30,847 nt of DNA, from positions 1-30,847 of IMG/VR virus record IMGVR_UViG_3300017750_004845; one strand, given 5' to 3'. The position numbers and the translations under genes are program-made. Positions 1-30,847 of the stretch are shown one piece after another. The first letter of the stretch is position 1; each line of letters begins with the position of its first letter. Below the pieces are notes generated by a model. That model did not search any database, had not been told where the DNA came from, and saw nothing but the letters and a program-made list of their open reading frames with translations. Origin of the DNA: a virus.

Positions 1-15
1 CTGGCACTTGCACTT

Positions 16-450
16 ATGAGTCAACAAAAAGAGACACAATCTTTTGTTAACTCCTATGCAGACCAAACCATGGCAAAAGGCACATTTGATCAAGTGAGGA
101 TGATAAACAATGATTTGGCAAACATGCTGGCAATCGTATCTGGTGATCCAGAGATAACCAAAAAATTAAAGAATAAGAATCAAGCACAGGCCATGAGGCA
201 GAGGCAACCAGTTCCTGTGATGCAACTAAGGAGATACATGCGGAGTTGGGATGAACACTTCAAATATCTTACACAGTTGGAACGGGCTCTGAATATAAGT
301 GATGCAAATTACAAAAATGTAAGGAGGGCAGTTTCCAATTACACAAACTTAGGTTCCAGAACAAAGTCGCAGACGCTTAACAGATTGAAACAAATGTTGC
401 AGTCTAAGTTGCCTAACACAGACATACATAAAAAATTCAAGGAACTGTAA
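16..450 (+). CDS. Hypothetical protein, helical and basic
   Basis: I do not recognise this 144-residue protein. It is rich in Gln, Asn, Lys and Arg, has no membrane segment or signal peptide, and looks largely helical. The region after residue 60 (RQRQPVPVMQLRRYM) is notably basic. The ATG at 16 follows the window edge by 15 bases, and no Shine-Dalgarno sequence is visible there, so the upstream context is missing. Its stop codon overlaps the next start as TAATG at 448-452, which suggests translational coupling to the tiny Cys-rich ORF. A virion or DNA-associated role is possible but is only a guess from the neighbourhood. Confidence 0.7.
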   Translation: MSQQKETQSFVNSYADQTMAKGTFDQVRMINNDLANMLAIVSGDPEITKKLKNKNQAQAMRQRQPVPVMQLRRYMRSWDEHFKYLTQLERALNISDANYKNVRRAVSNYTNLGSRTKSQTLNRLKQMLQSKLPNTDIHKKFKEL

Positions 451-569
451 TGATGATAAGATACATCTGTGAGAAATGTGAATGCGAACAGCACTGTGGA
501 CGATCCTGCACAGAATGTCGAGACTGCCCGGACTGTGCCTGCAAGGAATGTGGTGGCGACGGAAAATAG
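450..569 (+). CDS. Tiny Cys-rich protein (39 aa), probable metal binder
   Basis: This short ORF starts at ATG 450, overlapping the previous stop as TAATG, with a second ATG at 453. It encodes 39 residues of which 10 are cysteine, in closely spaced pairs (CEKCEC, CTECRDCPDCAC, KEC), ending in GGDGK. Such spacing suggests a zinc or iron-sulfur binding knuckle. The frame is open from the coupled start to TAG at 567. It overlaps, in another frame, the longest possible N-terminus of the FkbM-type gene, whose upstream in-frame codons therefore are probably not translated. What is seen is the cysteine pattern and the coupled start; function and metal are inferred. It could be a chance ORF, but ten cysteines in register make that less likely. 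Confidence 0.55.
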   Translation: MMIRYICEKCECEQHCGRSCTECRDCPDCACKECGGDGK

Positions 570-1152
570 TTTTTGGGTGCTGTATGGACAGCACGACAAA
601 CCAACCTTCCTAGAAGATGCCGGTAACGGACAAAGACTACAAAGAGATACTGCACTGCGACACGTCAAAAACTGGCGTGTGTGCTTGGACATAGGTAGCA
701 ACATCGGACAATGGACCAGGCCCTTGGCGAATAAGTTTAGGAGCGTGATTTGTTTCGAACCAAATCCTAACTTCCGCGAGTGTTTCACCAAGAACATAAA
801 AGAAGATAACGTGGTGTTATGGCCATATGGGTTATCAGATAGATCACACTCGGCAAATCAGGATTTTAATTCAACAGTTCTAAACGAGGGCGAAGGTGAC
901 ATTAAGTGCATACCGCTTGACAGTTACAACTTCTCTGACGTGGACTTTGTCAAAATAGATGTTGATGGTTTTGAAATTCCTCTTTTGAAGGGTGCCAGAA
1001 AAACACTGACGAATAACAGTCCAGTAATCAATATTGAGATGAAGTACGACAAAAGAAGTCACATAGCCTACAAGTCGGCCAAGATACTGAAGGATCTCGG
1101 GTACAAATTTGTCAAAAGGACAAAAAGTGATGAGATTTGGATGAAATCGTAA
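553..1152 (+). CDS. FkbM-family SAM-dependent methyltransferase
   Basis: The protein has the Rossmann-type SAM fold of the FkbM methyltransferase family: motif I VCLDIGSNIGQWT, the acidic strand end ICFEPNP, a later LDSYNFSDVDFVKIDVDGFE segment and the C-terminal INIEMKY strand. FkbM enzymes O-methylate sugars or small molecules, and phage copies are often thought to modify glycans; the substrate here is unknown. The frame is open back to a GTG at 469, but that part overlaps the Cys-rich ORF and lacks family similarity. I prefer GTG 553 (or 550), preceded by AAGGA at 543-547. About 199 residues are then left, a compact but complete domain. No promoter is seen directly upstream, so it probably shares a message with the two preceding ORFs. 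Confidence 0.82.
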   Translation: MATENSFWVLYGQHDKPTFLEDAGNGQRLQRDTALRHVKNWRVCLDIGSNIGQWTRPLANKFRSVICFEPNPNFRECFTKNIKEDNVVLWPYGLSDRSHSANQDFNSTVLNEGEGDIKCIPLDSYNFSDVDFVKIDVDGFEIPLLKGARKTLTNNSPVINIEMKYDKRSHIAYKSAKILKDLGYKFVKRTKSDEIWMKS

Positions 1153-1180
1153 TATTACAGCATAATTTACCAACTTTACC

Positions 1181-1188
1181 AATAAATA
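1181..1188 (+). promoter_or_regulatory. T4-type late promoter box upstream of structural operon
   Basis: AATAAATA matches the T4 late consensus TATAAATA at 7 of 8 positions. It lies 62 bases before the ATG at 1251. Transcription would start near 1195, just before a 7-bp hairpin. Confidence 0.55.
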
Positions 1189-1197
1189 CTTACAACT

Positions 1198-1216
1198 TGA
1201 TTCCTGAGCGGAATCA
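1198..1216 (+). other. 5'-terminal hairpin in leader of structural operon
   Basis: TGATTCC and GGAATCA form a perfect 7-bp stem with the 5-base loop TGAGC. It would sit within a few bases of the predicted mRNA 5' end and upstream of a strong AAGGAGG ribosome site. A 5'-end hairpin can protect an mRNA from decay; that role is inferred. Confidence 0.5.
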
Positions 1217-1250
1217 CGTCATTTAAATCAGATAAAAAGGAGGATTAAAA

Positions 1251-1670
1251 ATGGCATACGACGGTACAATACCAGCAGGCGGTCCAGGAAACTTTGTTTC
1301 ACCTAACAGTGCAATTGAGCACGAAGGTGTAAGAGTTGACTTTATCACTGTTGATTACATCTCTGATGTTTCAGGTGAGATTACTCACTCTACAGCGTCA
1401 GCAAATACGGCTGGTCTAAAACTAGCTATCGAGGCAATCCAAAACCAAGGTGTTAATATCTTAGGTACAGGTGCATTAGGTAACTCAAACACTGAACAAA
1501 CTTACATGGTAAGAGCGGACAGTTTAGACACGATCAGTTCAACTACAACAGTGGCGGCAATCCAAGCGGCAATCAGAGCCTTGAACGCATTAACTCCAGA
1601 TAAAGTTACAGCGACAATTTCAAGTGCGACGGCTGGCGACAGAGATATGTCTGACACTCAAGTAGCGTAA
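1251..1670 (+). CDS. Probable virion structural protein, paralogue 1
   Basis: This 139-residue protein is rich in Ala, Thr, Ser and Gly and low in Lys, a composition typical of abundant virion proteins. It is clearly paralogous to the next gene: both begin MAY-G and share an EGV-V---TVD stretch, a DVS-E segment, SNT--TY-VR-DSLD and TTT-AA-QA-IR. It has no membrane segment. A very strong ribosome site (AAGGAGG at about 1239) and an upstream late promoter box with a hairpin-capped leader imply high late expression. I cannot name the particle part; a tube, decoration or capsid-associated protein are all possible. The sequence shows the duplication and strong expression signals, while the structural role is inferred. 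Confidence 0.8.
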   Translation: MAYDGTIPAGGPGNFVSPNSAIEHEGVRVDFITVDYISDVSGEITHSTASANTAGLKLAIEAIQNQGVNILGTGALGNSNTEQTYMVRADSLDTISSTTTVAAIQAAIRALNALTPDKVTATISSATAGDRDMSDTQVA

Positions 1671-1701
1671 TAACATAGAATAATCATAAGGAGAATATAA
1701 C

Positions 1702-2133
1702 ATGGCTTATTCAGGATCAAAAGTAGCAGGTGGAAAAGGAAACTTCTCACTGAACCAAAACTTTGAAGTAGAAGGTGTTGACGTTACAGCGTTAACAGTT
1801 GACTTCGTCGTTGATGTTTCAGCAGAGACAGGTGACTTAACTACTGGATCTACAACAGCAGGTCTACAAATGGTTAGACATGCTTTCGAACACCAAGGAC
1901 TTAGAATTTTAGCAGAAGGTCCGTTGGTTGATTCAAACACACAAAAAACGTACTTGGTTAGAACTGACAGTTTAGACAGTCTATCCGGTACAACAACAAA
2001 AGCGGCGTTACAGGCGTACATTAGAACTTTAGATCAATCTAGTTCTTCTTTCCCTGGACTTGCGGCTGACTTAACAGGTGCAACAGTTACAGAAACTAAA
2101 ATTGGTATCTTAACTGCGGCGGCGGTTAGTTAA
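1702..2133 (+). CDS. Probable virion structural protein, paralogue 2
   Basis: This is the second member of the tandem pair (143 residues). Relative to its neighbour it keeps the MAY-G start, AGG-GNF, the VDVSAE segment, STTAGL, the SNT-KTYLVRTDSLDSLSGTTT block and an IRTLD helix end. The C-terminus has diverged to an Ala/Thr-rich tail. The start at 1702 follows the ribosome site ATAAGGAG. It lies 31 bases after the first paralogue and 26 bases before the third gene, so all three should share one message ending at the terminator near 2722. Runs of GCG alanine codons occur in it and in the next gene. A structural role is inferred from composition and context. Confidence 0.8.
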   Translation: MAYSGSKVAGGKGNFSLNQNFEVEGVDVTALTVDFVVDVSAETGDLTTGSTTAGLQMVRHAFEHQGLRILAEGPLVDSNTQKTYLVRTDSLDSLSGTTTKAALQAYIRTLDQSSSSFPGLAADLTGATVTETKIGILTAAAVS

Positions 2134-2159
2134 TAGTTAAAGCATAAGGAGAAACTAAA

Positions 2160-2705
2160 ATGCCAGCAACAAGTAACGCAACAGCAAACATGAGCAGAAG
2201 ACAATCGTTTACGGGAAAAGGATTAACTTTTATCGAGATGATGTTTGATGACGAAGTAACAACAACAGCTACTACTCCAGACACTAAAGGTTCAGTGTTC
2301 CAAGACATGAGTGTGTTAGTTGGTACTTTCGGAACTATTCTAGCTCAATCATACACGCTTGGTGCAAAAGCAACTGAGAAAGATGCGGCCGCGGCGGCAT
2401 CTATCGTTGAAGATGAACTATGTGACTACTACACTTTTATAGTAGAAGGCACACCAGGTCAGTTCAACGCGGCAGACTCTACAGGAGACATCAACTTGGA
2501 TCCAAACCAAGCAGATGCTTCTGACCCAGGAGTTATCGCAGATGCAGAAGCAGACATCGAAACTGAAATCCTAGCAAGAATATCAGGAACTTCAGACTCA
2601 GCGGGTGGTGTTCACGTAGACGTGAGATACCTACCAGCAGACGGTGTGACATCAGCGGGTGTTGATGAAGTATACGGTGTAAACTCAGCAAGAGTTAACG
2701 CATAA
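2160..2705 (+). CDS. Probable virion structural protein, third gene of operon
   Basis: The protein has 181 residues, is acidic and rich in Ala, Asp, Thr and Gly, and lacks a signal peptide or membrane segments. The N-terminal part holds SFTGKGLTFIEMMFDDE; the middle has an Ala run near residue 78 (DAAAAASIVEDE), and the C-terminal third is full of Asp and Ala. It is not an obvious paralogue of the two genes before it. An ATAAGGAG ribosome site lies just upstream. It ends the operon, 16 bases before a strong intrinsic terminator. I do not recognise a named family; a capsid or tail structural role is inferred from composition, signals and position. Confidence 0.75.
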   Translation: MPATSNATANMSRRQSFTGKGLTFIEMMFDDEVTTTATTPDTKGSVFQDMSVLVGTFGTILAQSYTLGAKATEKDAAAAASIVEDELCDYYTFIVEGTPGQFNAADSTGDINLDPNQADASDPGVIADAEADIETEILARISGTSDSAGGVHVDVRYLPADGVTSAGVDEVYGVNSARVNA

Positions 2706-2721
2706 TACTTTTTAATTTACC

Positions 2722-2758
2722 AAAGGGCGGATTCTTTAATTAGGTCCGCCCTTTTTTT
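2722..2758 (+). terminator. Intrinsic terminator of structural operon
   Basis: AAAGGGCGGA and TCCGCCCTTT form a perfect 10-bp stem around a 13-base loop, followed by a T run to 2758. The stem is much more GC-rich than its surroundings and sits right after the three structural genes. Confidence 0.9.
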
Positions 2759-2787
2759 ATGGCTTAAATATCACAAAGGAGTACACT

Positions 2788-3066
2788 ATGATAGAGAAAT
2801 TCACAGTTGAGATAGAAGTAGGAGACACGGTTGAGGTGGGTAGAATGCATCTTGCCAATCAAAAAATTAAAGCAATAGAGATAGACAAATGGGGACACCC
2901 AGTACTGGTGCTTGAAAGCGGCAGGAAGAGAGGCTTGTTAAACATGCGGCTTAAGAAGCTAATACCTGAAGACGTCAAGAGACTGCAAGAGCCTGCAGAT
3001 ATAATGATGACTAAGGAACAATGGGCAGAGGCAGAGAGAAAGATTACTGAAGCAAAAGCAAAATAA
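2788..3066 (+). CDS. Conserved-type hypothetical protein (92 aa)
   Basis: I do not recognise this small protein. The first 60 residues look beta-rich, with a KOW- or SH3-like feel (VEIEVGDTVEVGRM and GHPVLVLESGRKRGLLNMRLKKLIP). The C-terminus is a charged helix (EQWAEAERKITEAKAK). No membrane segment is seen. A good ribosome site, AAAGGAG, precedes the ATG at 2788. It lies directly after the terminator at 2722-2758, so it either has its own promoter in the AT-rich gap or is fed by read-through. No function is assigned. Confidence 0.7.
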   Translation: MIEKFTVEIEVGDTVEVGRMHLANQKIKAIEIDKWGHPVLVLESGRKRGLLNMRLKKLIPEDVKRLQEPADIMMTKEQWAEAERKITEAKAK

Positions 3067-3080
3067 TATTACGCCACTTA

Positions 3081-3087
3081 TTAAATA
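3081..3087 (+). promoter_or_regulatory. Late promoter box (TTAAATA)
   Basis: TTAAATA ends 6 bases before the ATG at 3094. By T4 late promoter geometry the transcript would begin at or next to that ATG, giving a leaderless message. No ribosome site is present. Confidence 0.4.
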
Positions 3088-3093
3088 GCACCC

Positions 3094-3609
3094 ATGCACG
3101 AATACCGTATTCACACTCTAGTTGACATTACAGAAAACGGAAATCTTCATCAGGAGTTTCCGTTCAAGACTAAGATCGGCGACGTAATAAGTGACAAGCA
3201 TTCTTTGGCAGTGGCCAGGAATCAGAATAGTAACTTCAACACTATGTTACAAATCCTACAAATAAGGGGAAACATTACATGGGAGCAATCACCACAGAGA
3301 GTTGAACTGCCCTCACTAGGCAATCACGGTTTTGGATCATTCTATGAAGGTAAACACACAACGTGGCACTTTCAGTTCTTTACGGAACAAGTTGGCGTTT
3401 ATGGTGATTTGATAGACCCAACACAAAATCTGCAAGAGGACTTCAATCTCGTTCCGGTCATCACAGATTGCATGAACAGTGCTCACTTCCCGATACACAC
3501 CTTTGTAACTAGGAATCTACAAGGAACGGATGAGCAGAAAGTAATCGCCGCACTTTCAGGTGGTATCATAAACACGTACTTTTCATACGCTGGACCTGTC
3601 GATAAATAA
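3094..3609 (+). CDS. Hypothetical protein, probable virion-associated
   Basis: This 171-residue protein begins MHEYRIHTLVDITENG and has a mixed alpha/beta composition without signal peptide or membrane segments. Aromatic and His residues cluster in the centre (FYEGKHTTWHFQFF). The segment NTMLQILQIRGNITWE loosely resembles MLQNLQIRSNCRIIN in the structural-type protein at 25316, which may reflect a shared fold element or chance. The start at 3094 lacks a Shine-Dalgarno site but follows a late-type box by six bases. The stop overlaps another late-type box at 3601. Function is not assigned; late expression suggests a structural or assembly role. Confidence 0.72.
   Translation: MHEYRIHTLVDITENGNLHQEFPFKTKIGDVISDKHSLAVARNQNSNFNTMLQILQIRGNITWEQSPQRVELPSLGNHGFGSFYEGKHTTWHFQFFTEQVGVYGDLIDPTQNLQEDFNLVPVITDCMNSAHFPIHTFVTRNLQGTDEQKVIAALSGGIINTYFSYAGPVDK
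3601..3608 (+). promoter_or_regulatory. Late promoter box (GATAAATA)
   Basis: GATAAATA matches 7 of 8 positions of the T4 late consensus and overlaps the stop codon of the preceding gene. It would give a leader of about 43 bases for the gene at 3658. Confidence 0.45.
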
Positions 3610-3657
3610 CAGTACATTAAGGCACACACACTTTCTAATAACAAAGGCACTCAGGCA

Positions 3658-3963
3658 ATGCAACAGGCTCATTTACAGGCTCTAATAACGGAGGTACAGA
3701 TCCTCAAAAGAGATTTACAAAGATATATGAGTACAACAGAATTAGAAAAACAGAACCTAGAAGCACACGTGGACCTTTGTTCAGAGAGATACAAAGGGTT
3801 GCACGACAGATTAAGTGCGATCGAAGTAAGGTTGGCAAAGATGAATGAAGATATGTCAACTAGTCACAAAAGCAGTCAGAAGACAATCATAGCAACAGCA
3901 GGCACAGTGGTCGCAGGCCTATTATCTACGGTAGTAGTAATCCTGATGAAGATGCCTGGCTAA
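3658..3963 (+). CDS. Coiled-coil protein with C-terminal membrane segment; possible lysis protein
   Basis: The 101-residue protein has an N-terminal helical and coiled-coil region (residues about 5-70, with regularly spaced Leu and Ile), a short polar stretch, and a single hydrophobic C-terminal segment (about 77-97, TIIATAGTVVAGLLSTVVVI) ending KMPG. Tail-anchored coiled-coil proteins of this size occur among phage holin and hemolysin XhlA-like proteins, so a holin-like role in lysis is possible. The alternative is a membrane-tethered virion or assembly factor. The ATG at 3658 has only a weak ribosome site. The topology can be read from the sequence; the lysis role is a low-confidence inference. 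Confidence 0.68.
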   Translation: MQQAHLQALITEVQILKRDLQRYMSTTELEKQNLEAHVDLCSERYKGLHDRLSAIEVRLAKMNEDMSTSHKSSQKTIIATAGTVVAGLLSTVVVILMKMPG

Positions 3964-3975
3964 AATCACAACTAC

Positions 3976-4209
3976 ATGTTTATACAGATAGCACCTAAGG
4001 CCAAAGTGTACGTCACAGACCAGGATGTTGAATTCATAAAAGCACACGCATTAGAATCTTTTAGGAGCAACGAACTTTCGCCAGAGGATGCAGACAGGGC
4101 CAAGAAGTTGGCCGACAAGGCTGTGTTCGTACGTAAGAAACTTGACACCCACATGCAATATGCTTTAAATAGGAAGATAAAGTTTGTTGCAAATGACAGG
4201 AAAAAATAA
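3976..4209 (+). CDS. Hypothetical protein (77 aa)
   Basis: I do not recognise this small, Lys- and Asp-rich protein. It starts with a short beta-like segment (MFIQIAPKAKVYV) and continues with two charged helices (ELSPEDADRAKKLADKAVFV and a C-terminal KIKFVANDRKK). It overlaps the next gene by 17 bases in another frame, indicating coupled translation. The 12-base gap to the preceding gene and the lack of a ribosome site suggest co-transcription. Confidence 0.65.
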   Translation: MFIQIAPKAKVYVTDQDVEFIKAHALESFRSNELSPEDADRAKKLADKAVFVRKKLDTHMQYALNRKIKFVANDRKK

Positions 4210-4696
4210 ATCAGAACTGGTAAAACAGATTGAGGCTTACGGACTCAAGGGTAAACTTGCGGATCTGGCACACAAGGAACAGGCACGTAGGCCATTCCGA
4301 CACCTACCGAAACAATTTTCAAAAGGTATCCTTATAGGAAACATTGCCATTGTCCCTAAAAAATACTCAGGTACGAGGTACGTTTACGTGATTGCCGATA
4401 TGATGGAGGCACGTCTACTGCACGAAGATATCAATCTAAAACAAACTGCGATATTGGTGGCACACTATCTAGCAGATGGGAAACACATACCTAATGACAT
4501 TATTGAATTAGATACAAAACATGCTTCTCAACTGTTTGACATACAGAGTGCAAAACGCATGATAAGAGAAGCACAGAAAGAGAAAGATGAAGTCACTGAG
4601 GACGTGTACTGGGATAGATTAGACGTCGCTAACCGCCTAGCGGACGAATGTAAATCAAAGTTACAGCAGATCTTTAACGACACGTTCGGCACGTAG
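4193..4696 (+). CDS. Conserved-type phage hypothetical protein
   Basis: The protein is about 167 residues. A basic N-terminus (RPFRHLPKQFSKG) leads into a beta-rich core (ILIGNIAIVPKKYSG, RYVYVIADM) and a long charged C-terminal helix. The combination of an R-PF-HLPK segment with GILIGN-AIVPKK is reminiscent of conserved small proteins of marine T4-like phages, but I cannot assign a function. I chose ATG 4193 over TTG 4184. The start overlaps the end of the preceding gene. No signal or membrane segment is seen. The stop is followed within 3 bases by a late promoter box for the next gene. Confidence 0.7.
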   Translation: MTGKNKSELVKQIEAYGLKGKLADLAHKEQARRPFRHLPKQFSKGILIGNIAIVPKKYSGTRYVYVIADMMEARLLHEDINLKQTAILVAHYLADGKHIPNDIIELDTKHASQLFDIQSAKRMIREAQKEKDEVTEDVYWDRLDVANRLADECKSKLQQIFNDTFGT

Positions 4697-4698
4697 AT

Positions 4699-4706
4699 AA
4701 TAAATA
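4699..4706 (+). promoter_or_regulatory. Late promoter box (AATAAATA)
   Basis: AATAAATA ends 8 bases before the ATG at 4715. The predicted start of transcription falls within a base or two of the ATG, so the message would be leaderless. No Shine-Dalgarno sequence is present. Confidence 0.5.
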
Positions 4707-4714
4707 AACACAGT

Positions 4715-5632
4715 ATGAAGAGCTTAGACCTTACAAAACCCATTACAACAGAATCTTTACTTAAAGAATTTGAATCTAGATTCAACATGACTATGGATCT
4801 TTCCAAATTCAATGAAGTGGAACTTCAGGACTACGCAAATCACGTGAGAACCAAGATACACGAGATCACACAAAACACACACTTCGGACAAGAATTAACT
4901 AACGATGGCTATCAAAAAAATCAAATGATGCTTGACATAATCAATCAAGCAATCACAGAGAGAAAACTTGCAGAGTATGGAGGTAGCATGTCAACAGATC
5001 CCGAAGTAAAAGCAGGCTCAACGGCAATCAGTGCAAAGTCAAAATTAGACAAAGGTCAAGCACTAACACCTGGCGAGAAAAAACAGGTGAGTAAGATGCT
5101 ATCAACTGACGAGATGAAAAAAATGCCTAAAGGCACAGGCACAATGATGGGTGTGAAAGAGGGTGTAGAGGAACAATCAGAATTAATTTTAGCGGCCAAG
5201 GACATGATGGACAAAGTTACAGGTTACTTGGAAGATCTAGCATCAATGAAAACAGAAGGTATGTTAGAACTAGCAGACAGAATCAGAGACGAAATGGGAG
5301 CGGACAAGGCGGACGCTTTCATGCAAAAAATCCAACCAGCGATTGAACAGGCGGAAGCCACTTTATCGACAACTAGACAAGAGCTAGACAACGGTGTAAG
5401 AATTTTGACCGGAGAAGAAGTAGCATCAGAACCTATGGGCGCCGATGACACGATGGACATGGACACAGATCTAGACTCACTTGACTCAGACATGGACGAC
5501 ACAGAGACAGATGAGTTTGGAGCCTCTGACGCCGAAGCGGGTGGAACAGAACCAGAAGGCAGAGAACAAAGAGAATCCAAAGAAGTGTTTGAAACATCAA
5601 ACAGATTGTTCAGTAAACTAGCAGGAAAGTAA
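4715..5632 (+). CDS. Acidic helical virion or scaffold-type protein (305 aa)
   Basis: The protein is largely helical, with a Met- and Lys-rich middle and a very acidic C-terminal region (about residues 235-285, many Asp and Glu). The segment QSELILAAKDMMDKVTGYLED followed by LADRIRDEMGADKADAFMQK resembles a conserved protein of T4-like marine phages that I remember only as an uncharacterised or structural protein. The acidic, helical, Met-rich character would also suit a prohead core (scaffold) protein. A late promoter box lies immediately upstream and no ribosome site is visible. It is followed after 4 bases by a GTG-start gene, probably in one message. The structural or scaffold role is inferred. 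Confidence 0.75.
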   Translation: MKSLDLTKPITTESLLKEFESRFNMTMDLSKFNEVELQDYANHVRTKIHEITQNTHFGQELTNDGYQKNQMMLDIINQAITERKLAEYGGSMSTDPEVKAGSTAISAKSKLDKGQALTPGEKKQVSKMLSTDEMKKMPKGTGTMMGVKEGVEEQSELILAAKDMMDKVTGYLEDLASMKTEGMLELADRIRDEMGADKADAFMQKIQPAIEQAEATLSTTRQELDNGVRILTGEEVASEPMGADDTMDMDTDLDSLDSDMDDTETDEFGASDAEAGGTEPEGREQRESKEVFETSNRLFSKLAGK

Positions 5633-5636
5633 TCCT

Positions 5637-5993
5637 GTGAGATTTTCCGAATTTAACAAAAGCGATACAGACCTAGAGTCAGCTTTGATCAACATCCTGT
5701 TGAACATGAAAGGTGACGCAGATGAAAAAGATCAATCCAGTGACATCAGCATGGACGCTGTGAAACAGATAATGAGTAACACAGGTTATCCTGCTTTCAA
5801 CTATGACGTGTTCAAACGAATATACGACGCTGACGGTGATCTTAAAAATGTTGTCGCTGATTTCGATAACGAAAAGATAATTGTTAAAACAGATCAGGAA
5901 GCGGAGAAAGAGCCTTCGATGGACTACGACGACCAAGGCTCGACTGATGTTGTTAAGAACATGGCCAAGTCAGCAATGAAGAGAAGACAGTAG
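5637..5993 (+). CDS. Hypothetical acidic protein (118 aa, GTG start)
   Basis: This small acidic protein starts at GTG 5637, only 4 bases after the preceding stop. It has a central segment (AVKQIMSNTGYPAFNYDVFKRIYDADGDLK) that looks like a compact helical domain, then an acidic linker and a basic tail (KSAMKRRQ). No membrane segment or signal is present. The tight spacing suggests coupled synthesis with the acidic protein before it, and the two may act together in the particle or its assembly. No family name can be given. Confidence 0.68.
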   Translation: MRFSEFNKSDTDLESALINILLNMKGDADEKDQSSDISMDAVKQIMSNTGYPAFNYDVFKRIYDADGDLKNVVADFDNEKIIVKTDQEAEKEPSMDYDDQGSTDVVKNMAKSAMKRRQ

Positions 5994-6012
5994 TCTTAAA
6001 ATAATTATTAAT

Positions 6013-6429
6013 ATGGATAGGTTATTAGAGCTCGAACTCGAGTCGTTAAAGGACGGATTATTATTCTCCGCAAGGTTTTACAACAAGCCTGTGGTAATAT
6101 TCAACAGTGCATCTCAATGTGGATTTACAAAACAATTCGCTGAATTTCAAGTTTTATATGACGAGGGGAACATAGTACCAATAGCACTGCCTACCAACGA
6201 TTTCGGTGGCCAGGAACCAGGAGACAATTATGAAATATTACAATACTGTAGGACAAAATATAATGTGACTTTTCCTGTTTGCAAAAAAACTAATCTAGAT
6301 CATATCTTGTTCAAGACCTTTGGCAGACCAGACTGGAACTTCAACAAATATCTGTTCAACAAAGATCATATTTTTATTGATAAATTTGATTCGAACACCA
6401 AACCAAAAGAACTTATAGATCATGTCTAA
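6013..6429 (+). CDS. Glutathione peroxidase-family thiol peroxidase
   Basis: The 138-residue protein carries the full signature of the GPx family: IFNSASQCGFT with the peroxidatic Cys36, TNDFGGQEPGDN with Gln67, and the WNFNKYLF block with Trp108 and Asn109, completing the Cys-Gln-Trp-Asn tetrad. TFPVCKK follows the usual VTFP motif. Cys79 (LQYCRTKY) sits where thioredoxin-dependent GPx enzymes carry the resolving cysteine, so a 2-Cys thioredoxin-recycled peroxidase is likely. It would reduce hydrogen or lipid peroxides in the cytoplasm. At 138 residues it is shorter than most members (about 160-180), mainly at the N-terminus. Its last 8 bases overlap the radical SAM gene, so the two are probably translated together. 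No ribosome site is evident. Confidence 0.85.
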   Translation: MDRLLELELESLKDGLLFSARFYNKPVVIFNSASQCGFTKQFAEFQVLYDEGNIVPIALPTNDFGGQEPGDNYEILQYCRTKYNVTFPVCKKTNLDHILFKTFGRPDWNFNKYLFNKDHIFIDKFDSNTKPKELIDHV

Positions 6430-7699
6430 GACTTTCTGTTCATATCCATGGAGACATCAGTACGTCCATACCACAGGACATCAAAAGATATGTTGTATGA
6501 GTGAAGACAACATAGTCAAATCTGACGGGTATCTGCAGTACAACATGAGTAAAGACGAAGTGCTTGATTCTTGGAACAGTGATTACATGAAACGCATTAG
6601 ATTAAAAATGATAGCCGGTGAGCCTATTGTCAATTGTATAAAATGTGTTGAGAGTGAAGCAAAAGGACTTACCTCCATGCGAACGACTGCCAATAAAGAA
6701 AAGTACATTTCATCAACAAACGTAGACGGAAGTATAGATGACAAGCCAGACTCATTAGAATTACACTTTGGAAACACCTGCAACCTGCAATGTAAAATGT
6801 GTAGCCAACAGTTCAGTCACATGATAGGTAAAGAACTACTGAAGATGGGTGAACAGGATCCTAGTTTCCTGCAATGGGTAAAAAAAGAAAGTGGGGTGAT
6901 CAATAATTGGACAGGTGAACTGGACATAGCCTATGACTGGTATAAGAATGATAAAATTAAGAAAAGCATCTTTGACCATGTCAGCCGGAATGTTGAATCA
7001 TTAGTGGTTATAGGGGGTGAGCCAACGATAATCTCAGAGTTCTACGAGCTTCTTGGATATTGTCATTCCAACAATACCCTTAAAGATAAGTCGCTAACCA
7101 TAACAACTAACATGACCAACACCAATAAAAACTTATCAACATGGTTGGGCTCCGTGAAGGACTTTATGATCCACGCAAGTATAGACGGCTTGGACGAAAG
7201 GAACCGGTACATAAGATATCCTTGTAATTGGAAAAGTGTTCTCAAGTCATTGCAGTTCTACAAAGATGTAATGCAAAAACACAAACAAGCACACTTTAAC
7301 TTTGCACCGGCCATACAACTACTCAACATAGATCAACTGCCTGAACTTTGTAAATTTTTCATTGATAATTTTACTACAAAAAAATGTGACATAGCATGGG
7401 TATCACAGGTCAGGTATCCTATCATATGTGACTATGCTATCCTACCTACAGAACATAGGCATGGCATTGCTGACAAATTAAAAGAAAGTTCAAAACTAAT
7501 ACGCGATGAAAAAACGGCGGCACAGATTTTGTCACATTCGAATGATCTGCTAACCGAATCATTCAGCGATGCTGAGAAAAAAACATATCAAAAAATGTTC
7601 ATGAGATATAATGACAAACAGGATCAATTTAGGAAAACCAAACCCTGGAGAGCACTAATGCCGGATCTGGATCAGGCTTTGACAAATTCGACAAAATAA
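6422..7699 (+). CDS. Radical SAM protein, twitch/SPASM-type phage family
   Basis: The protein has 425 residues. The radical SAM cluster motif CX3CX2C is present at Cys120, Cys124 and Cys127 (GNTCNLQCKMCSQQ), followed by the GGEP element (VVIGGEPTI) and a typical TIM-barrel pattern. The N-terminal section contributes further cysteines (Cys6, ICCMSE, NCIKC) that could hold an auxiliary cluster, as in SPASM or twitch proteins. Such enzymes cleave SAM to a 5'-deoxyadenosyl radical and often modify peptides. Related proteins are frequent in marine T4-like phages and their substrate is unknown. The start overlaps the GPx stop by 8 bases, a sign of coupling; no ribosome site is seen. The family call is firm, the substrate open. 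Confidence 0.88.
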   Translation: MSKTFCSYPWRHQYVHTTGHQKICCMSEDNIVKSDGYLQYNMSKDEVLDSWNSDYMKRIRLKMIAGEPIVNCIKCVESEAKGLTSMRTTANKEKYISSTNVDGSIDDKPDSLELHFGNTCNLQCKMCSQQFSHMIGKELLKMGEQDPSFLQWVKKESGVINNWTGELDIAYDWYKNDKIKKSIFDHVSRNVESLVVIGGEPTIISEFYELLGYCHSNNTLKDKSLTITTNMTNTNKNLSTWLGSVKDFMIHASIDGLDERNRYIRYPCNWKSVLKSLQFYKDVMQKHKQAHFNFAPAIQLLNIDQLPELCKFFIDNFTTKKCDIAWVSQVRYPIICDYAILPTEHRHGIADKLKESSKLIRDEKTAAQILSHSNDLLTESFSDAEKKTYQKMFMRYNDKQDQFRKTKPWRALMPDLDQALTNSTK

Positions 7700-7707
7700 T
7701 ATACAAT

Positions 7708-8418
7708 ATGTCTATGAAAATACCAAAAGATGTCATTGAAGACAAAGGCATCACCTATGTGCAGAAGTATCCGTACGGAGAAATGTCTAGGGTCACCAAG
7801 AACCATAAAAGACACTACGAAACACCAGATGGAAGGCAAGTTCCTTCGGTTACAACTGTCCTAAGTGCCACGAAAGATATGACACACTTACACGCTTGGA
7901 GAAAACGTATAGGTGCAGAGAAGGCTCAACAGATAACAACCGAAAGTGCCAACATAGGAACTGTGATGCATAGGAGCCTAGAGAAGCATGTCAAAGGGGA
8001 AGATCGTAAGCCTGGTTCCAATCTTATACAGCAAAAAGCACACACAATGGCCAATGTCATAATAGACAACGGACTTAATGATGTTAGTGAAGTATGGGGG
8101 TCGGAAGTGTCGCTTTATTATCCGGAGTTGTACGCAGGCACAACAGACTTGGTTGGAGTGTACAAGGGTGCACCTGCCATAATGGATTTCAAACAGGCAC
8201 GTAGACTTAAAAAGAAAGAGTGGGTCGAAGACTATTACTTGCAATTGGTGGCCTATGCTGAAGCACACAACAAGATGTACGATACACAGATCAAAACAGG
8301 TAGGATATTCATATGCACACAGGCGAACGAATACCAGACTTTCGACATAGATAACTATGATCACTGGGTTGGACAGTGGTACGCAAAGTTGGAACAATAC
8401 TACAAGTCTGTACTGTAA
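7708..8418 (+). CDS. PD-(D/E)XK superfamily exonuclease
   Basis: The 236-residue protein shows the RecB/Cas4-like PD-(D/E)XK nuclease pattern: an N-terminal GTVMHRSLEKH with His88, then SEVSLYYPELYAGTTDLVG with Glu133 and Asp147, the catalytic MDFKQA (Asp160-x-Lys162), and the QLVAYAEAHN helix that places the Q-x3-Y element. These enzymes cut DNA with divalent metal, and phage copies act in recombination, host DNA breakdown or replication. It lies 9 bases after the radical SAM gene and just before the tail fibre. No Shine-Dalgarno sequence is visible; a second ATG at 7714 is a possible start. Confidence 0.85.
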   Translation: MSMKIPKDVIEDKGITYVQKYPYGEMSRVTKNHKRHYETPDGRQVPSVTTVLSATKDMTHLHAWRKRIGAEKAQQITTESANIGTVMHRSLEKHVKGEDRKPGSNLIQQKAHTMANVIIDNGLNDVSEVWGSEVSLYYPELYAGTTDLVGVYKGAPAIMDFKQARRLKKKEWVEDYYLQLVAYAEAHNKMYDTQIKTGRIFICTQANEYQTFDIDNYDHWVGQWYAKLEQYYKSVL

Positions 8419-8424
8419 TAAATA
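8417..8424 (+). promoter_or_regulatory. Late promoter box (AATAAATA) for tail fibre
   Basis: AATAAATA overlaps the preceding stop codon and ends 7 bases before the ATG at 8432, predicting a leaderless late transcript. Confidence 0.5.
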
Positions 8425-8431
8425 ACAACAT

Positions 8432-10030
8432 ATGCCGATAGTACAGATATCTAGAATACAACACAGACGTGGAAAAAGGACTGATCTACCACAACTAGCC
8501 GCGGGAGAACTGGGCTGGGTGATAGACGAACAGAGGTTGTTTATAGGTAACGGCACAGTATCAGATGGTGCCCCGGCAGTAGGCAACACTGAGATAGTAA
8601 CTGATGGAAGCTCTGCATTTACATCAGCCTTAAGCCACACGTTTAAAGGTTATCTTGGTGATTCGACCCCTGTCACTACATCTACTCAAAGGACCTTAGC
8701 AAACAGGTTAGATGAATATGTATCTGTCAAAGACTTTGGTGCTAAAGGAGATGACTCAACTGCAGACGTAACGGCAATCCAAAATGCCATAGACGAGATT
8801 TACATCGACACAGATAAAGACGATACTAGATCAAGAAGAATATTATTCTTTCCTGCAGGCACATATAAAATAAACACAGCACTTAAAATTCCACCATATG
8901 CACACTTGGTGGGAGAAGGTCCAGACAAAACCATTATAAAGAATTCAGGTAACAATGCAGTTGTTGTCATGCAAGACGACGAAGGTAATGTAGGATCCAA
9001 TATAGGAAACTCCAGCGCCACTACACCAACACAGGTACAGATATCTAACATGACTTTGAGAACATCTGTTGCTTATGGTGGTATATCTCTTGATAGAGTA
9101 ACTAATGCATATTTCAATAATGTTAAACTACAAGGTTCATATGCTTCAGGAGGTTCTGATTCTAGCAATTCCAAAGGAGTGACCACAACAAATTCTACAG
9201 CTACGTTCACAACTTCTAATATTGTTTTTAACCAATGTCAGTTTACAAAATTTGCAAGGCTTGTTGATTTAAGTTTTAATTGCACTAACGTGAAATTTAT
9301 TTCATGTGATTTCACAACTGCATACTACGGAGCATTGATTGGAGCAGAGATGGACGGAAGCACTACAGGTTTGGATGACGGCCCAAGAGATGTACAGTTT
9401 ATAAGTTCAAGCTGGAGTGATATAGGTCAACAAGCAATATTAGTGTCGCCTGCAACAGGCACAACTGATTCAGCAGGTCCAAGACACATAGTTTCGCATG
9501 CCAACTTCTTTGCAAAGACGGTGGGAAATAATTTCGAAGGTGTCGGTACATTTAGCGAAGTTCCAATTATACAGTTTGACAACGACGAATGTTCATCTGT
9601 ACAAGACTTCTTTGAAAGAACAGATCTAAGAAGATCAGATGGCAGTTCAAATTTAAATGCCGCTCCAGAGGTACAAGGAATTGGTTTAACGACCAAAGCA
9701 ATAAAATCACAGACCCTTTCAGACAACACATCGTCGGCCACTACGATCAATGAATTTCCAGCACTCGCGGGAAAAGGAATATTCATCAAGTATAAAATAG
9801 TAAGGGGAACACTTGATAGGACAGGAGAATTTATTATCAGTGCATCTACAACAGCAGTAGGGTTTGATGATAGCTTTACAGAAAGCGGTGCAGATATTGG
9901 AGTAACCTTAACTGCCGCACTTGATGATAAAGACTCCACAGCAGGAAACGAAACTGTTGCCTTTAAGTTCACAACTACTAGCACAGGCACAGATGCAACC
10001 ATAGATTACCAGACAACGATCCTAGCATAA
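8432..10030 (+). CDS. Tail fibre/tailspike with pectate-lyase-type beta-helix
   Basis: The protein has 532 residues. Residues 1-50 (ISRIQHRRGKRTDLPQLAAGELGWVIDE, then RLFIGNG) form the short attachment module common at the start of marine phage tail fibres. From about residue 96, YVSVKDFGAKGDDSTADVTAIQNAI is the hallmark start of the pectate_lyase_3 beta-helix found in tailspikes, continuing through Asn-, Ser- and Gly-rich rungs to about residue 370. The C-terminal 130 residues are a Thr- and Ala-rich beta domain, perhaps for trimerisation or receptor binding. It would bind or trim host surface glycans. A late box lies 7 bases upstream and no ribosome site is seen. A hairpin at 10047 follows the stop. 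Enzyme activity cannot be judged from sequence alone. Confidence 0.85.
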   Translation: MPIVQISRIQHRRGKRTDLPQLAAGELGWVIDEQRLFIGNGTVSDGAPAVGNTEIVTDGSSAFTSALSHTFKGYLGDSTPVTTSTQRTLANRLDEYVSVKDFGAKGDDSTADVTAIQNAIDEIYIDTDKDDTRSRRILFFPAGTYKINTALKIPPYAHLVGEGPDKTIIKNSGNNAVVVMQDDEGNVGSNIGNSSATTPTQVQISNMTLRTSVAYGGISLDRVTNAYFNNVKLQGSYASGGSDSSNSKGVTTTNSTATFTTSNIVFNQCQFTKFARLVDLSFNCTNVKFISCDFTTAYYGALIGAEMDGSTTGLDDGPRDVQFISSSWSDIGQQAILVSPATGTTDSAGPRHIVSHANFFAKTVGNNFEGVGTFSEVPIIQFDNDECSSVQDFFERTDLRRSDGSSNLNAAPEVQGIGLTTKAIKSQTLSDNTSSATTINEFPALAGKGIFIKYKIVRGTLDRTGEFIISASTTAVGFDDSFTESGADIGVTLTAALDDKDSTAGNETVAFKFTTTSTGTDATIDYQTTILA

Positions 10031-10046
10031 AATCAATTATCTTGTA

Positions 10047-10066
10047 GACAAAAAACTTTTTTTGTC
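10047..10066 (+). terminator. Weak AT-rich hairpin after tail fibre
   Basis: GACAAAAA and TTTTTGTC pair across a 4-base loop 17 bases after the tail-fibre stop. The stem is AT-rich with its own T stretch, so it is at best a weak or two-way terminator. The rest of 10031-10171 is AT-rich with no convincing sigma70 promoter. Confidence 0.35.
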
Positions 10067-10164
10067 ATAATATTAGTACATTATAAAATTACATAACGAC
10101 ATTGTAGTTTTAGTCAAACGACAGGTTACAAAAAAAGTATAAAAAAGTTATAAACACGGATTTA

Positions 10165-10172
10165 GATAAATA
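10165..10172 (+). promoter_or_regulatory. Possible late-type box at nrdA start
   Basis: GATAAATA overlaps the first ATG (10172). If used as a promoter, transcription would begin near 10179 and the gene would have to start at the ATG at 10220. It may equally be chance in this AT-rich gap. Confidence 0.3.
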
Positions 10173-12568
10173 TGGATACAACAAAAACAAAAATCAAAAA
10201 CAGAAATTACAAAAACTTAATGCCGAACACCAACTCTAGTACGATCAAAGTCCAAAAAAGAGATGGTAGGCAGGAGCCCCTTGACATAAACAAGATTCAT
10301 TTCGTCGTTGAAGAAGCATGTGAAGGTCTAGCAGGAGTAAGTTCATCTCAGATTGAAATGAATGCCAACATACAGTTCTATGATGGCATGACAACAAAAG
10401 ATATACAAAACGTTTTAGTAAGGTCTGCAAATGATCTTATAAGTTTGGAAACTCCAAACTATCAATATGCCGCGGCAAGACTTCTATCATATGATGTTAG
10501 GAAGGAAGCACACGGTCAGTACGAATACATTCCGTTGTTGAAACTTATATTAAGGAACATTAGGTTGGGTGTTTATGACAAAGGCATACTTGACAAGTAT
10601 TCTAAAACAGAACTTAAGAAATTTAATACATGGATACGAAGAGACAGAGATCTTAGATTTACATACGCAGGCCTTAGACAAATCTGTGACAAATATCTTG
10701 TACAGGACAGGAGTACTGGACAACTATACGAAACACCACAGGACATGTACATGATGATCGCGGCAACTTTATTTGCTGACTACCCTACAAAGTCTAGAAT
10801 GTCTTATGTTAAAAAGTATTACGATGCAATCTCACAACACAAAATAAACATTCCAACGCCAGTGATGGCAGGAGTGAGAACACCTATCAGACAATTTGCT
10901 TCTTGCGTTCTAGTAGACAGTGATGACACGTTACCTAGTATTTTTTCAAGTGACATGGCAATTGGTTTATACGTTGCCAGAAGAGCAGGCATAGGAATAA
11001 ACGCAGGACGTATCAGAGGTATAAATTCTAAAATTAGAGGTGGGGAGGTCCAACACACAGGAGTCATTCCGTTCCTTAAAAAATTCGAATCCACTGTGAG
11101 ATGTTGCACACAAAATGGTGTGCGTGGTGGAAACGCAACAGTTCACTTTCCTATATGGCACCCCGAGATAGAAGACATCCTTGTACTAAAAAACAACAAA
11201 GGTACAGAAGATAACAGAGTAAGAAGAATGGATTACTCCATACAGATCAGCAAACTGTTCTATGAAAGATTCATGAATGAAGAGGATATAACTTTGATAT
11301 CTCCACACATGGCACCAGGACTCTACGATGCATTCGGCACAGACGACTTCGACGACCTGTACTTGAAGTACGAAGCAGACAAGACTATTCCAAAGAAAAC
11401 AGTTCCGGCACAGGATCTGTTCTTTGATCTTTTGAAAGAGAGGGCAGAGACAGGACGTATCTATATAATGAACTTGGATCACTGTAACTCTCACAGCAGT
11501 TTCAAAGACAAGGTGTCAATGAGCAACCTTTGTCAAGAGATCACACTACCGACAACACCAATACAAGACATACACGACGATCAAGGTGAGATTGCACTTT
11601 GTATCCTTTCAGCGGTTAACGTTGGTGGATTGAATGATTTAAGTGAACTAGAAAACATATGTGATCTTAGTGTTAGGGCTCTTGAACAGATAATTGACTA
11701 CCAAGATTATCCAGTCAAGGCCGCAGAAGTATCAACAAAGAAAAGAAGAAGCCTGGGCATTGGTTACATTGGACTTGCACACTATCTGGCGAAGAACGGT
11801 GTTAAATATTCCGATCCAAAAGCGTGGGATCTAGTTGACAGACTTACTGAAGCATTCCAATATAATCTTTTGAGAGCAAGTTGCAACATTGCAATGGAGA
11901 AAGGGAAGTGTGAGGGATTTGAAAGGACCAAGTACGCAGACGGCCTACTGCCAATAGATCACTACAAGAAAGAGATTGATGAGATCGTGCCACACAAACA
12001 GAGAATGGCATGGGAGAGTCTGAGAAAGGACATTGCCAAATACGGATTAAGACACAGCACGTTGTCAGCACAGATGCCAAGCGAGAGTAGTTCTGTTGTA
12101 TCAAATGAGACAAACGGAATTGAACCACCGAGAGCCTTAATGGCAATCAAGAAAAGTAAGAAAGGTCCTTTGAAACAGATAGCACCAGGGTTCCCTAAAC
12201 TAAAAAATGATTACACTTTGTTATGGGACATGCCGGACAACACAGGTTACATCAATGTTGTGGCAATGATGCAAAAATACTTTGACCAAGCAATATCGGG
12301 CAACTGGAGTTACAACCCATTGCATCATGAGAATAATGAGGTACCTCTGTCAGCAATGGCACAAGACATGCTTACAGCGTACAAATATGGATGGAAGACA
12401 AGTTATTATCAGAATACATATGATTTCAAAGGTGAGGAGGAAGATGTACAGCCAGCAGGATTAAGTGCTGTTGTGGAGACGGACGAAGGAGAGGATGTTG
12501 AACTTCCGCCAGAATTGATAAATACTGACATCATTGAAGGCGACGATTGTGACGCCTGCACAATTTAA
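10172..12568 (+). CDS. nrdA: Ribonucleoside-diphosphate reductase, large subunit (class Ia)
   Basis: NrdA reduces ribonucleotides to deoxyribonucleotides with NrdB. An N-terminal ATP cone (TIKVQKRDGRQEPLDINKIH) is followed by the barrel with the active-site cysteines: FASCVLVDS (Cys245), NLCQE (Asn452, Cys454, Glu456) and ALCILSAVN (Cys477), matching E. coli Cys225, Cys439 and Cys462. The C-terminus ends in a redox pair CDAC (Cys793, Cys796), closer together than the CX4C of E. coli. The length (798) is slightly above the usual 750-780. ATG 10220 (MPNTNS) would fit family N-termini better and is a good alternative start. No ribosome site supports either. nrdB follows after 14 bases. The substrate cysteines are complete, so an active enzyme is expected. 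Confidence 0.96.
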   Translation: MDTTKTKIKNRNYKNLMPNTNSSTIKVQKRDGRQEPLDINKIHFVVEEACEGLAGVSSSQIEMNANIQFYDGMTTKDIQNVLVRSANDLISLETPNYQYAAARLLSYDVRKEAHGQYEYIPLLKLILRNIRLGVYDKGILDKYSKTELKKFNTWIRRDRDLRFTYAGLRQICDKYLVQDRSTGQLYETPQDMYMMIAATLFADYPTKSRMSYVKKYYDAISQHKINIPTPVMAGVRTPIRQFASCVLVDSDDTLPSIFSSDMAIGLYVARRAGIGINAGRIRGINSKIRGGEVQHTGVIPFLKKFESTVRCCTQNGVRGGNATVHFPIWHPEIEDILVLKNNKGTEDNRVRRMDYSIQISKLFYERFMNEEDITLISPHMAPGLYDAFGTDDFDDLYLKYEADKTIPKKTVPAQDLFFDLLKERAETGRIYIMNLDHCNSHSSFKDKVSMSNLCQEITLPTTPIQDIHDDQGEIALCILSAVNVGGLNDLSELENICDLSVRALEQIIDYQDYPVKAAEVSTKKRRSLGIGYIGLAHYLAKNGVKYSDPKAWDLVDRLTEAFQYNLLRASCNIAMEKGKCEGFERTKYADGLLPIDHYKKEIDEIVPHKQRMAWESLRKDIAKYGLRHSTLSAQMPSESSSVVSNETNGIEPPRALMAIKKSKKGPLKQIAPGFPKLKNDYTLLWDMPDNTGYINVVAMMQKYFDQAISGNWSYNPLHHENNEVPLSAMAQDMLTAYKYGWKTSYYQNTYDFKGEEEDVQPAGLSAVVETDEGEDVELPPELINTDIIEGDDCDACTI

Positions 12569-12582
12569 CAACAGAAAAGATT

Positions 12583-13683
12583 ATGACGAAAACAGTTTTT
12601 AACCAGGGGAAAGTTGACTTCACTAAACAGCCGATGTTCTTTGGCGAGGATGGTGGCGTACAGAGATACGACAACTTCAAACACCCGCAGTTCGACAAAC
12701 TAAATCAAACCATGATCGGTTACTTCTGGAGACCAGAGGAAGTAAGTTTGCAGAAGGACAGAGCGGACTTCATGAACTTTAGACCAGAACAGAAACACAT
12801 ATTCACAAGTAATTTGAAATATCAAACACTATTAGATTCAGTACAGGGCAGGGGACCAAGCCTTATGTTCTTGCCATACGTCAGCAATCCTGAACTAGAA
12901 GGTTGCATAGTAACTTGGGATTTCTTCGAAACCATTCATAGTCGTTCATACACACACATAATGAAGAACGTTTACGCAGACCCATCCGAAGTATTTGACA
13001 CAATATTAGACGATAAAGAGATACTGAAGAGAGCAAAAAGTGTCACATACGAATACGACAAGTTTGGAAAGATGGCATTGGACCACGCAGTTGGCAAGAA
13101 AGTGGACATGCTTGAACTCAAGAGACAGTTGTATCTAGCGATGAACACAGTGAACTTACTAGAAGGTTTGAGATTCTACATATCTTTCGCTTGTACATTC
13201 GCATTTGGTGAGCTTAAACTAATGGAAGGTTCAGCAAAGATACTTTCATTAATCGCAAGGGATGAAGCGACACACTTGAATTTGTCAACACACGTGATCA
13301 AAGCATGGCAAAAAGGTGATGACGCCGAAATGACCAAGGCTATGAAAGGCACAGAAAAAACTGTGATCCAGATGTTCAAGGACTGTGTTGAAGAAGAGAA
13401 GGCATGGGCCAAGTACCTATTCAAGGATGGATCAATTATAGGATTAAACGAAAAACTTTTAGGCAACTATGTAGAATGGATTGCAAACAAGAGACTGAGA
13501 GCATTAGGGTATGATCCAATATATGATGTATCAGCATCTGCAAATCCACTACCATGGACACAGCACTGGTTAAGCTCTAAGGGTATGCAGGTGGCACCAC
13601 AGGAAACAGAAGTAGAATCATACATCGTTGGTGGCATCAAACAGGACGTCAAAAAAGGTCAATTCAGTAAGTTCAAACTCTAA
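12583..13683 (+). CDS. nrdB: Ribonucleoside-diphosphate reductase, small subunit (class Ia)
   Basis: NrdB carries the diiron-tyrosyl radical that starts catalysis in NrdA. The metal ligands are visible: Asp85 in YQTLLDSVQGR, Glu116 and His119 in FFETIHSRSYTHI, and the later Glu/His pair in ARDEATHLN. The radical tyrosine is Tyr123 in the same HSRSYTHI block, equivalent to E. coli Tyr122. The length of 366 matches the family. It starts 14 bases after nrdA and ends 12 bases before the cytochrome b gene, with no terminator between, so the three probably form one transcript. It has no clear Shine-Dalgarno sequence. The assignment is firm. Confidence 0.96.
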   Translation: MTKTVFNQGKVDFTKQPMFFGEDGGVQRYDNFKHPQFDKLNQTMIGYFWRPEEVSLQKDRADFMNFRPEQKHIFTSNLKYQTLLDSVQGRGPSLMFLPYVSNPELEGCIVTWDFFETIHSRSYTHIMKNVYADPSEVFDTILDDKEILKRAKSVTYEYDKFGKMALDHAVGKKVDMLELKRQLYLAMNTVNLLEGLRFYISFACTFAFGELKLMEGSAKILSLIARDEATHLNLSTHVIKAWQKGDDAEMTKAMKGTEKTVIQMFKDCVEEEKAWAKYLFKDGSIIGLNEKLLGNYVEWIANKRLRALGYDPIYDVSASANPLPWTQHWLSSKGMQVAPQETEVESYIVGGIKQDVKKGQFSKFKL

Positions 13684-13695
13684 GAAACACAACAT

Positions 13696-14946
13696 ATGGA
13701 TAATAAAGACTACAAGCCGGTCAACACCAATAAGGTAAAAGAAAATAGTTCACCTTTCACTGGTCCGTTAGGTTGGTTAGATAATAGGCTTCCTATCTTT
13801 CGAATGTTCAAACACGAATATTTAGATTTTCAAGTTCCTAAAAACTTAAATTACTTTTGGAGTTTTGGTGCAATTTTGACTTTTACTTTGTTAGGATTAA
13901 TAGCAACAGGATTGGTTCTAGGAATGCATTACAAACCTAGCGTGGCTGAAGCATTTAGCAGTGTAGAACACATCATGAGAGATGTCAATGGCGGTTGGCT
14001 TTTACGATATGCCCACATGAATTTAGCATCTTTCTTTTTCATAGCAGTCTACATACACATGTTCCGCGGACTCTATTTCGGGTCATACAAAGAACCAAGA
14101 CAGCTCATGTGGATATTTGGAATTATCATTTATTTCCTAATGATGGCGACTGCCTTTTTGGGATATGTACTACCATGGGGACAAATGAGCTATTGGGGAG
14201 CTACCGTGATAACCAGTCTGTTCGGAGCCATCCCATTAGTGGGAGAATCTATTGTTACATTACTATGGGGAGACTATGCAGTTGGCGACGCATTCTTGAA
14301 TAGAGCTTTCGTGCTACACTGGTTAATAGCATTCTTGATAGTGGCTGTGGTTGTTTTCCATGTCATTGCGTTACACATGACAGGGTCTAATAATCCAACA
14401 GGTGTAGAGCCCAAGGACACACGTGATACTATAACATTCCATCCTTACATTACAATAAAAGACCTTTACGCATTCCTAGTTTTTATTTTAATCTTTATGT
14501 TCTTCTTGTTTAATTTTCCAAACATACTTGGACACCCTGACAATTACATAGAAGCTAATCCATTGGTGACTCCAGCACACATTGTACCTGAGTGGTACTT
14601 CTTACCATGGTATGCAGTCTTACGTGCCATACCTGATAAACTAGGTGGAGTGATAGCTATGGTGTCTGCGATAGGCGTCATGGGACTTTTACCTTGGTTA
14701 GATACAAGCAAGATAAGATCAAACATCTACAGACCGATCTGGAAACAGTTTACCTGGTTCCTCGTTGGTGACTTTTTCCTACTGATGTACTGTGGCGCCA
14801 TGCCGGCAGAAGGAATATGGATAATGTTAAGTAGGATCGGAACAGGTTATTGGTTCTTATATTTTTTAGTACTGGCTCCGACGGTTGGATGGTTGGAAAA
14901 ACCGCAACTCATACCAGAAGCAATTCATCTAAGAAACAAGAAATAG
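13696..14946 (+). CDS. petB: Cytochrome b (bc1 complex subunit)
   Basis: This is a full-length 416-residue cytochrome b, the quinol-oxidising core of the respiratory bc1 complex in the inner membrane. All four b-haem ligands are present with the standard 14-residue spacing: His107 (RYAHMN) and His121 (YIHMFRG), His208 (VLHWL) and His222 (FHVIALH). The Qo-site PEWY motif is at 298-301 (VPEWYFLPWYAVLRAIPDK), and eight or so hydrophobic helices are evident. The extended N-terminus (FTGPLGWLDNRLP) is of proteobacterial type. No Rieske or cytochrome c1 gene is in the window, so the product would have to join host partners. It sits 12 bases after nrdB, in the same direction and with similar codon usage by eye. 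It looks intact rather than decayed. The family is certain; the benefit to the phage is inferred. Confidence 0.96.
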   Translation: MDNKDYKPVNTNKVKENSSPFTGPLGWLDNRLPIFRMFKHEYLDFQVPKNLNYFWSFGAILTFTLLGLIATGLVLGMHYKPSVAEAFSSVEHIMRDVNGGWLLRYAHMNLASFFFIAVYIHMFRGLYFGSYKEPRQLMWIFGIIIYFLMMATAFLGYVLPWGQMSYWGATVITSLFGAIPLVGESIVTLLWGDYAVGDAFLNRAFVLHWLIAFLIVAVVVFHVIALHMTGSNNPTGVEPKDTRDTITFHPYITIKDLYAFLVFILIFMFFLFNFPNILGHPDNYIEANPLVTPAHIVPEWYFLPWYAVLRAIPDKLGGVIAMVSAIGVMGLLPWLDTSKIRSNIYRPIWKQFTWFLVGDFFLLMYCGAMPAEGIWIMLSRIGTGYWFLYFLVLAPTVGWLEKPQLIPEAIHLRNKK

Positions 14947-14963
14947 ACACTGATTCTGGCATC

Positions 14964-14971
14964 CATAAATA
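14964..14971 (+). promoter_or_regulatory. Late promoter box (CATAAATA) for PAAR gene
   Basis: CATAAATA matches 7 of 8 positions of the T4 late consensus and ends 5 bases before the ATG at 14977, predicting a leaderless transcript. Confidence 0.5.
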
Positions 14972-14976
14972 CTGCT

Positions 14977-15282
14977 ATGCCAAGGATATCAAGACACAAA
15001 GACAGATGTAGGACCGGACATAAATGCAGTGGTACAGCACCCGTCAATGCATCTCAGTACACGGTGTTTGCAAATGGAAAACCAATACTGGTAAGGGGAG
15101 ATAGGGTGGCACCACACTTCATACTCAAACCAGGCGACCCGCCAAAATGTATAGCACACAAGGCACGACTTGCAGGCGGTTCGAGGAGTGTGTTCGTAAA
15201 AGGCATAGGCGTAGGAAGACGGGGTGACCGGGCAGACAGGGGAGCAATGACAGGAGCGTCATTGGACGTATTCGCAGGATAA
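14977..15282 (+). CDS. PAAR-domain tail-spike tip protein
   Basis: The 101-residue, Gly- and Arg-rich protein has the PAAR pattern: an N-terminal ISRHKDRCRTGHKCSG with candidate metal-binding His and Cys residues, repeated short beta turns (FANGKPILVRGDRV, APHF), a second cluster PPKCIAHKA, and the closing FVKGIGVGRRGDRAD. PAAR proteins sharpen the tip of the contractile tail spike and bind a metal, usually zinc or iron. T4 has the counterpart gp5.4. A late box lies 5 bases before the start. The next gene begins 2 bases after its stop, so the two share a transcript. This is strong evidence that the phage has a contractile tail. Confidence 0.88.
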   Translation: MPRISRHKDRCRTGHKCSGTAPVNASQYTVFANGKPILVRGDRVAPHFILKPGDPPKCIAHKARLAGGSRSVFVKGIGVGRRGDRADRGAMTGASLDVFAG

Positions 15283-15284
15283 TC

Positions 15285-16508
15285 ATGACAGTCAACAAAG
15301 GATTATTATCAATAGTGGAGAACACTCCAAACTTCTCCAACCAAGCATTGGAAAATGCTGTGGACACTTTGAAACTAGGATGGGTGGCAAAGAGTGCCAC
15401 ACTGGATTCGCTGATTGTAAGCAATGGGATATTGACTGCATCACAAAAGACTGACCTTAAGGCTGACATAAACAATGTCTCACACCTAAATCTAGGTAGG
15501 TTGCTGGGAGATCTTGTAAGGCATAGTGCAACAATAATTGATGCCACAATCATACCACAGGACGATGCAACTAATCCAACCCCAGCAACATTCCTATCAA
15601 TTTTGCAGAATGTTCAGACCGTGCAAGGATTGATCCCGGAACTGTACGGAGTATCAGCATCTGATAAAGGTAGATCAGTAAATGATCACGTAGGCACGAT
15701 CAATAACATATTTGTTGAAACTGAAGACAGTTCTAGGCCAGTGTTCACTGTGTTGGCAGAGGCTATACAGGCCATCGTAAATGCGGACCTAGCCACTGAG
15801 ACTGCGTTGGAAACTGCATACACTAATTTGATCAATTTTATCAACAGTGTAGTAGCAGACAGTACAGATTTCCAAGAGACATTAGATAATTTTGCAACCG
15901 CAGTGGCAACGGCACACACAAACCTAAACAACGCATTGGCGGCTGAACCTTTGCTGACACACAAGAACACACTCATTACAATGATGGACGAGATAAATGC
16001 CCAAATCAATTTAGAAAACGCAAACCTGGTTGGCATAGAAACTTTCATAGAAACACTATCCAACAACATAAGTTTTGCATCGCTGGCAGAGGATACCACC
16101 CTAAGAAGACTAATGTCAAGGGTGGCCCAGGACAAGAACTGGCAGACTTACTTCGAAGATTACGAGACAAATGTAAACAACCTCAATCCGATCTACACCG
16201 GCACAGACAACGATGCAATCATTGATCAAGTATTGGCAGACAGTGGACTACCTGATGTTACTGATGCGACAGATTTTGAAGCTGTGGCGGCAAAGGCTAG
16301 ACGTGATGATAGGATAGACACGTCGGGATTTGATAGATTTTTTGTTGAAAAACAGATCACGGATGCCTGTAAGCAGTTAGGTATAGTGACCGAAAACAGA
16401 AGGATTAATAGTTTAAGCACAAGCCTGTTGAATAACATGAATCAAAGAGATAGAGACAAGATATCAAAGCAGTATGATCTTAATAAGTCATCTGACACTT
16501 TAAGCTAA
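15285..16508 (+). CDS. Large probable tail or baseplate structural protein
   Basis: I do not recognise this 407-residue protein. It is rich in Asn, Asp, Thr, Ala and Leu, mostly helical, and lacks cysteine except one near the C-terminus (DACKQLG). A long middle region, about residues 140-280, consists of amphipathic helices with repeated ATETALETAYTNL- and NNALAAEPLL-like patterns that suggest a coiled or helical bundle. No membrane segment is seen. It directly follows the PAAR gene (2-base gap), so a role in the tail tip or baseplate is the best contextual guess. The glycosyltransferase-like gene starts 1 base after its stop. Confidence 0.7.
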   Translation: MTVNKGLLSIVENTPNFSNQALENAVDTLKLGWVAKSATLDSLIVSNGILTASQKTDLKADINNVSHLNLGRLLGDLVRHSATIIDATIIPQDDATNPTPATFLSILQNVQTVQGLIPELYGVSASDKGRSVNDHVGTINNIFVETEDSSRPVFTVLAEAIQAIVNADLATETALETAYTNLINFINSVVADSTDFQETLDNFATAVATAHTNLNNALAAEPLLTHKNTLITMMDEINAQINLENANLVGIETFIETLSNNISFASLAEDTTLRRLMSRVAQDKNWQTYFEDYETNVNNLNPIYTGTDNDAIIDQVLADSGLPDVTDATDFEAVAAKARRDDRIDTSGFDRFFVEKQITDACKQLGIVTENRRINSLSTSLLNNMNQRDRDKISKQYDLNKSSDTLS

Positions 16509-16509
16509 C

Positions 16510-17217
16510 ATGTTTGAAAATGTAATAGGCAACTGGCCCTCACATGACAGGTTGATTCTGACATCTTGTGATGAGGCATATTTCAACAAATACTTCCCAA
16601 GGTTCTATCAAACCTTTACACAACACTGGCAATTGCCAATACACGTACATATGATAGATCCATCGCAACAGTCTCTAGGGCGACTTGAGGATCTCGGTGT
16701 GTCATACACCTACTGCAATACCAGTACAGGATATCTTAAATGGGCTTACTCGTTTGAAACCTATTGCCAGGCACAGAGATTTATTATTTTGGGCAACAAG
16801 GCTTTAGACACACAGTCTGTGATAGTGGCAGACGTTGATGCATATGCACTAAGGAGTCCAAGTACTGCACAAAAGGATACCCTATTTCAAGACATGGCTT
16901 TCACCACATACAACACGAGGTTGATGGCAACCTTTTGTCATTTCCATCCAAGCAGGAGACAGGAGTCTTTGCAAGTGGCCAGGATGATGAAGGACATGAT
17001 ACTGAATGTTGACACAATAGGAGTAGACCAACAAGTGCTTAAAAAGGTTTTTTCGCAACTACCTTACAATGAATTAACTCATGGTGAATGGATCAGTCAC
17101 TTGGATGTCAAGACATCAGCCCAAAAGAAACAGCACGAGGCATGCCTCATCTATCATGAGAAAGGCACCAGGGGCAAGAACAAGTCAGTAGGAACTACAT
17201 GGACAGATATAGAGTAA
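16510..17217 (+). CDS. GT-A-like glycosyltransferase
   Basis: The 235-residue protein has features of a GT-A fold nucleotide-sugar transferase: an early LILTSCDEAYF strand, a HVHMIDPS segment, and an acidic DVD triad at 108-110 (VIVADVDAYAL) that would bind a metal-sugar nucleotide. Later come the ATFCHFHPSR and GVDQQVL segments typical of DVD-type transferases. It would add a sugar to a glycan, a protein or DNA; the acceptor is unknown. It lies between a structural gene and a methyltransferase and overlaps the latter by 19 bases, so glycan or virion decoration is plausible. The fold call is moderate because only the motif pattern supports it. Confidence 0.65.
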   Translation: MFENVIGNWPSHDRLILTSCDEAYFNKYFPRFYQTFTQHWQLPIHVHMIDPSQQSLGRLEDLGVSYTYCNTSTGYLKWAYSFETYCQAQRFIILGNKALDTQSVIVADVDAYALRSPSTAQKDTLFQDMAFTTYNTRLMATFCHFHPSRRQESLQVARMMKDMILNVDTIGVDQQVLKKVFSQLPYNELTHGEWISHLDVKTSAQKKQHEACLIYHEKGTRGKNKSVGTTWTDIE

Positions 17218-17768
17218 TAGAAAAATTTGCAAGGGAATATGAATGGAAACAGGGCCTCGAGCTTGGTGTTTGGGTGGGGGTAACAACGTTCTGGCTCATG
17301 AAGACCACTAAGATCAACATGACCTGTGTAGATGCATGGGAGGTTCAAGACGATAATCCGGAGTATGATTGGCAGTATAATAAAAAACCTGTGTTCCAGG
17401 GAGGCAAACTAGTAAGACTAGAAGAATTCAAACACGAAGGACAGATATGGAAACACAACGAAAATGAACAAAAATTCCGTCATGAAGCAGAAACGTGGGG
17501 TGACAGGATCAGTATAATCAAAGGTAGATCTCTCGATGTCTTAGATCAAATACCAGACAACAGCATGGATTTTATATTCCATGACTCTGATCATTCATAT
17601 CCTTTTGTTAAAAATGAAATAGAAGCATACCTACCTAAATTAAAATCAGGTGGGTTCTCAATTGGAGATGACTTCAATTGGACTCCTGTGGCAAAATCGG
17701 TTAAAGAAGCATTTGGTACAAAATATAATGTAACAGGCAAAGACGTTTGGTACGCCATTAAAGTTTAA
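17199..17768 (+). CDS. Class I SAM methyltransferase (Methyltransf_24 type)
   Basis: The 189-residue protein shows SAM-binding motif I in LELGVWVGVTTFWL, the acidic strand end VDAWEVQ, and the characteristic late block FIFHDSDHSYPFVKNEI with PKLKSGGFSIGDDFNW, as in the Methyltransf_24 family. These enzymes methylate sugars, small molecules or, rarely, proteins. The start overlaps the glycosyltransferase gene by 19 bases, suggesting they act on the same glycan. Its stop overlaps the end of a convergent minus-strand gene by 4 bases (TTAA shared), with no terminator between. The substrate is not predictable from sequence. Confidence 0.85.
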   Translation: MDRYRVIEKFAREYEWKQGLELGVWVGVTTFWLMKTTKINMTCVDAWEVQDDNPEYDWQYNKKPVFQGGKLVRLEEFKHEGQIWKHNENEQKFRHEAETWGDRISIIKGRSLDVLDQIPDNSMDFIFHDSDHSYPFVKNEIEAYLPKLKSGGFSIGDDFNWTPVAKSVKEAFGTKYNVTGKDVWYAIKV

Positions 17769-17995
17769 GATTCGTCGCCGCCTTCACAGCCAACTGTGAT
17801 TGATTTATAATCAGCACCATACGAATCCATACCAGCAAGTGTCATTTCTAATTTTTTAAGGGCGGCCGTTTCACATGATTCCACTGTGAGGAAAGTTCTT
17901 TTATCACTTTCATAATAGGTGGTACACTCCAACTTACTTTGCATGGAGTCGTCTGGCCACACCAATATGCACATTACAGCCATCATTTTAAACAT
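17765..17995 (-). CDS. Small exported Cys-containing protein
   Basis: Read on the minus strand, this 76-residue protein starts with a short hydrophobic stretch (MFKMMAVMCILVW) suggestive of a signal peptide and then has four Cys, including LECTTYYES and VESCETAALKKLE. The layout (hydrophobic start, C-x-YYESD, C-x-x-A-A-x-K) resembles the gene at 19159, so they may be distant paralogues. Small proteins of this kind occur in T4-like marine phages without a known function. The ATG at 17995 has no ribosome site; a TTAAATA box (18001-18007) lies 5 bases before it. It is downstream of the tmRNA gene on the same strand. Its stop overlaps the convergent methyltransferase gene. Confidence 0.68.
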   Translation of the reverse strand: MFKMMAVMCILVWPDDSMQSKLECTTYYESDKRTFLTVESCETAALKKLEMTLAGMDSYGADYKSITVGCEGGDES

Positions 17996-18000
17996 AAAAG

Positions 18001-18007
18001 TATTTAA
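18001..18007 (-). promoter_or_regulatory. Possible late-type box on minus strand
   Basis: On the minus strand TTAAATA ends 5 bases before the ATG at 17995, the same spacing as for the PAAR gene. It also borders the 3' end of the tmRNA coding piece, so part could belong to RNA 3' processing. Confidence 0.35.
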
Positions 18008-18300
18008 TTAAAGTAGGCCCGTTCTGTTGCAAGGTGGGCCAAACCCCTGAAATTATTGGTTATTACGCCGCTAATCTCAATTCAGACATACCAACTGTTA
18101 AGTCGGCAAATCCTAATGCTCTTTTGTTTGCATTTAAAAAACAGCCTGATTAGGTCAGTGCCATCACCGTAAACTCCCAAGACCTTTACACACCCGTCGA
18201 ATCTAGTTCACCCCCGGAAGGGATTACATAAGCCACCAAGTAATAAAATGGTGGAGGTGGTCGGTACTGCCCCGACGTCCGAAATGTTTATTTCGCCGTG
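18008..18300 (-). ncRNA. ssrA: Circularly permuted two-piece tmRNA
   Basis: On the minus strand the acceptor piece comes first: a T-arm (stem GUCGG/CCGAC with a 7-base loop), the acceptor strand CACCUCC, discriminator A and an encoded CCA ending at 18249. After an intervening segment, the coding piece begins at 18215 with GGGGGUG, which pairs with CACCUCC over 7 bp, followed by the conserved UUCGAC. A 22-codon tag frame runs from GCA at 18131 to two stops (UAAUAA) at 18065; the peptide starts ANKRALGF and ends ELRLAA. A GGCCC/GGGCC stem near 18014-18042 matches the final pseudoknot region. This gene order is the alphaproteobacterial permuted type. tmRNA frees stalled ribosomes and tags the products for proteolysis. 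The T-loop (GGCAGTA) lacks the TTC of normal tRNAs. The outer ends are approximate. Confidence 0.93.
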
Positions 18301-18319
18301 ATCAACATTTACAAATATA

Positions 18320-18348
18320 ATTATACGTTAAGGTTGACGTTGTGTCAA
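18320..18348 (-). promoter_or_regulatory. Sigma70-type promoter for tmRNA
   Basis: On the minus strand TTGACA (18348-18343) and TATAAT (18325-18320) are both perfect and separated by 17 bases. Transcription would begin near 18313, just before the acceptor piece. Confidence 0.85.
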
Positions 18349-18362
18349 CTTTGTGCTAAATT
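18333..18362 (+). promoter_or_regulatory. Divergent promoter overlapping the tmRNA promoter
   Basis: On the plus strand TTGACG (18334-18339) and TAAATT (18357-18362) lie 17 bases apart, with TG just before the -10. The -35 boxes of both directions form the inverted repeat GTTGAC-gttgt-GTCAAC (18333-18349). The start would fall near 18369, next to the ATG at 18370. Confidence 0.65.
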
Positions 18363-18369
18363 AGTTTAT

Positions 18370-18570
18370 ATGCCAAAAAATAGAATATTTAAAATCAGTG
18401 ACGGTACAGAGACCAAAGAAGTTGAGGCCATGTCCTATAAGAAGGCTGTCAAATCATTTCAGGGTAGTTCTAAGGCTAAGATGATAACTATCGAATGGAT
18501 GACGAAAGGTGGAGAACTTTTTGTCAAAGACCAAAAGTTACCATTAGGTAGAAAGAAAAAGTTAGGATAA
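18370..18570 (+). CDS. Small basic protein (66 aa)
   Basis: I do not recognise this protein. It has an alternating beta/helix feel: FKISDGTETKEVEAMSYKKAVKSF, then MITIEWMTKGGELFV and a strongly basic tail (PLGRKKKLG). Lys and Arg dominate, which could mean nucleic-acid or ribosome binding. The frame is open upstream to 18298, but that part would run through the promoter, so I chose the ATG at 18370. No ribosome site precedes it; the predicted transcript starts at that ATG. It is transcribed divergently from tmRNA. Confidence 0.65.
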   Translation: MPKNRIFKISDGTETKEVEAMSYKKAVKSFQGSSKAKMITIEWMTKGGELFVKDQKLPLGRKKKLG

Positions 18571-18580
18571 AAGACAAAAA

Positions 18581-18745
18581 GTGAGAGTAAGCCACAACCC
18601 ATTAGTTAAAATGCTGGTCAAACTTAGAATGGCCTACGCTGACTTCCGTGGCCATCATGGTAAACGTTGGGACTACGAGCCTGGAGACTATTACATGGGA
18701 AGCCATAAAGGTCATAAAAAACACGATAAGCACAAAATAAGATGA
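18581..18745 (+). CDS. Small His-, Lys- and Gly-rich protein
   Basis: This short protein (54 residues from GTG 18581, or 44 from ATG 18611) begins with a basic hydrophobic stretch (VKMLVKLRMAYADF). It ends in a tail rich in His, Lys and Gly (GSHKGHKKHDKHK), which might bind metal or nucleic acid. The start is uncertain. The stop overlaps the next start as ATGA at 18742-18745. I know no family for it; the overlap and position support a real coding chain. Confidence 0.5.
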   Translation: MRVSHNPLVKMLVKLRMAYADFRGHHGKRWDYEPGDYYMGSHKGHKKHDKHKIR

Positions 18746-18816
18746 GCAAAGTGATGTGGACAATTTTCGCTGTGTACACATCAGTTTTCATATACGGCTG
18801 TATCACTCTCATCTAA
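18742..18816 (+). CDS. 24-residue single-pass membrane peptide
   Basis: The ATG at 18742 overlaps the preceding stop (ATGA). The 24 residues start MSKVMW and then form one hydrophobic segment containing TIFAVYTSVFIYG, with a single Cys near the C-terminus (GCITLI). It could be a small membrane peptide acting on the host envelope. The length is so small that chance cannot be excluded. Confidence 0.45.
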   Translation: MSKVMWTIFAVYTSVFIYGCITLI

Positions 18817-18858
18817 ACACTACAACATAACTTATAGTAGCACTTCACTATACAACCT

Positions 18859-19149
18859 ATGGGCCTAAATATTATTGTGTTTAGGAAAAAGAAACCTTCT
18901 TACTGGTCGAAGATCAGGAAAAAAGCACCAAAGGTTCCAGACATCACCTGTCCAGACATTGATAGTGTGTTGAATAGGTTGGAGAAGTTGGTGGGCAGAG
19001 ATCTTACGAAAGCACAGTACGGTATCATTGAACGTAAATTAGAAAGACTGCGTGATGCAAATGAACTCCTACGAGATTCTGGCAAGTATTGGCATGATGC
19101 CTGCAGGGAAACTGTTAGAGATTTATTGGGTAAGAAAAAAATAAGATAA
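18859..19149 (+). CDS. Hypothetical basic helical protein (96 aa)
   Basis: I do not recognise this protein. The first 30 residues are very basic (VFRKKKPSYWSKIRKKAPK), followed by a short PDITCPDID segment and then charged helices (RLEKLVGRDLTKAQYG, IERKLERLRDANELLRD) that may form a coiled coil, ending LLGKKKIR. Without a signal or membrane segment it is probably cytoplasmic. The gap before it (18817-18858) has TATAGT and AT-rich bases but no good -35 partner. The next gene follows after 9 bases. Confidence 0.65.
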   Translation: MGLNIIVFRKKKPSYWSKIRKKAPKVPDITCPDIDSVLNRLEKLVGRDLTKAQYGIIERKLERLRDANELLRDSGKYWHDACRETVRDLLGKKKIR

Positions 19150-19158
19150 TTATAGTAT

Positions 19159-19371
19159 ATGTGGAAAGTATTAGTAGTAATTTGTACAATAGGTAATCCT
19201 TGCACAATGTTCGTGGAAGATCCAATGAAATACTATCATACGGAGTCAGAATGCACCATTGCCGCTGAGGTGAAAGCAAAAGCTATGATGAAAACATTTG
19301 AAGATTTTGGGTATCAAATTCAAAGTGAAGCACACGCCTGCCAATATATCAGCGATCAAAAATTAACATAG
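19159..19371 (+). CDS. Small exported Cys-containing protein
   Basis: The 70-residue product starts MWKVLVVICTIGNPC, a short hydrophobic export-like segment, and continues with two further Cys (ESECTIAAEVKAKAMM and EAHACQYI). The pattern, a short exported start followed by spaced Cys with a helix between them, resembles the gene at 17765 on the minus strand and tiny exported proteins of marine T4-like phages. Two disulfides in the periplasm are possible. No ribosome site is seen. The stop lies inside the repeat cluster 19366-19394. Confidence 0.62.
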   Translation: MWKVLVVICTIGNPCTMFVEDPMKYYHTESECTIAAEVKAKAMMKTFEDFGYQIQSEAHACQYISDQKLT

Positions 19372-19422
19372 GTCCTATGTTCAATCTACATAGGTTGACT
19401 AACACAACAAATCTGCTATAAT
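19366..19422 (+). promoter_or_regulatory. Early promoter with upstream ACATAGG repeats
   Basis: TTGACT (19395-19400) and TATAAT (19417-19422) are 16 bases apart. Immediately upstream lie ACATAGG, its mirror CCTATGT and again ACATAGG (19366-19372, 19374-19380, 19388-19394), the last abutting the -35. They could be operator half-sites or a short terminator hairpin for the previous gene. Confidence 0.7.
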
Positions 19423-19437
19423 AATAATGTAATTTTG

Positions 19438-19484
19438 GGTTAATCCTATTGTAGGAGTTCTGCCCTTGGTTGCACTCATTAACC
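19438..19484 (+). other. Structured leader of ParB-like gene
   Basis: GGTTAAT (19438-19444) and ATTAACC (19478-19484) form a perfect 7-bp stem enclosing a small CCTA-ttg-TAGG hairpin. The ribosome site ATAGGAG follows directly. It begins about 9 bases after the predicted transcript start. TCCTAT inside the loop could also pair with ATAGGA of the ribosome site, giving an alternative fold. Confidence 0.45.
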
Positions 19485-19496
19485 ATAGGAGATTTT

Positions 19497-20573
19497 ATGA
19501 GCAAGGTAAAGATGCTTCTTGATGTAGTAAAAGAAGTTAAAAAAGAAGCACCAGAGGATGTACCAAACTGGTCAAGCAAATTAGCAGAAGCAAAAGTTAA
19601 TCTACAAAATCAAATAGCAAAAGGCAGACTGTTACCAAAAGGAGTAGAAGATCACCCTTTAGAACATTTTGCATTCAATTATTCGGTGCAGAGAGACGTG
19701 AGGGCAGGACACGTGATGAACATAATGAAGAAGTTTGATCCAAGGGTTTGTTGTCCTGTGTCAGCAGTGAAACGTTCGGATGGAGAGACACTTTACATAT
19801 TTGATGGACAACACAGGGCAGTTGCCTTAGCACTACTGGGTTGGGAGAAGATACCAGTTACTATTGTAGAAACAGATGAGCCAGCCTTTGATGCCGAAGC
19901 ATTTGAGATTGTAAATGACTCTGGTATATTGAGAGCAGGCACGGAAGAAATACACAGATGCCTACTACATAGGTATAAAATGGGAGAAACAGAAACAGAG
20001 AGGGTAGCTACAGCACACGCAGTACAGAAAGTGTTTGATGAGTGTGAGATAGACCTGGAGCCGAAACGTGTAAGGAAAAGTTCAGGCAAGTGTGGACCAA
20101 ACAAGCACTACTTTTCACATTTTGATTACGCATACAAAGGCATAAAGATGGCCGGTGAACAGGGACTACGAGATGCCTTGCAGGCAATCAAATCCGTTTT
20201 TGGTGATGAAGAGGGTGGAGAGATCAACCAAGGACTTTTCATAGGACTCATGAAACAGTATCAAATGGGTGCGGAAGCCAAACGTCTTAAAAGACTACCA
20301 CTTGATTGGATGACTAAGATGCTCGAAACAGCTAAGAAAGTTTGTCCTAGTGCAACACTCATACACACTGCCACTAAAAAGCAATGGCAACATGCAAACG
20401 GCGTGGGTTGGGACGCACCAGTGGCAATGGGACATTTGTTAAGAGAAGTTTACCTAATAGAAGATGGCACTTTTGAACCAAGTTATATGCCAAATGTCAC
20501 TCTGAAACTTGAGGATGGCGATGTTGCCAATGAGTCGGAGGCACAAACTGCCTTTAACAAGTATGTCAAGTAA
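19497..20573 (+). CDS. ParB/DGQHR-type protein
   Basis: The protein has about 358 residues. It contains a ParB/Srx-like fold signature, YIFDGQHRAVALALLGWEKIPVTIV, where DGQHR matches the catalytic or nucleotide-binding core of ParB-like and DGQHR proteins. The later part is helical with a basic patch (KRVRKSSGKCGPNKHYF). ParB-like proteins bind CTP or act as nucleases; phage members may act in DNA metabolism or host takeover. I chose ATG 19497 because ATAGGAG precedes it; an upstream ATG at 19470 would fall inside the leader stem. It has its own promoter. The next gene overlaps its end by 11 bases. The biochemical role is unproven. Confidence 0.75.
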   Translation: MSKVKMLLDVVKEVKKEAPEDVPNWSSKLAEAKVNLQNQIAKGRLLPKGVEDHPLEHFAFNYSVQRDVRAGHVMNIMKKFDPRVCCPVSAVKRSDGETLYIFDGQHRAVALALLGWEKIPVTIVETDEPAFDAEAFEIVNDSGILRAGTEEIHRCLLHRYKMGETETERVATAHAVQKVFDECEIDLEPKRVRKSSGKCGPNKHYFSHFDYAYKGIKMAGEQGLRDALQAIKSVFGDEEGGEINQGLFIGLMKQYQMGAEAKRLKRLPLDWMTKMLETAKKVCPSATLIHTATKKQWQHANGVGWDAPVAMGHLLREVYLIEDGTFEPSYMPNVTLKLEDGDVANESEAQTAFNKYVK

Positions 20574-20778
20574 ACTTTGTTATTACATTTGCACTGTAAC
20601 CAAGGCAGTGCCTGACTCCATAAACTTTTTCGAGGAGTCAGAAGAATACGGATACGGCCTACCCTGGAAGGACGTGCTTAAAGAAGTTCAGCAACACTAC
20701 AAAGATGGTGCCGATGCGGTTGAACTCGAAATGATCACAGAAGAGGAATTTAATGATAGACTTCCAAAGCCTTACTAA
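20563..20778 (+). CDS. Small acidic hypothetical protein (71 aa)
   Basis: I do not recognise it. Starting at ATG 20563, overlapping the preceding stop by 11 bases, it begins MSSKLCYYICTVTKAVPDS and continues with an acidic, aromatic-rich stretch (FFEESEEYGYGLPWKDVLKE) and a C-terminal helix ending RLPKPY. The frame extends further upstream but only inside the ParB-like gene. It overlaps the next gene by 26 bases, so the three are translationally linked. Confidence 0.62.
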   Translation: MSSKLCYYICTVTKAVPDSINFFEESEEYGYGLPWKDVLKEVQQHYKDGADAVELEMITEEEFNDRLPKPY

Positions 20779-21283
20779 CCTGCCTGAGATAAACTTCAAG
20801 GCCAAAGATAGACCCGGGTTGAAAGAACTTGCAAACTATATTGATAAAATGAAGACAGACCTGTTCAATGACAAGTGGAGCCAGGCCACAAAAAAACACA
20901 TAAAGACATCGTTGGTGCTGTACATAAGATCCATGCAGAAACAATTGGCACCAATGGGATACCATTATAAAGCACAGGACATGGAAGGTAAGCAACACCT
21001 AGAACACGTGATACCACAGAACAAGATAGTGACAGCATATCTACATGACAAGATATCAGCTGAACTTGTGCTACAGATGCCATTGTGTTTGATAGATGAT
21101 GCGGATAAGCACATACTCGAAGGTGATTGGCAACAATCAGGTAACTGGCAATATCCGTTCCGAAGATACAAGTTGGCAGGCTACTCTAAAGTTATTAAAG
21201 ATGTACGTGGCAACACGGTCGAACTAGACAGTTACACCATACAAGATCACTTCAAGATGTTGGGTGTGGTTGACTTATCCTAG
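20753..21283 (+). CDS. Possible HNH-like nuclease or hypothetical protein
   Basis: The 176-residue protein is basic and helical at first (WSQATKKHIKTSLVLYIRSM). Its centre contains QHLEHVIPQNKIV, similar to the first strand of HNH nucleases (DHIIP), followed by a long helix and PLCLIDDADKHIL, which could supply the later Asn/His part. The match is partial and I cannot confirm the metal site. It starts within the previous gene (26-base overlap) and ends inside the promoter of the next transcript. If it is an HNH enzyme, a role in host or competitor DNA breakage is possible; otherwise it is hypothetical. Confidence 0.55.
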   Translation: MIDFQSLTNLPEINFKAKDRPGLKELANYIDKMKTDLFNDKWSQATKKHIKTSLVLYIRSMQKQLAPMGYHYKAQDMEGKQHLEHVIPQNKIVTAYLHDKISAELVLQMPLCLIDDADKHILEGDWQQSGNWQYPFRRYKLAGYSKVIKDVRGNTVELDSYTIQDHFKMLGVVDLS

Positions 21284-21297
21284 GATCTGTGTATAAT
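21270..21297 (+). promoter_or_regulatory. Early sigma70-type promoter
   Basis: TTGACT (21270-21275) and TATAAT (21292-21297) are 16 bases apart. The -35 box lies inside the end of the preceding gene. Transcription would start near 21304. Confidence 0.75.
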
Positions 21298-21303
21298 TAA
21301 GAC

Positions 21304-21446
21304 AGCAAATCCACCAGAGCTGGTAAGGTACCAATTCTCATTTGCAAACTAAACATAGGAGACACTTTATGTCGATGATGTATAGAATAGCCTGATAGAA
21401 GGGCGAGGTTGGAGTCAATAACGGACTGGTGGATAGCTAATTCATT
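21304..21446 (+). ncRNA. Structured leader RNA with alternative stems
   Basis: ATCCACCAG (21309-21317) is a perfect 9-bp complement of CTGGTGGAT (21426-21434), closing a domain of about 125 bases. The same 5' segment also holds GCAAAT (21305-21310), which can pair with ATTTGC (21340-21345), so near and far stems exclude each other in part. Between them lie a good ribosome site (ATAGGAG, 21355-21361), an 8-codon ORF and an AGTC/GACT hairpin. The layout resembles an attenuator or riboswitch leader upstream of the gene at 21447. I match it to no known class. Confidence 0.5.
21369..21395 (+). CDS. Possible 8-codon leader peptide
   Basis: ATG 21369 to TGA 21395 encodes MSMMYRIA behind a well-placed ATAGGAG site with 7-base spacing. 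It sits inside the paired leader RNA, so ribosomes on it would affect the fold. It may be a regulatory leader peptide; the tiny size makes it uncertain. Confidence 0.35.
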   Translation: MSMMYRIA

Positions 21447-21944
21447 ATGCCAAGCGAGAAAACAAAAAAATTACTAGAAGGATTGGGTAAAATTACAGAT
21501 TCGTCGCCTAAAACCTTTGCCGAACAGAAGTACCATTCTTATACCAATCGATACTACACTAACACTTTACAAAAATTGCCTGCTAGATATGAAAAGGCCA
21601 AACGTAAGAAAGACCAAGATGGTGATGAATACATAATGATTGATAGGGTCTATGGCTCATTGTATGAGGATCACTTGTTACAAAAGGATGGTTCTACCTA
21701 CACGGGTAAATTGTATAAAAAAAGAAGATTGATTATTAGGAAAGATACTATTACAGGCGAGAAGAAGAACTTCTTCAGTACATGCACCACAACTGCAGAT
21801 GGGAGATGGTTTGACAATACAGGACTTCCAATTGAAGCACCGGAAAAACTTGAACCTGAAAAACAAAAATCCCCAGAAGATATCGAAGAAGAGAAAAGAT
21901 TATCGGCCCAAAAAGAGGCTAGAATACTTGCCAATCTAAAATAA
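21447..21944 (+). CDS. Hypothetical basic protein (165 aa)
   Basis: I do not recognise this protein. It is rich in Lys, Arg and Tyr; the N-terminal half is basic and Tyr-rich (AEQKYHSYTNRYYTNTLQKLPARYEKAK). The middle looks beta-rich (GKLYKKRRLIIRKDTITG, FFSTCTTTADGRWFDNTG), and the C-terminus is a Glu- and Lys-rich helix (SPEDIEEEKRLSAQKE). Nucleic-acid binding is plausible from the charge. The ATG at 21447 has no good ribosome site of its own and sits just after the structured leader RNA, which may control it. Confidence 0.65.
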   Translation: MPSEKTKKLLEGLGKITDSSPKTFAEQKYHSYTNRYYTNTLQKLPARYEKAKRKKDQDGDEYIMIDRVYGSLYEDHLLQKDGSTYTGKLYKKRRLIIRKDTITGEKKNFFSTCTTTADGRWFDNTGLPIEAPEKLEPEKQKSPEDIEEEKRLSAQKEARILANLK

Positions 21945-21971
21945 CCTAATAAAACCAATGGTTATACCAGG

Positions 21972-21999
21972 TTGACGTAATACCAAAAGCTGTTATAAT
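21972..21999 (+). promoter_or_regulatory. Early sigma70-type promoter
   Basis: TTGACG (21972-21977) and TATAAT (21994-21999) are 16 bases apart, leaving an 18-base leader with a strong AAAGGAGAG ribosome site before ATG 22024. Confidence 0.82.
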
Positions 22000-22023
22000 A
22001 ATGGTAACAAAGGAGAGAAGACA

Positions 22024-22377
22024 ATGTATAAATGTTCAGCAAAAGCAAGTTTGGTTTTAGATCAGATTAGATCTAGATGCCAAGAAGATACACAGACCAA
22101 TAACAAGTGGAGAGGCAGATCAGGAAACTACATGTACATCATGGGCAGAGAGAATGCTGATGGTAAGGCAACAGGCGTAGTTCACAAGATCGCAGAAGAC
22201 AGTTCCCACAAGTTATGTGGTTCGTTCAAGATCATGAGTGACGGTATCATAACAAGGTTCACTGGTTTAAGTAAAGCAGATTGGAACAATGCTATGAGAA
22301 ATGCAGAAGCAGAGTACAAAGCCAAGTACGAAGCGGAGACAACAGAACCAGCAACAGAACAGAAAGTTGCAGTATAA
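22024..22377 (+). CDS. Hypothetical protein (117 aa), early
   Basis: I do not recognise this protein. It starts MYKCSAKASLVLDQIRSRC and continues with a polar, beta-like centre (GNYMYIMGRENADG, LCGSFKIMSDGIITRFTG). A helix follows (SKADWNNAMRNAEAEYKAKY), and the tail is rich in Thr, Glu and Ala. No signal or membrane segment is seen. Its strong promoter and ribosome site suggest an abundant early protein, perhaps active in host takeover. It is followed by an RNA hairpin and the glucosaminidase gene. Confidence 0.7.
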   Translation: MYKCSAKASLVLDQIRSRCQEDTQTNNKWRGRSGNYMYIMGRENADGKATGVVHKIAEDSSHKLCGSFKIMSDGIITRFTGLSKADWNNAMRNAEAEYKAKYEAETTEPATEQKVAV

Positions 22378-22383
22378 TATTGA

Positions 22384-22447
22384 TTAGTGGGTTCGAGTAC
22401 CCCATAGTGCCAACAAGGCCATATGCATAAAAATCTCGGCCCACTAA
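22384..22447 (+). other. Long stem-loop between early gene and glucosaminidase
   Basis: TTAGTGGG (22384-22391) pairs with CCCACTAA (22440-22447), then CGAG with CTCG, CATA with TATG and GCC with GGC around an AACAA loop, giving one extended interrupted hairpin. A TATAAT lies at 22373-22378 but lacks a matching -35. No T run follows, so it is not a classic terminator. A leader element, processing site or transcript end is possible. Confidence 0.6.
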
Positions 22448-22456
22448 CTAATTACA

Positions 22457-23101
22457 ATGGTTAAAAGATATCTTAAAAGATTCATATACTTCTGTATAGC
22501 GGTTGCATTCGTGATCGCAGGTGCCTGGGTTGCCGGTACATTCAATCCAAACGATTACACAGTGCAACAAATCCAGGAAGAGTTCCATAAGAAAGAAATG
22601 AAGATAATTGAAGAACTTGGTTTGAAAGAACCAGAGTTTGAGTTCATAGACAAAGTTTCTTTCATTAATGCAACATCCACGTGTGTTTCATATCTAAATT
22701 GGACCACAGATAAAGATAAAAGGGTGCCGATCAGTATTATTATAGCAATGGCGGGTATAGAGAGTGCGTGGGGTAAAAGCAGGTTTGCCACGGAAGGTAA
22801 TGCACTCTTTGGTGTGAGGACATGGAGTTTAGATACTGTCCCACACATGAAAGCATTGGGGAATCCAAATGCCAGTTGGGGAGTTAAGAAGTATAAAACA
22901 AAATGTGAATCTATCAAGGACATGATTAAAATCCTTAATACACATCCTGCATACGAGAAGTTCAGAGAGGCCAGAGCAACGCAACTGGAAGATGGTAAAT
23001 GGAACTATCGTTCTTTACTATCAGGTATGACTGCCTGGAGCACCAATCCAGATTACCAAAAAATTATCTTACAGACCATAGTTGACAATAAATTACCTTA
23101 A
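22457..23101 (+). CDS. Membrane-anchored Bax-type glucosaminidase (lysis enzyme)
   Basis: The 214-residue protein begins with a short basic segment and one hydrophobic anchor (about residues 8-27, FIYFCIAVAFVIAGAWVAG). The catalytic domain has AMAGIESAWGKSRFATEGNALFGVRTW with the likely catalytic Glu102, and a later NTHPAYEKFREAR block, both typical of Bax and GH73 N-acetylglucosaminidases that cut peptidoglycan. The uncleaved-looking anchor suggests export by the host Sec system with retention at the membrane, like signal-anchor endolysins. It is probably the phage lysin or a cell-wall-remodelling enzyme. A long stem-loop precedes it, and no strong ribosome site is visible. The next promoter lies within its last codons. 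Confidence 0.85.
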   Translation: MVKRYLKRFIYFCIAVAFVIAGAWVAGTFNPNDYTVQQIQEEFHKKEMKIIEELGLKEPEFEFIDKVSFINATSTCVSYLNWTTDKDKRVPISIIIAMAGIESAWGKSRFATEGNALFGVRTWSLDTVPHMKALGNPNASWGVKKYKTKCESIKDMIKILNTHPAYEKFREARATQLEDGKWNYRSLLSGMTAWSTNPDYQKIILQTIVDNKLP

Positions 23102-23110
23102 CAGTATAAT
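23082..23110 (+). promoter_or_regulatory. Early sigma70-type promoter
   Basis: TTGACA (23082-23087) and TATAAT (23105-23110) are perfect and 17 bases apart. The -10 ends 5 bases before ATG 23116, so that start would be leaderless; a second in-frame ATG lies at 23131. Confidence 0.78.
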
Positions 23111-23115
23111 AAAAC

Positions 23116-23478
23116 ATGGGATTCATACAAATGAAACTGCCTAAACGTATCAAGCATAAGATTGAGAACTCTCGAAGAAACAGACAGGCCCAGGCCAACC
23201 ATGAGGAATGGTTGCAGGCACAAGGACTTGACAACTACACACTAAAGCAGAAAGCAAAGAAATTTAAAGGGTACGACATACCCGAGTACCAACCAGATCC
23301 TAACCATCCGAAGACAGGCGACAAAATTCCTGTTGCTGGTGGTAGAAAAGCACAACCACAGGCTTATTCAGGTGAAAGAAAATTACTTGGCATAGGTCTT
23401 ATGCACAAGAGTAACCTTGTTCCTGTGTGGGACGAAGAAGGTGCAAAAGAAATTACTTTGATGAAAGGCAACAAATAA
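23116..23478 (+). CDS. Conserved-type phage hypothetical protein
   Basis: The 120-residue protein begins with a basic region (KLPKRIKHKIENSRRNRQAQ) and ends with a segment that I recall from small conserved proteins of T4-like marine phages: YSGERKLLGIGLMHKSNLVPVW, then EEGAKEITLMK. No function is known to me. No ribosome site is visible at ATG 23116; ATG 23131 (MKLPKR) is equally likely if transcription starts near 23117. The stop overlaps the next start (TAATG). Confidence 0.68.
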   Translation: MGFIQMKLPKRIKHKIENSRRNRQAQANHEEWLQAQGLDNYTLKQKAKKFKGYDIPEYQPDPNHPKTGDKIPVAGGRKAQPQAYSGERKLLGIGLMHKSNLVPVWDEEGAKEITLMKGNK

Positions 23479-23723
23479 TGAAGATCAGATATTATCAAAA
23501 GATCGACGGATGGAGATGGCTAGGATTTATTCTAGCTATGGTTAGTGCATTCACACTGAGTGGTGGTAATCCTGATGTGCAATGGATTGGATGGACAGTC
23601 GCACTGATATCTTGTAGCATCTGGATATGGATGGGCATCAAGGATAAGGACACACCGAGAGCATTAATGGAACTAATGTACCTACTCCTGGCAGTAAGGG
23701 GTGTATACAATTGGATTTCATAA
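23478..23723 (+). CDS. Small multi-pass membrane protein
   Basis: This 81-residue protein starts MKIRYYQKIDGWRWLG and has two to three hydrophobic segments (FILAMVSAFTLSGG, WTVALISCSIWIWMG, ELMYLLLAVRGVYNW). It is rich in Trp. The W-x-G-W pattern and ending GVYNW are faintly reminiscent of small phage membrane proteins related to PnuC-like transporters, but the match is too weak to claim transport. The start at 23478 overlaps the previous stop, showing coupling; a longer frame from 23427 lies within the preceding gene. Confidence 0.65.
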   Translation: MKIRYYQKIDGWRWLGFILAMVSAFTLSGGNPDVQWIGWTVALISCSIWIWMGIKDKDTPRALMELMYLLLAVRGVYNWIS

Positions 23724-23768
23724 CAAAAAAGTCAATCAAATCAACTATTCTAGTAAGATCAACCCTGG

Positions 23769-23796
23769 TTGACGTATTTGGAAATTATGCTATAAT
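23769..23796 (+). promoter_or_regulatory. Early sigma70-type promoter
   Basis: TTGACG (23769-23774) and TATAAT (23791-23796) are 16 bases apart. The -10 ends 6 bases before ATG 23803, predicting a leaderless message. This opens the cluster of exported proteins. Confidence 0.82.
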
Positions 23797-23802
23797 TGTT
23801 TT

Positions 23803-23946
23803 ATGATTAGACTAATAATACTATTTGCAATCTTCCTTGCGGTATATCCGATGATAGGTGATGGTTGGGCACAGTTCAGCAACGACTTTAATGTTGCGGC
23901 AGTGACCGAATCACTATCAGAGATGATTGCAAAATTTAACAAATAA
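23803..23946 (+). CDS. Small exported or membrane protein (47 aa)
   Basis: ATG 23803 to TAA 23946 encodes 47 residues. The first 17 are strongly hydrophobic (MIRLIILFAIFLAVYPM), a signal peptide or anchor, with a possible cleavage after GDGWA. The remaining part is short and polar (FSNDFNVAAVTESLSEM). I know no family. An excellent promoter right before the ATG and the exported genes after it argue that it is real. It would act at the inner membrane or in the periplasm. Confidence 0.6.
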   Translation: MIRLIILFAIFLAVYPMIGDGWAQFSNDFNVAAVTESLSEMIAKFNK

Positions 23947-23954
23947 GGAAACAA

Positions 23955-24506
23955 ATGAAGAACATGACTAAAGTAATCTTGATGTTGGTGGCAGGCCTTA
24001 TGTTGGCACAATGCTCGACGTACAAGATTAAGCCAGACATGAACAAAAGTGGAGTGATTAACAAGACACCTAAATGGTATGTTGATTACAAGCATGAAAC
24101 TATGTTCAAGTATCAAGAGGCGGCCACGGCAGTTTCTCCAGACATGGAGTTGGCTGTTAAGAAGGCTACACTTTTGGCCAAGGCTAAACTAGTTGATAGG
24201 ATCAATGGTGAGATGAACAACCGAACCACTATCTCTAAAAATGAAGCAGGCACCAACGAAGATCTAAATGTGACAGCAGGATCTCAGGATGTTATTGTTA
24301 ACGTGATCGAGGATACCCTAGCAAGAGGATATGAGGTTACTAAACAAGAAATGTATCTAACAAAGACTAAATCATACAGGGTTTACATAATGATCGAATT
24401 GAGCAAGAAGGAAGTAGAGGAGATCATTAACCTAGTGAACAAAAGAAGATTGGCATTGATCGATACAGACAGCATCAATAAACAAGCCGAGAAGATATTA
24501 AACTAG
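23955..24506 (+). CDS. Probable lipoprotein, LPP20-like
   Basis: The 183-residue protein has a lipoprotein-like signal (MKNMTKVILMLVAGLMLAQC); Gln before the Cys makes the lipobox slightly atypical. The mature part contains TPKWYVDYKHE, a helical KKATLLAKAKLVDRING block and SYRVYIMIELSKKEVEEI, the pattern of LPP20-like lipoproteins. It would be anchored in a host membrane, perhaps altering the envelope or excluding other phages. AAGGA lies 5 bases before ATG 23955. A second ATG is at 23964. It is co-directional with three other exported-protein genes. Confidence 0.7.
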   Translation: MKNMTKVILMLVAGLMLAQCSTYKIKPDMNKSGVINKTPKWYVDYKHETMFKYQEAATAVSPDMELAVKKATLLAKAKLVDRINGEMNNRTTISKNEAGTNEDLNVTAGSQDVIVNVIEDTLARGYEVTKQEMYLTKTKSYRVYIMIELSKKEVEEIINLVNKRRLALIDTDSINKQAEKILN

Positions 24507-24510
24507 AGGC

Positions 24511-24864
24511 ATGAGGAAAATTTATTATATCATAGCCCTATTGTTCTTGGCTCTGGGCATAGTAATATGGTCAACTACTGCTGATGCAGGTGGTCCATGG
24601 AACAATCAGTATTGTGATGTGGAAGTGACTAAGATCAGAGTTGTCAACGAGAAAGGCGAAGTCCTAGAAAATCTCACAGAGGAGAAAATGGTTTGCAACG
24701 ACGGGGCATCAGACTTTTTGTTCGACATGGGCATTGCAGACGCCTGCGAGATGTACACGTGGGACATGCCTGTAGGAGAAGTAGTGATAACACAAAGACA
24801 GATAGCCTGTCATAAAATGGATGGAGAATATGAAATTGTTCAAGGTTATCACAGTATTGATTAG
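24511..24864 (+). CDS. Exported hypothetical protein with disulfide potential
   Basis: The 117-residue product has a clear signal peptide (MRKIYYIIALLFLALGIVIW, then a likely cleavage near TTADA-G). The mature domain has four Cys (QYCDVEV, MVCNDG, ADACEMY, IACHKM), consistent with two disulfides in the periplasm. I do not recognise the family. It starts 4 bases after the lipoprotein gene and overlaps the following gene by several codons, so it belongs to the same envelope operon. Confidence 0.66.
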   Translation: MRKIYYIIALLFLALGIVIWSTTADAGGPWNNQYCDVEVTKIRVVNEKGEVLENLTEEKMVCNDGASDFLFDMGIADACEMYTWDMPVGEVVITQRQIACHKMDGEYEIVQGYHSID

Positions 24865-25279
24865 CCTACTGCTTACGACACCAGCTTTGGCAGATAACAA
24901 AACACCTGGAGATGCTAAAGGACACATTGGAGACATGCCTCCACCACAGTGGTTGGGAGATGATCTTAAATATAGTATGCCGGCGTTTTTATTTAGGCGT
25001 ACACAATTCCTAAGGTTTTCACTTAACAGAACAGAGAAGAAGATGCACGAATCAGCGGTGTTCTTCGCACTTACAAGCACACAGAACGGCAAAATTGTTA
25101 GTTGGTACAGCAAGAAGCGTCTTGCCGCTGGTAAGGTGCGTGTAATACATTCATATCCGATATCGGGCGGTTACTGCCGTACATACCAAGCATACATCAA
25201 AGTAAACGGCAAAGAACGCCACATGACCAACAATGCCTGCAAATATATAGGCACTCCTAGTTGGTCATTTTATAAATAA
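24830..25279 (+). CDS. Exported surface-antigen-like protein
   Basis: The protein starts with a classic signal peptide (MKLFKVITVLISLLLTTPALA, cut before DN). The mature part ends with GYCRTYQAYIKVNGKE then NNACKYIGTPSWSFY, which matches the C-terminal pattern of RT0821/Lpp0805-type bacterial surface antigens (CR-Y----I--G, then AC---G-W). The role would be in the host envelope, for example changing the cell surface. I chose ATG 24830 because it starts the signal peptide directly and GGAG lies just before it; ATG 24821 would add three residues. It overlaps the preceding gene. Its stop lies inside a T4-type late box. Confidence 0.66.
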   Translation: MKLFKVITVLISLLLTTPALADNKTPGDAKGHIGDMPPPQWLGDDLKYSMPAFLFRRTQFLRFSLNRTEKKMHESAVFFALTSTQNGKIVSWYSKKRLAAGKVRVIHSYPISGGYCRTYQAYIKVNGKERHMTNNACKYIGTPSWSFYK

Positions 25280-25291
25280 TCAGTATAAATA
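25271..25291 (+). promoter_or_regulatory. Two exact T4 late promoter boxes
   Basis: TATAAATA occurs twice, at 25271-25278 and 25284-25291, both identical to the T4 late consensus. From the second, transcription would begin near 25298 and leave an 18-base leader with CAGGAA before ATG 25316. Confidence 0.75.
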
Positions 25292-25315
25292 AGTTTATAA
25301 CACAGGAATTTACAA

Positions 25316-25957
25316 ATGGCAACAGTTCAACCAAGACACGAAAGAAATGATCCAAACGCAGGAATGCAGGGTGCATACTACACAGTAGACATAGCACAGA
25401 GTGGCTTCTTAGACACGGAAACAATAAACGGTGGTAGATTATCTCCATGTGCGGCGAATGACTTTGCTACAAAGCCAACTACCTTGGCTCAATCATTATT
25501 GGTTTCAAGAGGTCAGTTAAGATACAGAATGATGCTTCAGAATCTTCAAATTAGATCGAACTGCAGAATTATCAACATGGTAACAACATATGCAAACACA
25601 CAAGGTGACTCACCGATCACAGACATAAACTTTGGCATAGTCTTCGAGAATGATGACTTTGTTCCAACAACAGGTACTGCACCAGATGATTCAACTACTA
25701 CAACAACCAAAGTTCTATACATCAAAGACAAGATCGCAGAAGCACTGTACGGAACTAGAAAAGAGAAGATGAGTGTTTTCAATCCAACATCAGGCACAGG
25801 CCAGATACAAGACGTAGAAGTTGAAGTTGGCCCAGTTTTATTAGTCAGCCAAGACGAGATAATGGATTCTATAACAGTTGCAGAAGTGGCTGGATTCAGA
25901 TCAAACGTTGACGCAGAAACACCAACAGACAACGCATTATCATACTCAGCAGAGTAA
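25316..25957 (+). CDS. Probable virion structural protein (213 aa)
   Basis: The protein is rich in Thr, Asp, Ala and Asn, has no signal or membrane segment, and looks beta-rich, as expected of a late structural protein. Segments such as TINGGRLSPCAANDFATK and ITDINFGIVFENDDFVP are not known to me. MLQNLQIRSNCRIIN weakly resembles the protein at 3094. Two exact T4 late boxes precede it. A Thr run (STTTTTK) lies near residue 137. It is isolated among early-type and exported genes, so it may be a structural gene moved from the main cluster. The particle part is unknown. Confidence 0.75.
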   Translation: MATVQPRHERNDPNAGMQGAYYTVDIAQSGFLDTETINGGRLSPCAANDFATKPTTLAQSLLVSRGQLRYRMMLQNLQIRSNCRIINMVTTYANTQGDSPITDINFGIVFENDDFVPTTGTAPDDSTTTTTKVLYIKDKIAEALYGTRKEKMSVFNPTSGTGQIQDVEVEVGPVLLVSQDEIMDSITVAEVAGFRSNVDAETPTDNALSYSAE

Positions 25958-25974
25958 TAATCATTATTTTTTTT
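25956..25974 (+). terminator. Weak terminator after structural gene
   Basis: AATAA-tca-TTATT followed by T residues to 25974 overlaps the stop region. The stem is short and AT-only, so confidence is low. It lies between convergent genes. Confidence 0.35.
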
Positions 25975-26010
25975 AATAAAAGTTAGATATTAAAGTTCTA
26001 ATTATTTGGG

Positions 26011-26319
26011 CTATTCGTCTGCGTAATCTACGTTTACGTTTGTGGAGCCATCTACAGAGACAAATGTGCCGTTGTAGGCCTCAGAGGCCGCAGTATCATC
26101 AGCAAAACCATCGGAGTTTCCAGCTAAAAAATTTGTTTTCCAAGCAGTTACCCATGCACTGTAATCTAATTTGAATTTTGCCCTTTCGGATTTGATATTC
26201 ACTCTTAGTCCGTCTGTGCCGGTAATATCAGATACGGAGTGTGCAATCCCGTTTGGTGAGTGCGGTGTAATTGGTTTGTTTAAAGTTGTTTGTGTAGAAT
26301 GTAAAGTGACCGTTGCCAT
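26011..26319 (-). CDS. Late structural-type protein on minus strand
   Basis: On the minus strand, ATG 26319 starts a 102-residue protein (MATVTLHSTQTTLNKPIT) rich in Thr, Ser, Asn and Asp. A beta-like first half is followed by FKLDYSAWVTAWKTNFLAG and an acidic, Asn-rich end (DGSTNVNVDYADE). I do not recognise it; the composition is like that of head decoration or tail proteins. A longer frame starts at 26334, but the box GGTAAATA lies between 26325 and 26332, so 26319 is preferred. It is one of only two protein genes on the minus strand. Confidence 0.66.
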   Translation of the reverse strand: MATVTLHSTQTTLNKPITPHSPNGIAHSVSDITGTDGLRVNIKSERAKFKLDYSAWVTAWKTNFLAGNSDGFADDTAASEAYNGTFVSVDGSTNVNVDYADE

Positions 26320-26324
26320 ATTAC

Positions 26325-26332
26325 TATTTACC
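26325..26332 (-). promoter_or_regulatory. Late-type box on minus strand
   Basis: On the minus strand GGTAAATA ends 5 bases before ATG 26319, the same spacing as at the PAAR and 17995 genes, predicting a leaderless late message. Confidence 0.4.
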
Positions 26333-26368
26333 AAAAGTTCAATAGCATTATAATAGCCTATCTGTTAT

Positions 26369-26376
26369 AGTAAATA
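26369..26376 (+). promoter_or_regulatory. Possible late-type box before 666-aa membrane protein
   Basis: AGTAAATA lies 10 bases before ATG 26387 and is divergent from the minus-strand box at 26325. The match to the late consensus is moderate. Confidence 0.35.
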
Positions 26377-26386
26377 ACGTTTATAA

Positions 26387-28387
26387 ATGTTTATCGCGAT
26401 ACTTACATTACTATCTGCACTGTCAATTTCTGGCGTTGCAATATTCTATTCCGTAATTGGACTAGCGACCATATTCCCTGGTGCTTTTGTGCCTGTGGTT
26501 ATAATGGGCGGTGTTTTAGAAGTAGGAAAACTAATCACGGCCTCATGGTTGTACAGGAACTGGAAGTTCACACCTTTCATGCTGAAGACCTATCTCACGA
26601 CTGCCGTTATAATATTAAGTTTAATAACAAGTATGGGTATTTTTGGATTTTTGTCTAAAGCACACCTAGAACAGAACCTTGCATCGGACACATTAATACA
26701 GCGTATCAATATTCTAGAGGACAAGATCGAAAGTGAAAAAATGTCCATTGAAAGACAGACATTAATAATCAATAGAGCAGAGAAAGCCATTAGCAGAGAC
26801 ACAGGGACAGCGTCCGGTGACATCGAAGTACAACAGTCGATCATTGCAGATGCCAACGAAAAATTAAAAACACTACTTACGGTCGAGACCAACACAGTCA
26901 AAGACCTCAATGACAGACTAAAAACTTTAGACAAAAATGTCAGTGACATACTGACATCGAACAAATCATTCTTTAATGAAGAAAAGGCGGCCGCTGAACT
27001 GAAGGCATCTCAGAAACAAGAACGTAAACAGATTGCCCAAAAGGTCGTAGAAGCACAGGAAAGGATAGCAGAACTTAAAACAGACCACAAACAGGAGATC
27101 GCCAAAGCACAAGAGATCATAGCAAATATGCGGTCTGGTTCACAAGACAACAAGGGACAGTTTACAAAAGAGATAGAAGTTGCAGAGAAGAAGATATTTG
27201 ATTCGCAGGGCAACATAGATTTATTCATTGTGGAGAAACAACCACTGGAAAAAGAAATGCTGACACTGGAAGCAGAAATTGGCCCTGTGAAGTACATAGC
27301 GGCGCTGGCAGTCGATTGGGGTATAACTGATCAAGTTGAAACTAGCAAGGCTGTAAGGTGGGTTATTTTGCTTCTAATCGTGGTGTTTGACCCTTTAGCA
27401 GTTTTGTTGTTGATTGCGGCCAACCAGAGTTTGATGAGGAGATTCCCACCAGAGGCACCCAAGCCACAGGAGGTTATAGATCTCGAAAAGCCAGATGAAG
27501 AAGATGTAACTCTCAAATGGAACGAGATGATGGATAAATCATCTGCGGCGGCAAAGATGGAAGAGGCCACAGAAACATTGAAAAATTGGAAAGAAAAACT
27601 AGAGGCATTCAATACCAAGTTGCCTAAGACAGAAGACAAACCTGTTGAGATTATACAGGAAGAAGATGCAACAATCCCACACATAGATCTTGTAGGTAAA
27701 AAAAAAACTGAAGACAAAGAAATAGTAGTAGATAATACTAAGGACGGTTTTGATCCAGACGAGGTGATGTTTGACTTGGATACTCCAAAGCCTGAAGTGG
27801 ATGCAGTTGAACAAATAGAAAAATTCAAACAAAGAGAAGAAGAAGAACACAAAGCCCTACAAGAGATCCAAAGGCAAGCTAGAGAAGAGGATGAAGAAAC
27901 TCCTGAATTGAACAAAAAAGAATACGAAGAACTTGACATCCAAGGATTCCGACCTGGGAAAGTTGTTAAACCAAAAGTTACAGTAGAAGAAGCACTTAAG
28001 ATGCCAGAGGCTGAAAGTGTGCAAACACCCATACAAGAAAGAATAAAGCCGGACCTTACAGAAGTCATTGAACCTGAAACTGAGGTGAGGCCCCCAAAGC
28101 CAAGCCTGAGTAATTGGCAAAGAGCTGAATTACTCAATAACTTCCACAAAGAACACGGTAACTTCGAAGATGTCGAAGAATATGTACAGAACGAAGAACA
28201 GAACAATACTACCAATTGGAAAAAACTTAAAACCAAAATTACAACGGAGGAAGACTATCATACAAGAATGGAACAGAGAATAGAAGAGCTAATGGCTAAG
28301 GTTGATGCCGGCGAAATGACGCTAGAAGACTTGACGCCAGAAGATAGACAAGTTATAATAGGTATAAGGAATCAAAACGAGGTTTAA
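26387..28387 (+). CDS. Large membrane and coiled-coil protein (666 aa)
   Basis: The N-terminus has three hydrophobic segments (about residues 1-25, 31-50 and 67-90; includes IFPGAFVPVVIMGGVLEVGK and ASWLYRNWKF). A long coiled coil runs from about residue 95 to 300 (many Glu, Lys, Leu and Ile; repeated EIAKAQEIIA-like heptads). A fourth membrane segment lies near 325-348 (VRWVILLLIVVFDPLAVLLL), and the acidic C-terminal half contains Pro-, Glu- and Lys-rich linkers. I recall similar membrane proteins in marine T4-like phages, but not a function. It could organise replication or assembly at the membrane or sense the host envelope. No ribosome site is present. The C-terminal part has low-complexity stretches. 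Confidence 0.78.
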   Translation: MFIAILTLLSALSISGVAIFYSVIGLATIFPGAFVPVVIMGGVLEVGKLITASWLYRNWKFTPFMLKTYLTTAVIILSLITSMGIFGFLSKAHLEQNLASDTLIQRINILEDKIESEKMSIERQTLIINRAEKAISRDTGTASGDIEVQQSIIADANEKLKTLLTVETNTVKDLNDRLKTLDKNVSDILTSNKSFFNEEKAAAELKASQKQERKQIAQKVVEAQERIAELKTDHKQEIAKAQEIIANMRSGSQDNKGQFTKEIEVAEKKIFDSQGNIDLFIVEKQPLEKEMLTLEAEIGPVKYIAALAVDWGITDQVETSKAVRWVILLLIVVFDPLAVLLLIAANQSLMRRFPPEAPKPQEVIDLEKPDEEDVTLKWNEMMDKSSAAAKMEEATETLKNWKEKLEAFNTKLPKTEDKPVEIIQEEDATIPHIDLVGKKKTEDKEIVVDNTKDGFDPDEVMFDLDTPKPEVDAVEQIEKFKQREEEEHKALQEIQRQAREEDEETPELNKKEYEELDIQGFRPGKVVKPKVTVEEALKMPEAESVQTPIQERIKPDLTEVIEPETEVRPPKPSLSNWQRAELLNNFHKEHGNFEDVEEYVQNEEQNNTTNWKKLKTKITTEEDYHTRMEQRIEELMAKVDAGEMTLEDLTPEDRQVIIGIRNQNEV

Positions 28388-28391
28388 TTAA

Positions 28392-28760
28392 ATGGGACTA
28401 AATTTAAAAATGTTTGACACTCTGGGTATGGTTACTCTAGTGACACCACCATCCATGCTTAATCCGGAGAAGATTAGTTTTACGCTGATACATTTAAAGG
28501 AAAAAGAAAAGAATCATTTTGCAACACAACTAAACAAAGTGTTTCCAAATGATAATTGCACTGTATTCATTTATGATACTGTGGGTAACAACGGTTGGCT
28601 AAAACAAGCAATATCTAAATCAAAATATGTGATAATGGAAAAGGACAAAGCGCCATTATGGATAGAGGAATTGATTCCTGAATCAAAAACTTATTATATT
28701 TCTGCGGAGCAAACAGTTGAACAAACATTCCAGAAGATCAACGAAGAAAGGAAGGACTGA
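28392..28760 (+). CDS. Hypothetical protein upstream of clpX
   Basis: The 122-residue protein has an alpha/beta composition with LVTPPSMLNPEKISFTLIHL, a long polar stretch (KEKEKNHFATQLNKVFPN) and CTVFIYDT. A later VIMEKDKAPLWIEELI segment leads into a C-terminal helix. No signal or membrane segment is seen. It begins 4 bases after the large membrane protein gene and its TGA stop shares a base with the clpX start (TGATG), so the three form one transcript. No family recognised; an adaptor or regulatory role near ClpX is only a context-based guess. Confidence 0.66.
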   Translation: MGLNLKMFDTLGMVTLVTPPSMLNPEKISFTLIHLKEKEKNHFATQLNKVFPNDNCTVFIYDTVGNNGWLKQAISKSKYVIMEKDKAPLWIEELIPESKTYYISAEQTVEQTFQKINEERKD

Positions 28761-30010
28761 TGACAGAAGAAGCATTGATATGCTCATTTTGTAGCAAAAG
28801 CCGTAAAGACGTTACCAAAATGATAGTGGGTGCCAAGAAGACATCCATATGTAATGAATGTGTAAAACTGTGCGTTGAGATACTAGATGAGGACATAGTC
28901 AAGGCTCGTAAGGAAAAACTATACTCGGGTGACAAGAGCATACTAAATCCTGTGTCTATAAAGGAACACCTTGATCAATATGTCATAGGACAGGACGCCG
29001 CAAAGACTGTGTTGTCAGTAGCGGTAGCAAACCATTACAAAAGAATAGTTCAACCACCAATTGAGTTCGATCTAGACAAGTCTAATGTCATGGTGCTTGG
29101 AGCCACTGGTGCAGGCAAGACTCTCATGGCCAGAACCATAGCAAAATATTTGGACGTTCCTTTTGCGATAGCAGACGCGACCACGCTGACCGAATCAGGT
29201 TACGTGGGAGAAGACGTAGAGAACGTTGTGCAGAAACTATACGCAAACGCTGATGGTGATATAGAAAAAACACAAAAAGGAATCATATTCATAGACGAGA
29301 TTGACAAGATATGTAGGAAAGGTGAGAACACATCACTGACCAGAGATGTATCAGGAGAGGGAGTACAGCAGGGTTTATTAAAGATAGTGGAGGGCACAGA
29401 GTGTAGGGTTCCGCCACATGGTGGCAGGAAACACCCCGATCAGCAAACCATCAGCATAGACACATCCAACATTCTTTTTATAGTTGGAGGTGCATTCACA
29501 GAACTAGAGAAACAGATTAGAAGAAAAAAAGCATCAGGTGGTATAGGGTTCGGAACGCAACTGAAAGAGCAGGATGAGAAAAATTATCTTTCCGATGTGC
29601 AACCCGAGGATCTAATTAAGTATGGACTGATCCCTGAGTTTGTTGGTAGGTTCTCGATGCTTACCAGTATAGACCCATTAGATGAATCACAGTTGATCCG
29701 TATCTTGACTGAACCAAAGAACGCCATACTAAAACAGACACACTATCTGTTTGGACTGGACAATATAGACATTGAATTTACCAAAGAGGCGAAGCAGAGC
29801 ATAGCACGTAAGGCCAAGGAGCTGGGTACCAACGCAAGGGGACTGAAAAATGTAGTAGACACAGTGGTTCTGCCATATCAGTTTGATGCCGAAGAGATGA
29901 GAAACAGAGGAGTCAGTAAAATACAGATAACTAATGCGGTGGTTGACAGCGGAGCCGACCCTGTGTTAGTATTTAAAAAAGCAAATGGAATATCAAAAAA
30001 ACAAAACTAG
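28760..30010 (+). CDS. clpX: ATP-dependent unfoldase ClpX
   Basis: ClpX unfolds tagged proteins and feeds them to ClpP. The 416-residue protein is nearly full length (E. coli 424). The N-terminal zinc domain has Cys8, Cys11, Cys31 and Cys34. The AAA+ core has Walker A (GATGAGKT, 114-121), pore loop GYVG (147-150), Walker B (IIFIDE, 175-180), the RKH loop (223-225) and sensor-2 (GTNARGLKN). The ClpP-docking IGF loop is intact (SGGIGFGTQ, 260-267), so it could dock on host ClpP. No clpP gene is in the window. The start overlaps the previous stop and the bS21 gene overlaps its end by 26 bases. With a phage tmRNA whose tag ends LAA, a coordinated role is likely but unproven. Confidence 0.96.
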
Positions 30011-30278
30011 ACCCAAGTTCAAGAAGACTGAAAGACCTTTGGGTTTCCAAGGTTACTATGTAGAAGTGAGAGAGGGCGAGGATGCCATAAGGGCATACAG
30101 AAAGATCAAGAGGTGGATCAAAGAAGACAAATTCATAGATCAAATCAGAGCAAACAATACTTTCCAAAAACCATCTGAAATCAAAAGAGAAAAAGCCAAG
30201 GAAAAAAGAAAAGTACTTAGGAAACTGCGTAGAGAACGTGACAGCAACATTTCTATGCGTCCGCAAAGAGGCAAATAA
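29985..30278 (+). CDS. rpsU: Ribosomal protein bS21 homologue
   Basis: The 97-residue, strongly basic protein matches bS21 across its centre: VEVREGEDAIRAYRKIKRWI resembles the V-V-E-E-A-RRFKR start, and FQKPSEIKREKAKEKRK the Y-KPS--RKRK segment. It has extra residues at both ends compared with the usual 65-75. bS21 sits at the 30S platform near the anti-Shine-Dalgarno end of 16S rRNA and affects start-site choice. Phage-encoded bS21 is known from marine phages. The start overlaps clpX by 26 bases. By entering host ribosomes it could favour phage messages, including those without a ribosome site; that is inference. Confidence 0.86.
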   Translation: MEYQKNKTRPKFKKTERPLGFQGYYVEVREGEDAIRAYRKIKRWIKEDKFIDQIRANNTFQKPSEIKREKAKEKRKVLRKLRRERDSNISMRPQRGK

Positions 30279-30298
30279 TTTACCAAAAAGGTCGCTAT

Positions 30299-30331
30299 TT
30301 GACATATAGTGCATATATGTTATAATAAATA
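30299..30331 (+). promoter_or_regulatory. Combined early and late promoter for hsp20
   Basis: TTGACA (30299-30304) and TATAAT (30321-30326) are perfect and 16 bases apart. A T4-type late box, AATAAATA (30324-30331), overlaps the -10. Both would start near 30333-30338. Confidence 0.78.
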
Positions 30332-30334
30332 CAG

Positions 30335-30363
30335 TTGAAGATTGCTATAGATAGGATCTTCAA
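30335..30363 (+). other. 5'-terminal hairpin in hsp20 leader
   Basis: TTGAAGAT (30335-30342) and ATCTTCAA (30356-30363) form a perfect 8-bp stem with a 13-base loop, starting about 2 bases after the predicted transcript start. The strong AGGAGG site before ATG 30398 stays outside the stem, so it is not an obvious thermometer of the kind that hides the ribosome site. Confidence 0.55.
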
Positions 30364-30397
30364 TACATTAACTCGCTTAACAATAGGAGGAAAGCAC

Positions 30398-30847
30398 ATG
30401 AAAAACAATCTATCTATTTTTAATAACCTAAGACCAATAACCGTAGGGTTTGATGATATGTTCGACCACTTTGAGCATATGATGGATGATGGCTTCTTTA
30501 GAACTGGAGCAAACTTCCCACCATACAACATAGTAAAAACTGGAGATAACACCTACGACGTTGAACTTGCACTTGCAGGTTTTGGTAAAGATGACATTGA
30601 AGTTGAATACAAAGAGAATCAACTTACAGTAAAATCTAAAACCAACAAGGATGATGCAGAGGAAGTTGACAAGTATGACAACGGAGTCCTACACAGAGGA
30701 ATCAGCAAAAGATTTTTCAGTAAGTCATTTACCATTGCAAATGATGTTGAGGTCAAAGGTGCAGAACTGAAAGATGGTTTGCTTAAAGTGAGCCTGGAGA
30801 GAATAATTCCAGAACACAAAAAAGCGAAGACTATCGATATCAAGTAA
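30398..30847 (+). CDS. hsp20: Small heat-shock protein, Hsp20/IbpA type
   Basis: The 149-residue protein is a full alpha-crystallin-domain chaperone. It has the IbpA-type FPPYNIVKTGDNTYDVELALAGF segment, ENQLTVKSK, LHRGISKRFFSKSF and the closing GAELKDGLLKVSLERIIPEH. Such proteins form oligomers that hold unfolding proteins without ATP. I chose ATG 30398 because AGGAGG precedes it; an upstream in-frame ATG at 30335 would begin inside the leader hairpin. The promoter combines sigma70 and late elements, so it may be made throughout infection. It could help virion assembly or protein quality, along with ClpX. The gene ends at the last base of the window. Confidence 0.94.
   Translation: MKNNLSIFNNLRPITVGFDDMFDHFEHMMDDGFFRTGANFPPYNIVKTGDNTYDVELALAGFGKDDIEVEYKENQLTVKSKTNKDDAEEVDKYDNGVLHRGISKRFFSKSFTIANDVEVKGAELKDGLLKVSLERIIPEHKKAKTIDIK

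Follow-up and report, generated by a model that had tools for sequence, protein, structure and literature searches.

What lies between a phage promoter and the start codon at position 21447, and does it control the gene that begins there? The DNA analysed, hereafter the window, is the 30,847-nt (approximately 30.8 kb) IMG/VR virus record IMGVR_UViG_3300017750_004845, positions 1-30,847. The original prediction for this locus rested on a promoter, a 9-bp and a 6-bp stem, AGGAGA, an ATG at 21369, the reading frame MSMMYRIA* and the gene at 21447, all of which are present in the sequence. We propose that the intervening RNA probably represents a new leader family that acts in cis, governing how translation of the orphan gene at 21447 is initiated.

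The window is part of an uncultured T4-like marine phage; its ribonucleotide reductase is nearest to the versions found in T4-like cyanophages and Pelagibacter phage Mosig. The same phage contig carries a full-length cytochrome b gene (13696-14946, + strand; Pfam 1.7e-66), copies of which are 86-93% identical in related viral contigs L047, L048, and L147, with only one weak relative among 50,697 isolate phage records. A permuted tmRNA gene of alphaproteobacterial type lies at 18012-18352 (- strand), as it does at 479-832 (- strand) in relative L014, and genes for a ClpX-like ATPase, Hsp20, and a radical-SAM protein lie at 28760-30010, 30398-30844, and 6422-7699, respectively.

Architecture of the Leader RNA

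The predicted elements of the locus are listed below.

21270-21297, + strand: sigma-70-type promoter, TTGACT-N16-TATAAT, recognised by sequence (TTGACT 21270-21275, TATAAT 21292-21297)
21304-21438, + strand: structured leader RNA, whole element (covariance model R1, E = 1.5e-34; covariation)
21304-21317, + strand: 5' strand of P1 (AGC 21304-21306 and ATCCACCAG 21309-21317), pairing with 21426-21438
21320-21322, + strand: continuation of P1, CUG, pairing with 21422-21424 by varied pair types
21331-21339, + strand: 5' strand of P2, CCAA-UU-CUC, pairing with GAG-G-UUGG at 21405-21412
21340-21360, + strand: J2/3, with conserved AUUUG..A (alignment conservation)
21361-21373, + strand: hairpin P3, GACA-CUUUA-UGUC, loop YNYUA (closing-pair changes), including the supposed start codon 21369-21371
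21374-21389, + strand: J3/4 (alignments)
21390-21404, + strand: hairpin P4, GCC...GGC (covarying helix and alignment), with optional loop extensions in relatives
21405-21412, + strand: 3' strand of P2, GAG-G-UUGG, immediately 3' of P4 (GA in 34/34 rows)
21422-21438, + strand: 3' strand of P1 (CGG 21422-21424, CUGGUGGAU 21426-21434, and GCU 21436-21438), ending 8 nt 5' of the start codon
21447-21944, + strand: orphan gene, 165 aa, motif TADGRWFDNxGxPI, the sole gene found downstream of the leader RNA

The promoter is a near-consensus sigma-70 sequence, and the transcript would begin at the helix, with a predicted start at approximately 21303-21305, where base pairing of the RNA sets in. The pattern TTGAC-N-TAnnnT was found at an equal distance in 26 of 33 leaders, and the six leaders located 3' of a gene for initiation factor IF-1 (L015-L017 and L025-L027) have no promoter of their own. 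An extended promoter form common to the phage group, GGTTGAC..AT..CCAAA...TATAATGGTAA, occurs at 21966-22010 of the window and also before the L014, L058, and L065 leaders.

As modelled, the leader is a long helix (P1/P2) of nearly free sequence, topped by a three-way junction with conserved unpaired bases. P1 varies in sequence across relatives and keeps its pairing; the conserved sequence lies in the junction and comprises UCAUUU...A, the P3 loop YNYUA, P4, and GA. The junction-end pairs of P2, U-A and C-G, are invariant in all 34 rows of the final alignment, as are U21342 and A21347 in J2/3, where A21340 is kept in 33. The closing pair of P3 changes from A-U to G-C and C-G in 17 of the 34 rows. 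A 5' structure that merely protects the mRNA from decay would agree with the predicted 5' end lying within a helix; for that purpose, however, a plain hairpin would suffice, and the invariant junction bases need another reason. We consider this explanation unlikely.

Relatives may also carry optional pieces, namely extra hairpins and an extension of P4, often with GUGACA. This loop recurs in the P4 extension of L002, L009, L011, L012, L014, L019, L023, L065, and L079 and is possibly a second recognition element.

Conservation of the Structure among Relatives

A single-sequence search of viral contigs placed relatives of the 165-aa downstream protein at 35 loci, and a profile search found 63 relatives among viral contigs; four further relatives came from genome bins, at least two of them resembling phage contigs. 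Neither the gene nor the RNA had a relative in the 50,697 isolate phage records (tblastn and blastn). Upstream of the gene, near relatives carry the conserved leader and remote ones a like architecture. These viral relatives, whose fold covaries, bear out the proposal of a new leader RNA of regulatory type directly before the gene. Most relatives were gathered through the gene, so that the search favours RNAs located next to it; scans of complete records with the covariance model and pattern scans on the RNA alone lessen this bias without removing it.

The structure signal from the window sequence itself is modest to weak. Its fold z-score is -2.2, and a perfect 9-bp stem arose by chance in 127 of 5000 shuffles of the stretch (2.5%) and in 17 of 654 equal-sized pieces of the window (2.6%). 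When ten close relatives were aligned with MAFFT on sequence alone, RNAalifold recovered P1, P2, P3, and P4, with five double-changed pairs. The covariance model R1, trained on the ten close relatives, was scanned against 397 kb and gave 27 matches, strong and weak, every one at a homologous site and none elsewhere. Relatives outside the training set were matched at E = 6.5e-9 (L098), 6.3e-6 (L016), and 1.3e-4 (L058). A second model, R2, matched eight further held-out leaders, seven at E ≤ 0.002 and L026 at 0.05, with no match away from those leader sites in the 181 kb scanned.

The final alignment comprises 34 distinct rows and was fitted to the structure, toward which it leans; the held-out matches and the unfitted alignment are free of this bias. 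In the final alignment, 95.9% of cells form standard pairs, compared with 67% after shuffling, and 24 of the 28 base pairs show double (compensatory) changes. The covariation score was 0.66, against 0.17 for shuffled and ≤0.09 for slid controls. The 9-bp stem of the original prediction (21309-21317 with 21426-21434) is real and forms part of P1, with strong covariation across the 34 rows. Parsimony on the protein tree counted approximately 156 double changes among 180, a figure to be read loosely given that the tree is poorly resolved and the histories of RNA and protein sometimes differ. Free-energy z-scores of 33 leaders had a median of -3.3, and the leader has a conserved core with covarying helices, the aptamer-like arrangement expected of a riboswitch. 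Taken across relatives, these comparisons argue that the structured RNA with its long stem is real, far beyond chance.

The leader was said to match no known RNA class, and this held. Rfam 15 at gathering score, run on the window and eight relatives, returned only tmRNA matches located elsewhere, and permissive scans gave only sub-threshold matches. A short search of open papers by title and abstract found none describing the leader RNA. A hammerhead was considered and rejected, the conserved CUGANGA/GAAA core not being seen by eye.

The Mini-ORF and the Competing Stem

The window itself offers AGGAGA, an ATG, and eight codons, from which a leader-peptide attenuator or mini-ORF switch could be read. 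We find this extremely improbable. What was taken for a start codon forms the 3' arm of hairpin P3, and the mini-ORF (21369-21395, + strand) was rejected as a gene. In 6 of 15 close relatives (L005, L008, L023, L024, L046, and L113) the ATG reads ACG and the opposing A has become G; because the change is compensated on the other arm, the P3 pair is kept while the start codon is lost. MSMMYRIA is not conserved: start codon, length, and peptide sequence all vary. The peptide spans 5 to 44 codons in close relatives, most of which lack AGGAG; among those that retain the ATG, the frame covers 5 to 30 codons.

The local stem (21305-21310 with 21340-21345), put forward as the switch partner of the 9-bp stem, showed no covariation. 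In the close group, 83 of 90 cells were paired, compared with 82.3 after shuffling, and the stem pairs well there because the sequence hardly changes. In the distant group the count was 53 of 114 cells against 52.4, and the stem is absent from distant relatives. A switch between these two stems is therefore not supported; another switch may exist, and our search found no alternative fold with family-wide support. Of the proposed attenuator or riboswitch, the attenuator was discarded and the riboswitch-like core with covarying helices stood. The gene at 21447 was correctly described as having no Shine-Dalgarno sequence, but as a sign of regulation this means little, because about one in two genes of this phage has none.

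Genomic Context and Copy Number

In most of 31 relatives the bottom of P1 and the start codon are 5-10 nt apart, irrespective of the P1 sequence; the gap is most often 7-8 nt, and its extremes are 0, with the start codon at the helix or within it, and 16 nt. The leader RNA is present as a single copy in 22 of 25 viral records, and the other three, whose gene has no leader, contain no copy. It always stands upstream of the orphan gene. The genes further upstream fall into approximately eight groups, and promoter, RNA, and gene remain together despite these changing neighbours. RNA-sequence pattern scans of the viral collection gave no convincing copy elsewhere. The RNA was thus located only at its own gene, as expected of an autogenous leader, with the bias of a search through the gene attached to this result. 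Pattern matches to DNA at L146, L148, L149, and L150 had no leader, L143 had no fold context, and a weak covariance model match in G026:C4 fell within a fliO/fliP-like coding sequence; all were judged to be chance.

The family to which the Pelagibacter bin G025 belongs was surveyed through 397 genomes, and of these only G025 carries a copy of the leader. The copy lies at a contig end, the gene itself continuing on another contig of the bin (L112), and the contig with the leader is probably a phage contig. These data bear on a metabolite riboswitch, in which the junction would bind a small molecule and P1 would be the expression platform. The leader's sequence-free helices, invariant unpaired junction bases, and P1 beside the start codon correspond to how translational riboswitches are usually built. 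Riboswitch classes usually recur ahead of several genes of one pathway, however, whereas this leader precedes one orphan gene, in phages only. The genomes of the putative host family, except for the probable phage contig, hold no copy, and no alternative fold has family-wide support. We regard a metabolite riboswitch as rather unlikely.

In L015-L017 and L025-L027, the gene upstream codes for a phage version of IF-1, the translation initiation factor (two representatives gave Pfam E-values of 5e-17 to 2e-23). P1 starts inside or at the end of the IF-1 coding sequence in L015, L017, and L025-L027. In L015 and L017 it pairs the last IF-1 codons with the start-codon region, and the opening cost is highest there. 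This branch is relevant to a trans-acting or packaging-type small RNA, similar to the phi29 pRNA, that would be made from the gene's leader. The transcript start and P1 would give a nearly blunt closed molecule, and there is one copy per genome. The narrow gap of 5-10 nt before the start codon speaks against such an RNA, as does the IF-1 group, which has no promoter of its own and P1 partly within the upstream coding sequence. A terminator-like U run after the stem is also absent from the window sequence. We give the small RNA little credence.

RNA type and protein type disagree in L024, L046, and L098, which suggests that leader and gene have been swapped separately by recombination.

The Downstream Gene Product

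Searches of Pfam, PHROG, NCBIfam, and PDB gave no match to the 165-aa protein. Nothing usable came from fold searches either: no interpretation is placed on the best VIA Z-scores, 2.8 and 2.7, and some ribosomal S17-like rows from Foldseek had E above 1 and were discounted. The protein is small and beta-rich, with a conserved core, and no RNA-binding fold was recognised in it.

Its small size, beta-rich character, and conserved core are consistent with autogenous control, in which the gene product would bind its own leader, and the pairing of RNA and gene is exclusive through all detected divergence. Against it, many protein homologues occur without the RNA, the protein shows no recognised RNA-binding fold, and similar RNAs stand before differently branching proteins (L024 and L046), so that the two do not track each other strictly. 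Autogenous control is a tentative possibility. Both it and the metabolite riboswitch are special cases of control of initiation by the leader, and the confidences attached to them overlap with it and need not sum to one.

Probable Control of Translation Initiation

Control of translation initiation is the reading we prefer. Opening the region from -20 to +15 is predicted to cost a mean of 14.2 kcal/mol in the family, compared with 7.3 ± 3.0 kcal/mol for 33 other genes of the window. The window's own leader ranks third of 34 in this respect, and a few relatives (L003, L007, and L021) fall in the ordinary range. The 3' strand of P1 holds no conserved Shine-Dalgarno sequence, so that the leader differs from a classical ribosome site hidden by sequestration.

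Transcription would start at the helix, and a closed helix inside the 30S footprint would make initiation costly. A factor recognising the conserved junction and the P3 loop may then shift the helix between closed and open, setting the amount of protein. This factor might be a small ligand or a protein, the latter encoded by the phage, by the host, or by the orphan gene itself. In the IF-1 branch, ribosomes translating the last part of IF-1 would open P1, thereby coupling both genes.

Alternatively, the folded RNA might replace the Shine-Dalgarno sequence as a ribosome-recruiting element, with the bottom of the helix at the usual position of the Shine-Dalgarno helix. By docking to an initiation factor or the 30S subunit, the junction would position the start codon. 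This fits the narrow spacing to the start codon, and an upstream IF-1 gene in one branch would fit as well; we nonetheless hold recruitment to be improbable.

As a structured RNA family the leader is well supported; it has no entry in Rfam and occurs in uncultured marine phages before one conserved gene with no annotated function. Because the distance from helix to start codon is kept while the sequence changes almost fully, initiation control in phages that often lack a Shine-Dalgarno sequence becomes accessible to compensatory mutants. Phage contigs can be annotated with the covariance model.

Comparison with Known Systems

The trp and his attenuators likewise place a leader RNA before a gene, but the present leader has no conserved peptide, terminator, or supported alternative stems. 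The phi29 pRNA is a free phage RNA with a long closing helix, a three-way junction, and two hairpins. Its likeness to the leader is one of topology alone: the leader is tied to a start codon, and no loop-loop complementarity of the phi29 type was seen by eye to be kept across relatives. The S15 leader and other autogenous mRNA leaders of ribosomal proteins are similarly structured, lie immediately before the gene, and may control initiation, as this leader may; the protein encoded here, in contrast, is no recognised ribosomal protein, and its binding is hypothetical. Compared with three-way-junction translational riboswitches of the purine type, the leader has no Rfam match, a different junction sequence, a single orphan gene, and a ligand that is only hypothetical, but it shares with them variable helices, conserved junction bases, and a closing helix by the start codon.
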